The notes under the pieces were generated by a model. It was not told the origin of the DNA. It was given only the letters and a program-made list of their open reading frames with translations, and made no database searches. Made by a program: the position numbers and the translations under genes. Of a stretch of DNA of 64,000 bases, positions 1 to 64,000 are shown one piece after another. Positions within the stretch are counted from its first letter, which is position 1, and each line of letters begins with the position of its first letter. The stretch lies in the NCBI GenBank assembly GCA_025350865.1, contig JANXWZ010000238.1:80453-144452 (forward strand), given 5' to 3'. This DNA is from Rhodanobacteraceae bacterium. GTDB lineage: Bacteria > Acidobacteriota > Terriglobia > Terriglobales > Acidobacteriaceae.

Positions 1-279
1 CTTACGGTAATGATGTACGTCTGTGGTCTGTTTTATCTGTGTACGACTGCTTTGGCGGTGGGGTACGGGCCGAAGCAGTATCTGCTGAACCAGATTCTGT
101 ACGGAGCGGTGGCGATTGCTTTTATGATCGAGATGGTGCTATTGCGGGTTCCAGCGGTGCGTGGCTGGGCTACACGCAGCGTACCGCAGCGGCTAAAGCC
201 GGATTCTATAGCGGCAGGTTATGGCACGGCTGAAGCCGTGACCTTACGCACGACAGGAAGTCATTCGAGGAACTCATGA
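1..279 (+). CDS. C-terminal end of a membrane protein (partial)
   Basis: The frame is open to the first base of the window, so the true start lies upstream and the ORF-track ATG at 10 is probably internal. The visible part has two hydrophobic stretches, one near the start (YVCGLFYLCTTALAVGYG) and one at LYGAVAIAFMIEMVLL. The family cannot be told from this fragment. The last ~30 residues are unusual: they are encoded by a 64-bp palindromic repeat (180-243) that recurs at 28008-28071. The stop TGA overlaps the next ATG in an ATGA, so this gene is probably in the same operon as the radical SAM gene and translationally coupled to it. Confidence 0.55.
   Translation, partial: LTVMMYVCGLFYLCTTALAVGYGPKQYLLNQILYGAVAIAFMIEMVLLRVPAVRGWATRSVPQRLKPDSIAAGYGTAEAVTLRTTGSHSRNS
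180..243 (+). repeat. 64-bp bipartite palindromic (REP-like) repeat, copy 1
   Basis: Two imperfect palindromes lie in tandem: GCGGCTAAAGCCGG and GGCACGGCTGAAGCCGTG. The same 64-bp arrangement occurs in reverse orientation at 28008-28071, with near-identical outer parts and a divergent middle. This copy lies inside the 3' end of an open reading frame. Confidence 0.8.
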
Positions 280-1412
280 GCACACTATTACCGATTTTGC
301 CGCCAGATGGACTACTGGAACAGCAGGATGGATTTAGCCCTGCCGCACAGGCTGCCGAAGAAGACAAGAACCGCATGCGGCGGTACTTCCAGAAGACCGA
401 GGATGCGCTTGGCCCAGTGGCTCATCATGAACCGGTTTGCCTGTATCTGGAGACGACGAACCGCTGCAACCTGCTGTGCACGACGTGCCCTCGGACCTAT
501 GAGCAACTGGAGCCTGAGGCGGATATGCCCTGGGATCTGTTCACCTCGCTGATCGATCAGTATCCAAATATTGCGCGTGTGGTTCTGCACGGGATCGGCG
601 AGCCGATGCTGGTGAAGGATATTGCCCAGCGGGTGAAGTATTTGAAGGATCGCGGTGTGTACGTACTGTTCAACACCAACGGCACTTTGCTCAACGAGGT
701 GAATGGCAAGGCACTTATCGACGCTGGTCTGGATGAGTTGCGGGTGTCGCTCGATGCGGCCGAGAGCGATGTCTACCAGATGGTGCGGGGCAAGGATTTC
801 TTCGACAAGATCGTCGAAAATGTGGGGCGTTTTACGGCGATGCAGCGCGAGCTGAATGCTCCGAAGCCGCGTGTAAGTTTGTGGCTGACCGGGTTGCGCG
901 AGACGGTCGATCAACTGCCGAACTTTGTGCGGCTTGCCCATCGTGTCGGAGTGTTTGAGGTGTACCTGCAGCGGCTGGTGTTCTTCGACGATCCGATGAG
1001 CGACAAGTCGCTGGCGCGGGCTGAGTCGGCGCTGTTTGAGCACACGACGGCGCGGGAAGAGGCGCTGATTCAGGAAGCCGAAGATGTCGCGAAGGAGTTG
1101 GGCGTGATGTTCTCGGCCTCGGGTGCGGTCGATCCGGGCGAGTCGATCAAACAGCAGAAGGACGATGCGCCGTGGTCGCTGTGCCGCAGGCCGTGGTCGC
1201 TGATGTACATCACCGCAAATGGGCGGGTACTGCCTTGCTGCATCGCACCGTTCTCGATGAAGGGGTACGGGGCGTTCACGCTGGGCAATGCTACGCAGGC
1301 TTCTCTGAAAGAGATTTGGAATGGCGGGGAGTATCAGCGGTTTCGCGAGGGCTTGCTGACGAGCGCTCCGCCTCCGGCCTGTGCAAATTGCGGGTTGCGG
1401 TGGAGTCTGTAG
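276..1412 (+). CDS. Radical SAM protein with SPASM-type C-terminal cluster domain
   Basis: A 378-residue radical SAM enzyme. The CX3CX2C motif CNLLCTTC (Cys64, Cys68, Cys71) would bind the SAM-cleaving 4Fe-4S cluster, and a TIM-barrel region follows. The C-terminal part holds further cysteines (CRRPWS, LPCC, CANCGLRWSL) typical of SPASM or twitch auxiliary-cluster domains. The substrate cannot be read from the sequence. The family includes peptide-modifying maturases and sugar or lipid enzymes. The neighbouring glycosyltransferase and membrane protein suggest envelope or glycan chemistry (inference). The start ATG has a GAGG ribosome site six bases upstream and overlaps the preceding stop. 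Confidence 0.88.
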   Translation: MSTLLPILPPDGLLEQQDGFSPAAQAAEEDKNRMRRYFQKTEDALGPVAHHEPVCLYLETTNRCNLLCTTCPRTYEQLEPEADMPWDLFTSLIDQYPNIARVVLHGIGEPMLVKDIAQRVKYLKDRGVYVLFNTNGTLLNEVNGKALIDAGLDELRVSLDAAESDVYQMVRGKDFFDKIVENVGRFTAMQRELNAPKPRVSLWLTGLRETVDQLPNFVRLAHRVGVFEVYLQRLVFFDDPMSDKSLARAESALFEHTTAREEALIQEAEDVAKELGVMFSASGAVDPGESIKQQKDDAPWSLCRRPWSLMYITANGRVLPCCIAPFSMKGYGAFTLGNATQASLKEIWNGGEYQRFREGLLTSAPPPACANCGLRWSL

Positions 1413-1439
1413 GCTGGTTGGAAGAAAGCATGATTTACC

Positions 1440-1472
1440 AGCTGACGGCTTTTGCGCTTAGAGCTGTCAGCT
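1440..1472 (+). promoter_or_regulatory. Stem-loop just upstream of the glycosyltransferase ribosome site
   Basis: AGCTGACGGCT (1440-1450) pairs with AGCTGTCAGCT (1462-1472): 11 pairs including one G-T, around an 11-base loop. It ends directly before the purine-rich AAAGGCGGG that precedes the probable TTG start at 1485. There is no T-run, so it is not a classical terminator. It may tune translation or protect the mRNA between two operon genes. Confidence 0.5.
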
Positions 1473-1484
1473 AAAGGCGGGATC

Positions 1485-2177
1485 TTGGTTTCCATTATTA
1501 TTCCCGCGTTGAATGAGGCGGAGTCGATCAGGCATGTCGTTGCTAAGATGCCGTGGGATCAGATCGCTGAGTGCATTGTGGTGGACAATGGCTCGACCGA
1601 TTGCACAGCGGAGATAGCGCGGGCGGCGGGGGCTCGTGTGATCACCTCGCAGCGAGGGTACGGGGCGGCCTGCCTCGCTGGGTCACAGGCGGCTTTAGAG
1701 AGCAGCGACATTCTGGTTTACATGGATGGCGATGGGTCGGATGTGATCGCTGACCTGTCGCGACTTGTGGGACCGATTGCGGCGGGCGAGGCCGACTTTG
1801 TGGTCGGGTCGCGGATCAATGGGAATCGCGAGGCGGGATCGATGCTGCCGAGTCAGGTGTTTGCAGGGCGCCTGGTGGGGACGCTGCTGCGGGTGTTTCA
1901 GGGTGTCCACTACACCGATATGGGGCCGTTTCGTGCGATTCGGCGGTCGTCGCTGCAGGCTATGGGGATGAGCGAGCTGACCTACGGTTGGAACCTCGAG
2001 ATGCAGATCAAGGCGGCGCAGCAGGGGTTAAGGATTCGCGAGATTACCGTGGATTATCGTCGGCGGATCGGTGGGGTGAGTAAGGTGTCGGGGGATTGGA
2101 AGGCAAGCGTGAAGGCGGGGGCGCGGATTCTCGAAGTGTTGTGGCGGGTGGGGATGCGGCAGAGGGGTGGGGTCTAG
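1485..2177 (+). CDS. Family 2 glycosyltransferase (dolichyl-phosphate-mannose-synthase-like)
   Basis: About 230 residues with the GT-A fold signature: start strand VSIIIPALNEAESI, VVDNGSTD, then YMDGDGSD as the metal-binding DxD region. The DMGPFRAIRR stretch and the absence of long membrane helices resemble soluble DPM1-type or undecaprenyl-phosphate sugar transferases. It would move a sugar from a nucleotide donor to a lipid phosphate or glycan acceptor on the cytoplasmic face. I moved the start from the track's TTG at 1452, which lies inside a hairpin loop, to the TTG at 1485. That TTG follows AAAGGCGGG and matches the usual GT2 N-terminus. It is probably co-transcribed with the radical SAM gene. 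Confidence 0.85.
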   Translation: MVSIIIPALNEAESIRHVVAKMPWDQIAECIVVDNGSTDCTAEIARAAGARVITSQRGYGAACLAGSQAALESSDILVYMDGDGSDVIADLSRLVGPIAAGEADFVVGSRINGNREAGSMLPSQVFAGRLVGTLLRVFQGVHYTDMGPFRAIRRSSLQAMGMSELTYGWNLEMQIKAAQQGLRIREITVDYRRRIGGVSKVSGDWKASVKAGARILEVLWRVGMRQRGGV

Positions 2178-2187
2178 GGGGCGTCGA

Positions 2188-2227
2188 TCCCACTCACCGC
2201 GATGGGGCTGCGATGAATGGGGCACCC
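2188..2227 (+). repeat. Palindromic repeat of the ATGGGGCACCC family, copy 1
   Basis: An imperfect palindrome (CCCACTCACCGCGATG followed by GCTGCGATGAATGGG) ending in ATGGGGCACCC. Related copies lie at 11273-11309, 29892-29937, 41183-41223 and 41493-41526. This copy fills the gap between the glycosyltransferase and the amidase. Confidence 0.75.
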
Positions 2228-2309
2228 AAGATTGGTGGGGTCAACAACACGAATACGGAGATTCTGGCTTCGCCAGAACGACGTTGACGTACGTGGGTAG
2301 AATCGGTGC

Positions 2310-4121
2310 ATGTCGAACATCAAGAGTCGCCGGGAGTTTGTTGCGGGGGTAGGGATGGCATTGGGTGCCGCTGGGTTGGCGGGATGCAAGGACACGAAGC
2401 AGGCTACGCCCGGTGCGCCGCCGGCGTTTGGGACGGCTCCTGCGGTGGGGCCGGAGGTTTCGGTGGGCACGTTTGCCGAGGCTGAGAAGCTGCTGCGGGC
2501 TCCGCTGACGGACAAAGACCGCGCGGAGGCGGCAGGGAACTGGCGCCAGGCGATGGCCGGTCTGACGGAGCGGCGAACCGGCCCGAAGAAGGTTGCGATT
2601 GAGGCGACGGTTGCGCCGTATTCGACTTGGAATCCGGTGCTGCCGGGTCAGTCTCACGGGCCGGAGCGGGATGTATTTGTCCGGACGAGCGGTGCGGTGC
2701 CCCCGCTCCCAACATCCGATGCGGAGATTGCGTTTGCGCCCGTGACGGTGTTGTCGCGATGGATCGAGACGCGGAAGATTACATCGGAGCGGCTGACGAA
2801 GATCTATCTGGACCGCATTGAGAAGTACAACCCGACGCTGCGGTGCGTGATTACACCTACGCCCGAAATCGCGATGCAGCAAGCCAAGGCGGCCGATGCG
2901 GAGATTGCAGCAGGGAAATATCGCGGACCTTTGCATGGGATTCCCTGGGGCGGCAAAGATCTGGTGGATACGGCGGGAATCCGCACGACCTACGGAGCCG
3001 AGTTCCACGAGAATCGTGTGCCGACCGAGGATGCCGCCGTGGTGGCGCGTCTTCACGCAGCCGGAGCCGTGTTGGTGGGTAAGCTCTCGATGGGGGCGCT
3101 GGCATTGAACGACGTATGGTTCGGCGGGCAGACGATGAACCCGTGGCTGCTGGAGGAGGGTTCCAGCGGATCGTCTGCGGGGCCTGGATCGGCCACTGCG
3201 GCGGGGCTGGTGGGTTTCTCGATCGGCTCGGAGACGGGTGGGTCGATTGTGAGCCCGAGCATGCGTTGCGGGGTGACTGGCTTGCGGCCGACGTTTGGGC
3301 GAGTTCCGCGGTCGGGCGCGATGACGCTGTGCTGGTCGCTGGATAAGCTGGGGCCGATGACGCGGACGGTCGAAGACGCGATGCTGGTGCTGCATGCGAT
3401 TCAGGGGCCGGATGCAGGCGACCTGGCGACGCTGCAGAACGGAATGGCAGGGAAGCTGGAGTTCGACGCCGCCATACCTGTGAAGGGCCTGAAGGCCGGT
3501 TATTTTGCGGGGTGGATGAAGGAGGCTCCGGCGACGGACGTCGATCGGCAGACGCTGGCGGATATGGAGAAGCTTGGAATCGAACTCGTGCCAGTGGAAC
3601 TGCCGGACTGGCCTTACAGTTCGTTGAATACGATCCTGTTTGCGGAAGCTGCGGCGGCGTTCGAAGACGAGACCCTGGATGGCCGCGTGGCACAACTGAA
3701 GGCGCAAGCGCCGGATGCATGGCCAAATACTTTCCGCCAGTCGCGCTTCTTGTCGGCGGTGGATTTCGTCCAGGCAGACCGGCTGCGACGCAAGGTTGCG
3801 TTGGAGATGGCTCGGGTGATGAGCCATGTCGATCTCTTGATGGTCCCGAGCCTGCGCGATGAGATGCTGACCATCTCGAACCACACCGGGCATCCGTCCC
3901 TGACGTTGAAGACCGGCTACGTTGAAGTGTCCGAGACGCGGAGCGACTGGGCTCCGGGATCGGAGTACTCGTCGAAGAAACTCGCATCCTCTCATCGCGT
4001 CCCGCATGGGGTCACGTTGCTCGGACGGTTGTTCGACGAGGGGACGATTGCGCGGGTGGGACTGGCATTGGAGCGGCATTACGATATTGCGGCGCAACAT
4101 CCTGCTGGGTTCGGGGTATGA
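2310..4121 (+). CDS. Secreted lipoprotein amidase (amidase signature family)
   Basis: A 603-residue member of the GatA/amidase signature family. The Ser-cisSer-Lys triad regions are visible: Lys in GIPWGGKDLVDTAG and the serines in GSSGSSAGPGSA and SIGSETGGSIVSPS. These enzymes hydrolyse amide bonds, but the substrate is unknown. The N-terminus carries a twin-arginine stretch (SRREF, Arg7-Arg8), a short hydrophobic region and a lipobox LAGC (Cys26). It therefore looks like a Tat-exported lipoprotein, not the cytoplasmic tRNA amidotransferase. The ~100 residues between the lipobox and the amidase core are an extra N-terminal segment. There is no gatB or gatC nearby. The ribosome site is weak. 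Confidence 0.9.
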   Translation: MSNIKSRREFVAGVGMALGAAGLAGCKDTKQATPGAPPAFGTAPAVGPEVSVGTFAEAEKLLRAPLTDKDRAEAAGNWRQAMAGLTERRTGPKKVAIEATVAPYSTWNPVLPGQSHGPERDVFVRTSGAVPPLPTSDAEIAFAPVTVLSRWIETRKITSERLTKIYLDRIEKYNPTLRCVITPTPEIAMQQAKAADAEIAAGKYRGPLHGIPWGGKDLVDTAGIRTTYGAEFHENRVPTEDAAVVARLHAAGAVLVGKLSMGALALNDVWFGGQTMNPWLLEEGSSGSSAGPGSATAAGLVGFSIGSETGGSIVSPSMRCGVTGLRPTFGRVPRSGAMTLCWSLDKLGPMTRTVEDAMLVLHAIQGPDAGDLATLQNGMAGKLEFDAAIPVKGLKAGYFAGWMKEAPATDVDRQTLADMEKLGIELVPVELPDWPYSSLNTILFAEAAAAFEDETLDGRVAQLKAQAPDAWPNTFRQSRFLSAVDFVQADRLRRKVALEMARVMSHVDLLMVPSLRDEMLTISNHTGHPSLTLKTGYVEVSETRSDWAPGSEYSSKKLASSHRVPHGVTLLGRLFDEGTIARVGLALERHYDIAAQHPAGFGV

Positions 4122-4166
4122 CCGGATACAGGCCCTGATCCGACTGGAACGAACGGAGAGAAAGCG

Positions 4167-4520
4167 ATGAAGGGATTTGTCTGTGTGATTGCGATGTTGT
4201 TGGGGTTGGCTGCGCCGATAACTGCTTATGCGCAGGACGGGCCGCAGGCCGATTCATCCAGGCCGCTGACGCGGACTCCCGACCAGATACTGAAGATGTG
4301 TGACATGAAGTTGTCGCTGACCGACGGACAAAAGGACTTGCTGACGCCCTTGATTGCGGATCGTCAGGTGAAGCTGCAGGAACTGCGTCAGGATACGTCC
4401 ATGAGGCCGCGCGAGAAGCTTAGGAAGTTGGAGGCGACGACCGAGAGTAGCGACAAGAAGATGAACGCGGTGCTGACGCCCGACCAACAGAGAAGTATGG
4501 GGAGATCGAGCAGGAGATGA
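4167..4520 (+). CDS. Spy/CpxP-like periplasmic LTxxQ protein with frameshifted C-terminus
   Basis: A signal peptide (MKGFVCVIAMLLGLAAPITAYA) is followed by a helical protein with two LTxxQ-type motifs, LTDGQ and LTPDQQ, as in Spy/CpxP periplasmic proteins. The frame stops soon after the second motif with an implausible RSMGRSSRR end. Shifting the reading by -1 at about 4490 gives LTPDQQEKYGEIEQEMKDQL, which is the normal helical continuation. That frame then runs through a Gln/Arg-rich stretch and on to a TGA at 4669. A one-base indel (natural or a sequencing error) has therefore probably cut the protein short. The start has GGAG eight bases upstream. It sits 45 bp behind the amidase gene. 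Confidence 0.7.
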   Translation: MKGFVCVIAMLLGLAAPITAYAQDGPQADSSRPLTRTPDQILKMCDMKLSLTDGQKDLLTPLIADRQVKLQELRQDTSMRPREKLRKLEATTESSDKKMNAVLTPDQQRSMGRSSRR

Positions 4521-4669
4521 AGGATCAGCTGAGGCAGCGGAGGCAGGCGGAGGCAGGCGGAGGGCAATTGAACCATTCCTTAATACAACCTTTTTCAGGG
4601 CGTAAATATGGTGGTCCGCAGGTCTTTGGGCGGGCACCTACAGCGTCCGGTGAACCGTCTCACAAATGA
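4521..4669 (+). other. Displaced C-terminal reading frame of the Spy-like gene
   Basis: After the premature stop the -1 frame stays open to TGA at 4667-4669. It starts with plausible coiled-coil sequence (EIEQEMKDQLRQRRQAEAGG). The last ~30 codons look less protein-like, so the original stop may have lain earlier. Confidence 0.5.
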
Positions 4670-4678
4670 AGTTTGAAT

Positions 4679-4744
4679 CCCAGACGGGTCATAAGTCTTC
4701 AGAGAAAGGGATACTAACGTGTTAGACGATTAGACCCGTGTGGG
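4679..4744 (+). ncRNA. Candidate structured RNA element
   Basis: CCCAGACGGGTC (4679-4690) can pair with GACCCGTGTGGG (4733-4744), 11 of 12 positions. Inside the 42-base loop a second small hairpin, CTAAC-GT-GTTAG, can form. It lies 75 bp upstream of a 46-codon ORF. I recognise no known riboswitch motif. It is otherwise unassigned intergenic DNA. Confidence 0.3.
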
Positions 4745-4819
4745 ATATGACTGATCGGTAACGTCGACGAAGCTAGGTGAAGACGAATTCAAAGGCTTAT
4801 CAGGCTTCAGGAGACAAAG

Positions 4820-4960
4820 ATGCGGACGATGATTTCGGGTTTGGCTGGTTGGGCTCAAATGAAAAATAGCAAAAACGAATCGCTCAAGGTTCTGGATACG
4901 GCGATTACGGTAGTGGCGACGTTGCTTGTGGCGGTGACCTGGTCAGTGCTGCATCGGTAG
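4820..4960 (+). CDS. 46-residue single-helix membrane protein (too short for the ORF track)
   Basis: ATG at 4820 follows a good ribosome site (CAGGAGACAAAG). The frame encodes 46 residues and ends with TAG. The first half is polar (MKNSKNESLKV) and the second half forms one hydrophobic helix, DTAITVVATLLVAVTWSVLH. No family is recognised. The ribosome site, the helix and the absence of any competing gene support a real small membrane protein. It is convergent with the phosphatase gene that ends at 4991. Confidence 0.5.
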   Translation: MRTMISGLAGWAQMKNSKNESLKVLDTAITVVATLLVAVTWSVLHR

Positions 4961-4990
4961 GATTTGGTGTGTCTTGGGTGTCGGCTGGGA

Positions 4991-6919
4991 TTAGCGGACA
5001 CTAAGAACCACGAGAGTCTCATCGTCGAAGTGCTCGGCGCCGGATTGGTGGGTGGTGACAGCTTCGAGAATGGCATCTATGGCAGATTGCGCGCCGGTCG
5101 CGGCAGTTGGGTGTTGCTGCAGGAGATTTTTCAGCCGTTCGCTACCAAAATCCTCGCCGCGCGAGTTGACTGCGTCGGTGATGCCGTCGGAAAAGAAGAC
5201 AACCAGGTCACCCGGCGTCAGGCGCATGTGCATCTCGTCGTAGGTGGCGTGAGGGAAGAGACCGAGCGGAAATCCTTCAATTTGAAGGGTTTGCACATCA
5301 AGCGCATCGGTGAGTGAGCCTCTGCGCGTCACGAGGAGCGGCTGCACCGAACCGGCGTTGGCAAGCGAGAGGGTCCGGGCCTCGTCGTCCCACAGTGCGA
5401 GCAACATCGTGACGTATTGGCCGTCGAGTTTGCGTTCCTGTAGCTGATCATTCAGAGCGCTGAGCAGTTTGTGCGGTGCCAGATGCCGCGATGCGAGAGA
5501 GCGCAAGATTCCTGAGACGAGAGCGGCGTAGAGTGCGGCCGGTGCGGCCTTGCCTGATACGTCGCCGAGAACGAAGAGCGTGCGGTGTGAGCCGCCCTCC
5601 TTGGTGTAGTCGATGAAATCGTAAAGATCGCCCCCGATGGAGCGTGCCGGGCTAAAGCTGGCGGCAATGTCCGCATTCGGCGCTGCCGGTGGGGTCGACG
5701 GCAACAGCCGCAACTGGACCTGGCGAGCCATGTCGAGGTCCCGCTCCATGCGCTGCTCCTCCTCGTGGATGCGCTGGTAGAGGCGTGCGTTGGCGATGCT
5801 GATGGCGATTTGCGCTGCGAGTGTGACGAGCGTTCGCAGATGGTCTTCGTTGTAGTAGTTGACGCGGGTGTGTTCCAGATCGATGACGCCGATGACCTTG
5901 CCCTTATAGATCAAGGGGACGGTGAGTTTGGAACGGGTTTCGGGGTGAACATTGACGTAACGCGGGTCTTTCCGGACGTCAGGGGCGAGAATCGGGGCTC
6001 GCTCCTGCGCGGCTGTTCCGATAATGCCCTGGCCCATCTGGATGTTGCGTTCCCGCACCACGCGCTCGCCATAGCGGGTGGAAAAGCGATGCTCGAACTG
6101 CTCGTTCTTGTCGCTCCAGAGCAGGATGGTGAACATGTGGAAGTCGATGACGCGTTTGAGGAGGGTGCCTATGCGCTCCAGAAGGTCATCGGGATCGAGG
6201 ATTGAGGTAATCTCGCGGGAGATTTCGTGCAGCACAGTCAGGGTCTGGGCCTGGCGCGACACACGCGTGTAGAGCCGGGCGTTCTCTACCGCGACGGCAA
6301 CGCGGGAGGCTGTGAGCTCCAGCAGTCGCTGGTGGTCCGGTGTGAAGAAGGCCTCGATCTCCGATTGAAGGTCCAGAACTCCGATGACCTTATTCTTGAC
6401 GATCAGGGGAACCGCCAGCTCTGACCGGACCGCGGAGTTGGCGTTGATGTAGTTCTCAATCTTCGTGACGTCTTCGACCAAAATGGACTTTCGCTGCAAC
6501 GCGGCCTGGCCAGACACGCCGCGCCCCAGCTTGATGCGGATGCGCTCGATGTCGGGGGTGTGGCCGGTCTGGAAGCGCATCCAGAGCTCGTGCGTGCGGT
6601 CGTTGATCAGCAGAATGGCAAAGATTCGGTAGTCGATGACGGCGCGGACCAGATCGGCGACCCGATGGAGCAGCGTGTTGAGCTCTAGGGTGGTGTTGAG
6701 TGCGTCGGCGAGGCGCAGCAGGAAGTCGAGTTGGAGCGGCTCGACGCGGATGTTGGGCGAGTCGGCGTGGGGGTGAAAAAGGGCACGGCTGGCCTTCTCC
6801 GACACGCCGGCGTCTGCTGGGCGATAGTCGCCCTCGAGTGGCAGTTCTTGCGCTTCGGAATGTGTCCGCGAGGTCATTCGATGGGATGATTCTAACCGGA
6901 GTGGACCGGTACCCAGCAA
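4991..6919 (-). CDS. GAF-GAF-PP2C serine phosphatase (RsbU/SpoIIE type)
   Basis: About 640 residues. Two GAF sensor domains (roughly residues 50-210 and 220-385) precede a short helical linker (EEEQRMERDLDMARQVQLRL) and a PP2C-like SpoIIE domain. The phosphatase motifs GGDLYDF, GDVSGKG-like GDVSGKAAPAAL, and FFSDGITDA are visible and carry the metal-binding aspartates. Such proteins dephosphorylate anti-anti-sigma factors or diguanylate-type partners in response to small molecules. No sigma or anti-sigma gene is adjacent. The start is either TTG at 6919 with GAGGG four to five bases upstream, or ATG at 6877. The gene follows deoC by only ~15 bp and is probably co-transcribed with it. Confidence 0.9.
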   Translation of the reverse strand: MLGTGPLRLESSHRMTSRTHSEAQELPLEGDYRPADAGVSEKASRALFHPHADSPNIRVEPLQLDFLLRLADALNTTLELNTLLHRVADLVRAVIDYRIFAILLINDRTHELWMRFQTGHTPDIERIRIKLGRGVSGQAALQRKSILVEDVTKIENYINANSAVRSELAVPLIVKNKVIGVLDLQSEIEAFFTPDHQRLLELTASRVAVAVENARLYTRVSRQAQTLTVLHEISREITSILDPDDLLERIGTLLKRVIDFHMFTILLWSDKNEQFEHRFSTRYGERVVRERNIQMGQGIIGTAAQERAPILAPDVRKDPRYVNVHPETRSKLTVPLIYKGKVIGVIDLEHTRVNYYNEDHLRTLVTLAAQIAISIANARLYQRIHEEEQRMERDLDMARQVQLRLLPSTPPAAPNADIAASFSPARSIGGDLYDFIDYTKEGGSHRTLFVLGDVSGKAAPAALYAALVSGILRSLASRHLAPHKLLSALNDQLQERKLDGQYVTMLLALWDDEARTLSLANAGSVQPLLVTRRGSLTDALDVQTLQIEGFPLGLFPHATYDEMHMRLTPGDLVVFFSDGITDAVNSRGEDFGSERLKNLLQQHPTAATGAQSAIDAILEAVTTHQSGAEHFDDETLVVLSVR

Positions 6920-6934
6920 AATGCCCTCAACTGC

Positions 6935-7705
6935 CTAGTAACCGGTGGAGGCCGGAGGAGCCGACGTGTGGCCGGCGAGTTCGGCGAGAATGCGAACGCT
7001 GGCGCTGGCGCCGATGCGGGTGGCTCCGGCGCGGAGCATCGCTGTCGCGTCGGCCAGGGAGCGAATGCCGCCAGAGGCCTTGACTCCGGCGCGTGTGCCG
7101 GCGACGCCGCGCATCAACGCGATGTCGTCGACAGTGGCCCCGCCTGTGGAAAAGCCGGTGCTGGTCTTGATGAAGTCGGCTCCGGCGGCCAGTGCGATTT
7201 CAGAGGCACGCAGCTTCTCCTCGAAGGTGAGGAGGCAGGTTTCCAGGATCACTTTAACGATCGCACCGGCTCCGTGGGCCAGTTCGACGACGCCACGGAT
7301 ATCTTGCCGGACGAGTTCGAAGTCTTCCTTTGTGCCCGATTTCAGGACGCCGATATTCAGGACCATGTCAACGTCGTGCGCACCGTTTTTTAGGACGCGG
7401 GCGGTTTCGTCACGCTTGGAGGCGGAAAGTGTGGCACCAAGGGGAAAGCCTACGACGACGCCGACCGGGACGCCGGTGCCGGCGAGCGCCTCGGCCGCGA
7501 CCGAGACCCAGTAGGGATTGACCATCGCGCAGGCGAAGCGGTTTTGGGCGGCCTCTTGGCAAAGCTGGATGACCTGGGAGCGGGTGGCTTCGGGCTTGAG
7601 CAGTGTGTGGTCGAGCACGGCAGCCAGCGCGGTGGGGGACGAGAGGGCCTGGGTGGCAAAGGCCGGGGCTTCATAGGGGAGGATGGTGCCGACGGTAGGG
7701 TTCAT
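6935..7705 (-). CDS. deoC: Deoxyribose-phosphate aldolase
   Basis: A 256-residue class I aldolase that cleaves 2-deoxyribose-5-phosphate to glyceraldehyde-3-phosphate and acetaldehyde in deoxynucleoside catabolism. The Schiff-base lysine is in DFIKTSTGF and the second active-site lysine in GVKASGGIRS. The N-terminal LDHTLLKPEA is the usual DeoC signature. I chose ATG at 7705, which has AGGAG directly upstream, over the track start at 7723. No other deo gene is adjacent; the downstream partner is the GAF/PP2C phosphatase. Confidence 0.95.
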   Translation of the reverse strand: MNPTVGTILPYEAPAFATQALSSPTALAAVLDHTLLKPEATRSQVIQLCQEAAQNRFACAMVNPYWVSVAAEALAGTGVPVGVVVGFPLGATLSASKRDETARVLKNGAHDVDMVLNIGVLKSGTKEDFELVRQDIRGVVELAHGAGAIVKVILETCLLTFEEKLRASEIALAAGADFIKTSTGFSTGGATVDDIALMRGVAGTRAGVKASGGIRSLADATAMLRAGATRIGASASVRILAELAGHTSAPPASTGY

Positions 7706-7940
7706 ACTTCTCCTGCTGGGCATTGCTGCACCCGGTCGTTTCTATCATACGAGGGGGATGAAAGGTGTCCAACGTGCGCATGGTCAACATAAGGCATCTG
7801 GAAAGGAACCGATGACGATGCAATGACAAATTGCTGACAACTGTTTGCAATACAAAGTTTAGTCTCCAGATTGTCGGCAGAAAAGTGGACCGGCGGAACC
7901 TCCCGACCCCTGGCGTCGCGAGGAACAAAGTGAGGCGAGA

Positions 7941-9578
7941 ATGCGGAAATTCGCGATGCAGGACTACGCAACGGCAGTGAGTGGGCGATGGATAAAGCAC
8001 GCAGCAGTTCTGGGACTCGCTGCGACCTGTGCGGCTGCGTCCGGACAGACCAGCGGCGGGGTCTTCCAGGTCACAAACATTCTTTCCGACGGCTTTGTTC
8101 CGGCGGCGAACACCGATGTCGCCTTCGTCGATCCGTGGGGCGTATCAGGAGCCAAGACCCTGTGGATCAACACGGCCGCAACCGGGTTCAGCTATGTCGT
8201 GCCTATCGTTACGCCTGCCCCGCCAACGCCAGCGGTTTCCTTTAAAGCCGTTGTGCCGCCAGCGCCTGGTACCACGGGAGTCGGTCAGCCCACCGGAACG
8301 ATCCAGAACACGACTGCGTCAGGGTTCGTTCTTTCCAATGGAGCAAAGGCGTCGTTCCTGTTTGCAACCCTGGATGGGACCGTGTCTGGATGGAACGGGG
8401 CACAGGCCGCCCAAGGTCAGCTCTCCCTGATTGCCATCAACAACAGCGCGAAGAAGGCCCAATACACCGGCATGGCGTTGGCCACCAATGCCAGCGGAAG
8501 CTACCTTCTGCTGCCGAATTTTGGAGCCGGCGGCAACGTTGAAATTTACAACACCAGCTTTCAGCCCGCGACACTCGCAGGAACATTTACCGACCCTAAC
8601 GTTCCTGCCGGTTACGCACCCTACGCTATTCACGTTATCGGAACTCAGGTGTTCGTGACCTATACCCTCCGCTCGACCACGAATTACCAGGAAACCCTGG
8701 GAACGAACACAGGATTTGTTTCGGTATTCGACGTGAACGGAACCTTCGTCTCGCGAGCGATTACTGGCGGGCTGTTGAATGCACCGTGGGGCGTCGCGAT
8801 AGCTCCCGCAGGCTTCGGCATCTATGCCGGCGCCTTGTTGGTGGGCAACTTCGGCGACGGGTTGATCACCGCCTACAATCCCACGACGTTTGCCTATCTC
8901 GGCACGGTCGCGGACAGCACCGGCAAAGCGATCGCGTATCCGGGACTCTGGGAGATTTTTTCCAACGCAAACGGGAATCCTGCGGCACTCTACTTTGTCG
9001 CCGGGCTCGCCAACGAGTCTCACGGGTTGTATGGATCGATCGCAAACTCCACGACAGCGACCAGCACTCCGACCTTCAACCTGAGCAGCGCGACCAAAGT
9101 GGCGTCCGTTGCGGTCGGATCGACGACGACGGTAGGCCTTAGCCTTGCTCCAGTCAACTCCTTCAACGGAACGGTTTCCATGAGTTGCACCGGACTCCCG
9201 GCAGGTGCTACATGCCAGTTCGGCACCGGCTTCGTCAGCATCTCTCCCACTGCGCCGACGACGGCATCGGTGACGATTACAACGCAGGCCAAGGTCGGAA
9301 GCCTGGTCCGTCCGATGGGACGTGGCGCGGCGGCAGGGATTGTCGTTGCGTTGATGCTGCCTTTCGGCGCGATTGCTCTTGGACGGCGTCGGAGACAGCT
9401 CGCCGGACTGCGGTTGGCCCTGATGTTGGCGCTGAGCGTCGCGACAGTAGGACTCTTCTCTGGTTGCAGTACCGCACTCAGCATTCCTGCGACGCCCACG
9501 GGAACTTCGAACGTGACGATCACCGCGACGTCACCCAGCGCTACGCAATCGACGGTGGTCGCCCTCACCGTTCAATGA
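7941..9578 (+). CDS. Secreted TIGR03118-family protein with Ig-like domain and membrane-hairpin C-terminus
   Basis: A 545-residue exported protein with an N-terminal signal peptide (hydrophobic stretch ending near AATCAAASGQ). Residues ~35-370 match the TIGR03118 beta-propeller-like family of unknown function (VDPWGVSG, PTGTIQNT, SGWNG, APWGVAIAP). An Ig-like domain follows (FNGTVSMSCTGLPAGATC). The end is a helix, an arginine cluster RRRR, a second helix finishing in LFSGCS, and a Thr/Ser-rich tail ending VALTVQ. The same C-terminal plan recurs in the GH28 protein at 43724. GAGG six bases upstream supports the start. A strong terminator follows at 9603. Confidence 0.82.
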   Translation: MRKFAMQDYATAVSGRWIKHAAVLGLAATCAAASGQTSGGVFQVTNILSDGFVPAANTDVAFVDPWGVSGAKTLWINTAATGFSYVVPIVTPAPPTPAVSFKAVVPPAPGTTGVGQPTGTIQNTTASGFVLSNGAKASFLFATLDGTVSGWNGAQAAQGQLSLIAINNSAKKAQYTGMALATNASGSYLLLPNFGAGGNVEIYNTSFQPATLAGTFTDPNVPAGYAPYAIHVIGTQVFVTYTLRSTTNYQETLGTNTGFVSVFDVNGTFVSRAITGGLLNAPWGVAIAPAGFGIYAGALLVGNFGDGLITAYNPTTFAYLGTVADSTGKAIAYPGLWEIFSNANGNPAALYFVAGLANESHGLYGSIANSTTATSTPTFNLSSATKVASVAVGSTTTVGLSLAPVNSFNGTVSMSCTGLPAGATCQFGTGFVSISPTAPTTASVTITTQAKVGSLVRPMGRGAAAGIVVALMLPFGAIALGRRRRQLAGLRLALMLALSVATVGLFSGCSTALSIPATPTGTSNVTITATSPSATQSTVVALTVQ

Positions 9579-9602
9579 GGTTGTACCTGACGGTCACTAG
9601 CC

Positions 9603-9634
9603 AGCCGCCCCTCACCCGGGGCGGCTTCTTTTTT
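9603..9634 (+). terminator. Rho-independent terminator
   Basis: A perfect 9-bp GC-rich stem, AGCCGCCCC / GGGGCGGCT, around the loop TCACCC, followed by TCTTTTTT. It ends the TIGR03118 gene and lies before the convergent hpt gene. Confidence 0.92.
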
Positions 9635-9681
9635 GCGGAATTGTTGCAGATGGTGTCCGATACCGGACGGAGCTTCCAAGA

Positions 9682-10260
9682 CTAGTGGCCAGCCGGTGTC
9701 TCAGGATAGATGCGAATGTCCGCCACGTTGCGGTACACCTCGGCGTAGTCCATGCCGTAGCCGATGACGAAGCGGTTGGGAATCGAGAAGGCAATGTAGT
9801 CGGCTTCGATAGGCACCAGGCGGCGTTCGGGCTTGTCCAGGCAGGTGGCGATCTTCAGCGAGGCGGGCTTGTGCTGGAGCATCAGGCCGCGCAGATAGCT
9901 GAGCGTGAGTCCCGTGTCGAGAATGTCTTCGACGATGATCACGTGCTTGCCTTCGATCGGGTTATCGATGTCCTTGATCAGCTTGACGGCACCGGAAGAA
10001 ACCCGAGCGCGGCCGTAGCTTGAGACCGCAACGAAGTCGAAGGTGTTGGAGATGGTGATGGCGCGGGCCAGGTCCGCGAGGAAAATTGCGGCACCCTTGA
10101 GGACTCCGATGAGAACGATGGGCTGACCGCTATCCTGACCGGCGTATTCGGCCGAGATCTGCGCACCAATTTCGGCCACGCGCTGGGCGATCTGTTCTTT
10201 GCTGAAGAGGATTTCCATGGAAGAGGCGGGCGGAAAGACTGGAGCGGTGTTCGTCGACAT
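9682..10260 (-). CDS. hpt: Hypoxanthine phosphoribosyltransferase
   Basis: 192 residues, a type I phosphoribosyltransferase that salvages hypoxanthine/guanine to IMP/GMP using PRPP. The PRPP-binding motif VIIVEDILDTGLTLSYL and the VLIGVLKGAAIFLADL loop are clear, and the FVIGYGMDYAEVYRN C-terminal base-binding motif is typical of bacterial Hpt. An internal ATG (MEILFSKEQ) could be the real start, but neither site has a convincing ribosome signal. It is monocistronic and convergent with the TIGR03118 gene. Confidence 0.94.
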   Translation of the reverse strand: MSTNTAPVFPPASSMEILFSKEQIAQRVAEIGAQISAEYAGQDSGQPIVLIGVLKGAAIFLADLARAITISNTFDFVAVSSYGRARVSSGAVKLIKDIDNPIEGKHVIIVEDILDTGLTLSYLRGLMLQHKPASLKIATCLDKPERRLVPIEADYIAFSIPNRFVIGYGMDYAEVYRNVADIRIYPETPAGH

Positions 10261-10304
10261 GAGGTATAGGTTAGAGCATTTTAGGGGCGCGTGTCGCGTT
10301 CATT

Positions 10305-10335
10305 TCAGGGCGATATACTGACTGTTGAGCCCTGA
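10305..10335. promoter_or_regulatory. Inverted repeat between hpt and the lgt-family gene
   Basis: TCAGGGC (10305-10311) and GCCCTGA (10329-10335) form a 7-bp inverted repeat with a 17-base spacer. It sits in the divergent promoter region of hpt and the lgt-like gene. It could be an operator or a leader hairpin; nothing in the sequence decides between these. Confidence 0.3.
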
Positions 10336-10355
10336 CCTGCAGATGGCGCAGGGCT

Positions 10356-11243
10356 GTGAGGAATATGTATCCGTATATCCATCTAGGTTCGTTTGAGCTG
10401 GGCACCTTTGGCCTCTTTCTTTGGCTGGCGGCGGTGCTGGCGGGAGTAGTGCTGCATAAGAGCTTTGTCCGCGATGGCGTCGATGCCGATGCGCTGAATG
10501 TCGTGTGCTTTGTCGTTTTGGCAGGAGTGCTTGGAGCCAAGGCGTGGCATGAGCTGCAGGATCCGGCTCTGCTGCGGGATACGATGAAGACGATCTTCGC
10601 GCCTGGGATGAGCCACGTTGGGCAGATCGTGCTTGGCCTGGGCGGATGGATGCGGAGCGGGATCGCCTGGTTTGGCGGACTGGTCGCTGGGATTGCCATG
10701 CTGCTATGGCAAGGCAAGGTCGCCCGGCCGAATGGGATGACGGGATTTAGAGCTGGCGTCCGCATGCTGGACCTTGCGGCTGCTGCAGCTCCGGTTGGCT
10801 ACGGGGTGGGGCGGATCGGCTGCCTGATGAGCGGCGACGGGGACTACGGCTCCATTACGACGTCGAAACTGTGGGGCGTACACATGGCGACCAATGCGCT
10901 GGTGCCGGTGCATCCAGCGGATGCCTTAGTGCTGAACACTCCGCTGTGGGAGCTGCTGGCTGCGCTGGTGATCGCTTGGATGGTGTGGCAGCTTGGGAAG
11001 CAGGCACGTCCGCTGGGATGGCTTACCGCTGTGTACCTTGTGCTGAGTGGGCTGGCCCGGTTTTCGGTGGAGTTCTTCCGCATCAACCCCAAGCTGTATC
11101 TCGGGCAGCACTTCAGCAACGCGCAAATGGCGGCCCTGGGGAGCGTGCTGGTGGGGGCGATTATCCTGGTGGCGGTGCGGTCGAAAGAGCCGGTTGGTGG
11201 CCCGGCGGAGATGCCGGTTCGGCTGGAGCAGTCGGCGGCTTAG
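10356..11243 (+). CDS. lgt: Prolipoprotein diacylglyceryl transferase family protein
   Basis: A 295-residue polytopic inner-membrane protein with about seven hydrophobic segments. It aligns with Lgt at the signature (GYGVGRIGCLMSGDGDYG) and at the C-terminal arginine/glutamate region (LARFSVEFFR). Lgt attaches diacylglycerol to the lipobox cysteine of prelipoproteins. It is divergent: the conserved His-Gly-Gly segment reads AWFGGL and the usual Asn after GRxG is Cys. It belongs to the GDGDYG subgroup. Whether it is the main Lgt or a paralogue cannot be decided here. The start is either GTG at 10356 or ATG at 10365; both ribosome sites are closely spaced. Confidence 0.75.
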   Translation: MRNMYPYIHLGSFELGTFGLFLWLAAVLAGVVLHKSFVRDGVDADALNVVCFVVLAGVLGAKAWHELQDPALLRDTMKTIFAPGMSHVGQIVLGLGGWMRSGIAWFGGLVAGIAMLLWQGKVARPNGMTGFRAGVRMLDLAAAAAPVGYGVGRIGCLMSGDGDYGSITTSKLWGVHMATNALVPVHPADALVLNTPLWELLAALVIAWMVWQLGKQARPLGWLTAVYLVLSGLARFSVEFFRINPKLYLGQHFSNAQMAALGSVLVGAIILVAVRSKEPVGGPAEMPVRLEQSAA

Positions 11244-11272
11244 GATCGGTCGCGTAGCTCGGTCATTCTCGT

Positions 11273-11309
11273 TCCCACTCATCGCGATGAGCTGCGATGA
11301 ATGGGGCAC
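11273..11309. repeat. Palindromic repeat of the ATGGGGCACCC family, copy 2
   Basis: TCCCACTCATCGCGATGAGC is followed by TGCGATGAATGGGGCAC. This imperfect palindrome is very close to the copy at 2188-2227. It lies between the lgt-like gene and the aqpZ remnant. Confidence 0.75.
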
Positions 11310-11334
11310 GGAGAGGGTTGCGGTGGCTTCGAGG

Positions 11335-12059
11335 TTAGTCCTTGGCCATAGCTTCGCGGATTGGCTCCTGCGGTGCGGCGAAGAAGGCAGTGGAGATGAA
11401 CCCGCCAAGAACTGCGCCCAGGATCGGTGCGACCCAGAACAACCACAGCTGCGACAAGGCCCAGCCACCCGCGAAGATAGCGACTGCTGTCGAACGCGCC
11501 GGGTTGACCGACGTGTTGGTGACCGGGATGCTGATCAGGTGGATCAGCGTGAGGCCAAGGCCAATTGCGATGGGCGCGAAGCCTTTCGGTGCGCGCTCGT
11601 CCGTCGCTCCGAGGATGATGAGCAGGAAGAATGCGGTAAGGACAACCTCGGCGACGAAGCAGGCGAGCAGCGAGTAGTGATCTGGTGAGTGGTCGGCATA
11701 GCCATTCGAGGCGAAGCCGCCGGTGACGAAACCGGGCTTGCCGCTGGCGATCAGGTAGAGGACGGAAGCCCCGCGATTCCACCGGCGACCTGCGCGATGA
11801 TGTAGCCGGGAAGATCCTTCAGCGGGAATCGTTTGCCGATAACGAGACCAATCGAGACGGCGGGGTTGAGATGACAACCGGAGACGTGACCGATAGCAAA
11901 AGCCATCGTTAGAACGGTAAGTCCGAAAGCGAGTGAGACGCCTACGAAGCCGATGCCGAGGGTTGGATAGCCCGCAGCCAGAACTGCGCTTCCGCAGCCC
12001 CCGAAGACGAGTCAAAAAGTGCCGAAGAATTCTGCCGCAATACGCTTGCTTGGATGCAT
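11335..12059 (-). pseudogene. aqpZ: Aquaporin Z, inactivated by a nonsense codon and a frameshift
   Basis: Read in the correct frames, this is a full-length AqpZ water channel of ~240 residues. The first half starts at ATG 12059 ([15 protein letters not shown]) and contains the first NPA motif (CHLNPAVS). The second half, in the track ORF 11335-12015, contains [16 protein letters not shown], the second NPA motif. Two lesions separate them. Codon 16, Trp in AqpZ (GTFWLVFGG), is TGA at 12012-12014. Near 11772 a G-run appears one base short (GCGGGGCTTCC), shifting the frame between GGIAG and [10 protein letters not shown]. No functional channel can be made without two recoding events. Confidence 0.9.
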
Positions 12060-12163
12060 GTCGTGCCTTTCGTGCTGGGTGGAGTAGTCAAGTGCCGGGT
12101 GGCATCGTTGACGGGTCTACTGGGCCCAATTGCGCGAACGCCGAAGTTTAGCACGGCTTGCTG

Positions 12164-13294
12164 CTACGGCTTGTAGTTGCTGTAGTTGATGTCGAAGAGC
12201 GTGCGGCGCGCGCTGAACTTCACGTAGGAGTCGCCATTGGGGACGACTGTGGAGAGGATCGTGGAATGAGTCGGCAGAACATACGGTGTTCCACCGACCA
12301 TGAGCGGTTCGTAATCGATGCGTATGTCTTCCTGGTGCACGAAGTCCGTGACCTTCGGATCAGCTTTGGTGATCAGGCGCAGGATGAGCCCGGTTTTTGC
12401 GTCGACGAACAGCTCCCCATGGTAACCGGTCGCTGTTTTGAACGGAACGAACGAAGTCGCGGTGCCGGAGTTTCCACTGAACTGCATACCGCTCCCGATG
12501 TGCTCCAGCTCAGGAAAGCAGCAGTAGTTGACCTTGTAGGAGGATTGCTTGCGCGGGATACTGAACGCAAAAACTGCAATCTGGCGGTCGTTGATGGTCT
12601 GCCAGCGAAGCCACGTGGGCGTGGACTTGCCCAGGTCGCCGAGCACCGCAAGCAGCGAGAGTCCGGGCACAGTCTGTGAAATTTGACCAAGTTGACCGCC
12701 CGGATCCTTCTGCTTCACATATCCCGGCGCGTCTTCTACACCCGCCTGGGTGTTGATATGAAGCGTCTCCTGATTGATCAGCGATAGGTAGACCGGTTCG
12801 GCTATCTCCGAGTAGCCATTGGCGTTCGACATGCTGCCGCCGTTGCCGGACGTGTTCTTGATATAGCTGACGCCATTCTGGAAGCGCACGCTCTTCTTGT
12901 CTGCTGTCAGTTTTGGGATTTTGGGAAATGTCTCGGTTACGATCATCACAGCCTTTTTGAGTAACTCCGCCTGTTCGGCGGCGGTGGGAGCCGGGTCCTT
13001 CGGGACGTCCGTCGCGGGGGGCGCGAGCTGGGAGCTATCGAGCAGCAGCAGTATGATCTGCTCCGTAGTCCTGGGACCTGGATGCTCGTCAAGCAAGCCC
13101 TTGAGGACCTTCGGAGTGAGTTGCTCGCTCAGGTGAATCTCCTGAAGCTTGATCGCGATTTCGGTGTCCGATTTGTGAGCGGCGATCAGGCCCTGCACGA
13201 GCCGAGTGAGCTCGGCGACTGTGCTAGGCGGTACAGCTGCCACAGCCACGATCGTGGCGAAGACGACTGAGAGGGCTACAAGTAGCTTTTTCAA
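12164..13294 (-). CDS. Secreted protein of unknown function
   Basis: About 376 residues with a clear signal peptide (KKLLVALSVVFATIVAVAA). The early part is helical and rich in Leu/Glu. The second half is beta-rich (FQNGVSYIKNTSGNGG, ELFVDAKTGLILRLITKAD, YVLPTHSTI), which loosely resembles lipoprotein-carrier-like or outer-membrane-associated acidobacterial proteins. I do not recognise a named family. The track start TTG at 13300 lies almost on top of the ribosome site. TTG at 13294 has AAGGA seven bases upstream and gives a standard signal-peptide start. Confidence 0.7.
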   Translation of the reverse strand: MKKLLVALSVVFATIVAVAAVPPSTVAELTRLVQGLIAAHKSDTEIAIKLQEIHLSEQLTPKVLKGLLDEHPGPRTTEQIILLLLDSSQLAPPATDVPKDPAPTAAEQAELLKKAVMIVTETFPKIPKLTADKKSVRFQNGVSYIKNTSGNGGSMSNANGYSEIAEPVYLSLINQETLHINTQAGVEDAPGYVKQKDPGGQLGQISQTVPGLSLLAVLGDLGKSTPTWLRWQTINDRQIAVFAFSIPRKQSSYKVNYCCFPELEHIGSGMQFSGNSGTATSFVPFKTATGYHGELFVDAKTGLILRLITKADPKVTDFVHQEDIRIDYEPLMVGGTPYVLPTHSTILSTVVPNGDSYVKFSARRTLFDINYSNYKP

Positions 13295-13373
13295 GGGCAA
13301 ATCCTTCTGAGCGAACCAGACTAAGAGTGAGTTTGTGTCTGGAGAAGTGTAGCTCAGGCTGATTTTGTATTAG

Positions 13374-14060
13374 TCACAGACACTTGAGGTAGGCCTTGGC
13401 CTCTTCGAGCTCGGGGAATAGGCGCTCCTCCGCCTGGAACTCGCGGGAGTGGACACAGCGGCGGCCAGCCTTGACGCGGACAGGATGCTTGAGGTGCAAC
13501 ATCTCGTGATACAGCAGATACTCGATGGCGCAGCGCGGGGTGTCAGCCCGGTCAAAGACGCGGGAGACAACGATGGTGTTATGGGCGGCGTCGTAGTGGC
13601 CCAGCATGCGTCGGGCGTGGTGCGCCGACCAGGTGAGAGTGGGGCGCCCCAGCAGGCCGTGGAAGAACCGGAGGTTAATGGCGTCGAAAACCTCATTGAG
13701 GTCGTAGAAGTGGCCCACCGGTGTGGAGATTCGCTTGCGTCCGCGAGTAATGCGGATGTGCTCGGCTCCCTTGGCGACAGCCTCCGAGCGGACATAGCGG
13801 CGGTACCGGTCCGCGTGCGATGGCACGATCGGTTTGCGGTACAGCTTGGCCAGCAGGATGTGCGCAATGGCGTGATGGACAGTCTCCGGCGAAGCTTCGA
13901 GGAGGTCTGAAAGACGCACGTGGAGTGTGCCATCTTTTAGCCGGATCGTCGTGTTGAGGGACGTAAATCGGCGAAAACGAATGTCGAGCGCAGGCATGGG
14001 AGCGCGGGGCCGAAGCTCGCGATATTGATGCTCGAAGATTGGGATCAGGGACACCGGCAC
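13374..14060 (-). CDS. SprT/YgjP-like zinc metallopeptidase domain protein
   Basis: 228 residues. The C-terminal third has the zinc-binding motif YHEMLHLKHP (HExxH plus a further His three residues on), followed by SREFQAEERLFPELEEAKAYL, as in SprT-like and YgjP-type proteins. The N-terminal half (FTSLNTTIRLKDGTLHVRLSD, HHAIAHILLAKLYRKP) also fits that group. There is no signal peptide, so it is probably cytoplasmic. The start is GTG at 14060. The function in bacteria is not established; proteolysis of DNA-bound proteins is known for eukaryotic SPRTN relatives. Confidence 0.72.
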   Translation of the reverse strand: MPVSLIPIFEHQYRELRPRAPMPALDIRFRRFTSLNTTIRLKDGTLHVRLSDLLEASPETVHHAIAHILLAKLYRKPIVPSHADRYRRYVRSEAVAKGAEHIRITRGRKRISTPVGHFYDLNEVFDAINLRFFHGLLGRPTLTWSAHHARRMLGHYDAAHNTIVVSRVFDRADTPRCAIEYLLYHEMLHLKHPVRVKAGRRCVHSREFQAEERLFPELEEAKAYLKCL

Positions 14061-14100
14061 GTTAGCTTTAGGTTAACATGCCGAGCCGCGTACAGGTAGA

Positions 14101-14670
14101 TCAGGAACGGGGTCTGGGCTTGGATCTGCCGTCGTCCTTGGGCGGCGGATGTGCAGGAAACCATGCCTTTTGCTCATCGACCATCCGGGTTGCCGACTCA
14201 TGGATGTCGGCCAGCGTTTCGAGGGCGAATTTGCGCGCGATCTTGTAGGGTTCATTATCCGGTGGAGTGCGGATTGATGTGCCCCAGCGCTCGGCCGCTG
14301 CCAGCACCTTGGGCAGCACCTTGCGAATGTCGCGGTGGTGCTGGCTGTAGTCGTCCAGGTTGTCTTCGAGGTCCTCGGCGATAGAGGAGAACTGCTCCAT
14401 CAGGTCGTGGATATCCTGATCGCGGCCCGGTTGCCGTTTGCCGGTCGCAAGCTTGTCGATGCCTTTCGTGCGCTGGTCTAAGAAGTCGATAAACGCCAGA
14501 ATGCGGTCCGGAGGGTAGTAAGCGGTGTCGCGGAGCTTATCCACCTCAGCATCGGAGAGCGCCGATTCGCGTTGCTGGGCGCGCAGGGAATGCGCGAGGA
14601 AGAAGACGAGGAACAGGGAGAGGATACCCAGAACTTTCCCGCGGAAGATCGAACGTGCCCAGCGAGCCAT
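14101..14670 (-). CDS. Hypothetical exported or membrane-anchored helical protein
   Basis: About 189 residues from ATG 14670, which lies two bases after the preceding stop. The track start is a TTG overlapping that stop. There is one N-terminal hydrophobic helix (KVLGILSLFLVFFLAHSLRAQ), then a charged helical domain and a Pro/Lys/Arg-rich end. No family is recognised. It forms a two-gene unit with the gene at 14673, which is also a small exported helical protein. The two products may act together in the periplasm (inference). Confidence 0.65.
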   Translation of the reverse strand: MARWARSIFRGKVLGILSLFLVFFLAHSLRAQQRESALSDAEVDKLRDTAYYPPDRILAFIDFLDQRTKGIDKLATGKRQPGRDQDIHDLMEQFSSIAEDLEDNLDDYSQHHRDIRKVLPKVLAAAERWGTSIRTPPDNEPYKIARKFALETLADIHESATRMVDEQKAWFPAHPPPKDDGRSKPRPRS

Positions 14671-14672
14671 TA

Positions 14673-15143
14673 TCAATGAGCGAAAACCTGCGCGAGTAAC
14701 TCATCGTGCAACTTGTCCAGCCGCTTGAGGGTGGCCTGAAGCAGGTACGAATCATCGGTCGATATAACGTGCATCAACTGGGTCAGCCGATAGGTGGCGA
14801 GGTGCATCAGCATCTCTGCATTCTTCACACGCTTGCTGGTCTTGCCGAGGTTGGCATGGATACGGTCCGCGTAGGCCTGCACCTTCTCAAGTGAAGCGGT
14901 GGCCTGGTCCATATCGCCGGCGGCAACCTGCTTTCCGGCTATTTCCACATAATCGTGGACAAGCTGCGTGAAGAGGAATGGCTGCTCGTTGATCTGGGCG
15001 TGCTCAGCTCGCTGTTCGAGCTCTGCGAGAGCGGCTGCATCCACCACATTATCTGCGATCAAACCGGACGCGCGGGCCTGGGGGAGTACGAGGGCGGAAC
15101 CTAAGACGAGGAGGAGAACGGAGTTGGCAACTGAGATTCTCAT
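14673..15143 (-). CDS. Hypothetical secreted helical protein
   Basis: 156 residues with a signal peptide (ISVANSVLLLVLGSALVLPQARASG), then an all-helical domain with heptad-like Leu spacing (LAELEQRAEHAQ, ATLKRLDKLHDELLAQV). No known family. AAGG seven bases upstream supports the start. It is the first gene of the pair with 14101 and follows the TPR gene by 27 bp, so uvrA-TPR-this-14101 could be one long transcript. Confidence 0.65.
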   Translation of the reverse strand: MRISVANSVLLLVLGSALVLPQARASGLIADNVVDAAALAELEQRAEHAQINEQPFLFTQLVHDYVEIAGKQVAAGDMDQATASLEKVQAYADRIHANLGKTSKRVKNAEMLMHLATYRLTQLMHVISTDDSYLLQATLKRLDKLHDELLAQVFAH

Positions 15144-15170
15144 GTTGCACCTTCTATCGACTGGTTAACT

Positions 15171-16562
15171 TCACTTCATCGGTGCGAGGGCGATGATTCG
15201 ATGACGAGCTTCGAATTCTTCGTCCGGATTTAACCCCTTGGATGCTTCCAGAAACTGTTTGTATGCTTCGATCGCAACTTTTGTGTGGTGGAGCTTGTCG
15301 TGTGAAATCGCCGTGAGGAACAAAACAGGAGCCGAAGTTGGAAGAACTGTACCACGGATTTGTAGCGCCTGCAATGCCATCACCGGATCATGGTTGGATG
15401 AAGCTGCGAAGGCAAGATCGCCAGCGGCATTCCCAAGATCGCCGGGAGTAGGGAAAAGAGTCGGCTGGCTGACGACCCGAGTTAGAATCTCCTGAGCATC
15501 CGCAAAGCGCAGCAGGTGGATGAGCGCCCGCGCCCGGTCGTCCACCAGCGTTCCATCGCGCGGGCTTTGCAGGTAGAGCTTCGCCAGCAGAGGCTCGGCG
15601 TTGGCGTAGTCCTTTTGCTCAAGATAGATGTTCGAGAGAAGGCGGCCGATGTTGGTGTCGGAGGGGTTGGCCTCATGGAGGCGCTGCACCATCGGCAGGG
15701 CAAGATCGGTCTTGCCCTGGCTAGCGTACAGCGTCGCAAGCTGAACAGTCAGGGTTGGATCGTCGGGATGGGCCACGAGAGCCGCAGAAAGCAGCGCCTC
15801 GGCCTCCGGGGCACGCAGTTCCTTGACGAGCAGGCGTGCGAGCGATGCTGAGGCCGCGGGATCGTTTGGCGTTGCGGCCAGTACCCGGCGGTACGCAGCT
15901 TCGGCGGCTGCCCCGCCGTTAGTGGCGGCACCGGCCAACTCCGCGCTGAGCAGGGTGTCTTCGGGCGATTCGGGGCTTAGCTTGAGGGCTTGGAGAAGTT
16001 CATCGCGGGCATCGGTGGGACGAGTCTTCTGGTGGATCCGGGCGAGCGCGCGGAAGGCTCGGGCCTTTGGGGCAGGGTCGCCTTCCGAAAGCTTGGTAGC
16101 TGCCAGTAGTTCCGTGCGGGCGGCGGGCAGGTTGCCGCTGCGCGCCAGCAGGAGGCCGAGCGCTACGCGTGGTTCCAGGAAGTTGGCATCGTCGGCAATG
16201 GATGCGCGATAGCTTTGCTCGGCCTGGCCGCACATGTCCAGCGCGTCCTGAGTGGAGGCCAGGTCGTACTGGATCCGTGAATCTTTCGGGCTGGCAGCGG
16301 CCAGGGGAGTGAGGAGCTTCAAAGCTTTCTCGTAGTCATGCGCGTCGATTGCTGCGTTGGCCGCGTCGATCACCGGGCTGGGGGTGGCGGTGCGGGTTTG
16401 GAGATTGGTGGCGAAGTCCTGGGCCGCAATTGGCGAGGTGACGGCAAGCAACAGCAAGAGCGGGCCGATTGCGAGTCTACGTTCCCACCCAAGCCGCGAA
16501 GAGGCCCCGGCGTCGATGGGGGACCCTGAGATTCGTGTTTGGGCCATGATGGTAAGACTCAT
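15171..16562 (-). CDS. Secreted TPR-repeat protein
   Basis: 463 residues. The N-terminus has a hydrophobic export segment (LAIGPLLLLLAVTSPIAAQD). The rest is a run of ~34-residue TPR-like helices (for example YEKALKLLTPLAAASPKDSR, YANAEPLLAKLYLQSPRDG), a scaffold for protein-protein contacts, probably periplasmic. No catalytic domain is visible. Its ATG overlaps the uvrA stop in ATGA, so it is translationally coupled to uvrA. The functional link is unclear. An internal ATG (MAQTRISG) is an alternative start. Confidence 0.85.
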   Translation of the reverse strand: MSLTIMAQTRISGSPIDAGASSRLGWERRLAIGPLLLLLAVTSPIAAQDFATNLQTRTATPSPVIDAANAAIDAHDYEKALKLLTPLAAASPKDSRIQYDLASTQDALDMCGQAEQSYRASIADDANFLEPRVALGLLLARSGNLPAARTELLAATKLSEGDPAPKARAFRALARIHQKTRPTDARDELLQALKLSPESPEDTLLSAELAGAATNGGAAAEAAYRRVLAATPNDPAASASLARLLVKELRAPEAEALLSAALVAHPDDPTLTVQLATLYASQGKTDLALPMVQRLHEANPSDTNIGRLLSNIYLEQKDYANAEPLLAKLYLQSPRDGTLVDDRARALIHLLRFADAQEILTRVVSQPTLFPTPGDLGNAAGDLAFAASSNHDPVMALQALQIRGTVLPTSAPVLFLTAISHDKLHHTKVAIEAYKQFLEASKGLNPDEEFEARHRIIALAPMK

Positions 16563-19500
16563 ACCGCCGCCGAATGTTGAGCCAGCACCGGCGCGAGCCA
16601 GTAGCCGGTGTGGCTGGCGGGGTTGGCGGCGATCTCTTCCGGGGTGCCGGTTGCGACGATCTTGCCGCCCGCATCGCCGCCCTCCGGGCCCATGTCGATC
16701 ACCCAGTCCGCCGACTTGATGACGTCAAGGTTATGTTCGATGACCAGCAGTGAACCGCCGCCGTCGATCAGCTTGCGGAACGCTGCGAGCAGCTTGGCGA
16801 CGTCGTCAAAGTGCAGGCCGGTCGTGGGTTCGTCCAGAATATAGAGCGTCCGGCTGCGGGCCTTGGCGGCAGCGTCGTTCGAGGAATTACGGTTGGTAAT
16901 AGAGCGTGCCGTGGCGAGGTGCGAGGCCAGCTTAACCCGTTGCGCCTCGCCGCCGGAGAGCGTCGTGGCGGATTGGCCGAGACGCACGTAGGAGAGGCCA
17001 ACCTCGTCCAGGACGTAGAGCTTGTCGACGATGCGCGGATGCCCCGCAAAGTACACGAGAGCTTCCTTCACCGTCATGTTCAGAACGTCGTAGATGTTCT
17101 TGCCCTTGTACTTGATATCCAGGATGCCGGCCTTGTAACGGGTTCCGTTGCACTCTTCGCAGGGGAGCTCGATGTCAGCAAGGAATTGCATCTCGACGGT
17201 CACGGTTCCATCACCTTCGCACACGTCGCAGCGGCCGCCGGGCACGTTGAACGAGAACGAACCGGCGGTGTAGCCCTTGCGTTTGGAGTCGGGCTGCGCG
17301 GCGAACAGCGCACGGATGTCGTCGAAGGCCTTGATGTAAGTCACCGGATTCGATCGCGGTGTGCGGCCGATGGGCGACTGGTCGACCAGGATGACGTCGT
17401 TGAGGTGCTGCGTGCCGCTGAGATCGCGGTACAGTGCTGTCGGGTCCGCGCCTTCCGTCTGCCCGAGCGACTGCTGCAGCGCCCGGTAGAGCACCTGGTG
17501 CACGATGGTCGATTTGCCCGAACCGGAGACGCCGGTGACGCAGCACAGCAGGTTGAGCGGGATGTCGAGATCGACGCCGCGCAGGTTGTGGATGCGGGCG
17601 CCGTTGAGTTTCAGATGCTCCCGGCCGGGCTCGCGCCGGTGTTTGGGGACGGGGATCGTCAGGCGGCCGGAGAGGTACTTTCCAGTGATGCTGTTCGGGT
17701 TTGCCATCACCTCTGCAACCGTACCAGCGGCGAGGAGTTGACCGCCGAGTTCGCCTGCTCCGGGGCCGAGATCCAACAGATAATCGGCCGCCCGGATGAC
17801 GTCGGGATCGTGTTCTACAACCAGAATCGTGTTGCCGAGATCGCGGAGGTCTTCCATAATGCTGATCAGTTTGGCGGTGTCGCGGGTGTGCAGGCCGATC
17901 GACGGCTCATCCAGCACATAAAGCGCGCCGACAAGGCGAGAGCCGAGCGACGTGGCGAGCTGGATGCGTTGCGATTCGCCACCCGAGAGCGTGGAGGAGA
18001 GGCGGTCAAGTGTGAGGTAATCGAGCCCGACCTGGTGCAGGAAATGGGTTCGCTGGCGGACCTCTTCAAGAACCTTGCCGGCGATTTCCATCTGCGACGG
18101 CGACAGCGCGAGTGAGTCAAAAAACTCAGTTGCCGCCGAAATGGTCAGCGCGGATACTTCGCAAATGTTCTTGTCCTGAATCATGACGGCGCGAGCTTCG
18201 GCGCGGAGGCGTGTGCCGCGGCAGTCGGGGCAGAGCGCATAGCCGCGGTACTTCGACAGGAAGACGCGAACATGCAGCTTGTACTTTTTGCGGTCGAGCG
18301 CGATGAAGAAACCGCGGATGCCCGGGTAGCTGCCGTCGCCGTCTTCGACGTATCGCTGCTGCGCGGCGGTCAGGTCGTACCAGGGGACGTTGGTGGGAAT
18401 GTTGGCGAGCTTGGCTGCTCGCTTCATCTCGCCGTGATGGGGGCGGTATTTCGTCGTCGTCCAGGGATGAATCGCGCCGTCGTCAAGCGATTTTGAGCGG
18501 TCGGGAATGATCAGGCCGGGGTCGAAGTCGATGGTGTTGCCAAATCCCTGACAACGGGGGCAGGCCCCAAACGGATTGTTAAAGGAGAAGAGGCGCGGCT
18601 CCGGCTCGCGATAAGCGCGGTGGCAGGTGGTGCATTCGAAGGCAGACGAATATCGATGGAGCGCAGGAGTGTCGCCAAGCGTATGGAACTGGATTTCGCC
18701 GGCCTCGCGATAGCCTGTTTCGATGGCGTCTACCAGCCGCGAGCGGACCTCAGGCGAAAGCGCAAGGCGGTCGGCCAGCACGAAGATCGGTTGCGAGAAG
18801 TCGAGTTCAAGCAGAGATTCTGGCGTTGAGAACTCGACGATGGCACCGGGCTGGTTGGCGGCTTTCTGCGCCGCTGTCTGCTGGTAGAGCCGGTTGTAGC
18901 CGCGGCGGCGGAGTTCGACCAGCCGATCTTTGATCGGGTCGGTAAGGGTGGCAGCGGCGATGTTCTTCGCGGGCTTCTTTGCGGCCGTCGTCTTCGGTTT
19001 CTTGATTGGCTTGGGAGCCTCAGGCTCGCCGGTGGACGAACCTTGCAGAGCTTCAAGTCTTATCTCGGCGCGGATGATCGGGAACAGCGCGTAGACGCGC
19101 GTTCCCTCGGGCAGCGCGAGCATCGAGGTGACGATCTCGTCGACGGAATCGCGCTTGACGATGCCTCCGCAATGAAGACAAGTGACGGTGCCGCAGCGCG
19201 CATACAAGAGTCGCAGATAGTCATAGATTTCAGTGGCAGTCGCGACCGTGGACCGTGGGTTGCGGGTCTGGTTCTTCTGCTTGATCGCGATAGCCGGTGC
19301 AAGGCCGTCCATGTGGTCGACGTCGGGCTTCTCGATGCGCTCCAGGAACTGGCGTGCATAGGCAGAGAGAGACTCGACGTAGCGCCGCTGGCCCTCCGCG
19401 TACACCGTGTCGAACGCGAGCGACGACTTGCCCGAACCCGAGACGCCCGAAACGACCGTCAGCGCGTTATGCGGGATGTCGACGTCGATGCCCTTGAGGT

Positions 19501-19585
19501 TGTGCGTGCGGGCTCCACGGATGGTGATCTGGTCGAGTTGGGGCGGATGCGCCGGTGCTTGCTCTTCTACGAATTCTTCAATCAT
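16559..19585 (-). CDS. uvrA: Excinuclease ABC subunit A
   Basis: About 1008 residues. UvrA is the damage-sensing ATPase of nucleotide excision repair and loads UvrB. It shows two ABC ATPase modules: Walker [15 protein letters not shown] and [14 protein letters not shown], signatures [12 protein letters not shown] and [12 protein letters not shown], and Walker [13 protein letters not shown] and [12 protein letters not shown]. Zinc-finger cysteines are at [14 protein letters not shown] and [14 protein letters not shown]. The start ATG 19585 (MIEEFVEEQ) has GGAG seven bases upstream; the track adds 18 residues. A Lys/Pro/Ala-rich insert at about residues 180-215 ([18 protein letters not shown]) is unusual for UvrA. 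Confidence 0.97.
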
Positions 19586-19669
19586 GGCCACACTCCATTG
19601 TCGGTAAAAACCGGGGCCACGTCCATTGTGGGTATTCATGCTGCGAATTTGGGGCTAGAATCTGGAACC

Positions 19670-20134
19670 ATGAAGACCACGATGCGTTCGCTGTCGTTGC
19701 TCGGGGCGATCTCTACCGCTGCTTTTCTCACGGCGTTTCGCGCCGCTCCGACCGCCGAGGAACAAGCTGTGCTTGCGCCGGTGCAGGCGATGTTCGACGG
19801 AATGTCGAAGCGCAACGCCACCGCGATCAAGGCGCCGACGCTTCCGGGCGGGACAATGGTTCTGATGCGCGACGGTAAGCCGACGCAGATGACGCTGGAG
19901 TCGTTTGCGGATCGTGTAGGAAAGCCCGGCACGACGGCGATTCAGGAGCGCATCCACGATCCACTGGTACGCGTCGACAACGACCTGGCAGTCGTTTGGG
20001 CGCCGTTTGACTTCCTGATCGATGGCAAGGTTGACCACTGCGGCACCGACCTCTTCAACATGGTGAAGGTCGATGGCAAGTGGTTGATCGCCAGCGTCGC
20101 CGATACCGGGCGCAAAGACTGTCCGGCAAAGTAG
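19670..20134 (+). CDS. Secreted NTF2-like (SnoaL/lumazine-binding-like) protein, copy 1
   Basis: 154 residues from ATG 19670; the long upstream extension in the ORF track is a shadow of uvrA. There is a signal-peptide-like N-terminus (SLSLLGAISTAAFLTAF), then an NTF2-like cone fold: EEQAVLAPVQAMFDGMSKRN, DPLVRVDNDLAVVWAPFDF, CGTDLFNMVKVDGKWLIAS. This is typical of SgcJ/EcaC or 'putative lumazine-binding' proteins. No enzyme activity can be assigned. It forms a tandem pair with the gene 12 bp downstream and is divergent from uvrA. Confidence 0.82.
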   Translation: MKTTMRSLSLLGAISTAAFLTAFRAAPTAEEQAVLAPVQAMFDGMSKRNATAIKAPTLPGGTMVLMRDGKPTQMTLESFADRVGKPGTTAIQERIHDPLVRVDNDLAVVWAPFDFLIDGKVDHCGTDLFNMVKVDGKWLIASVADTGRKDCPAK

Positions 20135-20145
20135 AATCGTAAGCC

Positions 20146-20616
20146 ATGAAGACATCTATGCGTTTGCGCGTTCTCTCGTCGGTTGTGGCGATCACTGCTT
20201 TCGGCTTTCTCACAGCGTTCCGCTCCGCGCCAACTCCGGAGGAGCAGGCTGTGCTCGCGCCAATCCAGGCCATATTTGATGGCATGGCGAAGCGCGATGC
20301 AGCGGCGATCAAAGCGGTGTCGCTGCCGGGTGGGTCGCTGGTGGCGATGCGCAACGGCAAGCCCGTCCAGATGACCTTGGACGCCTTTGCTGAAAATTCC
20401 GGGAAGCCGGGAACGACGCAGAATCAGGAACGCATTCACGACCCGCTGGTGAAGATCGACAACGACCTTGCGGTAGTCTGGGCACCGTTTGAATATCTGA
20501 TCGATGGCAAGGTCAATTCCTGCGGAACGGACCTGTTCAACCTCGTGAGGGTCGACGGCAAATGGCTGGTTGCGAGCCTGGAGTACACCGGACGCAAGGA
20601 TTGCCCCGTCCGATAG
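20146..20616 (+). CDS. Secreted NTF2-like protein, copy 2 (tandem duplicate)
   Basis: 156 residues. It matches copy 1 over its whole length with most positions identical (EEQAVLAPIQAIFDGMAKRD, NDLAVVWAPFEYLIDGKV, TGRKDCP at the end). The signal peptide is the most diverged part (RVLSSVVAITAFGFLTAF). The 12-bp spacing to copy 1 suggests one transcript. It probably arose by tandem duplication with later divergence. Confidence 0.82.
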   Translation: MKTSMRLRVLSSVVAITAFGFLTAFRSAPTPEEQAVLAPIQAIFDGMAKRDAAAIKAVSLPGGSLVAMRNGKPVQMTLDAFAENSGKPGTTQNQERIHDPLVKIDNDLAVVWAPFEYLIDGKVNSCGTDLFNLVRVDGKWLVASLEYTGRKDCPVR

Positions 20617-20619
20617 GAT

Positions 20620-21123
20620 TTACGCCTCGTCCGGCTGTTGGCGGAATATTTCGAGCAGCAGCAGACAAGCCCCGATAACGATGGCCGAGTCGGCGAGGTT
20701 GAAGTCGGGCCAGTGGTAATGGACGATCTTGACCTCCAGGAAGTCGACGACGTAGGAGAAGCGGATGCGGTCGTAGAGGTTGCCGATGGCTCCGCCGAGG
20801 ATTAGGCCGAGCGCGATACCGCTGGCCGAGACGCGACGGCCCATGCGCCAGATCATCCCCATGACGACGATGATGGCGACGATGGAGAAGGCGATGAGGG
20901 CGTTGCGGACCAGAGCCGGGGAGAGTGATTCGGCGAATAGCGAGAAGGCCGCGCCGGTATTGAAGACGTGCGAGAGGCGGAAGACGCCGGGGATGACGGA
21001 GATGAAGTTTCCGCGGGGGATGTTCTTGTCGATCCAGAGTTTTGATAGCCGGTCAAACAAGACGACGACGGCTGCGAGAAGCAGGAGATAGGGGCGGGAG
21101 TCGCGTTGGGTGGTGCTGTTCAT
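20620..21123 (-). CDS. lspA: Lipoprotein signal peptidase (signal peptidase II)
   Basis: 167 residues with four membrane helices. The catalytic aspartates are in GNLYDRIRFSYVVDFL and FNLADSAIVIG. LspA removes the signal peptide of diacylglycerated prolipoproteins after Lgt acts. I start it at ATG 21123 (MNSTTQRDSRP). The 21 extra residues in the track are encoded by a palindromic intergenic repeat and are unlikely to be real. It ends three bases from the convergent NTF2-like gene. It probably shares an operon with ileS upstream, an arrangement known elsewhere, but ~150 bp of repeats lie between them. Confidence 0.95.
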   Translation of the reverse strand: MNSTTQRDSRPYLLLLAAVVVLFDRLSKLWIDKNIPRGNFISVIPGVFRLSHVFNTGAAFSLFAESLSPALVRNALIAFSIVAIIVVMGMIWRMGRRVSASGIALGLILGGAIGNLYDRIRFSYVVDFLEVKIVHYHWPDFNLADSAIVIGACLLLLEIFRQQPDEA

Positions 21124-21147
21124 AATTAAAGTCTTCTCGGTTGCGAC

Positions 21148-21260
21148 TGCTTTTAGATAGGCCTGAGCTTCAGCCCACACGTTCACTTGCTTCTAGGTAG
21201 GTCTGGGCTTCAGCCCAAACATTCACGGCCTACGACAATCCGGGCTTTAGCCCCCGGGGT
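21148..21260. repeat. Tandem pair of 40-bp repeats plus a third palindrome (REP-like)
   Basis: Two imperfect 40-bp units, 21148-21187 and 21188-21227, each contain a GGGCTTCAGCCC-type core (GAGCTTCAGCCCA, GGGCTTCAGCCCA). A third palindrome, CCGGGCTTTAGCCCCCGG, follows. They fill the ileS-lspA gap. The core GGCTTCAGCC is shared with the 64-bp repeat at 180 and 28008. Confidence 0.78.
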
Positions 21261-21273
21261 ATGCTCTCTTCGG

Positions 21274-24200
21274 TCAGGATGCGGGGGCTGTTGGAGTCGC
21301 GGTGTAGGGGGCGAAGCCGATGGCTTCGAGTGCCTCGGCGCAACGCAGGCACACGGTGGGGTAGTGGTTGTCGGATGCTACATCAGGGACGTAGCGCCAG
21401 CAGCGTTCGCACTTGGTCCCTGTTACTGGAATCGTTGTAGCACTTACGGCTGTAACTTGAGGGTCGCCGTGAGCAATTGCGGCCGAGACCTCTACTTGTG
21501 AAACGTTGAAGAGCTCAGGCAGGCCCGCTTGATGTACCTTCAACAAGTTGTGGAGAGAGGCGTCAGCGACTAGCAATCCAATGGCCGCGTCAAGGCCCTT
21601 GCCGATCAGGCCTGCCTTTCGGTCGACTTCGATAGCCGACAGGACTTCACTTCTCACTTCCAACAACCTCTGCCAATCCGCCTCAATGCTGGACTCATTT
21701 CCGGGCACGATATCCGCCATGTCGGGAAACAACGCGAGATGCACACTCGCCTCCCGGCCTTCCACGTGTGGCAGGAGCGGCCAGACCTCATCCGCCGTAA
21801 AGCTGAGGATCGGCGCAATCAACCGCGTCAACGCCTCGGCAATACGCCAAAGCGCGGTCTGAGCGGAGCGGCGGGCGGGGTGGTTCGGGGCAAAGGTATA
21901 GAGGCGGTCTTTGAGTACGTCGAGGTAGAGTGCCGAGAGGTCGGTATTCACGTACTCGTTCAGCGCGTGATAAGCCCGGTGGAACTCGAAGTCGTCGTAT
22001 GCCTTGCGGATTTTGGCGTCGAGCTCGGCGGTCTGCGCGAGGATGTACTGGTCTAAAGGTTCCATCGCAGAGAACGCGATGGCGTCCGTGGCCGGGGTGA
22101 AGTCGTGCAGGTTTCCGAGCAGGAACTTGAGCGTATTGCGCAGCTTGCGGTAGTTGTCGCCCACACGCTGCATCAGGTTTTCGCTGGCGGCAACGTCCTC
22201 GCGGAAGTCGACCGAGGCCACCCACAGGCGGATGATCTCGGCCCCCAGGCGCTTGGCTACATCGACGGGATCGACGCCATTGCCGAGCGATTTCGAAAAG
22301 GCGCGGCCCTGCTCGTCGAGCGTCCAGCCGGAGGTGGCGACCATCCGATAAGGGGCAACACCCCGAAGTGCAACGGAGGTGAGCAGCGACGAGTGGAACC
22401 AGCCGCGGTGCTGGTCGCCGCCCTCGGTGTAGAGGTCGGCAGGGAAGCGAAGCGTCGGTTCGGCGTCCAGGACCGCGTGCCAGCTCGCGCCGGATTCGAA
22501 CCAGACGTCGAGGATGTCCATCTCTTTGCGGAAGTCGGCCCGATCGTCGTTGCCGCACTTCTCGCACTTGGTTCCATGCGGCAGGAGATCCGCGGCGGCG
22601 TGGACATACCAGGCGTCCGCCGACTCCTTGCGGAAAAGCTCGACGATCGTCTCGTTCAACTCGGACGAGCGGATCGGCTCATTGCAGCGGTTGCAGAGGA
22701 AGACCGCGATGGGTACGCCCCAGATTCGCTGGCGCGAGATACACCAGTCGGGGCGCGTGGCGATCATGTTGGAGATACGGTCTTCGCCCCACGCCGGGTC
22801 CCACACAACTTGCTTGATCTCGTCGAGGGCGCGCTGGCGGAAGGTCTCGGTGGCGGGTTCGAGTTTGTCCGAGAGGTAGTTGGAGGGGTCAAGGGCCAGC
22901 GTGTCCAGCATCGGGTTGGTGAGGTCGATGGTGTCGGCGGCGACCTCCTGCGAGGCGCGCAGCGACGCAACTTTCTCGGCAAGCTTTTCTTCCTGCTGCT
23001 GGGTCGTGACGATCGAGGGCATGGGGGTTTCCATCCCGATGAACCACTGCTCTGTGGCGCGGACGATCACGGGGTTGTGGCAGCGCCAGCAGTGCGGGTT
23101 GCTGTGCTCGAAGTGGCTTGCGGCGAGCAGCGCGCCGTGTTCGCGCAGGACTTCGGTGATGACCTTGTTGGACTCGAAGACGGTGAGGTTCTCGTAGGGC
23201 TGGCCGTTGGTGTTGCGCTGGCGGCCCGCGTTGTCAACATACTGGAGTTCCGGCAGGTCGTAGCGCTTGCCGGTGGCGAAGTCATCCACGCCGTGTGCCG
23301 GTGCGGTATGGACGGCCCCTGTGCCTTGATCTGCGGTGACGTATGTGGCCGTCACGCCGAAGACCGTGCGGTTGAGGTACGGATGGTCGAACGTGGTGTG
23401 TTCGAGCTTGCCGCCTTGGAAACCTGCGATCACGTCGGTCGCGGTCGCTGGTTCAGACGGATTGGTGGCGCTCAGCAGATTGCATTGAACGATTACGGTC
23501 GAAAGCAGTCCTTCTGCCACGATGTAGACCCCAGTGGAGGTGCTGATTGCGACATACTCCATCTCCGGGTTGAAAGCGACGGCCTGCGATGCCGGGATGG
23601 TCCAGGGCGTGGTCGTCCAGATGATCGTGTAGACCTCCCGACCCGCCAGCACTGGATGGATGTGCGCCGGATCGCTGGTGAGTTTGTAGCGGATGTAGAC
23701 GCTCGGAGACGTGTGCTGCTCGTATTCGACTTCGGCCTCAGCCAGTGCGGTCTGGTCGTGGATGCACCAGAAGACCGGCTTCAGGCCTTTGTAGACGAAT
23801 CCCTGCTCAAAGAAAGCATAAAAAGTCTCGAGGATGCTCGCTTCGTAACCGTTTGACATCGTCAGGTAAGGATCATCCCATCGCCCGAACACCCCGATGC
23901 GCTGGAACTGCTGGCGCTGCAGGTCGACATATTTCTGCGCGTATTCGCGGCAGGCGCGGCGGACGCTCACGGCAGGCATTTCAAGTTTCTTGCGGCCGAG
24001 TTGCTCGTCTACCTTGATCTCGATGGGGAGGCCGTGGCAGTCCCAACCGGGGACGTAAGGCGCGTCGAAACCGGCCATCGTCTTAGTCTTTACGACGAAG
24101 TCCTTGATGCACTTGTTCAGCGCGTGACCCAGGTGGATCGCTCCGTTGGCGTAGGGCGGTCCGTCGTGGAGAATGTATTGTGGAGAGCCGGCGCGGGCTG

Positions 24201-24378
24201 CGCGAATCTGTCCGTACAAATCCTGCTTCAGCCAGCCTTCCAGGCGGGCGGGCTCATTTTGAGGCAGGTTCGCCTTCATGGGGAAGGCCGTTTCCGGCAA
24301 GTTCAAGGTCGATTTCAGCGGCTTGGGGGCGCCGGGGTCTTTGGATTCGGGTGCTGGTGGAACCTGTGACATGGACAA
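21274..24378 (-). CDS. ileS: Isoleucyl-tRNA synthetase
   Basis: 1034 residues. It charges tRNA-Ile and edits misactivated valine. The class I HIGH motif is in PYANGAIHLGHALNK. The editing domain (TTTPWTIPASQAVAFNPE; GVDDFATGKRYDLPE) and the C-terminal zinc cysteines (CERCWRYV; CLRCAEALE) are intact. The KMSKS loop is atypical: GRAFSKSLGNG at about residue 693, with Ala-Phe in place of Lys-Met. The N-terminus has ~25 extra residues rich in Pro before the conserved domain; Met3 is an alternative start. Confidence 0.97.
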   Translation of the reverse strand: MSMSQVPPAPESKDPGAPKPLKSTLNLPETAFPMKANLPQNEPARLEGWLKQDLYGQIRAARAGSPQYILHDGPPYANGAIHLGHALNKCIKDFVVKTKTMAGFDAPYVPGWDCHGLPIEIKVDEQLGRKKLEMPAVSVRRACREYAQKYVDLQRQQFQRIGVFGRWDDPYLTMSNGYEASILETFYAFFEQGFVYKGLKPVFWCIHDQTALAEAEVEYEQHTSPSVYIRYKLTSDPAHIHPVLAGREVYTIIWTTTPWTIPASQAVAFNPEMEYVAISTSTGVYIVAEGLLSTVIVQCNLLSATNPSEPATATDVIAGFQGGKLEHTTFDHPYLNRTVFGVTATYVTADQGTGAVHTAPAHGVDDFATGKRYDLPELQYVDNAGRQRNTNGQPYENLTVFESNKVITEVLREHGALLAASHFEHSNPHCWRCHNPVIVRATEQWFIGMETPMPSIVTTQQQEEKLAEKVASLRASQEVAADTIDLTNPMLDTLALDPSNYLSDKLEPATETFRQRALDEIKQVVWDPAWGEDRISNMIATRPDWCISRQRIWGVPIAVFLCNRCNEPIRSSELNETIVELFRKESADAWYVHAAADLLPHGTKCEKCGNDDRADFRKEMDILDVWFESGASWHAVLDAEPTLRFPADLYTEGGDQHRGWFHSSLLTSVALRGVAPYRMVATSGWTLDEQGRAFSKSLGNGVDPVDVAKRLGAEIIRLWVASVDFREDVAASENLMQRVGDNYRKLRNTLKFLLGNLHDFTPATDAIAFSAMEPLDQYILAQTAELDAKIRKAYDDFEFHRAYHALNEYVNTDLSALYLDVLKDRLYTFAPNHPARRSAQTALWRIAEALTRLIAPILSFTADEVWPLLPHVEGREASVHLALFPDMADIVPGNESSIEADWQRLLEVRSEVLSAIEVDRKAGLIGKGLDAAIGLLVADASLHNLLKVHQAGLPELFNVSQVEVSAAIAHGDPQVTAVSATTIPVTGTKCERCWRYVPDVASDNHYPTVCLRCAEALEAIGFAPYTATPTAPAS

Positions 24379-24606
24379 TCCTTATCCGCTCGAAGCTCAG
24401 CCTTGCTTGGTTCAATGGATGGACGATGCGAAAACTTCATTGTATCGGGTTCGGATGATCCGGAAGACCGAGCGAGGCCGGTCAGGTGCTGAATCAAGAC
24501 AGGTTCGGCAAAATGGAACCATTGTTGATGATAGTGCGTCAAAGGAACTGGCGACATGCGGGCGGTATTGTTTGTAGAATGGCATGGAATGCAGGATGAC
24601 GCCCCA

Positions 24607-24645
24607 CCTGCCAACGTTCGCGAGCGAAGCTGCAGATGTGGCAGG
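24607..24645. promoter_or_regulatory. Nested inverted repeat upstream of tonB
   Basis: CCTGCCA (24607-24613) and TGGCAGG (24639-24645) flank an inner TTCGC-GA-GCGAA hairpin. It lies in the 376-bp divergent gap between ileS and tonB, about 110 bp before the tonB ATG. It may be an operator or a leader structure. Nothing else in this gap was recognised. Confidence 0.35.
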
Positions 24646-24754
24646 CAAAACACTTCAAGGAAAGACGACGGGTGAGCATTCAGAGTCAGAAGCCGGGCTG
24701 AGACAATTCGATCAGTCTGGACTTGGGTTTTGAGCTGCCGAGGCAACTAAGTCT

Positions 24755-25735
24755 ATGTCGAACAACGTACTTTTGCCCCCGGATGGAATAGGGGACAAGA
24801 CTGTCACTCCGCTGCACGCAACCGACTCCGTTCGTCTGAGCGGCGATCTTGGCGCGGCGGATCAGGGTGTGTTTTCGTCGCTTATGGACAGCATCCGGGA
24901 CGTCTTTTTCCCGGTAAAACTGCCGCCGCTCGTGTTGGAATCGCAACCGATTCCAGTGATCGACCGGATGGCGGTGAAGCGCGACCCGGTATCGGCCATC
25001 ATTTCCACCGTTATTAACGTGGCAATTGTCGCCTTCGTGCTGTGGTTCGCGGCTCAAAAGGCGGGGATCATCCCCAAGATGAAAACGACAGAGCTGGTGA
25101 ATCTGGAGGTTCCTCCTCCACCCAAGGCTCCGCCGAAGCTGCAGACGATGGGCGGCGGTGGCGGCCACCCGGACAAGGCTCCCGTTTCCAAGGGCAATCC
25201 GCCAAGGTTTGCGCCGGACCCGATCAATCCTCCGAAGGCTCCTCCGCTGGAGCAGCCGAAGATCAAGATCGAGCCCACGATTGACGTCGACCCGAACGTC
25301 AAGATGGCGAAGACGGATCTGCTCAACCTTGGCGTTCCTAACTCGCCGAACGTCGGAACTTCACTTGGCAACGGTCGCGGCACTGGCCTCGGCTCAGGCA
25401 ATGGCAGCGGCATCGGGCCTGGCAGCGGTGGCAATATGGGCGGCGGTGTGCGGCGTATCGGAGGCGGTGTGTCACCGCCGCAGGTGCTATTCGCGCCAGA
25501 GCCGGAATTCTCGGAAGAGGCCCGCAAGGCAAAGGTCGCCGGCAACGTGCTCGTATATCTGCAGGTGGATACGAATGGTCGGCCGATCAACGTCAGAGTC
25601 CTGCGCGGCATCGGACTTGGTCTGGACCAGAAGGCAATGGAAGCCGTTCGCCAGTACAAGTTCAAGCCAGCGATGGAGAACGGTCATCCGGTTGTCGTCG
25701 AGATGAACGTGGAAGTGAACTTCCAGATTTTTTAA
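24755..25735 (+). CDS. tonB: Energy transducer TonB
   Basis: 326 residues. A cytoplasmic N-terminal segment of ~85 residues precedes one membrane helix (IISTVINVAIVAFVLWFAA). A Pro/Lys-rich periplasmic linker follows (EVPPPPKAPPKL, NPPKAPPLEQPKIKIEP), then a Gly-rich stretch (GTGLGSGNGSGIGPGSG), and the TonB C-terminal domain (FSEEARKAKVAGNVLVYLQV ... AVRQYKFKPAMENG). TonB couples the inner-membrane proton gradient to outer-membrane receptors. The long N-terminal cytoplasmic part is larger than in classical TonB. exbB and exbD are not in this window. Confidence 0.92.
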   Translation: MSNNVLLPPDGIGDKTVTPLHATDSVRLSGDLGAADQGVFSSLMDSIRDVFFPVKLPPLVLESQPIPVIDRMAVKRDPVSAIISTVINVAIVAFVLWFAAQKAGIIPKMKTTELVNLEVPPPPKAPPKLQTMGGGGGHPDKAPVSKGNPPRFAPDPINPPKAPPLEQPKIKIEPTIDVDPNVKMAKTDLLNLGVPNSPNVGTSLGNGRGTGLGSGNGSGIGPGSGGNMGGGVRRIGGGVSPPQVLFAPEPEFSEEARKAKVAGNVLVYLQVDTNGRPINVRVLRGIGLGLDQKAMEAVRQYKFKPAMENGHPVVVEMNVEVNFQIF

Positions 25736-25743
25736 GCAAAGCG

Positions 25744-25829
25744 TAACGCGGATTAGACGGATAAATGGGATAAGACGGATGATGCACTATCCGTCTTATC
25801 CCATTTATCCGTTTTTGTCCGCGTAACGC
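25744..25829. terminator. Large hairpin between convergent tonB and chemoreceptor genes
   Basis: A perfect 23-bp stem has the left arm at 25758-25780 and the right arm at 25789-25811 (CGGATAAATGGGATAAGACG repeated inverted), with the 8-base loop GATGCACT. GTTTTTG follows on the plus strand. Outer arms ACGCGGA and TCCGCGT extend it. It can terminate tonB. A weaker relative of the sequence (GGGGATAAGAAGGATAAAGG) is at 53534. Confidence 0.8.
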
Positions 25830-25832
25830 CTC

Positions 25833-27503
25833 TTATGCTGCTCGACGTGGCGAATGTCCATGGTGGCCCTGGACCTGGAAGCGATCGACCTGACGTTCGA
25901 GTGTGACTGCGGTGCCGCGAAGGCTTTCGATGCCGGCAGCCGTGGTCGCCATCTCGGTGAGGTTCTCGTGGGACAGTGTATGGATCGAGTCGAGCGATGC
26001 ACTGGATTGGTCTGCCGCAGCGGCCTGTTGCGATGCGGCGATGGCAATCTGGGTGATCATGCGGTCCACTCGCTCTGCCATGCCGATGATCCGTTCAAGA
26101 GCCTCACCGGCCTGGGTGGTGGTGACGACGCCCTCGCGCACGGTGCCGGTTCCCGCCTCCATGCTTGCAATCGCGGTGCGCGTCCGATCCTGAATCTCCT
26201 GGATCATCGTTCCGATCTCGCCGGTAGCCTGTGCCGTCGATTCCGCAAGACGGCGCACCTCTCCCGCGACGACCGCGAAACCACGCCCCTGGTCACCAGC
26301 CCGAGCTGCTTCGATTGCCGCGTTCAGCGCCAGAAGATTTGTCTTGCGGGCGATCTCATCGATTACCGTCACGATCTGGGAGATGCGCTTCGAGTCTTCT
26401 CCCAGCAGACCGACCGTGGAACTGGTCTCGGTGACGGCTGACGCGATGGAGTGCATCGACCCCAACATCTGCTTGACGATCAGACCGCCTTCCCGGGCCG
26501 TTTGAGCTGCAGAGCGAGCCGTCTCCGCAGCCGATTGTGTGTGGCGCGAGACTTCGGCAATGGAGGCGGACATCTCCTGCATCGCGGTCGCCGCTTGCTG
26601 GGTTTGTTGCGATTGCTGGTCGATGCGGCGATGGATGTGGTCGGAAGCGGATCGCATGGAGTCTGCCGAGCCGGTCAGTGAGCCGGCCGTTTCGGCGACG
26701 GTCCCGATGATTCCGCCCAGAGCGGCCTGCATTCCGTTCATCGCCTGCGCGAGAGTGCCGATCTCGTCCCTGGAATCCAGGGTCAGGGCTTGCCCCGTCA
26801 GGTCGCCGGCTGCGATAGAATCGGCGCGTTTGGCAACTTGATCGACCGACCGCGCGATCCGTCTGCCGAGGATGATGGAGACAGCCCCGCCGACGAACGC
26901 TCCGAAGAGGGTTGCCAGCCACAAGGTAAGAATGGTGAGTCTGTTCGCCTGATGAAGCTGCTCGAATTCACTGGCGGCAAGTCTGGTCTCAGAGTTGACC
27001 ATCTCCTCAATGACAGCAATCTCGGAATCACTGAGCGAGAGGATGTCTTTTTGCAGCAGGTTGTACGCCAGCGCCGTATTCTCGGGCGTGTTCGACTCGC
27101 TCAGGATCAACACGCGCTCCTGTAATGCCTTCAATTGGCTGAGTCCTGCAGCGATGCGATCGATCCTATCTTTTTCCTGACTGAGATCGAGTTCACCCTC
27201 GGTGGCGACGATCTTGGCCATGGACCTATCGGCGGCAGCCACCTGGTCGGCTCGCTGCGCGCGGTAGGTCGACCCCGAACCGTCGTGCATCCCGAAGAGC
27301 ATGTCCGATTCCAACGCGCGAATGCTCATCACCAGATGCGAGTGAACGTCGCGGACGTGGAGGATCAGCGGCATCCGATCCGAGACGATGCGGTTTGAAA
27401 GCGCAGTCGCATCCTGAATGCGGAGGTGCGCGGTAAATGCACTGAGAAACATTGCGAGGATGAGTCCGCCGGTACTGATGCCAAGTTTTGATTCCAGTTT
27501 CAT
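25833..27503 (-). CDS. Methyl-accepting chemotaxis protein
   Basis: About 556 residues. The order is: membrane helix ([19 protein letters not shown]), a ~150-residue periplasmic helical sensor domain, a second helix ([22 protein letters not shown]), HAMP ([20 protein letters not shown]), and a long cytoplasmic coiled coil. The kinase-contact tip is [20 protein letters not shown]. It would signal to CheA/CheW, none of which is in the window. ATG 27503 has GAGGA upstream, so I drop the nine extra residues of the track. It directly follows the small TonB-domain gene. Confidence 0.93.
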
Positions 27504-27548
27504 AGGGTCCTCAAAGGCGTTGCGAGACAAGATGCGGGGGATCGCAGG

Positions 27549-27875
27549 TCAGTGGTATTCAAAGGTGACGCAAACTGTCTGCTCGGTCGGGGCAGAAGAA
27601 GCCGCGAACTTCCATTGCCTGACCGCGTCGGACGCCGCTTTGGTCAACAGCGGATGTCCACTCTGGACCTTGGTTTCGCTGACCGTGCCGCCCGGCTCAA
27701 TCGAGATGACCAGGATGACGCTGCCGCCAAGCCGCATCTGCCGAGCCAGCTCCGGATAGACCGGGGCCATGCGGCGAAGCACAGGGCGTCTTGGGTCAGC
27801 AGACCGAGCGGAGACGCAGAGACCAAGGAGTAACGTGATTGTGATTGCTGTTGTGCGCCGAAATCCCTGTCGCAT
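27549..27875 (-). CDS. Small secreted TonB C-terminal-domain protein
   Basis: 108 residues: a signal peptide (AITITLLLGLCVSARSAD) and then only a TonB C-terminal domain (RRMAPVYPELARQMRLGGSV, KVQSGHPLLTKAASDAVRQW). There is no proline-rich linker and no retained membrane anchor, so it cannot transduce energy like TonB itself. Such free-standing domains are common in this phylum but poorly understood. It lies ~45 bp upstream of the chemoreceptor gene on the same strand, which suggests one operon. Confidence 0.82.
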   Translation of the reverse strand: MRQGFRRTTAITITLLLGLCVSARSADPRRPVLRRMAPVYPELARQMRLGGSVILVISIEPGGTVSETKVQSGHPLLTKAASDAVRQWKFAASSAPTEQTVCVTFEYH

Positions 27876-28007
27876 TGCGATCTGGTACCCCCGATGTCAT
27901 CGGCGCAGGGGAGATAGTTCCCGTCAGCACGCCGTCGGGTAGCTTATCGGCGGTAGAGAGGATCAGCTTGAGAGAAGGGAGATTTGGGAGCTTATTGAAA
28001 TATTAAG

Positions 28008-28071
28008 GGCACGGCTTCAGCCGTGCCGTTAGTGCTGCATTCTGCAATCCGGCTTTGGCCGCTGGGTTACG
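28008..28071 (-). repeat. 64-bp bipartite palindromic (REP-like) repeat, copy 2
   Basis: Reverse-complement partner of 180-243: GGCACGGCTTCAGCCGTGCC and a second palindrome, CCGGCTTTGGCCGCTGG. It occupies most of the 231-bp gap between the CYTH gene end and the TonB-domain gene. Confidence 0.82.
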
Positions 28072-28106
28072 TTTTCGCAATGCGGTCGAAGTTTTTCAAC
28101 AAGCTC

Positions 28107-28709
28107 TTAGATTGCGGCGGCCAGGACGGGCTGTGCGATCTCGTCGAAGGTAAGGTTGTTGGCGGGGCTTTGGGTGCGGTCTCGCCAGGCGAGAAACAGC
28201 TTGCCGTAGCTGAGCGTGATGCAGGTGGTAGGGTCGATGCCGAGAAGCGTCAGCATGTGATCGATCCACTCGGTGGGGCCTTCGAGTTCCGCGAAGTTGC
28301 CAATGGGCGTCTCGTCGAGGACGAGATGGGCGCCGGGGACGGCAGGGTGCGTGTACTCGCTTCGGAACTTCTCGTAGCGGAAGGCGGGGCCGTATCCGAG
28401 GCGCGTAAAGACTTCGGCAAGGGCGGGGCCGTCGGAGACTTCGGACTCGGTCTCGATGCGGACCTTGTACATGCTTGCCGCGTCCTCGTTGTCGGGGTGG
28501 CGCTTATGGGTGACGATGTGGCGCCGTCCGTACTGGCGGACGCGCAGGATCTCGCCGCGTGCCTTCAGATCACGTGCCGGAGTGTCGTAGAGGGTGTTCT
28601 GCTCGAAGGTTCGGGGGGTCTCAAGATGGAAGCCCGCCTGGTCTAGCTGCCGTTCGAAGATGGAAAGGGAGGCTACGGGAACCTTGACTTCGATCTCGGG
28701 GCTTTGCAT
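28107..28709 (-). CDS. CYTH-domain protein (class IV adenylate cyclase-like)
   Basis: 200 residues. The N-terminal ExExK signature is present as EIEVKVP. Further triphosphate-tunnel residues fit CyaB-type proteins (RGEILRVRQYGRRHIVTHKR, VRIETESEV, LVLDETPIGNFAELEG). The family includes class IV adenylate cyclases, thiamine-triphosphatases and tripolyphosphatases, and the substrate cannot be settled here. The ATG at 28709 gives the canonical start; the 36 extra track residues overlap the divergent Sua5 promoter and are dropped. Confidence 0.85.
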   Translation of the reverse strand: MQSPEIEVKVPVASLSIFERQLDQAGFHLETPRTFEQNTLYDTPARDLKARGEILRVRQYGRRHIVTHKRHPDNEDAASMYKVRIETESEVSDGPALAEVFTRLGYGPAFRYEKFRSEYTHPAVPGAHLVLDETPIGNFAELEGPTEWIDHMLTLLGIDPTTCITLSYGKLFLAWRDRTQSPANNLTFDEIAQPVLAAAI

Positions 28710-28764
28710 GAGCCAAAGTATACGGCGGTTCGGAGTGGCTTGGCTCTCAGCGTAGGATTGCTCT

Positions 28765-29850
28765 GTGGATCTGAAGACCAAAACTGAACGATTGAACGCA
28801 GGAAATCCCGCGGACATAGCGCGAGCGGCCCAGATCCTGCGGAATGGAAGAACTGTCGCATTCCCGACTGAAACGGTCTACGGGCTGGGGGCGAATGCGC
28901 TTTCGAATGAGGCCGTTGCGAAGATTTTCGTGGCCAAGCGGAGACCCAAGTGGGATCCGCTGATCGTGCATGTTTGCGATCGGCAGATGCTGGGACAGGT
29001 CGTTTCGGACAGGCTTTCCCCGGTTGCAGAAGCGCTATTACAAAAGTTCTGGCCGGGGCCGCTGACGTTGCTGCTTCCCAGGACGGACGCAGTTCCCGAT
29101 GCGGTGACGGCGGAGCGTCCACTGGTCGGGGTGCGCATGCCGAACCATCCGGTGGCGCTGGAATTGATCCGGCTCGCGGGGGTTCCAGTCGCGGCTCCAA
29201 GCGCGAATACCTTTGGGCATACCAGCCCGACAACAGCGGCTCATGTGCTGGCTGATTTGGACGGGCGGATCGATGCGGTGCTGGATGGTGGGGCGACTGA
29301 GGTTGGGGTGGAATCGACAGTGGCTGAGGTCGTTGAGGATGGGATCGTCATCTATCGAGCGGGTGGTGTCTCTGATGACGACCTGTGGGATTGTGCATGG
29401 ACTCTCATGCGCAAGCAGGGAAGTCGCGGATTGATTCGGTTTTACGAGGGCGACAGGACGCAGGCGGTACCCGCGAGCTTACCGTCACCCGGGGTGGGGA
29501 TTCGCCACTACGCACCACGAGCGCGGATGGTTCTGGTCAACGTACCTCGAACCGAGGAATTGTCTCGGTCAAAGATGACCATCGAAGCCGGTCTTGTCGA
29601 TACGATCGAACGCGTGTTCGATGGCGTTGGAACGGTCGGCGTAATGCTTCCGGATGCATGGAACTCGTCGTGTGCGCAGCTCGTTTACCGGTGGGGACCG
29701 TGGTGGCGGCCAGATGTTCTTGCCCAAAAGCTCTACTCTGGGCTGCGTGATCTGGATGATCGCGGAGCTACCGTGATTATTTGCCCGGTGCCGGAGAAGG
29801 GTGGGATTGGGGATGCGATTCGGGATCGGCTGGCGAAGGCGGCGAAGTGA
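28765..29850 (+). CDS. L-threonylcarbamoyladenylate synthase (Sua5/YrdC family)
   Basis: 361 residues. The N-terminal YrdC domain (TVAFPTETVYGLGANAL, PLIVHV, SANTFGHTSPTTAAHVLADL) makes threonylcarbamoyl-AMP from Thr, bicarbonate and ATP for the t6A37 tRNA modification. A C-terminal Sua5 domain follows (SLPSPGVGIRHYAPRARM), so this is the long Sua5 type, not the short TsaC type. The start is GTG at 28765. It is divergent from the CYTH gene with a ~55-bp shared promoter region. Confidence 0.93.
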   Translation: MDLKTKTERLNAGNPADIARAAQILRNGRTVAFPTETVYGLGANALSNEAVAKIFVAKRRPKWDPLIVHVCDRQMLGQVVSDRLSPVAEALLQKFWPGPLTLLLPRTDAVPDAVTAERPLVGVRMPNHPVALELIRLAGVPVAAPSANTFGHTSPTTAAHVLADLDGRIDAVLDGGATEVGVESTVAEVVEDGIVIYRAGGVSDDDLWDCAWTLMRKQGSRGLIRFYEGDRTQAVPASLPSPGVGIRHYAPRARMVLVNVPRTEELSRSKMTIEAGLVDTIERVFDGVGTVGVMLPDAWNSSCAQLVYRWGPWWRPDVLAQKLYSGLRDLDDRGATVIICPVPEKGGIGDAIRDRLAKAAK

Positions 29851-29891
29851 TGGGCCGGTGGAAAGAGTACGGTCGCGCCGTAGGCTCGATA

Positions 29892-29937
29892 CCCCACCCT
29901 AATCGACGATGGAACTGTCGATGAGGATGGGGCACCC
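29892..29937. repeat. Palindromic repeat of the ATGGGGCACCC family, copy 3
   Basis: CCCCACCCTAATCGAC and GTCGATGAGGATGGGG form an imperfect palindrome ending in GATGGGGCACCC. It sits between the convergent Sua5 and holB genes and could serve as a transcription stop. Confidence 0.75.
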
Positions 29938-29951
29938 GGTCTTGAGTTGGG

Positions 29952-31109
29952 TCAGGCTTTTTCGGCAAGTTGTTCAGCGAAGGCGTCGAGCGATAGGTTG
30001 CGCAGCAGGTTGCGGCGCATCCCGCTGGTGACCTGGTCCAGACCGCGGCTGGCCTTTTCAATCCATGCGAAGGAGACGCTGGCGGCAAGGCGTTCAAGCT
30101 CGGCGCGAATGTCGACGTTGCGGACAAGCTCCGGCGTCCCCGCCTGAAGCAGCAGCAGGTCTTCGAGCAGCAGGCCGACGGTGCGAAGAAGTGCGGTGGT
30201 CTTGATCTGGCCGTCAGCCCCGGCGCGGTAGGTTTCAGTCATCTTGAAGAGCGTCGTGTGATCTGGGTCGGAGATCGCCGAGCGCAGCAGGACCAGCGCG
30301 TCTGCCCGCGCAGCGACGTACTCTTCCAGGTTGAATCCCAGAGCCTTCCCGACTGCTCCCTGCGCCAGCTTCGCCACCAGCGTCCGATGCTTCGGCTGCC
30401 AGTCCTGCCGACGGTCGGCCAGCACCATTTCGAGTTCCTCCACCGGCAGTGCGCCGAGCCGGATGGTCGCGCATCTTGACCGGATCGTGGGCAACAGTTC
30501 GCCGGGATTCTCGGCACACAGGATGATGTGGACGTAGTCCGGCGGCTCTTCGAGAACTTTCAGCAGCGAGTTCGCCGCTTCCTTCATGAAGTTGGCCGCA
30601 GTAAGGATGAATATCTTGCGCAGGGCTTCCGAAGGCAGGTACTGCGACGAATGGATAAGCGAGCGGACCTGCCCTAGTTTGATCAGAAGCTGTGGCGGGT
30701 CGGGTGGCACGATCAGAACATCCGGGTGCTGCTGGATCAGGACGCGAGTGTCTTTACGGTCAGCCTCGGTCTTCAATCCTTCACGGGCCTCGACGGCGGT
30801 TTCGACGAGTGCCTGCAGGTCGGCGCAGGCGGCAATGCGTGTGCAATTGTGGCAGACCCCGCAATAGGACGCGAGCGATTGCCCGGTCGACCAGAGTTCG
30901 CGGGGCTGGCGCTCGCACTCGACGGCCATGGCAAGCATCAGGGCCAGGGTGTACTTTCCTGCTCCCTGTGGTCCGGCGAGGATCAGTGAATGAGGAAGTC
31001 GCCCCGCAGCGATGGCCATGCGCAGCCCTTCGACCGCGTGGGAGTTGCCGAGAAAATCGTGGAAGGTTGCCGGGATTGCTGTTTGGGCTGTCAAAAGAAG
31101 TCTCGACAT
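29952..31109 (-). CDS. holB: DNA polymerase III delta-prime subunit
   Basis: About 385 residues, a clamp-loader AAA+ subunit. Visible are the P-loop region LAGPQGAGKYTLALMLA, zinc-binding cysteines (CGVCHNC with a later Cys) and the SRC motif (PTIRSRCATIRLG). It loads the beta clamp with the tau/gamma and delta subunits. The residue after the P-loop Lys is Tyr instead of Ser/Thr, in line with the weak or absent ATP binding known for delta-prime. Start ATG 31109 (MSRLLLTAQ); the 24 extra residues in the track would run into the divergent TPM gene. Confidence 0.9.
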   Translation of the reverse strand: MSRLLLTAQTAIPATFHDFLGNSHAVEGLRMAIAAGRLPHSLILAGPQGAGKYTLALMLAMAVECERQPRELWSTGQSLASYCGVCHNCTRIAACADLQALVETAVEAREGLKTEADRKDTRVLIQQHPDVLIVPPDPPQLLIKLGQVRSLIHSSQYLPSEALRKIFILTAANFMKEAANSLLKVLEEPPDYVHIILCAENPGELLPTIRSRCATIRLGALPVEELEMVLADRRQDWQPKHRTLVAKLAQGAVGKALGFNLEEYVAARADALVLLRSAISDPDHTTLFKMTETYRAGADGQIKTTALLRTVGLLLEDLLLLQAGTPELVRNVDIRAELERLAASVSFAWIEKASRGLDQVTSGMRRNLLRNLSLDAFAEQLAEKA

Positions 31110-31136
31110 TATGATAACGGGGATTAGGATGGTGCC

Positions 31137-31976
31137 ATGAAACTCGTCCGCTGCCTGATCGCGCTGCTGCTTTTTACCCAACTGGGTTTTGCCCAGAAGG
31201 TAGCGACGTTTCCCAAGCCGACCGGGTATGTCGACGACTACGCAGGTGTACTTTCACCCGATGCTGAAGCCGATATCGACGAGATTTGCCACGAGGTGCA
31301 CCAGAAGGCAAACGCGCAGATTTTTTTCGTAACCATCAAGTCGCTGGGCGGCGAAACGATTGAAACCTACTCCAACGGTTTATTCCACGCCTGGAAGATC
31401 GGTGACCAGAAGAGGGATCGCGGGGTTCTGGTGCTGTTAGCGATTAACGATCATAAGCGCCGGGTCGAGGTTGGGTATGGGCTCGAAGGCATTCTGCCCG
31501 ACGCGAAGGTCGGCGAGATGGGCCGCGATATCGTCCCAGCCTTGAAGGCTGAGGACTACGATCGCGCCGGAAAGCTGATCGTTCGCGAGATCGCCAATGT
31601 GATCGCCGAGGACTCCAGGGTTTCGCTTACCAGCACAACGGATACGCCCACCTCCGCAGGCGAGGCGCAGGCGCCAGTCATCGTCGCTCCGACAGCGCCG
31701 CCGAGAGGCCTGGCCAACGGCGGCACGCTGGCGCTGGCCGTTGTTTTTCTCTGCTTTTTCGGTATTTTTGGGTTGATTCTCTTCGCCATCATCCGGCGGG
31801 CGCGGAGCGGGTTTGCCGCTGGCCCAGGCTTTTACGATTCAGGCACTGGAACCAACCTTACGGGATTCAGCGGCGGCGACTCCGGAAGCGGTAGCAGCGA
31901 CAGCGGGAGTCCCGATAGCTTCAGCGGGGGCGACGGCGGCGATTCAGGCGGCGGCGGAGCCAGCGGGGATTGGTAG
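31137..31976 (+). CDS. TPM-domain membrane protein (YgcG type)
   Basis: 279 residues: a signal peptide (CLIALLLFTQLGFAQ), a TPM domain (YVDDYAGVLSPDAEADIDEI, RGVLVLLAINDHKRRVEVGYG), a Thr/Pro linker, one membrane helix (LALAVVFLCFFGIFGLILFAII), and a Gly/Ser tail ending GDSGGGGASGDW. This is the usual architecture of the TPM phosphatase-like group. Biochemical role is uncertain; related plant TPM proteins have been tied to photosystem repair. lemA, a common partner, is not adjacent. Its 3' end overlaps the convergent pnuC gene by 33 bp. Confidence 0.88.
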   Translation: MKLVRCLIALLLFTQLGFAQKVATFPKPTGYVDDYAGVLSPDAEADIDEICHEVHQKANAQIFFVTIKSLGGETIETYSNGLFHAWKIGDQKRDRGVLVLLAINDHKRRVEVGYGLEGILPDAKVGEMGRDIVPALKAEDYDRAGKLIVREIANVIAEDSRVSLTSTTDTPTSAGEAQAPVIVAPTAPPRGLANGGTLALAVVFLCFFGIFGLILFAIIRRARSGFAAGPGFYDSGTGTNLTGFSGGDSGSGSSDSGSPDSFSGGDGGDSGGGGASGDW

Positions 31977-32600
31977 CGTCCGCTGGGCCTGGAGCCTCTT
32001 CCGCCACGCAAGATACCCCAGAAACGAAAGCGTCATCATGAACGCGTAAAGACCCGCCGTGAGGTACAGGCCTTTCAGCGGATAGATGACGATCGAGATC
32101 ATGTTCGCGCCAATCCACCACAACCAGTTTTCGATGCGACGCCAGGTAAGCATCAGCTGAGCGACGATGCTGGCGGCGGCGACTGTCGCGTCCCAGTAGG
32201 GAAATGCCGCGTGCAGCACGTGGCTCATAAAGTAGCCGAGAGACAGAGCACTGGCGGCGGTTCCAGCAAGATAGAGAGCGAGTTCGCGCAGGCTGGAGGT
32301 TTCGACGACGACCTCGCCATCGGGCTCCCGGTGACGCAGCCACGCCACCCAGCCGACGATCTGCACAACAAAGAAATAAAACTGCGTCAACGTGTCGGAA
32401 TACAGGTGTGCACGAAAAAAGACCAAGCCGAGCATCGACACCATGGCGATGCCGACCGGGAAGTTCCAGATGCTGCGGCGCGTCAGCAGGATGATGTTGG
32501 CGACGCCAAGCAGGTCGGCGACGGCCTCTATGGGATCCGACAGAATCTCCGTATGGAGCGCGGCCAGGATCCGCTGCGGAATGCTCGGGTCGACCATCAT
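31944..32600 (-). CDS. pnuC: Nicotinamide riboside (vitamin B3/B1-type) transporter PnuC
   Basis: About 218 residues with six to seven membrane helices. PnuC signatures are NIILLTRRSIWNFPVGIAMV (the WxxG-like entry), YFFVVQIVGWVAWL and MLTWRRIENWLWWI. These are facilitated transporters for nicotinamide riboside, with relatives for thiamine or riboflavin. The true ATG (32600) overlaps the P450 stop in ATGA; the 54 extra residues in the track come from the P450 reading region. It is the third gene of a tmk-P450-pnuC unit. No NAD-biosynthesis gene or THI/FMN riboswitch was seen, so the exact substrate is uncertain. Confidence 0.87.
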   Translation of the reverse strand: MMVDPSIPQRILAALHTEILSDPIEAVADLLGVANIILLTRRSIWNFPVGIAMVSMLGLVFFRAHLYSDTLTQFYFFVVQIVGWVAWLRHREPDGEVVVETSSLRELALYLAGTAASALSLGYFMSHVLHAAFPYWDATVAAASIVAQLMLTWRRIENWLWWIGANMISIVIYPLKGLYLTAGLYAFMMTLSFLGYLAWRKRLQAQRTLPIPAGSAAA

Positions 32601-34003
32601 GGACGCACCTCGGCGCTCATGCGGAGAGGGTCGCGTGGGCGCAGGGTGATCTTGGCCTGCGGAACGGGTGGAGCCGGATCGGCATAGCGGAAGCGAAATC
32701 GCTGGGCCAGCGTCGCGATGGAGAAGACGCCCTCCATCCAGGCAAAGGCCTCGCCGATGCACTGGCGACCGCCGCCACCGAACGGGAAGTAAAGAAATTT
32801 GTGCCGCGCTGCTTTCGCCTCGGGGGTAAAGCGTTCCGGATCGAAGCGCAAGGGGTCCGGGTAGTACGCCTCCGTGCGGCTGATCATGTATTGGCTGAAG
32901 AAGAAGTGGGCTCCGGCAGGGATTTTATACGGTCCAAGCGTGACATCTCGCGTACTCATGCGACCCATCGCCCAGGCCGGAGGAAAGACGCGCATGGACT
33001 CGGCGAAGACCTGCTCGGTGTATCGGAGGGCAGGGTAGTCGGCGAGTGTCGGAAGGCGGCGATCTGGCCCGGTACCCAGCACGGCGTCCAGTTCAGCGTG
33101 CAGGCGGGATTCAACCTCCGGGTTTTGCGAGAGGAGGTACCAGGTCCAGGCGAGGCCGTTGGCCACGGTTTCGTACCCCGCCAGAAAGATAGTAAGCACC
33201 TCGTCACGAACCTGATTGTCGGTCATGGTCTCAATCTGGCCGGTCGGCTTGCCGGCCTCGTCGAGCACCTCAATATGCGACGAAAGCAGCATCGAGAGCA
33301 GGTCGCCGTTGTCGGCTTCGCCTCGGGCCATCGCCTCACGGTGCTCGCGGATCAGGCGGTCGACAACCGAATCGAGGCGGGCCTTGGCGCGGCGGAACTG
33401 CACGATCTTGGGTATGGGCCAGTGCAGGAACTTCTCGATGCGCGGAAACGCGACGATGAAGTTGTACAGGCCCATGATGGCGTTGGTGTCGTCGTTGATG
33501 CTGCGGATCGAGTCGTCAACCTCTGCGTTGAACAGCGTGCGGGCGACGATCTCAAGCGAGAGCTCCATCGACGCGGCAGCCATATCAAACGGCTGGCCGA
33601 CAACGATGCGATCGGCAGCCGCAACCGCCGACTCGACAATCTGCGCCCCATAAGCAGCGATGCGCTGGCGATGGAAGGCCGGCGCGGCGATGCGACGCTG
33701 GCGCATGTGGAACGGCTCTTCGGAGGTGATCAGGCCATCGCCGAGCAGGATTTTCATGCGCCGCACCGTACGCTCTTTGACGAATGCGGAGGCTTGCGTC
33801 ACGAGGATTTCGCGGATGTAGTCGGGGTCGTTGATGAAGACGATATTGGTCCCCATGAACTTGTAGCAGGAGATGTTGCCATACGTCTTGTGCAGATGCT
33901 CGAAGAGCAGGATGGGACTGCCAAGCTTGACCCACGGCTTCAAGGCGTAAAAGGGGAGCGAACGCGCCAGACCAGGCGGAAGGCGGAATTTTGCATCGGC
34001 CAC
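32597..34003 (-). CDS. Cytochrome P450
   Basis: 468 residues. The heme-thiolate loop is FPFGGGGRQCIGEAFAW, the K-helix ExxR is ESMR, and the I-helix oxygen-activation region is FLAGYETVANGLAWTWYLL. Features such as the N-terminal proline-rich PPGLARSLPFYAL without a membrane anchor suggest a soluble bacterial enzyme. The substrate is not predictable. It sits 2 bp behind tmk and overlaps pnuC by 4 bp. No ferredoxin or reductase gene is close, so electron partners must come from elsewhere. Confidence 0.95.
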   Translation of the reverse strand: MADAKFRLPPGLARSLPFYALKPWVKLGSPILLFEHLHKTYGNISCYKFMGTNIVFINDPDYIREILVTQASAFVKERTVRRMKILLGDGLITSEEPFHMRQRRIAAPAFHRQRIAAYGAQIVESAVAAADRIVVGQPFDMAAASMELSLEIVARTLFNAEVDDSIRSINDDTNAIMGLYNFIVAFPRIEKFLHWPIPKIVQFRRAKARLDSVVDRLIREHREAMARGEADNGDLLSMLLSSHIEVLDEAGKPTGQIETMTDNQVRDEVLTIFLAGYETVANGLAWTWYLLSQNPEVESRLHAELDAVLGTGPDRRLPTLADYPALRYTEQVFAESMRVFPPAWAMGRMSTRDVTLGPYKIPAGAHFFFSQYMISRTEAYYPDPLRFDPERFTPEAKAARHKFLYFPFGGGGRQCIGEAFAWMEGVFSIATLAQRFRFRYADPAPPVPQAKITLRPRDPLRMSAEVRP

Positions 34004-34005
34004 GT

Positions 34006-34680
34006 CTAGCTCCTAACCGATTCGAGGCGGGCCGACACAACCGAGTGGACGATGGCGGCGATTTGGTCAACAGACGCGTCGTCGCGGATTGCCACCACAC
34101 GTTGCGGTTCACGCGCGGCAATGGCCTCGTAGGCGGAGTGAATGCGTTGGTAGAACTGGTCGCCTTCGCGCTCAAAGCGGTTTTCGTCCGCGCCACTCTG
34201 TTGGACGGCGCGAGTGTTGCGCCGCCGCGCTCGACGCAGTGAGGCGGCCAGATCGGGGAGCAGCAGGATCGTCAGATCGGGCTGCAGGTTGTCGCAGATG
34301 GCTGCGTGCACCGCCCGCACTCTATCGCTTCCCAACTCACGCCCGGCCCCTTGATAGGCCTCGGAGGAATCGGTGTAGCGGTCGCACAGAACGATCGAGC
34401 CCGCGGCAATTGCGGGCCGAACAATTTCGGCAATAGACTGGGCGCGGTCGGCAAACATCAGGGCGAGTTCCGCCAGTGGGGAGATGGGGCCCAGATCCGC
34501 TTCAGAGTTAGAGTCGAGCAGGATGCCGCGGATGCGGTCCCCTAAAACCGTGCCTCCGGGATTGCGGAGCGCGATTACCGTGTGTCCCGCCTCGGTCAGC
34601 GAGGTCGCGAGGCGACGCAGCTGAGTCGTCTTGCCGGAGCCGTCGAGGCCTTCAAACGTGATGAAAAAGCCTTGAGGCAT
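34006..34680 (-). CDS. tmk: Thymidylate kinase
   Basis: 224 residues. It phosphorylates dTMP to dTDP. The P-loop FEGLDGSGKTTQ, the DRYTDSSEAYQG motif and the LID-like RRARRRNTR region are present. The usual REPGGT loop reads RNPGGT. It is the first gene of the tmk-P450-pnuC unit. The pairing of tmk with a P450 is uncommon and may simply be transcriptional convenience. Confidence 0.94.
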   Translation of the reverse strand: MPQGFFITFEGLDGSGKTTQLRRLATSLTEAGHTVIALRNPGGTVLGDRIRGILLDSNSEADLGPISPLAELALMFADRAQSIAEIVRPAIAAGSIVLCDRYTDSSEAYQGAGRELGSDRVRAVHAAICDNLQPDLTILLLPDLAASLRRARRRNTRAVQQSGADENRFEREGDQFYQRIHSAYEAIAAREPQRVVAIRDDASVDQIAAIVHSVVSARLESVRS

Positions 34681-34773
34681 GGAGTGAGTTTAGCTTAGGC
34701 GACGGGGTCAGGCAGGGTTGCGTCTGGATTCATGTTGGCGGCGTGGAATTGGCTAGCTGCTGAGCCTTCACCA

Positions 34774-35151
34774 TTAGTTCGGCGCAATCGGAAAGTCGTC
34801 CTTCTTGCGTCCCTTGAGCTGCGAACCCCATTGGATGCCCGACGGCTGGATCGTGACGGTCAGCGAACCCTCGTCACCCTCGCCCAGTTGCGGACCACTG
34901 ATCGTGTGCTCTTTGTTCGCCGTGTCGGTGTAAATCAATTTCAGCTTGCCGGTCCCAAGCACCTTGAAGCGATAGTGAAAGGACTGGTTGGGCGCGAGAA
35001 CCTGCGTTCCGAAGCTTGCACTGGGGTAGTCAAGCTCCACCAGGCTGACTTGTTTGTCGGTCTGGTTCACCAGCGTGGCATCGATGTAGGCCGAGTGGCA
35101 ACCGGCCACGAAGGTGAGAGCAGCCGGGCCAAAGAGGCGAAGAAAGCGCAT
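34774..35151 (-). CDS. Small lipoprotein of unknown function
   Basis: About 125 residues from ATG 35151. The signal peptide ends in a lipobox, VAGC (MRFLRLFGPAALTFVAGCHS). The mature part is beta-rich with an immunoglobulin-like pattern (LVNQTDKQVSLVELDYPSAS, NQSFHYRFKVLGTGKLKLIY). No family is recognised. The 32 extra residues in the track overlap the lpxD 3' end and are dropped. It probably follows lpxD in the same transcript. Confidence 0.78.
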   Translation of the reverse strand: MRFLRLFGPAALTFVAGCHSAYIDATLVNQTDKQVSLVELDYPSASFGTQVLAPNQSFHYRFKVLGTGKLKLIYTDTANKEHTISGPQLGEGDEGSLTVTIQPSGIQWGSQLKGRKKDDFPIAPN

Positions 35152-35180
35152 GGGGCAAGGATAGCAGTAGGACCTCGGAA

Positions 35181-36167
35181 TCACCCTCGACGTAGGCCCT
35201 TGATCAGATCCGGCAATCGGTTGAAGACCGCGACCGATCGCAGCCACTGGCGATTGTCGACGGCCGGATAGCCGCTGACGGTCTTGCCGGGCGCAACGTC
35301 ATTTGGGATGCCGCTTTGCGCGGTTGCAATTGCCCCGTCGCCGATGGTGCAATGTCCGGCGACTCCAACCTGACCGGCAAGTATGACGTTTTTGCCGACG
35401 TCAGTCGATCCGGCGAGACCGACCTGCGCACACAACAGGGTATTCTCGCCGACCGTGGAGCCGTGACCGACCTGGACGAGGTTGTCGACCTTAGCGCCGC
35501 GCCGGATGCGGGTTTCGCCGATCGAGGCGCGGTCGATGCAGGCGTTGGCCTGAATTTCAACCTCGTCTTCAAGGATGGCGGGGCCGGACTGGACGATTTT
35601 GTACCAGCCTTCTGGCGTCCGTGCGAAGCCGAAGCCGTCGGCCCCCACAACGGCACCGTTTTGCAGGATGACATTGTCGCCCAGCCGGCAATGCTCTCGT
35701 ACAACTGCATGGGCGTGAGCGGTAAAGTGTTTTCCTGCAACAACATTGGGGTAAATCACAACGTGTGGGTGGAGAATTGCGTCGTCACCAATCACGGCCT
35801 TTTCCCCGATGACAACATACGGTCCAATGTGGGCCCGCTCCCCGATTGTGGCCGAATCCGCGATGACGGCGGTCGGGTGGATGCCTGGGGCATAGGCAGG
35901 TGGCTGGTAGAACAGCTCGATGGTCCGGGCGTAGGCCAGGTACGGATCGGCGATGCGCAGTGTCGCGGCGGAGGTCTCGGGGAAGTCCGGTTCGACGAGG
36001 ATCGCGGAGGCCCGAGTGGTCCGAGCGAGCGATGTGTACTTCTTGTTCGAGACGAAGGTGACTTGACCTGCGACCGCGTGCTCAATGCCCGCAATTCCGG
36101 TAATTTCGACCTCCCCATCGCCGTGCAGCGTGGCACCGAGGGCGGCGGCAAGCTCGGAAAGTTTCAT
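35181..36167 (-). CDS. lpxD: UDP-3-O-acylglucosamine N-acyltransferase
   Basis: 328 residues. LpxD adds the second acyl chain in lipid A synthesis using acyl-ACP. It has the N-terminal uridine-binding domain (AGIEHAVAGQVTFVSNKKY) and a left-handed beta-helix of hexapeptide repeats. The catalytic His region is DNLVQVGHGSTVGENTLL, and ADGFGFARTPEGW is typical of LpxD. It stands apart from other lpx genes, so the lipid A genes are not clustered here. It shows the organism makes an LPS-type outer membrane. Confidence 0.95.
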   Translation of the reverse strand: MKLSELAAALGATLHGDGEVEITGIAGIEHAVAGQVTFVSNKKYTSLARTTRASAILVEPDFPETSAATLRIADPYLAYARTIELFYQPPAYAPGIHPTAVIADSATIGERAHIGPYVVIGEKAVIGDDAILHPHVVIYPNVVAGKHFTAHAHAVVREHCRLGDNVILQNGAVVGADGFGFARTPEGWYKIVQSGPAILEDEVEIQANACIDRASIGETRIRRGAKVDNLVQVGHGSTVGENTLLCAQVGLAGSTDVGKNVILAGQVGVAGHCTIGDGAIATAQSGIPNDVAPGKTVSGYPAVDNRQWLRSVAVFNRLPDLIKGLRRG

Positions 36168-36194
36168 AGCGGCGATTGTAGCGGAGAGCGAGGA

Positions 36195-36728
36195 TTATCC
36201 GCGATTAGAGTCGGGGAAGAGCGGGGCCTGCCGTGATGCCGCATCTGACTCGGTGGACTTCGGCTTTGACGGTGTGGTGACAACAGCAACCATCTTTAGA
36301 TCTACGATTTGGTGGCGCGGGATATAAAGTCGCTGCGTGTTGGACCGGATGTCCGGTGGAATGAGAAAGATACCCTTGTCGTCGAGGATGCCGTCGACCA
36401 GTGATATGTCGATCGGGGCGAGGCCTTCGAAGATGCCGCCATCGATCAGGGTAAGCTTCACCCAAAGTCCCTCGGTGCGAGGGCGCGCGAGAAAGCTGCG
36501 ACGGGTTAATCGCTCTGGATCTTCCTTATCCGCAAGGTTGAAGTCGCGGACGTACGCGATCCAGCGGACCGCTGTCATTGGGATCAGGTTGATCCGACCC
36601 TCCAGGTCGAGAAGCGTCACGCCGGGCTCTCTATCCGCGATTTGCAGGAGGCCAGACACGGGGAGGTACCCGGGGCGAACCTCATCTGTAGTCGTGCGGA
36701 GAATGACTTTCTTGCGGGAGCTGGCCAT
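36195..36728 (-). CDS. Conserved hypothetical protein
   Basis: 177 residues without signal peptide or membrane helix. It reads as two beta-rich Sm-like or PilZ-like halves (VRPGYLPVSGLLQ ... LLDLEGRINLIPMTAVRWIAYVRDF and GLWVKLTLIDGGIFEGLAPI ... NTQRLYIPRHQI). The pattern 'sequence about a ligand, then a conversion of setting and codons to a phrase VRDF' recalls uncharacterised acidobacterial proteins, but I cannot name the family. It is upstream of lpxD on the same strand (27 bp), so co-transcription is likely. Confidence 0.65.
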   Translation of the reverse strand: MASSRKKVILRTTTDEVRPGYLPVSGLLQIADREPGVTLLDLEGRINLIPMTAVRWIAYVRDFNLADKEDPERLTRRSFLARPRTEGLWVKLTLIDGGIFEGLAPIDISLVDGILDDKGIFLIPPDIRSNTQRLYIPRHQIVDLKMVAVVTTPSKPKSTESDAASRQAPLFPDSNRG

Positions 36729-36926
36729 AGGCGGAGGTCGCAGGATGGATGCAGGGATTGTCGCACGGTTGGGAAGTGCGCAACGAAAAAGGTGCAGAAA
36801 TATAGTCAGGTCTGCGACGGCTGTGTTACATTTACCTTTTGCGTGTCACCGATCCTAACATCTAAGTCGTTGATTGTGCAAAGGTTATGGTCTCGGCAAG
36901 ACCGGGACGGAGTGTGTTGACAGGCT

Positions 36927-38882
36927 ATGGCCGACTATATCTACCTGCTTGAAAATCGTCTATCCCTGGCGCAGCGGAATGCGCTGCGCAATGTTCGCGA
37001 CCTGGCCCGTTCCAAGGCTCTGACTGTGTTTCTGGTTGGTGGCGCGGTTCGTGACCTGACGACTGGTTCACCCGTCCGCGATCTTGATGTAGTGGTTCAG
37101 GGAAACGCTCTCAAGTTGAAGAAGGATATCGAGAAAATTGGTGGGGTTATTACGGGCGAGTCCGACGCCAGCCAGTCGCTCTTCGTGCGGTTTCCAGGCA
37201 ATGTCCGGATGGAGGTGGGGTCCACTCTTAGCGTCACCTTCCCGAAGCCCGGAAAAGCTGTTGCCAAACCGGCGACGATTCTTGAGGACCTCCGGAGGCG
37301 CGACTTTACCGCCAATGCGATGGCTCTTTCGCTGAATGAAGGCTCCTACGGTTTGCTGATGGACCCGCTGAACGGTGTAGCCGACATCGAAAACAGAGAG
37401 CTTAGGCTCGTGAGCAATTACGGTTTTATCGAAGATCCGGTGCGGATGATTCGGGCCGCCCGGTTGATGGCACGACTTGGCTGGACACTGGACGAAAAGA
37501 CCCAGACGCGCTACGAGACTGGCCGGGCGGAAGAGTACATCTCGGCCATGCCAGAGGTTCATCGCGGGTACGAGACGGAAGAGATCGTCCACGAGGAAGA
37601 TCCCTTGCGCGTCCTGAAGCGGCTTGAGGCGGACGGCTGGATGAAGTATCTGGCACCCTATTGGACGTCGGCCAAGGTGAATGTGGTCGAGTTGGATAAG
37701 CTGCGGGACACTCTGGCCCAACTCCAGACTCAGGGTATCCACCCGGATACTGCTGCGGCGCAGTTTCCGTTGATTACTGCGAAGCTGACCGCGAAGGAAG
37801 TTGCCACGCTGAAGCAGGGCTTCCCGCGCAAGGGTTTTGTAGACGAGATAAACGCAATTGAGGATGAGGCGAAAGAGTTTGCAAGCCAGCTGAGCGGCAA
37901 GGGCGGGGCGCTTCCGTCGCAGGCCTGGAAGTTGATCATGTCCGCCAAGCCGGAGGCGGTGTTGGTAACGGCCTACTCGACGCGCAGCGCGGCTCTACAG
38001 GCCAAGTTCAAGAGCTTCTTTACCGAGTGGCCGCAGGTCCGGCAGCGGATGCCCTACGCCCTGATGCAGGAGATGCGGATTGTTCCCGACCTCGCGGGAT
38101 ATGACGAGTTGCTGGAGAAACTGTTCTTTGAGTTGATGGATGGCAAGCTCTCCACCCCTGAAGAGATGAAAGCCTTTCTAGAGCCTTACTCGCCGCCTGC
38201 TCCTCCGCCGCCGGTGAACTTGCGCCGCGCTCGTGCGGGCAAAAAGGATGCAAAGCCGTCGAAGGCTCGAGCGAAAAAAGCGGCGAAACTGGAAGAGGCA
38301 GAAGCCGAAGTTGATGTCGAAATCGCAGACCTGCCAGACATTCCGGATCCGGACGAAGATCTTGATGGCCTGGACGATGATGCGGCCGATCCCGAGCCGG
38401 AGATTGATTCCGACGCCGATGCTGACGACGAAATCGAGGAGCCTGTGGCAGTGAAAGCTGCGCCTGTGAAGAAGGTAGCAGCTCCCCAGGCTGTTGCCAA
38501 GGCACCCGCGGTCAAGGTTGCCGAACCCACCAAGAAGGTGGCGCCTCCCCCCGCGGCGGTGAAGGCAAAGACCCCGGCTCCTGTGGCAAAGGCTGTGGCC
38601 GCAAAGCCAGTTGCGGCAAAGAAAGTCCCGGCGAAGAAATCGCCAGCGGAGAAAGTTGTTCCGGCCAAGAAGGCACCCGCGAAGAAGTCCGCGGTGAAAG
38701 CTACAAAGCCTGTTGCGAAGGTGACGAAGAAGGCTCTGCCGAAGCCCGTTGGAAAGAAGGCGGTGCCGGTTAAGGTTGCGCCCAAGAAAAAGGTAGCGGT
38801 AAAGGTCGTGGCGAAGACGGTTGCGGCTAAGGCGAAAGGCAAGGCGAAGCCGGTCCCTGCAAAGGGATCGAAACGACGTTAG
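36927..38882 (+). CDS. Poly(A) polymerase/CCA tRNA nucleotidyltransferase with histone-H1-like tail
   Basis: 651 residues. The class II nucleotidyltransferase head has GGAVRD (residues 38-43), DLDVVV with the metal aspartates 52 and 54, RRRDFTANAMAL and the nucleotide-binding EDPVRMIRAARLMARL. It would add CCA or A residues to RNA 3' ends. After the core (to ~430) come an acidic segment (~468-506, Asp/Glu-rich) and ~145 residues of Lys-Ala-Pro repeats (PAKKAPAKKSAVKATKPVAK) like eukaryotic H1 or bacterial histone-like tails. The core is family-typical; the tail is an unusual fusion, probably nucleic-acid binding. It could be pcnB or cca. Confidence 0.88.
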   Translation: MADYIYLLENRLSLAQRNALRNVRDLARSKALTVFLVGGAVRDLTTGSPVRDLDVVVQGNALKLKKDIEKIGGVITGESDASQSLFVRFPGNVRMEVGSTLSVTFPKPGKAVAKPATILEDLRRRDFTANAMALSLNEGSYGLLMDPLNGVADIENRELRLVSNYGFIEDPVRMIRAARLMARLGWTLDEKTQTRYETGRAEEYISAMPEVHRGYETEEIVHEEDPLRVLKRLEADGWMKYLAPYWTSAKVNVVELDKLRDTLAQLQTQGIHPDTAAAQFPLITAKLTAKEVATLKQGFPRKGFVDEINAIEDEAKEFASQLSGKGGALPSQAWKLIMSAKPEAVLVTAYSTRSAALQAKFKSFFTEWPQVRQRMPYALMQEMRIVPDLAGYDELLEKLFFELMDGKLSTPEEMKAFLEPYSPPAPPPPVNLRRARAGKKDAKPSKARAKKAAKLEEAEAEVDVEIADLPDIPDPDEDLDGLDDDAADPEPEIDSDADADDEIEEPVAVKAAPVKKVAAPQAVAKAPAVKVAEPTKKVAPPPAAVKAKTPAPVAKAVAAKPVAAKKVPAKKSPAEKVVPAKKAPAKKSAVKATKPVAKVTKKALPKPVGKKAVPVKVAPKKKVAVKVVAKTVAAKAKGKAKPVPAKGSKRR

Positions 38883-38972
38883 GGCTGGTCCCTGCAGAGT
38901 TGCAAACGAACGATGCGGTGGCTGATGCGGTCGCCGCATTCTAGTTTGCATCCTACGGTTTGAGGTGCAGGC

Positions 38973-39569
38973 ATGGTTGTGGCGGTTTTGCAGGGCTCGG
39001 TGCGGTCGGAGCGGATGGGTGACCGGGTGGCGAAGTGGGTGATTTCGCAACTCAAGGCTCGCGGTCACGAGGTGGTTCTGGTGGATGCGGCCGTGCTCGA
39101 TTTACCGCTGCTCGACAAGATGTGGAAGGAACTGAAGCGCGGCTCAGATGCCAGATCTGCCGAGCTGCGAGGGAAATTGCGCCCGGTCGCGGAGTTGTAT
39201 GCGCGTGCGGATGGTTTCGTCATTGTCAGCGGGGAATACAACCACAGTGTTCCGCCCGCGCTGACGAATTTGCTGGACTACTTTCTGGAAGAGTACCTGT
39301 ATCGTCCGTCGGCGATCGTTTGCTACTCGACCGGTGGATACGGCGGGGTGCGGGCGGCAATGCAGTTGCGGGCTCTGCTGGCAGAGGTCGGGATGTCATC
39401 TATTCCCAGCCTGCAGGCGATTCCGAAGGTGGGGCAGGCATTGAGTGTGGATGGTCTCGCGCTGACCCAGGCGCTGGCTGAGGGTACCGTACAGTTTTTC
39501 GACGAGTTCGACTGGTATATGGCAGCGCTTGCGGCAGGCCGAAAGTTGAGCGACCCGCGCAGGAACTGA
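38973..39569 (+). CDS. NADPH-dependent FMN reductase family protein
   Basis: 198 residues, flavodoxin-like fold. The phosphate-binding start is VVAVLQGSVRSERMGDRVAKW. The flavin contacts VIVSGEYNHSVPPALTNLLDY and CYSTGGYGGVRAAMQLR are typical of the family (SsuE/ChrR/azoreductase-like). It transfers electrons from NADPH to FMN or quinones; the physiological acceptor is unknown. It ends 19 bp from the convergent oxidase subunit gene. Confidence 0.92.
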   Translation: MVVAVLQGSVRSERMGDRVAKWVISQLKARGHEVVLVDAAVLDLPLLDKMWKELKRGSDARSAELRGKLRPVAELYARADGFVIVSGEYNHSVPPALTNLLDYFLEEYLYRPSAIVCYSTGGYGGVRAAMQLRALLAEVGMSSIPSLQAIPKVGQALSVDGLALTQALAEGTVQFFDEFDWYMAALAAGRKLSDPRRN

Positions 39570-39588
39570 CTTTCGTGACGCTGACCGA

Positions 39589-40374
39589 TTACCGTGCTGG
39601 ACCTTGACCGAAGGCTAGAAGCGCAAACAGTATCATCCACAGGGCTCCCATGGAGTGCCAATACCAGGCGGAGAGATCCACCATGATCTGGCGACGCTCC
39701 ATCTGGCGGGACACGAAGAGTCCGATGAAGGTGCCAATGAGCGCCAGTATGCCGACGACAAGGTGGGCTCCGTGGGCTCCGGTGATGAGGAAAAACGACT
39801 TGGCGCTCTGGCCAGCGTTGTCCAGACGTACGCGCTGCAGGCTGAGTTGATGCCATGCCATCATTTGGCCGACGACAAACGTGCAGCCAAGGATGATAGT
39901 CGCCACGAGCCACGGCATGGCGGCGCGGGAGGTCGGCTTACCCAGACCGAGCCACTCGTCCATGACATCCATCTCACGAAACATGTGGCGACGGGCGATT
40001 TCGACCGTGACGGAACTGAGCAGCAGGACGGCGGTGTTGAGCCACAGGATCGACGGAATGGCTGTGGGGAGCCATTCGTTGATATAGCGGGAGTTGGCGT
40101 CGAAATGGCCCGAACCCTGCGAAACGAAGAAGACGCTGACGATCGCGACGAAGAACATGAAGACGGCCAGCAGGATGAGGAAGAGGCCGAGGCGGAGTTT
40201 GTCCAGCCGTTCGCGTGGTCCGGAGCGCGGACGGCGCCGGTCGTTGGAATTGTCCGGGTCTCCACTACCGCCGGTGCGCTTGTCGGTTGGCGGGCGACGC
40301 CCACCGCCGTGGTCGCCGTCGTTCAAGTCGTTGCGGCGGCGATCGATTTCTGGGGGAGTAGTGACGACCGGCAT
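39589..40374 (-). CDS. Heme-copper oxidase subunit III family protein (orphan)
   Basis: About 261 residues from ATG 40374, which has AGGAG six bases upstream. The N-terminal ~65 residues are hydrophilic and charged (DRRRNDLNDGDHGGGRRP). Five membrane helices follow with the subunit III pattern (WLVATIILGCTFVVGQMMAW, LITGAHGAHLVVGILALIGT, WYWHSMGALWMILFALLAF). Subunit III stabilises the cytochrome oxidase core. No subunit I, II or IV gene is nearby, so it is either an extra copy or a separated part of the complex. Confidence 0.85.
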   Translation of the reverse strand: MPVVTTPPEIDRRRNDLNDGDHGGGRRPPTDKRTGGSGDPDNSNDRRRPRSGPRERLDKLRLGLFLILLAVFMFFVAIVSVFFVSQGSGHFDANSRYINEWLPTAIPSILWLNTAVLLLSSVTVEIARRHMFREMDVMDEWLGLGKPTSRAAMPWLVATIILGCTFVVGQMMAWHQLSLQRVRLDNAGQSAKSFFLITGAHGAHLVVGILALIGTFIGLFVSRQMERRQIMVDLSAWYWHSMGALWMILFALLAFGQGPAR

Positions 40375-40592
40375 GGCGACTCCTGGGTGCAACGATCCCG
40401 TGGGGTTAGACTACTCCGAAAACGACTCGTGATTCATAGGCTTTTCTTCGCCGATGATGTTTTGTTATGGGATGCGGTCGTGTGGCCCACCGTATACAAC
40501 GAATTGAAGATCAGATGCCGTGGGATCAAAGCAGGCTTAGTCGGAATGACGGCGGCGGTGGTCCCAGCCGTCATGCGATGTTTGTTGCGGAA

Positions 40593-41561
40593 TCAGTAGG
40601 TCGGGCAGCCGGTGGCTAATTTGGTGGCGGTCCAGCAGATTGCAATGGACTTAGCGGCAGTGATGACCTGAAGATTTTCGTTGGGGTCGCCAGCGATGCG
40701 GTCGATGCGGGATTTGGTCTCCGCAAAGTCGTTAGAAGCGAGGTCCATCTGTGGGAGCGAGAGGATCACGCGGGCGCGTAGGCTGTTGTTGTCCGAGTTG
40801 AGGTAGACCAAGAGCGACTTGTTGATGGCCTGCGACTGGTTCGGTTTGGTGGCGATAAGGTCGGCGAGGTTGGCGCGAGAGTCGGAGGTCTGGTCCGAGC
40901 GGCGGAGATAGCGGGTGATGGCGGCGGCTGTGGTGTCGTTGATTGGGGCGATCTGGATGAGGGTCGAGACGACGGCCAGACCTACCTCGCCGATGGCGTC
41001 GTCGCGGGTGAGGTAGGCAAGCAGCGGCGGATAGACCGAGGCGGGAGGGTTGGGGGTGAAGCCGCCGAGGATGGTTGCGGTGAGGAGACGGTTGGCGGGC
41101 TGCTCCTCGGACGTGAGGTGGGCTGCAATCTGGGCAATGTAAGGAGTGAGGGCTTTGGCCGTTTCGGGCTTGAAGGCGGCGGAGCCCACCTCAGACGATG
41201 ATGCTGTCTGGGATGGGGCACCCGGCTGGTTTTCGGAAGCAGAAGACTGGAGGCCAGCGATTGCCGTGAGGGCAAAGGTGTGCAGCGGAATGTCGGGGTT
41301 GGCGAGAGCCTTGAGCAGGTAGGGCATGGCCTCGGTGATGGAAGCCGCGTCCGGCAGCGGCTGAAGGGAAGCCATGGCGGTGATTTCGTCAGGAGAGGGA
41401 GAGTGTCCGTTGGCGTCGCGGCGGAGGTATTCGGCGATCAGGCCGGCGAAGGGTGACTTAGGGGGTGGGGCTTCGGTCTGTTGGGACAGGCTTACCCATG
41501 TCTCTGAAGCAAGACATGGGGCACCCAGGGTGAGGGCTGCGAAGACAAGCAGGCGGATCAT
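40593..41561 (-). CDS. Secreted HEAT/ARM-like repeat protein
   Basis: 322 residues with a signal peptide (IRLLVFAALTLGAPCLAS). The mature protein is made of helical hairpins (MPYLLKALANPDIPLHTFAL, YPPLLAYLTRDDAIGEVGLA, SLLVYLNSDNNSLRARVILS) resembling HEAT or ARM repeats. No catalytic motif. Two copies of the ATGGGGCACCC palindromic repeat lie inside this gene, one encoding the end of the signal peptide (GAPCLASETW) and one encoding a Ser/Thr-rich loop (PGAPSQTASSSEVGS). Its ATG overlaps the pdxT stop by 4 bp. Confidence 0.78.
   Translation of the reverse strand: MIRLLVFAALTLGAPCLASETWVSLSQQTEAPPPKSPFAGLIAEYLRRDANGHSPSPDEITAMASLQPLPDAASITEAMPYLLKALANPDIPLHTFALTAIAGLQSSASENQPGAPSQTASSSEVGSAAFKPETAKALTPYIAQIAAHLTSEEQPANRLLTATILGGFTPNPPASVYPPLLAYLTRDDAIGEVGLAVVSTLIQIAPINDTTAAAITRYLRRSDQTSDSRANLADLIATKPNQSQAINKSLLVYLNSDNNSLRARVILSLPQMDLASNDFAETKSRIDRIAGDPNENLQVITAAKSIAICWTATKLATGCPTY
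41183..41223 (-). repeat. Palindromic repeat of the ATGGGGCACCC family, copy 4 (inside a gene)
   Basis: GAGCCCACCTCAGACGATG and CTGTCTGGGATGGGGCACCC form an imperfect palindrome. It is in frame inside the HEAT-like gene and codes for a low-complexity loop, so the insertion was tolerated. Confidence 0.68.
41493..41526 (-). repeat. Palindromic repeat of the ATGGGGCACCC family, copy 5 (inside a gene)
   Basis: CCCATGTCT and AGACATGGG pair around eight bases, ending in ATGGGGCACCC. It encodes the C-terminal part of the signal peptide of the HEAT-like protein. Confidence 0.68.
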
Positions 41562-42145
41562 GCTCGGTTAGACTCGGCGATCAGGTCCAGGAAGAGCTTG
41601 TGGATGCGCGTGTCGGCCGAGAGTTCAGGGTGAAAGGTGGCGGCGAGCAGATGGCCCTGGCGGATGAGGACGGGGAAGCCGTCGCGGCTGGCGAGGATCT
41701 CGACGTCGGGGCCAGTGCGCGTGATGCGAGGGGCGCGGATGAAGACCATCTCGATGGGGCCGCCGGGGAGCGAGGTTGGCTCGGAAAGGATGGTGGAATC
41801 GATCTGGCGACCGTACGCGTTGCGCTCTACTGTGACATCCAGAGCCGCAAGCGAAGGCTGCGGTGGGTTAAGCACGTCTGTTGCCAGCAGGATGACACCG
41901 GCGCAGGTTCCGAGGGTTGGCGTTTGGCGGACGAACGTGTTGAGGACGTCGAAGAAGCCATCGCGCTCGAGGTGTTTCAGGAAGGTGGTGGACTCGCCGC
42001 CGGGAATGATGAGTCCATCGATGCCGGCCAGTTGCTCGGGACGCCGGATCAGTTTCGGGGTTGCACCGAGCGCGGTTAGCGTACGGGCGTGGGCATCGTA
42101 AGCACCCTGGAGGGCCAGGACGCCGATGATCGGGGCGGGGGGCAT
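41558..42145 (-). CDS. pdxT: Pyridoxal 5'-phosphate synthase glutaminase subunit
   Basis: 195 residues. A class I glutaminase that feeds ammonia to PdxS for PLP synthesis. The nucleophile Cys is in TLGTCAGVILLA; PGGEST and the catalytic His/Glu in ATFHPELS are present. pdxT and pdxS are usually adjacent; here pdxS (46676) is 4.5 kb away with a GDSL esterase and a GH28 gene between. pdxT is instead coupled to the HEAT-like gene by a 4-bp overlap. Confidence 0.95.
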   Translation of the reverse strand: MPPAPIIGVLALQGAYDAHARTLTALGATPKLIRRPEQLAGIDGLIIPGGESTTFLKHLERDGFFDVLNTFVRQTPTLGTCAGVILLATDVLNPPQPSLAALDVTVERNAYGRQIDSTILSEPTSLPGGPIEMVFIRAPRITRTGPDVEILASRDGFPVLIRQGHLLAATFHPELSADTRIHKLFLDLIAESNRA

Positions 42146-42215
42146 GAACGATGATATCGCGAAGCGCCCGCCTGCCCCCTTGACACAGAAGATGCGGCGG
42201 GCGCTTCGCGCGCGA

Positions 42216-43235
42216 TTACTTGAGGACCGGCGATCCGGGGCAGTTGACGGTGCAGGGTGGTGCGTTCAGAACCTGCAGCGCCGCGTTGGCAATGAGGTTG
42301 TGACCGTGGGTCGTGGGATGCAGGTTGTCCCAGAACAGATATGTGTCGGGATTGACGGCCTGTTGCTGCGATGGGCTGGTGACGTTGGTGAAGCCGTAGC
42401 TGGCGGGGCTGGCAACCACCTGGTTGTAGAGCGAGTAGACATCCATCTGGTAGATCAAGGTGTGACTGGAGGCCAGTAGGCTCTGGACCATGCTCAGACC
42501 CTGGGCGAGGGAATGGTTATAGTAGGCGCTGATTTGGTTGTAGAGGATTGCGTTGCTAGGGTTTCCGTTGACCGTAGGGGTGTCGCCGAGCGGGGGAAGA
42601 TTGGGAACGAGGAGCTGGCTAGCACCCGCCTTGATGAGCCGGTACACGTTGGTCGATTGATAGGTTGCGGCGTTCAGGATGTCCTGACCGCTGGTTGCGT
42701 TGAGGCAGTCGTTTGCGCCGGCCCACACGACGAACAGGGTCTTGTTATCGATGACGGGATGGGTGGCGAGGTAGTGCGTGATCTGGAGGCCAACGTTGTC
42801 GACGGTAACGCTCAACGGAACGGGGTTGGCGGTGAAGACGAGATTGGTTGTTCCGGGGCTGGTGAAGGCACCGCCATATGCGTAGTTGGTGCCACCGTTC
42901 AGGGAGTTGAGGACCGGCGGATGGTTGGGGAGAAGAGCTGCAAGCTGCTCGACCCAGACACCCGTGTAGGTGGCTGCGCCGGGGATGGTGGAAACGCCGT
43001 CCGTAAAGCGGCCGTCGGTGTAGTCGGCGAAAAGGCCGGGGATGCGGATGCCGTACTTTGCCTGGGAGAGGTTGGCAACATTGCCGGTGTCGGAAAGGGA
43101 ATCGCCGAAGACGACGATAGAGGTGTAGGCCGGCCCCGGCGCGATGGCGACAGAGCTTGAGGGCTGCGCATGGAGGCCGGGGAGAAGGGTAAGAAGGACG
43201 ACGAAGGTGCAGATCACGCGGCGAGAGATGGTCAT
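42216..43235 (-). CDS. Secreted GDSL/SGNH lipase-esterase
   Basis: 339 residues with a signal peptide (VICTFVVLLTLLPGLHAQ). SGNH blocks are clear: VFGDSLSDTGN (Ser nucleophile), NYAYGGAF (Gly), VVWAGANDC (Asn) and FWDNLHPTTHGHNLIA (Asp and His). It resembles plant-type GDSL esterases and autotransporter esterase passengers, but there is no beta-barrel. It probably hydrolyses acyl or acetyl esters outside the cytoplasm; beside the GH28 polygalacturonase it could act on acetylated plant pectin (inference). Confidence 0.9.
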   Translation of the reverse strand: MTISRRVICTFVVLLTLLPGLHAQPSSSVAIAPGPAYTSIVVFGDSLSDTGNVANLSQAKYGIRIPGLFADYTDGRFTDGVSTIPGAATYTGVWVEQLAALLPNHPPVLNSLNGGTNYAYGGAFTSPGTTNLVFTANPVPLSVTVDNVGLQITHYLATHPVIDNKTLFVVWAGANDCLNATSGQDILNAATYQSTNVYRLIKAGASQLLVPNLPPLGDTPTVNGNPSNAILYNQISAYYNHSLAQGLSMVQSLLASSHTLIYQMDVYSLYNQVVASPASYGFTNVTSPSQQQAVNPDTYLFWDNLHPTTHGHNLIANAALQVLNAPPCTVNCPGSPVLK

Positions 43236-43723
43236 GGAGCTAACTCCTGGGAAGCATCAGATTGGGCTCGTAAGTGGACGCGGACGCCTCAGAATCGTGC
43301 ATGGTTCAAGGCGTAGAGATTCATTAGGATTGGGCCCTCTCCACGAGGGGATGGACGCCTCTGGAGCAGTACCGTTGTACAGGGTTGGCGGGATTCCGTC
43401 CAGACTCAGTTTCCATAGGAATTCCAAGTGTGGCTGCTATTTGGCGGGAGCCGCAACCACCTCACCGAAGCGGTCAGTTAGCTATTTCAGCCGGGGCTAC
43501 AGGCTAAAGTTGAACCGCATTGGGCTCCGGGGGGAGGACGCCGACAAGTTTGTCAAATCAACTAAATTGCAGCGTCCGTGAAGGCCGGAAAAATCTGGAT
43601 TGTCAGAGACGCTGCGCACATTAAGAATGGCGACGCGGTAAAAATACTAAATGTGGTCCGTCCTCTTGTTCGGTCGATACGGAACGTTCGTAAATCTTGG
43701 TATCTGCCTGGAGGCGTAGAGTG
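43236..43723. other. 488-bp intergenic region
   Basis: The divergent promoter region of the GDSL esterase and GH28 genes. Small hairpins exist (for example CCCTC-TCCAC-GAGGG near 43338), but no ORF, riboswitch or known operator is recognised. The stretch next to the GH28 gene is somewhat AT-richer (AAAAATACTAAATG), fitting a promoter there. Confidence 0.4.
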
Positions 43724-46453
43724 ATGATTCGTTGGGCCAAAATGTGTTCGCTGGGCTTGGTTGGTGTCGGGATGATGGCTGCATGTGCCAACGCAGCTGA
43801 AGCGCAGGATAGCCGCACTGTGACAGAGCCGGTGGTGCCTCCCAGCTGTGTGGTCCTGCCCGCTCAACAGGGAATCCTGAGCGGCGAACCAACGACCGAG
43901 ACGTCTGTGGACACTGCAACCGTGCAAGCCGCACTGACTGCCTGCCCGGCCGGACAGGCGGTTGACTTGTCAACCAGTGGAGGCAATAATGCATTTTTGA
44001 TCGGACCAATCAAGATTCCGGGTGGCGTGACACTTCTGGTAGATGGAAGCGTTACCGTCTTCGGTTCGCGCAATCCGGCGGACTACCAGGTGAGCACGGC
44101 CGGCGTGGAGACGTGCGGTACTGTAGGCACGGCAGGGAATGGCTGCAAGTCGCTGATCACGATGGCCAGCGCCAACTCCGCGATCATGGGGTATGGCGTG
44201 ATCGACGGGCGCGGTCAGGACAAATTGATCGTAAACGGGACAGCGGCGACGTTTTCGTGGTGGGACAATGCCGGGTTTGCGCAGAAGAGCAGCGGCTCGC
44301 AGAATAATCCGATCCTTGTCTCAGCGAGCGGGGCTAACGCAGTCTTCTACAGGATCACGTTTCGCAACTCGCCCATGTTCCACGTCAAGTGGACGGGAAA
44401 TCTGACCAACAAGACCGGCTTTACGGCCTGGGGTGTCAAGGTGGCAACGCCATTCAGTGCGCGCAACACGGACGGTATCGACCCATCCGGGTTGAACATC
44501 TCGGTGCTCAACTCGTGGATTTCCGACGGCGACGACAACGTGGCTGTCAGCGCTTCGAGTCCCGCCCAGAACATCACGATAGCGAACGTGAATACCTATA
44601 GCGGCCACGGCATTTCGGTGGGCAGCATTACCAAGGGCGGCCTCACCAACATGCTGGTGCAGAACATCACCCAGATGGGGACGCCTACAGATTCAAACGG
44701 GATCGGCATTCGCATCAAGGCGCAGCAATCGAATGGTGGCCTGGTGCAGAACGTGACGTACCAAAACATCTGTAGCGCGGGCAATCGCGTTGCGATCTAC
44801 CTTTCGCCCTACTACAGCACGTCGGCGGGAACCTCGTACCCCAGCCTGCAAAACATCACCTACAGAAATATCCACGTCATTACCGAAGGTTTAGTGACAT
44901 TGCAGGGCTATTCGAACACGGGCGGCACGGTGGTGAACCCGTCTACCATCACGCTGGACAACGTGGTCTTCGACACGCTGCTGCAAAAGGATTTCAGCCC
45001 TGCGGAACAGAACCTGCAGGTGACAGTTGGACCCGGACCGGTATCGCCGCTGTTTCTCTCGCAGACAGGCACCAACGTGAGCTTCACGGGGTCAGTTACA
45101 AGCCCGAACCAGGCGCCTTACCCTTGCTCGGCGAGCCAGTTCCAGTATTTAGTGGGCGAGCTATTTGCCTCAAACACAACCTCGACCAACCTCCAGACGG
45201 AAACCCTGAATGCGCCAACATCGGTGACACTGAACGCCATCGTCCAGCCGGCCATGAGCCAGGTGAGCTACACGTCGAACAGCAGCGGCGGCAGCTATAC
45301 CGGTACTCCGGCACCGACCGCGCCGGTGCAGTTCGTGGAAGGAACCACGATCGTCGGAACAGGTACGCTCGGCGGCAACGGGACGATAGCTTCGCTGACG
45401 ATCCCGGGTGTTCGACCGGGTGTGCATACCTACAAAGCGCAGTACGCGGGCGATGCGACTTACACCAATCCGTTGAACTTCGGAAGCGTCACGGTGAATG
45501 TGGTCGGCGTTGCGACCAAGACGACCGTTACGACGACGGGCAGCACGGTCTTTGGCGGCTCGTTGTCGCTGGTAGCGACCGTGACTCCGGCCAGCGGGAC
45601 GAACCCCACCGGAACGGTTCAGTTTCTGGACGGCACAACAATCTTGGGGACGGCGACCGTGACCAACGGATCGGCGACGCTCCCTGTTTCTCTCTCTGGC
45701 GGAATTCATAATCTCTCGGCGACTTACCAGGGCGACACGACCTTCGGCGTTTCAACGAGCAGCAACCTGGCGGCGACGATCACTCCCGCAGCGAGCACCA
45801 CCAGCGTGACGGCGAGTGCTACGGCGATCAACCCCGGCGCAAGCACCGTGTTGACTGTGACGGTGGCAGGCGTACCGGGAGCGAAGTCTCCAGGCGGAAC
45901 GCTGGGGGTGACCGATGCCGGAGTGAGCGTCGGAGCGGCGTCACTGAACGCGAGCGGTGTTGCGACAGTGACATTGCCGCTGAGTAGCCTCGGTTCACAC
46001 ACCCTGACAGTGGCCTATAGCGGTGACATAAATTACAACGTAAGCGCGGGTACGATTGCGCTTGCAGTGGTTCAGCCGTTTTCTATCTCCGCGACCAACC
46101 TGACCACATCACTGGCACCCGGGGCAGGGGTTACGATTCCCATCACGGTCGCACCCGCCGGCGGCTTTAACGGCTCGGCAACGATGAGCTGCACCAGCCC
46201 GGTGGTCTACGTCACCTGCAGCGTCGCGCCAACGACGGTAGCCCTGAGCGGCAACACGCCGGTTCAGGTGTCGGCGATCATTACGGTCGCCCCGGTAGTC
46301 GGTTCCCTGCGGTTGCCGGGCTCGGGTTCCGCCCAGGGGATTGTGCTGGCTGTTCTGCTTCTGTTGGGAGTATTTGGGTTCGCCCGCCGTCGCAGCAAGT
46401 GGCGGGCGTTGGCGCTGTTCGTCGTGGCAACCGACTTTGCGGGATCGCGCTGA
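43724..46453 (+). CDS. GH28 polygalacturonase with Ig-like repeats; C-terminal end frameshifted
   Basis: About 909 residues from ATG 43724 (GGAGG nine bases upstream; GTG at 43721 is the alternative). A signal peptide is followed by a GH28 right-handed beta-helix with the catalytic blocks NTDGIDPSG, SDGDDNVAV, GHGISVGS and IRIKAQ, which cut galacturonan chains. From ~500 on come three Ig-like (Big_3-type) repeats (VQFVEGTTIVGTGTLGGNG, VQFLDGTTILGTATVTNGSA) and then the Ig-helix-RRR module also seen in the TIGR03118 protein. The frame breaks at ~46442: a one-base shift would continue GIALTGCGTCYS, and a second opposite shift at ~46534 restores the original frame to a TAG at 46576. Confidence 0.88.
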   Translation: MIRWAKMCSLGLVGVGMMAACANAAEAQDSRTVTEPVVPPSCVVLPAQQGILSGEPTTETSVDTATVQAALTACPAGQAVDLSTSGGNNAFLIGPIKIPGGVTLLVDGSVTVFGSRNPADYQVSTAGVETCGTVGTAGNGCKSLITMASANSAIMGYGVIDGRGQDKLIVNGTAATFSWWDNAGFAQKSSGSQNNPILVSASGANAVFYRITFRNSPMFHVKWTGNLTNKTGFTAWGVKVATPFSARNTDGIDPSGLNISVLNSWISDGDDNVAVSASSPAQNITIANVNTYSGHGISVGSITKGGLTNMLVQNITQMGTPTDSNGIGIRIKAQQSNGGLVQNVTYQNICSAGNRVAIYLSPYYSTSAGTSYPSLQNITYRNIHVITEGLVTLQGYSNTGGTVVNPSTITLDNVVFDTLLQKDFSPAEQNLQVTVGPGPVSPLFLSQTGTNVSFTGSVTSPNQAPYPCSASQFQYLVGELFASNTTSTNLQTETLNAPTSVTLNAIVQPAMSQVSYTSNSSGGSYTGTPAPTAPVQFVEGTTIVGTGTLGGNGTIASLTIPGVRPGVHTYKAQYAGDATYTNPLNFGSVTVNVVGVATKTTVTTTGSTVFGGSLSLVATVTPASGTNPTGTVQFLDGTTILGTATVTNGSATLPVSLSGGIHNLSATYQGDTTFGVSTSSNLAATITPAASTTSVTASATAINPGASTVLTVTVAGVPGAKSPGGTLGVTDAGVSVGAASLNASGVATVTLPLSSLGSHTLTVAYSGDINYNVSAGTIALAVVQPFSISATNLTTSLAPGAGVTIPITVAPAGGFNGSATMSCTSPVVYVTCSVAPTTVALSGNTPVQVSAIITVAPVVGSLRLPGSGSAQGIVLAVLLLLGVFGFARRRSKWRALALFVVATDFAGSR

Positions 46454-46576
46454 CGGGTTGCGGCACTTGTTATTCGGTGGAGCTGCCGCCTGCCGGAACT
46501 CAGGTGGTGACGGTGACTGGGAACGGGGCCGGCCGTGACGTCTTCAGTCAACATCACCGTTACGGTGACGAATTAG
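46442..46576 (+). other. Displaced C-terminal tail of the GH28 protein
   Basis: The +/- shifted reading gives ALTGCGTCYSVELPPAGTQ, VVTVTGNGAG and then VTSSVNITVTVTN and a stop. This matches the LFSGCST ... VALTVQ tail of the TIGR03118 protein at 7941. A missing base near GCGGGATCG (46439-46447) and an extra base near GGCCGGCCG (46527-46535) explain it. Confidence 0.75.
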
Positions 46577-46607
46577 AACGGATTTTCAATGCTCTAAGCA
46601 CAAACAA

Positions 46608-46664
46608 CAGATCCCTACGGGATGACAACAAAGTTCCTTTTGTTTGTCATCCCGTAGGGATCTG
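46608..46664. terminator. Perfect 21-bp hairpin, bidirectional terminator candidate
   Basis: CAGATCCCTACGGGATGACAA (46608-46628) pairs perfectly with 46644-46664 across a 15-base loop, followed by CTTTTG. It separates the convergent GH28 and pdxS genes. Each arm contains a GCAGATCCCTACGGGATGACA-type unit, also found as a single unit at 47787-47807. Confidence 0.78.
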
Positions 46665-46675
46665 CTTTTGGACCC

Positions 46676-47656
46676 TTACCAGCCGCGAGTCTGCATCATT
46701 TCGGCTTCGGGAATGTTGCCGACGGCGAGGCCCTTCATTGCGCCCAGGCACTCTTCGCTGGCCTCGGCGATAATCTGCGGATTGTCGAAGTGCGTGGCCG
46801 CGCGGACGATTGCCTTGGCACGCGAAACCGCTTCCTTGTACTCGTTCGGAGTGAGCGGGTTGCCGCTAGGGTCCATGCCCACTTCGAGGCGGATATTGCC
46901 CTCCTTCATGAAGATGCCGGAGCCGACGAAGACCGTCTGCGCGCCAAGCTGCATCATGAGGGCCGCGTCGGCGGGTGTTGCGATGCCGCCGGCAGAGAAG
47001 TTGGGAACGGGAAGCTTGCCGGTTTTGGCGACCATGACGACCAGCTCGTAAGGAGCCCGGAGGTTCTTTGCAGCAGCGTAGAGCTCCTGGTCGTCGAGGA
47101 CCGTGAGAGCCTTGATCTCGCTGGTGATCTGGCGCATGTGGCGGACAGCGTGAATGACGTCGCCGGTGCCGGGCTCGCCCTTGGTGCGGATCATGGCCGC
47201 ACCTTCGGCGATGCGCCGGAGAGCCTCGCCAAGGTCTTTGGCGCCGCAGACGAAGGGAGTCTTGAAGGAGTGCTTGTCGATGTGGTGGAGCTCATCGGCA
47301 GGGGTGAGAACTTCGGACTCGTCGATGAAGTCGACGGCAAGGGTTTCGAGCACCTGAGCCTCAACGAAATGCCCTATGCGGACCTTGGCCATGACGGGGA
47401 TGGAGACGGCTTTCTGGATCGCCTTGATCATGCCGGGGTGCGACATGCGGGCGACGCCGCCCTGGGCGCGGATCATGGCCGGGACGCGCTCGAGGGCCAT
47501 CACGGCGACTGCGCCGGCCTGCTCTGCGATGATGGCCTGGTCGACGTCCATGACGTCCATACTGACGCCGCCTTTGAGCATCTCGGCGAGGCCGGTCTTG
47601 AGGCGGAGGCCAGGGCTGGTGAAGGATTTGTGTCCGTTTGAGGTATGGTCGGGCAT
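46676..47656 (-). CDS. pdxS: Pyridoxal 5'-phosphate synthase lyase subunit
   Basis: 326 residues. It makes PLP from ribose-5-phosphate, glyceraldehyde-3-phosphate and ammonia supplied by PdxT. The imine-forming lysines are in [15 protein letters not shown] and [13 protein letters not shown], and [20 protein letters not shown] is the phosphate-binding region. ATG 47656 has AAAGGAG eight bases upstream; the 21 extra residues of the track are dropped. The deoxyxylulose-independent PLP route is therefore present, with the two subunits encoded apart. Confidence 0.96.
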
Positions 47657-47786
47657 GGCAAAGTCTCCTTTGAGAGGTGTGGGTAGCTCAAGTTGTTGAG
47701 TTTGCCGGGGCGCTCTCACGCGGGAGCGATTGATTTCCTGACCGGAGTCTTTAGTTTAGCAGGAGTTGGGAGAAACAACGACAACC

Positions 47787-47807
47787 GCAGACCCCTGCGG
47801 GATGACA
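47787..47807 (+). repeat. Single unit of the GCAGATCCCTACGGGATGACA repeat family
   Basis: GCAGACCCCTGCGGGATGACA differs in two positions from the unit in each arm of the hairpin at 46608-46664. The changes keep the internal CCCTGCGGG/CCCTACGGG pattern. Confidence 0.65.
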
Positions 47808-47811
47808 TGCA

Positions 47812-47849
47812 AAAGACACGGGTGAGTTGTGGGACTCACCCGTGTCTTT
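47812..47849 (-). terminator. Hairpin terminator of the M28 peptidase gene
   Basis: AAAGACACGGGTGAGT pairs perfectly with ACTCACCCGTGTCTTT (16 bp, loop TGTGGG). On the minus strand TTTTGC follows, a short T-run. It begins five bases after the peptidase stop codon. Confidence 0.75.
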
Positions 47850-47853
47850 ACGC

Positions 47854-49521
47854 TTACTTCTTGAGAGGCTCGGGTGTTGGGATGCGGGGCAGCATGTCGA
47901 GGCGGGTGGCGGCGTTGTAGGCGAACCAGGCTTCGATCATGGAGCCCTGCATGACGTCGTCCTTCTGGACGCGATCATAGAGGTCGGCGTTGCTGTGGTG
48001 GGTCCGGCTTCCATACTCGAGCGGGTCCTGCTGGAAGCCGATGCCGTTGAGGCCGATCCACGAGAAGGCGGTCGAGTCTGTACCACCGGGTTGCAGGGTG
48101 GGGCGAAACTCCGTACCCGTCACGGCGACGATGTGCTGATCTTTGATCGGCTCGATCCACGACTGGAAGATCACACCCATCTGCGCACTGCCCCCCGCCG
48201 AGACGCCGCGGAAGCGGCCCGAACCACCGTCGTCGTTGAAGTAGACATCGAACTTGTCGTATTCCGGAGTCTTCTTCATGGTGTCGCGTTGCGCGAAGTG
48301 CTGCTGCACGTAGGCGGCGGAACCGAAGTCGCCTTCTTCTTCACCGCCCCAAAGCGCGACGCGGACGGTGCGCGCCATCGGTTTCTTGAGCGTTGTGAGA
48401 ATGCGCACGGCCTCCATAGCCACCGAGGAGCCGGTGCCGTTGTCGGTTGCGCCGGTGCCGCCCTGCCAGCTATCGAAGTGGCCACCGACCATCACCACTT
48501 CATCTTTCTTGGTCGTGCCCAGAATCTCGCCGATGACGTTGAAAGCCATCTGATCGTCCTTCTGGTACTCCACCTGCACGTCGAACGTGAGCTTCGGTAC
48601 GGTGCCGTGCTGCAGCAGGCGGACGACACGGTTGTACTGCTCGGGCGAGATGGCCACCATGGGTGGCGGAACCGGGTCATTGGGGTCCTGCGAACCTCCG
48701 TAGGTGGTGAAGATTGTGCCGCCGTCGCCGTTGTAGCCCGGAGTCAGAACCATGGCGGGAGCTTCGGCATGCAGGAAAGCGTTCAGCTCGTTGCGGAGAT
48801 CATGATTTCCGGCCAAGGCCTGCGACGTAGGCGTGAACTCCCATGTACCTTCGCCGGGACGGCCGCGCCCGCTGGGGTCGCGATTCGCTGCCGCTGCCGC
48901 ACCGCCAGCGCCTGGAGCTCCGGGACGTCCACCACCGGGGCCGCCGCGTGCATTTCCGCGAGCCAGAATCTCCTCATCGGTGGGCGAAGGCTGCGCGTCG
49001 GCCCGCGTGTGCAACGTCAGCGTCGGCGGATCGAAGATGAGGACGATCTTGCCCTTCAACTTGCCGTGGTACTTGGCGAAGTCATCTTTGGAGTGGATGG
49101 GTGCGAACATCGGTTCCCCGGTGAGGATACCGTTGGTTCCGGGCGTCCATGCCAGTGGGAAACCAGTGAGCGCAGCGTAAGCCGGGGACTCCATCGCGCC
49201 GTAAAACTTCTTGATCTGCCATCCATACCCGAATGGCCACTTCTCGATGTGGACGTTCTGCAATCCCCATTCCTTCATCTGCTTCATGGCCCACTCGGCT
49301 GCGGCGCGGTGATTGCGACTGTTGTTTACGCGCGGGCCGTAGACCTCTGATATGTAGTAGAGGTGCTCCATCACCTGCGAGTGCTGATAGGCCTCGGCCT
49401 TGATCTGGGCGAGGGTTTCCAGATCGACCTTGTCGCCGGTGGGCTGCTGCGCGGTTGCGGAGGAGACGACCATGAGTGCAGTAAGCAGTGTGGCAGCAGG
49501 CTTGAGGCGGAACAGGTTCAT
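47854..49521 (-). CDS. Secreted M28-family metallopeptidase
   Basis: 555 residues with a signal peptide (ATLLTALMVVSSATAQQ). The di-zinc aminopeptidase motifs are VMVGGHFDSWQGGTGATDNG (His, Asp), WGGEEEGDFGS (Glu pair) and YGSRTHHSNADLYD (His). An intervening PA-like region (residues ~110-300) contains a low-complexity Gly/Ala/Pro/Arg insert (GGPGGGRPGAPGAGGAAAAA). It removes N-terminal amino acids or acts as a carboxypeptidase outside the cytoplasm. It is one of several exported peptidases here (with S9 at 50092). Confidence 0.92.
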   Translation of the reverse strand: MNLFRLKPAATLLTALMVVSSATAQQPTGDKVDLETLAQIKAEAYQHSQVMEHLYYISEVYGPRVNNSRNHRAAAEWAMKQMKEWGLQNVHIEKWPFGYGWQIKKFYGAMESPAYAALTGFPLAWTPGTNGILTGEPMFAPIHSKDDFAKYHGKLKGKIVLIFDPPTLTLHTRADAQPSPTDEEILARGNARGGPGGGRPGAPGAGGAAAAANRDPSGRGRPGEGTWEFTPTSQALAGNHDLRNELNAFLHAEAPAMVLTPGYNGDGGTIFTTYGGSQDPNDPVPPPMVAISPEQYNRVVRLLQHGTVPKLTFDVQVEYQKDDQMAFNVIGEILGTTKKDEVVMVGGHFDSWQGGTGATDNGTGSSVAMEAVRILTTLKKPMARTVRVALWGGEEEGDFGSAAYVQQHFAQRDTMKKTPEYDKFDVYFNDDGGSGRFRGVSAGGSAQMGVIFQSWIEPIKDQHIVAVTGTEFRPTLQPGGTDSTAFSWIGLNGIGFQQDPLEYGSRTHHSNADLYDRVQKDDVMQGSMIEAWFAYNAATRLDMLPRIPTPEPLKK

Positions 49522-49700
49522 TCAGGATCTCGCTTTCAAATAGGATCTGACGATCAATATGCAGAGGGACAGCGGTATCGGCACGATGTGCCGTCGCAGT
49601 GGTTATTGGTAATTTGGTGGTGGGATGAAGGTATCGAATTCCCGCGTACGACGCAATACAGCGCAAGGAGAGGACACGATGAGAACGGACTTGCTGTGGT

Positions 49701-49995
49701 TTGATGGGCCGTGCTGCGTGTGGGGACGAGGTTCGCGAACTGTTGCATGACGGTTGTCCGACGGCTTGCCTTGGTGACTATCCGTTTTTCTATGTGAACG
49801 TGTTTACCGCGCACACGAATGTGGGGTTCTTGCAAGGCGCGGGGCTGCCTGACCCGGCTCGACTGTTGCGGGGGAATGGCAAGTTCATGCGGCATGTGAA
49901 GCTGCGGCCGGGGGGAGGCTTGCGATGATGCGGCGGTGCGGCGGCTGATTGAGGCGGCTTATGCGGATATGAAAGCGCGGGTTGAGAACGGGTAG
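49701..49995 (+). pseudogene. Frameshifted remnant of a DUF1801-like protein
   Basis: The frame from 49701 contains a recognisable DUF1801-type core (CLGDYPFFYVNVFTAHTNVG, GNGKFMRHVKLRPGG). It breaks near 49923; in the next frame it continues DDAAVRRLIEAAYADMKARV to a TAG at 49995. One extra base in a G-rich stretch accounts for it. The N-terminus (upstream of GDEVRELLHDG) has no convincing start codon or ribosome site, so the 5' end also looks degraded. The rest of the gap 49522-50091 holds nothing recognisable. Confidence 0.72.
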
Positions 49996-50091
49996 GGCCG
50001 AGGCGGCATAAGCGCACATGGGCGCCTTCGACTGCGGTTGTCGCAGCGCGACGACCTTCGCTCAGGATGCCAGTCTAGTTCGGAAATCGAG

Positions 50092-52404
50092 TCAGGGTTT
50101 GCAGGTTGGCGTGATGTCGTACTGGGCTTCGCACTTGCCCAAGAGAAAGCCGTCGAACCAACTGATGATGTGGTCGAGGCGCTCTACGCGGTGCCAGGGT
50201 TCGCCGGAGCGGGAGAGTTCGTGGCTTTCACGCGGGAAGCGGATCATGACGGTGGGAATCTTCTTGTATTTGAGGGCGCGGAAGAAGTCTTCGCCGCCGC
50301 TGCCGGGGGGTGTGCGATAGTCGGCGTCACCCAGGATGAACATCATTGGCGTCTTGATGTTGTTCACGAAGGTGATTGGCGAGTGTGCCTTGTAGAGCTC
50401 GACGTTATCGAAGGGCGGCGACTTGGGTTCGAAGCTCTGGTGGAAGCTCATGGCGTCAGCCGTGTACCACCAGTTGGCCCAGTCGGTGATGTCACGCTGT
50501 GCGACTGCGGCCTTGAAGCGATTCGTCTGGGTGACGACCCAATCGGTGAGCAGACCGCCGCCGGAACCGCCGGTGACGCCGATCCTGGCGGGGTCGGCCC
50601 AGCCATTGGCTACGATGGCGTCGACGGTGTCCATGAGATCGTGGAAGTCGTCACCCGGGTAGTTGTTCTCAATGATGGTGGCGAAGTTCTGGCCGTACGT
50701 GGTGGATCCGCGCGGGTTGGGATAGTCGACGACGTAGCCCTTGGCGGCCATCACGAGCATCTCGTGGTCAAAGACCCAGCCGTATGCGGAGTGAGGGCCG
50801 CCATGGATGTTGAGAATGAGGGGATAGGGCTTGGCAGGCTTGTCGGGGGAAGAGGCGTCCTTGACCGTGACGTTGGGAAAATCGGGTGGGAGTTGAACGA
50901 AAGTATCGATGGAAGTGAAGGGGATGTCCTTCTCATGCACGGTCGGGGTGACCTTCAGCTCGACGGGCATTCTGAGGTCCAGCTGAGAGAAGAGGGCTTC
51001 GTTGACGTGTGTGATCTGAGTCTGATTGCCTGGCCGGGGCGTTGCGGGTGCGGGGCCCGAAGCGGGGCCTCCAGGCTCAACTGCCGGGTCGATCTTGAAA
51101 AGATCGCCGAGCAGGATTGGGTTGGAGATGAGGGCGTAGATGGCTTTCTGGTCGGGCGTGGAGGCAAAGCTGAGGACAGCCTGGCGGCGCGCGGAGAGCT
51201 GAGCCACCTCGCCGGATGAGGAATCGACGGAGAGGATGATGGCCGAGCCGCGAGAGCCGGCTACGTCCAGCAAGTGGGAGGAGTCTGCGCTCCATAGGAT
51301 GCCGCCGCGCCCGCCGCCGCGAGGTGCGGTGTTGTCACCGCCGACGCCGGAGCCCATCTCGAAGGCTTTGAATGCTGTGAGGTTTTTCGGCTCTTTCGTG
51401 ATGGAGGGTGCGTCGCCAGCCCAGTCAATATCGACAGTCCAGAGGTCGACTTCTGCGTGGCTGATGGCCTTGGCGCCTTCGGTGGCGGCGTGGAAGGCGA
51501 GGTGCTTGCCGTCCGGCGAAAGGGCGATGCCGCGAGCCTGGGGCTTCATCTCGTGGGTAAGCGTGGCGGTCGGGATGTCCTTGGGATGGCTGGCGGCAGT
51601 GGATGGCTTGAAGGCATAGAGGGTGTTGTGGGGGAACTCTTCGAAGATGGCTTCGTCGACCGTGGCCTTGGTGAGCATGACCCAGCCATCCTTCGACCAG
51701 AGGTAGTCTTCGACGCCGAAACGCCCGCCGGTGAGCTGCCACGCGCCGTCCTGCGTGCCATCGGGTTTTGGCAGGAAGACCATGTAAAGCTGCGGCACGA
51801 AGCTGGGGTCGAGATTGCCCTCGCCATTGAAGCGGTAGATGGCGCGGTTGACGATGCGTACGTCGGAGACGTGGGCGTCGTCTCCGGTGGCGCGGGCCTT
51901 TATAGCGGCTTCGAGGCGGACCTTGGCGGGGTCCTGCGGGGTGGATGAAAGGACCGTCAGGGCAGCTCCGTCCGGAGCCCACTGCGGTGACGTGGCTCCT
52001 TTGGACAGCTCGGTAATCTTGACAGGGTTGGCGTTGGGAGACGCGGCCATGACGAAGAGCTGGGGCGGCGACGGTGGGGTGCCGGGGCGCTCGACAGCGC
52101 GGATGAAGGCGATGTGTTTGCCATCAGGCGACCAGCGCGGGGAGGTGTCGCGGGTACCGGGGGTGAGCAGCTGCGGGGTCGCGTTGGGGGTGGTCAGGTC
52201 GAGCAGATAGAGGGTGGTCTGGTAGCCGGCATGATCGGGTGTGACGCTTGCCTGCACGAAGCAAATGGTGGAGCCCGAGGGCGAGAGCTGCGTGTCGCCG
52301 ACCCAGTTGAACGCGAAGAGATCCTTGTCGGTAATGGGGCGCTTGGTTTGCGCGGCAGCGAAGGAAGCGGCGAGGATAAGAGCAAAGGCGGCGAGACGGC
52401 GCAT
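50092..52404 (-). CDS. Secreted S9-family serine peptidase (prolyl oligopeptidase/acylaminoacyl type)
   Basis: 770 residues with a signal peptide (LAAFALILAASFAAAQ). Residues ~25-480 form a WD/TolB-like propeller (SPRWSPDGKHIAFIRAV, GIALSPDGKHLAFHAAT). The C-terminal alpha/beta hydrolase has GVTGGSGGGLLTDWV (Ser nucleophile), ILGDADYRTPP (Asp) and RFPRESHELSRSGEPWHRVE (His). It cleaves oligopeptides; specificity is unknown. Two Cys at the very C-terminus (KCEAQYDITPTCKP) may form a disulfide. Confidence 0.93.
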   Translation of the reverse strand: MRRLAAFALILAASFAAAQTKRPITDKDLFAFNWVGDTQLSPSGSTICFVQASVTPDHAGYQTTLYLLDLTTPNATPQLLTPGTRDTSPRWSPDGKHIAFIRAVERPGTPPSPPQLFVMAASPNANPVKITELSKGATSPQWAPDGAALTVLSSTPQDPAKVRLEAAIKARATGDDAHVSDVRIVNRAIYRFNGEGNLDPSFVPQLYMVFLPKPDGTQDGAWQLTGGRFGVEDYLWSKDGWVMLTKATVDEAIFEEFPHNTLYAFKPSTAASHPKDIPTATLTHEMKPQARGIALSPDGKHLAFHAATEGAKAISHAEVDLWTVDIDWAGDAPSITKEPKNLTAFKAFEMGSGVGGDNTAPRGGGRGGILWSADSSHLLDVAGSRGSAIILSVDSSSGEVAQLSARRQAVLSFASTPDQKAIYALISNPILLGDLFKIDPAVEPGGPASGPAPATPRPGNQTQITHVNEALFSQLDLRMPVELKVTPTVHEKDIPFTSIDTFVQLPPDFPNVTVKDASSPDKPAKPYPLILNIHGGPHSAYGWVFDHEMLVMAAKGYVVDYPNPRGSTTYGQNFATIIENNYPGDDFHDLMDTVDAIVANGWADPARIGVTGGSGGGLLTDWVVTQTNRFKAAVAQRDITDWANWWYTADAMSFHQSFEPKSPPFDNVELYKAHSPITFVNNIKTPMMFILGDADYRTPPGSGGEDFFRALKYKKIPTVMIRFPRESHELSRSGEPWHRVERLDHIISWFDGFLLGKCEAQYDITPTCKP

Positions 52405-52484
52405 GGAACCTCGGACGGATAAGCTTAGGAGTTAAATCAACATACCACCCTGGCTTGAGTCGATGTTCGAAGGAAGCGAATCCA

Positions 52485-53531
52485 ATGGCAATGGAAATTG
52501 GTGTCGATAGTTTCGCAGCGGTAGGGAAGAATCCGATTACGGGCGTGTCTGTGTCTCCCGTGGAGCGGATTCAGAGTCTTCTCGAAGAGATTGAAGTTGC
52601 GGACCAGGTGGGGCTGGATGCGTTCGGGCTGGGCGAGCATCATCGAGCGGAGTTTCTGGATTCGGCTCCGGCGGTGATCCTGGCGGCAGCTGCGGCGCGG
52701 ACGACGCAGATTCGGCTGAGCAGCGCGGTGACCGTGCTCAGCGCGGCGGACCCGGTCCGGGTATTTCAGGAGTTTGCAACGCTGGATTTGATCTCCGGGG
52801 GCCGGGCGGAGATCGTAGCGGGCCGAGGCTCATTTATCGAGAGCTTTCCGCTCTTCGGTTTGAAGCTCGAGGACTACGACTCGCTGTTTGTAGAGAAGCT
52901 GGATTTACTGCTGAAGTTGAGGGACAGCAACAATGTCCACTGGGAAGGCAAGCATCGGGCTGCGCTGACGGGACAGGGCGTCTACCCGCGGCCGCTGCAG
53001 GCGAAGATGCCGATCTGGTTGGGAGTGGGCGGGACGCCGGAATCGTTTGTGCGGGCCGGGATGCTGGGTCTGCCGTTGATGATCGCAATCATCGGCGGCG
53101 AGCCGCACCGGTTTCGGCCGCTGGTCGATTTGTATAAGCACGCGGGCATGGGTGCGGGGCACAAGGCGGACGATCTGAAGGTCGGGATCCACGCGCTGGG
53201 CTATGTCGCGGAGAACGACCAGCAGGCGGCGGATGACTTCTTCCCGGGCTACGCGCAGGCATTTACGGAGATCGGTAAGGAACGCGGGTGGCCACCCGTC
53301 ACACGGAGGCAGTTTGACTCGCTGCTGACGGATAGCGGCGCGCTGATCGTGGGTGGGCCGGAGACGGTGATTAAAAAGGTGAAGCATTACGACGAAGTGC
53401 TCGGCGGGGTCGCGCGACTGGACTTCCAGATGAGCGTGGCTAGTTTGTCGAAGGAGATGTTGTTGCGGTCTACGCGGCTGCTGGGGGAGTCGGTGCGACC
53501 GGCGTTTGTGGCTGGGCAACGCAAGGCGTAA
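52485..53531 (+). CDS. LLM-class flavin-dependent oxidoreductase
   Basis: About 348 residues from ATG 52485 (AAGGA about nine bases upstream). A luciferase-like TIM barrel with the family blocks VDSFAAVG, ADQVGLDAFGLGEHHRAEF, DLISGGRAEIVAGRGSF and PIWLGVGGTPESFVRAG. It uses FMN or F420 with a reductant; the substrate is unknown. It stands alone and is divergent from the S9 peptidase gene. Confidence 0.92.
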   Translation: MAMEIGVDSFAAVGKNPITGVSVSPVERIQSLLEEIEVADQVGLDAFGLGEHHRAEFLDSAPAVILAAAAARTTQIRLSSAVTVLSAADPVRVFQEFATLDLISGGRAEIVAGRGSFIESFPLFGLKLEDYDSLFVEKLDLLLKLRDSNNVHWEGKHRAALTGQGVYPRPLQAKMPIWLGVGGTPESFVRAGMLGLPLMIAIIGGEPHRFRPLVDLYKHAGMGAGHKADDLKVGIHALGYVAENDQQAADDFFPGYAQAFTEIGKERGWPPVTRRQFDSLLTDSGALIVGGPETVIKKVKHYDEVLGGVARLDFQMSVASLSKEMLLRSTRLLGESVRPAFVAGQRKA

Positions 53532-53533
53532 CG

Positions 53534-53563
53534 GGGATAAGAAGGATAAAGGCGGGATAGGAG
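53534..53563 (+). repeat. Weak relative of the GGATAAATGGGATAAGACGG repeat
   Basis: GGGGATAAGAAGGATAAAGG directly follows the oxidoreductase gene and resembles one arm of the big hairpin at 25744-25829, without its partner arm. Confidence 0.4.
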
Positions 53564-53584
53564 CGGAGCAAGTATAGTGTCGCA

Positions 53585-54017
53585 ATGACGCTATCTGGTC
53601 TGCCTGCTCGTATTGCTTATGCAGTCGTCGCGTTTCCACTAGGTGGAGCGACGGGCTTCTATCTTGGAATTCCGCTGTCGATCAAGCTTTCAAAGTTCCT
53701 TGTTGATGCACCCGAGTATGTCCGGCTTCGGAGTCTTTGTGACGGCGTTGGCGTGGGGAATGACAATCGCCGTCACAGCAACTTTGGTTGCATTGACCCT
53801 GCCTTGGAGCCGCGCTGTAAGGACCGAGGGTAAGTTGCGGCGCGGCATATTTTCGAGCGTCATCACTGGTCTAGCATTCCTTGATTTCGTTGGGATGGGA
53901 CATGCCCTCATCTTCGCCATTGGACTTACGGTATGGATTGGCACAGTCTTCTATTTCACCCTTGTACTGAAGGGAGTTCGGGATCAGGTGACGGCGAGCT
54001 CATACAAGATAGCGTAG
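53585..54017 (+). pseudogene. Small integral membrane protein interrupted by a frameshift
   Basis: The N-terminal frame starts at ATG 53585 (MTLSGLPARIAYAVVAFPLG) and runs to ~VDAPEY. The C-terminal frame continues as SGFGVFVTALAWGMTIAVTA and ends ASSYKIA at 54017. Joined at ~53720-53733 they give a ~144-residue protein with about four membrane helices. No family recognised. The base composition is less GC-rich than the neighbours, which may point to transfer. A single-base indel explains the break. Confidence 0.65.
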
Positions 54018-54084
54018 CTAAAAATGCAGCTACTGAGATTATGGCTTCGACAGAATGACCCCTTCTCCTTCTCCGGAGTGAGAG

Positions 54085-55509
54085 TCAATCTCGATTCCGC
54101 TTCTTGATCTCCACATTCAGCCGCTTGATCTTCTGATTCAGCGTACTTAGCGGAATCTTGAAGTACTCCGCAGCTTCAGTCTGGTTCCAGTGGCAGCGTT
54201 CGAGACGGTCGGCAATGATCCGTCGTTCGATCTCTTCCATAACGTCGAACAGCGAAGCGTCTGGCCGATGATCAAGAACCGAAGCCGAGTATGTTGTGCC
54301 CGTAAGCTGGGACGGGAGCAAGTCCGGCGTAATGGTACGGGTCGTAGCGAGGACTACGCCGCGCTCCATGGCATTCTCGAGTTCGCGCACGTTGCCGGGC
54401 CACTCATAGTCCATCAGGACGCGCAGTGCCTCGGGTGATAACGACGGGGCTTCGGTTGAGTTCTCGTTCGCGTAAAACCGCAGGAAATGCTGGGCGAGCA
54501 ACGGGACGTCTTCGCGGCGCTGGCGGAGCGGCGGCAGCTCGAGCGAGATGACGTTGAGGCGATAGAAGAGGTCTTCGCGGAAGCGGCCATCTTTGACGGC
54601 CTGCTGCAGGTTGACGTTGGTGGCGGCCACGATGCGGACGTCGACCTGGATTTCCTGGGTGCCGCCGAGGTGCATGAAGCGGCGGTCTTGCAGGACGCGC
54701 AGAATCTTGGCCTGCATATCCATGGACATGGTGCCTATCTCGTCGAGGAAGAGCGTGCCGCCGTTGGCGACCTCGAACAGACCCTTCTTGGCGTTGATGG
54801 CCGAGGTAAAGGCTCCCTTAACGTGGCCGAAGAGCGAGGACTCGAGCAGGTCGGAGGGGATAGCACCGGTGTTTACGGCGACGAAGGCGCGGTCGCGGCG
54901 TGGGCTGTTCTGGTGAATTGCCTTGGCGATCAGTTCCTTGCCGGTACCGGACTCGCCCTGGATGAGGATGGTGGAGCGAGATGGGGCTACCTGCGCGACC
55001 GTGTCGAAGAGGCGCAGCATAGGCTCGGATTTGCCGATGATGTTTTCGAAGTTGTAACGCTGCTTGAGGACCCGCTTGAGCTGGATGACCTCGGCCTCGG
55101 CGCGGTGGCGGGCGATGGCGGAGCGAATGTCGGCGAGCAGCTTCTCGTTGTCCCAGGGCTTCTGGATGAAGTTCTCTGCTCCCGCGCGGACTGCATCCAC
55201 CACGTTGCCCACAGTCCCGAAGGCGGTGATCATGATGACCGGCAAATTGGGGTGCATGGCAGTGATGCGAGGCAGCAGATCGATGCCGGATTCACCTGGC
55301 AGTGCGAGGTCGAGCAGCAGGAGATCAAACTCGTCGTGCGACAGAATGTCCAGGCCCTTGGCACCGTCGGGAGCGAGCGTGACATCGAACCCTTCCAACG
55401 TCAACAGGGTGTCGAGAGACTCGCGGATGCTGGGCTCGTCGTCGATGATGAGCAGCCGCGCGGTTGTGGCAGCAGCTGAAGGTGGGGCGAGGGTGGCGGT
55501 TGCGGACAT
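54085..55509 (-). CDS. Sigma-54-dependent response regulator (NtrC family)
   Basis: 474 residues: a receiver (LLIIDDEPSIRES, phospho-Asp in LLLLDLALPGESG, Lys in FIQKPWDNE), an AAA+ ATPase (Walker A GESGTGKE, Walker B GGTLFLDEIG) and a C-terminal Fis-type helix-turn-helix (WNQTEAAEYFKIPLSTLNQK). It activates sigma-54 promoters when phosphorylated. The sigma-54 contact loop is GAFTSA instead of GAFTGA at about residue 231. It follows the sensor kinase by 65 bp and is its probable partner. Confidence 0.95.
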   Translation of the reverse strand: MSATATLAPPSAAATTARLLIIDDEPSIRESLDTLLTLEGFDVTLAPDGAKGLDILSHDEFDLLLLDLALPGESGIDLLPRITAMHPNLPVIMITAFGTVGNVVDAVRAGAENFIQKPWDNEKLLADIRSAIARHRAEAEVIQLKRVLKQRYNFENIIGKSEPMLRLFDTVAQVAPSRSTILIQGESGTGKELIAKAIHQNSPRRDRAFVAVNTGAIPSDLLESSLFGHVKGAFTSAINAKKGLFEVANGGTLFLDEIGTMSMDMQAKILRVLQDRRFMHLGGTQEIQVDVRIVAATNVNLQQAVKDGRFREDLFYRLNVISLELPPLRQRREDVPLLAQHFLRFYANENSTEAPSLSPEALRVLMDYEWPGNVRELENAMERGVVLATTRTITPDLLPSQLTGTTYSASVLDHRPDASLFDVMEEIERRIIADRLERCHWNQTEAAEYFKIPLSTLNQKIKRLNVEIKKRNRD

Positions 55510-55574
55510 TATGGCTACATACCTGCTTTTGGGACGAAAGGTTCCAACTGTTTTGACTGGGTCTGCAGGAGAAA

Positions 55575-58538
55575 CTAAACGACTCCCACAGGCTGGCCGA
55601 CGGTTACTGCGGGTATCTCAAGGCGGAAGGTCGTGCCCTCGCCGGGTGTGCTGTCTACGGTGATCTTGCCGCCGTGTTCCTGCAGGATGCCATAGCTGAC
55701 CGCAAGACCGAGGCCGGTCCCCTTGTGTTGGCCGGGCTGCGGGTTGGTCTTGGTAGTGAAGAAAGGGTCGAAGATGCGATGCAGGTTGGCAGGGTCGATG
55801 CCAGCGCCGGAGTCGGCGATCTCGACGATGGACTGGTTGTCCAACGTATAGGTGCGGATGCGGATGAGCGAGTCCGGCGCGCCGTGCATGGCGTCACGGG
55901 CGTTGAGCATCAGGTTGAGGATGACCTGCTGTAGCTTGCCTTGACTCCCCTTGACCGGGGCAAGGTCGCTTTCAAGGTCTGTTTCGATGCGGATCCGGGC
56001 CGTCTTGAACTGGTGCTCGAGCAGGATGGCGGAGTCGTGGACGAGCTGATTGAGGTCGATGCGGACGAACTCGGAGCCTGAGGTCCGGGAGAAGTTGAGC
56101 AGGCCATTCACGATCTCGGACGCGCGGAAGGTCTGTTGCGTAATTTTTTCGAGCACAGGAGATAGACGTGGGTCGTCGCGCAACTGTTTGCTGAGCATTT
56201 GGGTGTAGCTGGAGATGACGGCAAGCGGCGTATTCACTTCATGCGCGACGCCGGCGGCGAGCAGGCCAATGGACGAGAGCTTCTCGGACTGCGTCAGCTG
56301 GGCTTCCAGTTCGATCCTGTCGGTGATGTCGTCGATCAGAATGATGCGTCCTACGACATCGAAGCTGCGAGTCAGCAGCGGGGCAATCGCGATGTTGGCG
56401 ATGCGCGTCTCGCCGGTGGGCAGGGCGAGGCGGAACTTGTAGAGGTTGTGTGTCCCGTGCGCGGAGCCGTCGCCACGAATCGTTTCGAACCGGGCCATAA
56501 ATTCCGGCGGCAGAATGCTGGCGAGCGGCTGGCGCAGAGCTTCGGCGCGAGAGCGGGCGAAAAGGACTTCCATCTGGGCGTTCCAGCTCTCGATGCGGTC
56601 GTCGAGGTCGACTGCAAAGATGCCGATATTGATGGATTCGACAATGTTCTGGTTGAAGTCTTTGAGTTTTTCGAACTCGTTGATCTTCGACTCCAGGCGA
56701 CGGTAAAGCTGTGCATTCTGGATCGCGATACCGATGTAGCCGGCGAGCGACTCCAGCACTTCCATGTCTTCGGATGACAGAAAATCGCCGTCATTAGTGC
56801 GGCCCAGACCGATAACGGCGACGGTGCGGGTTCCGGGACCCTGACGGTTGGCAACGCGACACGGGAGGTAATAGTTCAGGTCAAGGCGGCCGGCCGTGAG
56901 GCGCTGGGCGTCCGGCAGGCGGAGGGCCTGCTGCGGATTCTCGAGGAATAGATGGGTGTTTGCGCCAGGGGAGTCGAAGTCAAGAAAGTCGAGGTCGAGC
57001 GTGGGGCGGAAAGCTCCGGGGCTGCTGTTGTGCAGGACGCCGAGACCGTGTGAGGCGACCAGTTCGAACTCAGGGCTGGAGTGGCGGGGGAGTTCCGACT
57101 CGGACTCGGCTGCGAGGAAGACCGCAAGCCGCGTGACTAACAGTGTCTGCGGCAGGCGCACGACGATGGAGTCGACCAGCGCGCGCAGATCGGTCTGCGA
57201 GTTGAGCGATCGGCCAAAGTCGATCAGAGTCTCCTGGTAATCGAAGCGCTTCTGCTCGAAGACGCGGTCGACGCGGGCCTGGATAGCGCGCTTGAGTGGG
57301 TCGAAGATGAGGCTGGTTGCAACGATAGCCGCCAGCAGGCCCCATACACGCAGGTTCGGGAGCCGAGTGTGGACGAACGACGCCGAAAACGCGACGATGC
57401 CGAAGTAAACCCCGACCAGAGCGGCCGTCGCAAGTGTGTACGCTACGCCGCGCTTGAAGATGAGATCGACGTCCATCAAACGATAGCGGACGATAGCCCA
57501 CGAGAAGGTAAGCGGTAGAAATACAAGCGCCAGCCGAACGAGATTAGCGAAGAGCGACGGGACGGCAATATCCGCCAGGAAGGGAATGACGTACAGCAGC
57601 GTAAATGGGACGACCGCAAGAAGGGTCCCACGGGTGAGCCATTTCAGCTGCTGGCGCTGCAGCGGGAATTCGCTGCGGCGGGCCCGGATATAGAAGATAG
57701 CCGCGGCCCAGACGTAGCAGATGGCCATATAGCCAAGTGCGATCTTGTCCAGCCGGTGTTTCAGCGTCTCGGTGGCGGACCATAGGACGATGGCAACAAC
57801 CTGCAGGCCGACGAGGTAAATGGCTGGCAGATAAACCAGCACGGCGAGGATCGCTGCACGGCGGCGGTTCGAAACGGGGCGTGGCTCTGGTAGCGAATCG
57901 GAGAAGCTGAACGCAAAATGAAGGAAGAGCGCCGGTTGGAGGGCAGATGCCACGATCCCGCACCAGTAAATGATCCAGTCGAGGGTGTCGAACTGGCCGC
58001 TGTAACGGAAGGCATACAGAACGAACGAGGCGAGGCAAAAGACAAAGAAGTGGGTGGATTTGGGGGCGGTCCAGCGGCGGAAGAGGACATAAAGACCGAT
58101 GAGGAGGTACACCAACGCGATCAGGCGTAGACCGTAATTAATGGAGCGGTCCGTGAGTTCGAGATACACCTGGACCGGGAAATGGGTTGAGTTCGGCTGT
58201 AACTGGCAGTGAGTTGCCGGTCGTGCGATGGCGTAGACCGCCTTGCCGTAAGTGCCGACACGGAAGATCTGTCGGGTAAAGGCTGATACGCGCGGTGTAG
58301 CGTGCTCGTCTACCGATTGGAGGATATCGCCGACACGAATTCCGGCACGTTGTCCGGGGGAGTCGGAGGGAACTTGCTGGGCGCACAGGCCGCCCGGGAC
58401 TTCAGTCCACCAGATGCCGTCGGTGGGTACGCTGTAGCCTGCTTCGGCCGACACGTTCAGACCAGCAAGGACACACGCGGCCAGCGTGAACGCAGCCAGT
58501 GCGACGGCGAGAATACGCGTTTGGAAGGCATCTTTCAT
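55575..58538 (-). CDS. Large membrane sensor histidine kinase (PDZ-like, multi-TM, GAF, PAS)
   Basis: 987 residues. From the N-terminus: a membrane helix, a periplasmic PDZ-like domain (~residues 40-125, VPSDSPGQRAGIRVGDILQS), about eight membrane helices (~130-400), a GAF domain (~435-610), a PAS domain (~635-745, ESINIGIFAVDLDDRIESWN), HisKA with the phospho-His in GVAHEVNTPLAVISSYTQML, and an HATPase (LNLMLNARDAM, DSGAGIDP, GTGLGLAVSYGI). The PDZ domain may sense exposed C-termini of misfolded periplasmic proteins. It forms a two-component pair with the sigma-54 regulator downstream. Confidence 0.95.
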   Translation of the reverse strand: MKDAFQTRILAVALAAFTLAACVLAGLNVSAEAGYSVPTDGIWWTEVPGGLCAQQVPSDSPGQRAGIRVGDILQSVDEHATPRVSAFTRQIFRVGTYGKAVYAIARPATHCQLQPNSTHFPVQVYLELTDRSINYGLRLIALVYLLIGLYVLFRRWTAPKSTHFFVFCLASFVLYAFRYSGQFDTLDWIIYWCGIVASALQPALFLHFAFSFSDSLPEPRPVSNRRRAAILAVLVYLPAIYLVGLQVVAIVLWSATETLKHRLDKIALGYMAICYVWAAAIFYIRARRSEFPLQRQQLKWLTRGTLLAVVPFTLLYVIPFLADIAVPSLFANLVRLALVFLPLTFSWAIVRYRLMDVDLIFKRGVAYTLATAALVGVYFGIVAFSASFVHTRLPNLRVWGLLAAIVATSLIFDPLKRAIQARVDRVFEQKRFDYQETLIDFGRSLNSQTDLRALVDSIVVRLPQTLLVTRLAVFLAAESESELPRHSSPEFELVASHGLGVLHNSSPGAFRPTLDLDFLDFDSPGANTHLFLENPQQALRLPDAQRLTAGRLDLNYYLPCRVANRQGPGTRTVAVIGLGRTNDGDFLSSEDMEVLESLAGYIGIAIQNAQLYRRLESKINEFEKLKDFNQNIVESINIGIFAVDLDDRIESWNAQMEVLFARSRAEALRQPLASILPPEFMARFETIRGDGSAHGTHNLYKFRLALPTGETRIANIAIAPLLTRSFDVVGRIILIDDITDRIELEAQLTQSEKLSSIGLLAAGVAHEVNTPLAVISSYTQMLSKQLRDDPRLSPVLEKITQQTFRASEIVNGLLNFSRTSGSEFVRIDLNQLVHDSAILLEHQFKTARIRIETDLESDLAPVKGSQGKLQQVILNLMLNARDAMHGAPDSLIRIRTYTLDNQSIVEIADSGAGIDPANLHRIFDPFFTTKTNPQPGQHKGTGLGLAVSYGILQEHGGKITVDSTPGEGTTFRLEIPAVTVGQPVGVV

Positions 58539-58843
58539 GCGTGGACCAACGGACTGGTAAAGCCTCTTCTCAAGTCAATTCAAGCACGTTCGTGACCAAA
58601 CCGTATACCATTGGAATCAAGGAAGTTCTCGGCAAATCCTTCGAACCCTACAGTTATTCATAGCTTGTTGTGATTGGATGTATACGCTATCTCGTGAATA
58701 AAAGTTCCGAGAATTGCAGTGGTATCCCATCGATTCACGCATGTGAAACATTTTGAGCTACGTGCAGCAAGGATGGTCTTTTGGACCTACCGATCAGGGG
58801 TAGCGTCACCACGCTTGCCGTTGTTTGTTCAACCATGAGATTG

Positions 58844-58872
58844 TTGTGCGCGAGAATTTATCTCACTGTAAT
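58844..58872 (+). promoter_or_regulatory. Candidate sigma-70-type promoter of the alpha/beta hydrolase gene
   Basis: TTGTGC and TGTAAT are spaced by exactly 17 bases, in a locally AT-rich stretch (GAATTTATCTCAC between them). The -10 box matches TATAAT in five of six positions; the -35 is weak. The start codon is 82 bases downstream. An inverted TGAGAT/ATCTCA pair overlaps the site. The rest of the 58539-58953 gap shows nothing recognisable. Confidence 0.4.
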
Positions 58873-58953
58873 ATGGGAGTCTAAACGGCATGCGGCGCTC
58901 GCTGCTGTGGTTTCCGAATCATTTGGGTCAAGTGCAGCAGGAGTCGAGGCAGG

Positions 58954-59790
58954 ATGAAACAGCGTTCGCGGATAACAGGCAGGACAATTTTGGTGCAGGG
59001 CGTTCGAGTTCACTATCAGCAGGCGGGTTCCGGGCCGGCACTGGTTATGGTGCATGGGATCGTCGGTTCGGCACAGAACTGGAATCGGAACGTTGAATTT
59101 CTCTCCCGCTTCCGTACAGTCTACGCGCTGGATATGGCGAACATGGGATCGTCGGAGCGCGTGAAGGGTCTAGACGCAAGTTTGGAGGCGTGTGCCGACC
59201 GTCTGGCGGCCTGGATGGAGGCCGTAGGCATCGAGAACGCGGATGTGGCGGGACACTCGCACGGTGGAGCTACTGCGATGATGATGGCTGCACGCCATCC
59301 GGAGCGCGTACGTCGCCTGATACTGTTTGCGCCGGCGAATCCGTTTTGCACTCTAGGCCACGCACAGATGCGCTTTTATGCAACGCGATTTGGTGCGTTG
59401 TTTGCCTGCCACGTAATTCCTCTGTTGCCGAAAATCATCTACCGCCGTTCGTTGGAGCGGATGTACGGCGACCCAAAGCGGATCGTCGAAGGCGTGCTAA
59501 ACGGATATTCGGATGGATTGGACCGGGACGCGATCGGTCATATTCTGGCGATCATGCGGCGCTGGACCGAAGATATGCGCCTGCTGCAGGCGGCTCTTCC
59601 GGAACTGGCTGGGATTCCGATGATGCTCTTCTGGGGTGACAAGGACCGTGCCGTGGCGCTGGGTTCCGGTAAAGTGCTGGCCGAGCGGCTTGGGGTTCCG
59701 CTGCATGTGGTTCCCAATGCGGGGCATATCGCATTTGAAGAGATGCCGGACATTTGTAATCCAATGCTGGGTGAGTGGCTTACGAACTAA
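58954..59790 (+). CDS. Alpha/beta hydrolase
   Basis: 278 residues. Triad: nucleophile in AGHSHGGATAM, Asp in FWGDKDRAV, His in PNAGHIAFEE. The oxyanion region is VMVHGIVGSAQNW. No signal peptide is evident (N-terminus MKQRSRITGRTILVQGVRVH), so cytoplasmic. Members include esterases, C-C hydrolases and haloalkane/epoxide enzymes; the substrate is unknown. AGGAG lies nine bases upstream of the start. It ends 2 bp from the convergent hydrolase gene. Confidence 0.9.
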   Translation: MKQRSRITGRTILVQGVRVHYQQAGSGPALVMVHGIVGSAQNWNRNVEFLSRFRTVYALDMANMGSSERVKGLDASLEACADRLAAWMEAVGIENADVAGHSHGGATAMMMAARHPERVRRLILFAPANPFCTLGHAQMRFYATRFGALFACHVIPLLPKIIYRRSLERMYGDPKRIVEGVLNGYSDGLDRDAIGHILAIMRRWTEDMRLLQAALPELAGIPMMLFWGDKDRAVALGSGKVLAERLGVPLHVVPNAGHIAFEEMPDICNPMLGEWLTN

Positions 59791-59792
59791 AC

Positions 59793-60482
59793 CTACACCG
59801 GCGCTTGCAAATCGAACGTCGTCGCCAACCAATTCCGCATGGCTGACTGCATCTGGTCCAGCTTTGGGGCCGGGTTTCCCGGGATTCCGGCAAAGAAGTG
59901 GTCGGCGCCGGGAATGATCACACATTCATGCGGCTGGGGCGATTCGGCTACGACCTGAAGGAGGACTTCGGATGGGCAGAACTCGTCGCTATCGCCAGAA
60001 ATGAAAAGTTTGGGCTGCGTACACGCGGGCATGAACTCATAGCTGTAGTTGCGTCCCGCAGCCTGAACAGGAAGTCCCAGGCCGACAATCCCAGCTACGC
60101 GCGGGTCGCCGCAGGTGGCTCGAAGCCCCGTATAGGATCCAAAAGAAAATCCGGCAAACAGGATCGGTTTGCCAAACTCGCTGGCCAAATAGTCGATTGC
60201 GGCACGGACGTCATCGATTTCTCCGATGCCGTTGTCGTGTGTCCCTTCGCTTCGGCCGTTGCCCCGGAAATTGAAGCGCACAACGGGCAGGCCGAATTGG
60301 CTGAAGGCCTTCATGGCGTTGTAGACGACCTTGTTGTGCATGGTTCCGCCGAAGAGGGGGTGCGGGTGGGTCACGAGTGCGGCGAAGGGGGCGTCGTCGG
60401 TTCCGGTGTTGAGCAGGGCTTCGAGCAAGCCGTCGGGGCCGCGCAGGGCGTCGATGTTGCGAACGTGGGATGAAAAGGCCAT
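59793..60482 (-). CDS. Alpha/beta hydrolase (dienelactone-hydrolase-like)
   Basis: 229 residues, compact. Nucleophile in AGFSFGSYTGLR, Asp in ISGDSDEFCP, His in IPGADHFFAG. The early HPHPLFGGTMHNKVV loop and RFNFRGNGRSEG are typical of the small YtfG/dienelactone-like hydrolase family of unknown substrate. Cytoplasmic. Divergent from the M20 peptidase gene. Confidence 0.88.
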   Translation of the reverse strand: MAFSSHVRNIDALRGPDGLLEALLNTGTDDAPFAALVTHPHPLFGGTMHNKVVYNAMKAFSQFGLPVVRFNFRGNGRSEGTHDNGIGEIDDVRAAIDYLASEFGKPILFAGFSFGSYTGLRATCGDPRVAGIVGLGLPVQAAGRNYSYEFMPACTQPKLFISGDSDEFCPSEVLLQVVAESPQPHECVIIPGADHFFAGIPGNPAPKLDQMQSAMRNWLATTFDLQAPV

Positions 60483-60522
60483 AGCAACAGGGTATATGCG
60501 TCGGCCGGGTTATGCTTGGGGC

Positions 60523-61560
60523 ATGGCGATCGACCCGATTGAACTGACGCGGCAACTGGTAAATATCCATTCAACGACGTACCACGAGCACGACGCCGGA
60601 GTGTTTCTGCACGAGTATCTGGAACAGCAGGGCTGGGCCGTAGAGCGGATGTCGGTAGCCAAACCCGCTGCGGGAACTCCGGGCGCGGAGGGTGGCGGTG
60701 AGCGCTTCAACGTGTATGCGCAAATGGCAGGAGTGATGCCGGAGCTGGTGTTTTCGACCCATATGGATACCGTGCCGCCATTCTTCGGATGTACCGAAGA
60801 TGACGAGAACCTTTACGGCCGCGGAACCTGCGACGCGAAGGGAATTATCGCCGCCCAGGTTGCGGCGGCAGACCGGTTGCGGGCAGAGGGCGCGAAGATA
60901 GGGCTGCTGTTCGTGGTGGGTGAGGAGCGTGACTCGGCCGGAGCAAAGGTTGCCAACCAGAATCCGCGCGGCTCGAGGTTCCTGATCAACGGAGAGCCAA
61001 CTGATAATCGACTTGCCCTGGCCAGCAAAGGCTGCCTGCGAGTGGAGATCTTCGCCGATGGCAAGATGGCGCACTCGGCGTACCCGGAGCTGGGGCAGTC
61101 GGCGATCGATAAGCTCGTCGCTGCGCTGGCGGACATCAGCAAGCTGGAATTGCCGGTGGTTGAGGGGATCGGGGAATCGACCCTTAATGTGGGACTGATC
61201 TCTGGAGGGCGAGCGCCGAACGTGATTGCCGATAAGGCGGAGGCGCACCTGCTAATCCGTCTAGTGGGGCCGAGCGAGGAGACCAAGGCGGCGATCATCG
61301 AAGCGGTGGCCGGCCGTGCGCGCGTCGAGTTCTCGCTGGAGCTTCCGTTCGTGCGGATGCGCCAGGTTGGAAAGCTTCCTACGATGGTGGCCAAGTTTAC
61401 GACCGATATCCCGAGCCTGACGGCGTGGGGTGAGCCGTTTTTGCTTGGCCCCGGGTCGATTCATGTGGCTCATACACCGTTTGAGAAGCTGTCCAAGAAG
61501 GAACTGTTGGAGGCAGTGGCGATGTATGTGGAGCTGGCTCGGGAGTTGCTGGCGAGCTAG
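60523..61560 (+). CDS. M20-family metallopeptidase (ArgE/DapE-like)
   Basis: About 345 residues from ATG 60523; the 64 extra track residues overlap the divergent hydrolase. Di-zinc ligands and catalytic residues: STHMDTVPPFF (His), YGRGTCDAKG (Asp), VGEERDSAGAK (Glu-Glu), INGEPTDN, and HVAHTPFEKL (His). A dimerisation lid (FADGKMAHSAYPELGQSAID) is present. It hydrolyses an N-acyl or peptide amide bond; deacetylase versus dipeptidase cannot be decided. Confidence 0.92.
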   Translation: MAIDPIELTRQLVNIHSTTYHEHDAGVFLHEYLEQQGWAVERMSVAKPAAGTPGAEGGGERFNVYAQMAGVMPELVFSTHMDTVPPFFGCTEDDENLYGRGTCDAKGIIAAQVAAADRLRAEGAKIGLLFVVGEERDSAGAKVANQNPRGSRFLINGEPTDNRLALASKGCLRVEIFADGKMAHSAYPELGQSAIDKLVAALADISKLELPVVEGIGESTLNVGLISGGRAPNVIADKAEAHLLIRLVGPSEETKAAIIEAVAGRARVEFSLELPFVRMRQVGKLPTMVAKFTTDIPSLTAWGEPFLLGPGSIHVAHTPFEKLSKKELLEAVAMYVELARELLAS

Positions 61561-61931
61561 CTCGGCCAGATCGTGATCGGCAACGTGCCTTGATTGTCTG
61601 TGTCAAAGGTGACAGTCTGGTCTGGGTTGGCGGGGTTGTAGCGAATCGTGACTGGCAGGTCCTCGGGCAGTTGCTTCAGCAGGCGATGCGCTTCGGAGTC
61701 CGATAGCGGCGTACTGCGCAGATGGCCGCCGTAGTAACTTCCCTCCAAGGTGAAGTAAAACGCAGCCTCAATCTGGCGATCCTGGAATGTCGTTCCACCG
61801 TCGGCTGCGAGGTCTTTCGGCAGCACTTTGGAAGTAAGAAGTTTAGCCGTCGTAGTGGGCCAGTTTGCGGCGGCTGCCAGTGCCTTTTCGCGCTTGCGCT
61901 GGCGTAGGAATCGGATGAGCCAATCGAACAA
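61557..61931 (-). CDS. DUF3592-like small protein
   Basis: 124 residues. WPTTTAKLLTSKVL, an aromatic beta pattern AAFYFTLEGSYYGGHL and VTIRYNPANPDQTVTFD match the DUF3592 type. The N-terminus (MFDWLIRFLRQRKREKALAA) is amphipathic and basic; no full membrane helix. Its stop codon shares a CTAG palindrome with the stop of the convergent M20 gene. Confidence 0.7.
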   Translation of the reverse strand: MFDWLIRFLRQRKREKALAAAANWPTTTAKLLTSKVLPKDLAADGGTTFQDRQIEAAFYFTLEGSYYGGHLRSTPLSDSEAHRLLKQLPEDLPVTIRYNPANPDQTVTFDTDNQGTLPITIWPS

Positions 61932-62011
61932 GTGAACCTCCCCTATGACGCATGATTTTACGACCCGGGATGGCGTTGGGTCGAGCGGCCTGATGCTATA
62001 GTCTTGGCACC

Positions 62012-63148
62012 ATGTTGGAATCCCGATCCGAAGTTGACGGCCGCCTGCGGTCCTCGAAGCTGTACTCGCGCGTCTGTTGTTTTCTCTTGTTCTGCGTTGC
62101 GGCCTGTGCCTCGTTCAATGGCTACTACCAGAAGTGGCACTTTCGCGAGGCAGGTGTTCCAGGCGCCTACCCGGCGGCCAGTTTCGAGCGCATGATCGAA
62201 GGCACAGCTAGCCGCCCATATGTGTATCGGCAGCTATTGCCATCCATCGCGAACAGGTTGGATGCTATGCGATCAGACGAGGCGAAGGCGCGAGTGTTCA
62301 AGCACCAGGGCAGTGGATTGAGTTCCTATTTGTATGCGCTCTCAACTTCAGCCACCGCCACCAATCCGGTTTATTTCTACCGGTATCTTATCGTCTACGG
62401 TCTGACCCTTTGTTCCGCCGTGATTGCGGTCTACGCGATGTACTTTTTGTGTATGGCCCTGGGGATACCACCGCCTGCCGCTGCCTTTTCCGCAGTCGTT
62501 TTCATTTTGTTGGTCCCGTTTTCGTTGACTGTCGGAGGTTACTTTTACGACTACCCGGAGCTGGCGTTTATGTGTCTCGCGTTTCTGGTTGCGTTGAAGC
62601 TGGACTGGTGGTGGCTCATCCCGCTGGCCGCGCTCGGGGAGTGGAACAAGGAATCGTTTGTGCTGATTATCTTCACGCTCTATCCCGTCCTGCGGCTGCG
62701 GAACAAGCGGAACGCCGCCGCGCTTGCAACCATCATGGCGACCCTGGCCTGCGTGGTTGTCTACTCCATCCTGCGCGTCCGGTTCGGCCACAATCCCGGT
62801 GGAACCGTCGAGGCAAGATTGCATACGCAGTTCATGTGGTTTACTCGCTGGAAGTATTTGGTCTACGAGACCGAAGAGACTTACGGCCTGAAGATGCTGC
62901 GGCCGATGACGGTGCTTCCGATGACGCTGCTGCTGTGGACAATCTCACGGGCGTGGAAGAGCCTGCCGCAAGTCGTCCGGCAACATGGGATGATTGCGGC
63001 GGCGATCAACATCCCGCTTTACTTTCTCTTCTGCGCGCCGGGGGAACTGCGGGACTTGAGTATGTTGTCGGTGGTCGTGCTGATGAGCCTTGCGGTCAAC
63101 CTCAACTTTTGGATTGATGGGCACGCGAAGCCGATAGTGCCGGCGTAA
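62012..63148 (+). CDS. Polytopic membrane protein of unknown function
   Basis: 378 residues with about eight to nine membrane helices. Conserved-looking features are RPYVYRQLLPSIANRL near the N-terminus, LGEWNKESFVLIIF and PGELRDLSMLSVV near the C-terminus. Such R-Y-YR-L-P and NKE/GE-R patterns occur in uncharacterised membrane proteins that may resemble GT-C glycosyltransferases, but I cannot assign a reaction. It lies directly upstream of dnaE. Confidence 0.72.
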   Translation: MLESRSEVDGRLRSSKLYSRVCCFLLFCVAACASFNGYYQKWHFREAGVPGAYPAASFERMIEGTASRPYVYRQLLPSIANRLDAMRSDEAKARVFKHQGSGLSSYLYALSTSATATNPVYFYRYLIVYGLTLCSAVIAVYAMYFLCMALGIPPPAAAFSAVVFILLVPFSLTVGGYFYDYPELAFMCLAFLVALKLDWWWLIPLAALGEWNKESFVLIIFTLYPVLRLRNKRNAAALATIMATLACVVVYSILRVRFGHNPGGTVEARLHTQFMWFTRWKYLVYETEETYGLKMLRPMTVLPMTLLLWTISRAWKSLPQVVRQHGMIAAAINIPLYFLFCAPGELRDLSMLSVVVLMSLAVNLNFWIDGHAKPIVPA

Positions 63149-63250
63149 CGGCAAGGTTCGCTGGACGATTCCGATGGCTGAATTGGTGCGCCAATTTGGG
63201 TCCGGTTTTGCACCTGTGTGGAATCGGCAACGGACCACTAAACTAGCACC

Positions 63251-64000
63251 ATGGCCGCTGAGTTTACGCATCTTCACCTGCACACGGATTACTCCCTATT
63301 GGACGGAGCTTGCGACGTCGACAAGCTGGTCGCGCACGTCGACAAAATTGGACAGAAGTCGGTCGCGATGACCGACCACGGCAACATCTTTGGGGCGGTA
63401 CATTTCTTCGATGCGGCGAAGAAAAAGGGGATCAAGCCGATCCTGGGCTGCGAACTCTACATCTGCCAGGCCGAGGATCATCGGGCCAAGGGCGATGGCG
63501 ACAAGTACAACCATCTGCTGGTGTTGGCGGAGAATCAGGAAGGATACAAGAACCTCGTTCGGCTGACAAGCGAGGCCGCGCTGCATGGGTTCTATCGCAA
63601 GCCGCGCGTGAGCAAGAACTTTCTGGCGAAGCACACGGCGGGGCTGATCGGCTTTTCGGGGTGCCTGGCGGGCGAGGTCTCGCAACACCTGATGGCCAAC
63701 GACTACGACAAGGCCAAGGCGACCGCGGGGCAGTTCGAGGAGATGTTCGGCAAGGGAAACTTCTTTCTGGAGGTGCAGGATCATCGTCTGGCTCCGGACA
63801 AGGCTGTCGTGGATGCGATGTTCCGGATGGAGAAGGACCTTGCGATTCCGCTGATTGCGACGAACGACTCGCATTACATTGAGGACCAGGACAGCCGCGC
63901 ACACGAAATTCTGCTGTGTGTGCAGACGAACGGCAGCATGAACGATCCGAAGCGCTTCAAGTTCGATTCGGAAGAGTTCTACATCAAGTCGGCCGACGAG
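63251..64000 (+). CDS. dnaE: DNA polymerase III alpha subunit (5' part, cut by window end)
   Basis: 250 codons from ATG 63251, open to the last base. The N-terminal PHP domain is clear: FTHLHLHTDYSLLDGACDVD, MTDHGNIFGAVHFFDAAKKK, GCELYICQ, LIATNDSHYI. It is the replicative polymerase catalytic subunit. The ORF track omits it because it has no stop in the window. Confidence 0.95.
   Translation, partial: MAAEFTHLHLHTDYSLLDGACDVDKLVAHVDKIGQKSVAMTDHGNIFGAVHFFDAAKKKGIKPILGCELYICQAEDHRAKGDGDKYNHLLVLAENQEGYKNLVRLTSEAALHGFYRKPRVSKNFLAKHTAGLIGFSGCLAGEVSQHLMANDYDKAKATAGQFEEMFGKGNFFLEVQDHRLAPDKAVVDAMFRMEKDLAIPLIATNDSHYIEDQDSRAHEILLCVQTNGSMNDPKRFKFDSEEFYIKSADE

Follow-up and report, generated by a model that had tools for sequence, protein, structure and literature searches.

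A C-terminal module on unrelated exported proteins of Acidobacteriaceae: a putative lipoprotein-type signal inside a split Ig-like domain

A GH28 polygalacturonase and a TIGR03118 protein, both encoded in the analysed window (the whole stretch of 64,000 nucleotides), carry the same C-terminal module, which is a shared tail on many unrelated exported proteins of this Acidobacteriaceae genome. We consider it likely that the module serves as a lipid anchor at the C-terminal end, made from a membrane hairpin inserted in an Ig-like domain, with the lipoprotein enzymes Lgt and LspA acting on an internal signal. The module itself is not new, since it is already deposited in NCBIfam as NF058595 (invert_tail, “lipo-invert putative C-terminal anchoring domain”, release 20.0, 2026); a literature search found no paper on “lipo-invert” and nothing useful on an internal lipobox. 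What is new here is the structural reading, that of a lipoprotein signal within a split Ig domain. A previous sequence-only reading of the window had proposed a module of a helix, an Arg cluster, a hydrophobic stretch with a GC motif and a tail; the present analysis goes beyond it in that the “tail” appears to complete, as its second half, the Ig-like domain that begins ahead of the helix, and the second helix with its GC looks like a lipoprotein-type signal.

Shared C-termini of unrelated proteins

The C-termini of the GH28 and TIGR03118 proteins align over 104 amino acids (38%, BLASTP E=1e-12; E=6e-12 when searched against the whole genome). Upstream of the module and at the N-termini the two sequences show no match (best E=0.14), which rules out paralogy of the two genes over their whole length. 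Further carriers in the genome, for which the sequence-only reading suggested a search, are numerous. Searching the own genome with the TIGR03118 C-terminus located the whole or most of the module at 12 additional sites, and a 12-row profile retrieved about 15 intact copies besides the GH28 copy, with full-length matches down to E=1e-52. With NF058595, 11 loci of the genome exceed the curated cut-off of 37 bits, and the TIGR03118 copy of the window scores above it; in a scan of 20 modules, the model matched all 20 (best E=1e-24).

In this genome the copies are located at the C-terminus of their hosts, which comprise, apart from TIGR03118 and GH28, a nuclease (a lamin-tail/exo-endonuclease protein), two pro-kumamolisin peptidases, two DUF7948/beta-propeller proteins, an FG-GAP protein and a DUF5123 protein. 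Several of the module proteins with a readable N-terminus start with a signal peptide that is, by eye, type I-like (an A-x-A end followed by Gln). The coordinates of the features within the window are collected in Table 1.

Table 1. Features of the window related to the module (window coordinates; TM1 and TM2, first and second hydrophobic helix)
Feature	Coordinates	Strand	Evidence
TIGR03118 protein with intact module	7941..9578	+	TIGR03118 3.3e-72; NF058595 42.2 bits, cut-off 37
Intact module of the TIGR03118 protein	9075..9575	+	Alignment, profile match of 169 bits, predicted secondary structure
TIGR03118 module, Ig first half	9075-9320	+	
TIGR03118 module, TM1	about 9330-9377	+	
TIGR03118 module, RRRR	9378-9389	+	
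TIGR03118 module, TM2	about 9399-9458	+	
TIGR03118 module, lipobox Cys	9465-9467	+	
TIGR03118 module, tail strands F and G	to 9575	+	
lspA, signal peptidase II	20635..21102	-	TIGR00077 6.1e-35; single match in the genome, inside the window
GH28 polygalacturonase ORF	43697..46453	+	Pfam Glyco_hydro_28 1.9e-34, Big_3_5 5.8e-32; ORF table
GH28 module, piece 1 (Ig-like first half, TM1, RRR, start of TM2; profile 1-122)	46079..46429	+	Profile 75.8 bits, E=9.9e-21; BLASTP E=1e-12 to the TIGR03118 C-terminus
GH28 module, TM1 (GIVLAVLLLLGVFGF)	46337..46381	+	Sequence; position matches TM1 in 74 aligned modules
GH28 module, ARRRSK directly after TM1	46382-46399	+	Sequence
GH28 module, piece 2, other frame (lipobox LTGC and tail strand F; profile 127-157)	46444..46536	+	Profile 20.4 bits, E=0.001; ORF of 46399
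GH28 module, last tail strand (AVTSSVNITVTVTN, then stop), first frame again	46532..46576	+	Read from sequence

An Ig-like domain split by a hairpin

The module consists of the last Ig-like domain of the secreted protein, broken between strands E and F by an insert of about 70 residues. The insert begins with TM1 and continues through a loop with 3-7 Lys/Arg to TM2, whose end is lipobox-like ([LVIA]-[ST]-[GAS]-C); a Gly/Ser linker then leads on to strands F and G, which end the protein. The stretch that precedes TM1 belongs to a domain type of the form FTLS..TVxxGxSxTxTLTxTPxxGFxGTVxLSC..LPAxxTCxFxP..xTLTIxT, and the tail, TPxGTYTxTVTATxGxxSHTxxxTLTVQ followed by the stop, resembles the last two strands of this domain. 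Three loci provide uninterrupted versions, in which profile positions 1-58 or 1-71 directly adjoin 135-176 or 142-176 and the hairpin is missing.

A model built from 13 uninterrupted domains was used to score the tails of 74 modules on their own, together with shuffled versions of the same tails. The tails scored 18.9 bits on average, compared to 2.5 for the shuffled ones; all 74 exceeded the mean of their own shuffles, and 70 of 73 alignments reached the C-terminal end of the model. When the hairpin was excised to give chimaeras, the score of the best domain rose through the tail in just 45/74 cases, and 50/74 were aligned as one domain. In other families, matches of uninterrupted Ig domains to NF058595 are confined to its tail part, at positions 74-113. 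AlphaFold2 (AF2) models of the module, of low confidence (pLDDT 57 and 63), consist of six strands, two helices and two strands; in a Foldseek search the better model matched Ig-like folds end to end, weakly (E of 1.5e-3 and weaker), nearly all of the matches being Ig-like, and no fold match in the PDB reached E 0.001. Judging from these sequence comparisons, the tail is the last pair of strands of the same Ig domain.

The second helix as a probable lipoprotein-type signal

TM2 resembles the type II signal peptide of lipoproteins, as suggested by the residues that surround its end in 74 distinct modules. A cysteine follows TM2 in all 74; it is preceded at position -1 by Gly (58), Ala (12) or Ser (4), at -2 mostly by Ser or Thr and at -3 mostly by Leu, Ile, Ala or Val, residues downstream of it are Gly/Ser-rich, and 71 of the tails hold no second cysteine. 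The loop between TM1 and TM2 is basic throughout, its 3-7 Lys/Arg being accompanied by zero or one Asp/Glu. From the lipobox to the C-terminus there are 36-56 residues, so the signal is internal rather than N-terminal. A pattern like PS51257 is found in 58/74 boxes and missed by 16 (for example LLNGC and FNTGC), and the strict form [LVI][ASTVI][GAS]C fits only 35; lipidation may therefore not apply to all modules. A baseline of N-terminal lipoproteins comprised 11 cases, with the -1 residue fixed by the filter, and was thus not used for the preference at this position.

Weak matches to the TM2 part of the profile in the own genome point in the same direction, five of them being N-terminal lipoprotein-type signal peptides; two others (L044 and L101) are not signals of this kind. 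The first of these (contig C213, 9161-9298) has a TM-RKKSSTGRR-TM-SGC hairpin and, behind it, an unrelated tail that is not of the Ig type. The enzyme that the lipobox would require, LspA, is encoded in the window by the only signal peptidase II gene found in the genome.

The disrupted copy in the polygalacturonase

The GH28 ORF encodes three Big_3_5 Ig repeats besides the GH28 domain and ends prematurely within TM2 of the module. The residues quoted in the sequence-only reading are all present in the DNA: FNGSATMSCTS, the TM1 helix and ARRRSKW in the frame of the GH28 ORF, LTGCGT (Cys codon 46459-46461) and TQVVTVTGNG in that of the ORF of 46399, and the VTVT end. An independent profile, made from the module copies other than that of GH28, matches this copy as two adjacent pieces, in order, in different frames and 15 bases apart. 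The shifted frame reported for this C-terminus is present in the assembly, and there are in fact two compensating frame changes, one at 46429-46444 and the other at about 46525-46532, where a GGGG run adjoins it; behind the latter the first GH28 frame is regained (VTSSVNITVTVTN at 46532-46573, with the stop at 46574-46576).

In the assembly the GH28 copy is thus disrupted and lacks the lipobox and the tail in its own frame. Because of the frame changes it scores only 12.8 bits against NF058595 in one reading frame, which is under the cut-off. The frame changes may result from decay or from a sequencing or assembly error; unless they are assembly errors, TM1 and the Arg cluster would be left as the sole anchor of this protein. 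A search for a GH28 orthologue whose tail is intact, by which the frame changes could be judged, found none; the relatives' GH28 proteins have no Ig repeats. Nine of the latter, about 800-890 aa long, seem by eye to be fused to a pectinesterase-like domain and are devoid of both Ig repeats and the module. A paralogue in the own genome (50% identity, contig C227) has more than 2200 aa and many Ig repeats, and runs off its contig with its C-terminus beyond the assembly.

Downstream of the GH28 gene, a long inverted repeat (GATCCCTACGGGATGACAA...TTGTCATCCCGTAGGGATC, 46605-46675) separates it from a convergent ORF (46676-47719, minus strand) that is PdxS-like (pyridoxal 5'-phosphate synthase), by eye only. 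A terminator scan found terminator-like stems on both strands of the repeat, which is probably a two-way terminator.

Distribution and alternation with other C-termini

Within Acidobacteriaceae, the family from which the window derives, the module is nearly universal, with matches above the NF058595 cut-off in 144/150 genomes and 77/79 genera. In a sample of 396 genomes of the phylum it was matched in 44/44 members of the family compared to 7/352 others, and only two of these seven (G216 and G272) hold a full module; none of 14 control genomes exceeded the cut-off. The idea of a wide spread in the phylum was rejected, since most of the outside matches are the tail strands of plain Ig domains (four loci) or an N-terminal lipoprotein signal (one locus). 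The two full modules, one in each genome, occur in another family of the phylum (f42) and may reflect transfer or an older origin. A search for related loci returned ten named ones from Acidobacteriaceae, including Edaphobacter lichenicola, when a narrower alignment served as the query, and no loci with a 20-row alignment or the TIGR03118 protein.

TIGR03118 proteins allow the module to be compared with other C-termini at the same place. Such proteins end with lipo-invert in the own genome, in G036 and G094, twice in G103 and in one copy each of G073 and G130; the second copy in G130 has, by eye, a PEP-CTERM-like end, and bare C-termini are found in G061, G084, G147 and the second copy of G073. 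In G073 and G130, paralogues of one genome thus differ, one copy carrying lipo-invert and the other a PEP-CTERM-like or bare end. An exosortase is encoded in the own genome. Replacement of a known sorting tag by the module at the same place makes a similar purpose likely. Together with the unrelated exported hosts, the occurrence in nearly all genera of the family and the naming in NCBIfam, this alternation supports the sorting or anchoring function that the sequence-only reading had put forward, and as far as comparative evidence goes a role in C-terminal anchoring is well supported.

Alternative explanations

The same architecture could also be produced by a plain two-pass hairpin in an Ig domain, with TM1 and TM2 as an inner-membrane anchor and a cysteine that is neither lipidated nor a site of cleavage. 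For anchoring, a pair of hydrophobic helices joined by a strictly basic loop is sufficient, and some of the boxes are poor lipoboxes; however, a mere anchor requires neither an invariant cysteine, nor the restriction of position -1 to Gly, Ala and Ser, nor the Gly/Ser linker, and the ability of the TM2 part of the profile to find genuine N-terminal lipoprotein signals also speaks for more than a hairpin. We regard this explanation as unlikely. Somewhat less likely still is that TM1 and RRR form a tripartite tag of the PEP-CTERM kind, cut near TM1 by a dedicated sortase-like or intramembrane protease, the lipidated tail being a new anchor or a by-product. TM1 with its Arg cluster has the appropriate shape, PEP-CTERM is found at this position on a TIGR03118 paralogue, the own genome encodes an exosortase, and MYXO-CTERM offers a precedent for an invariant Cys combined with cleavage (PMC11980579). 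Yet such tags end after the Arg cluster, while TM2, the box and the tail are conserved here, and the alignments contain no conserved signature motif upstream of TM1.

Models of known C-terminal sorting tags (NCBIfam, MYXO-CTERM/PEP-CTERM and others) do not match the scanned modules, with the exception of a weak match of PACE-CTERM-PROT (0.014) to one member; the other known tags were rejected, no model fitting and TM2, box and tail following the Arg cluster in all modules. Finally, Ig repeats are rich in Thr, Val and Gly and diverge fast, so that a resemblance by functionless low-complexity drift in such repeats and Arg-rich helices has to be considered, but the strength of the full-length profile matches, the presence in almost all genomes of the family and the invariant Cys refute it in substance, and we deem it extremely improbable.

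Proposed mechanism

According to the favoured reading, a lipid anchor made from an inserted hairpin, the protein would be exported by Sec through its N-terminal type I signal until TM1 stops the transfer. TM2 would serve as an internal type II signal peptide, and Lgt would add diacylglycerol to its Cys. LspA would cut in front of the lipidated Cys to give a lipopeptide of 36-56 residues, whose two strands would complete the Ig sandwich, so that the large N-terminal chain would stay bound. The attachment point of the enzyme or stalk would thereby lie at the C-terminal end, opposite to that of an ordinary lipoprotein. As the cut would leave the hairpin on the N-terminal chain in the inner membrane, display on the outer membrane would need an extra step, perhaps a second cleavage that removes TM1 and lets the complex move there. 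In its most specific form, with LspA cutting inside the Ig domain, strand complementation alone keeping the large secreted chain non-covalently on its lipidated C-terminal peptide, and surface enzymes throughout the family being displayed as such split-Ig “inverted lipoproteins”, the proposal is more tentative, and we would give it slightly less than an even chance.

Relation to known systems and implications

The NF058595 model shares with the module the strand before TM1, TM1, the basic loop, TM2, the Cys and the tail, but it starts at the last strand before TM1, omits the first half of the Ig domain and has a name that does not involve a split domain. Ordinary bacterial lipoproteins with a type II signal, processed by Lgt and LspA, share the basic loop, the hydrophobic stretch, the lipobox Cys with Gly, Ala or Ser at -1, and the Gly/Ser linker; in contrast to theirs, the signal of the module is internal, near the C-terminus and behind a stop-transfer helix, in proteins with a separate type I-like N-terminal signal peptide. 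Standard signal-peptide predictors read N-termini. As with PEP-CTERM/exosortase substrates, TM1 and an Arg cluster are found in the same place on TIGR03118 proteins, whereas a PEP motif is absent and the chain goes on with TM2, the lipobox and Ig strands. MYXO-CTERM, of the MYXO-CTERM/myxosortase system, likewise anchors secreted proteins of unrelated kinds at the C-terminus, and it shares the invariant Cys, a helix, an Arg cluster and predicted lipidation (PMC11980579). It has just one helix, located behind the Cys, and lacks a defined lipobox (PMC11980579), whereas the Cys of the module follows the second helix and is accompanied by a lipobox and a folded tail.

If the proposed reading is true, it would explain a recently named and unpublished domain and add an internal type II signal peptide to those known, with the ordinary lipoprotein enzymes being used at an internal position and the domain closing around the cut. 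It would provide a testable prediction for about a dozen proteins per genome, and it would mean that Acidobacteriaceae, which are abundant soil bacteria, use a lipid at the C-terminal end to anchor many extracellular enzymes and stalk proteins.
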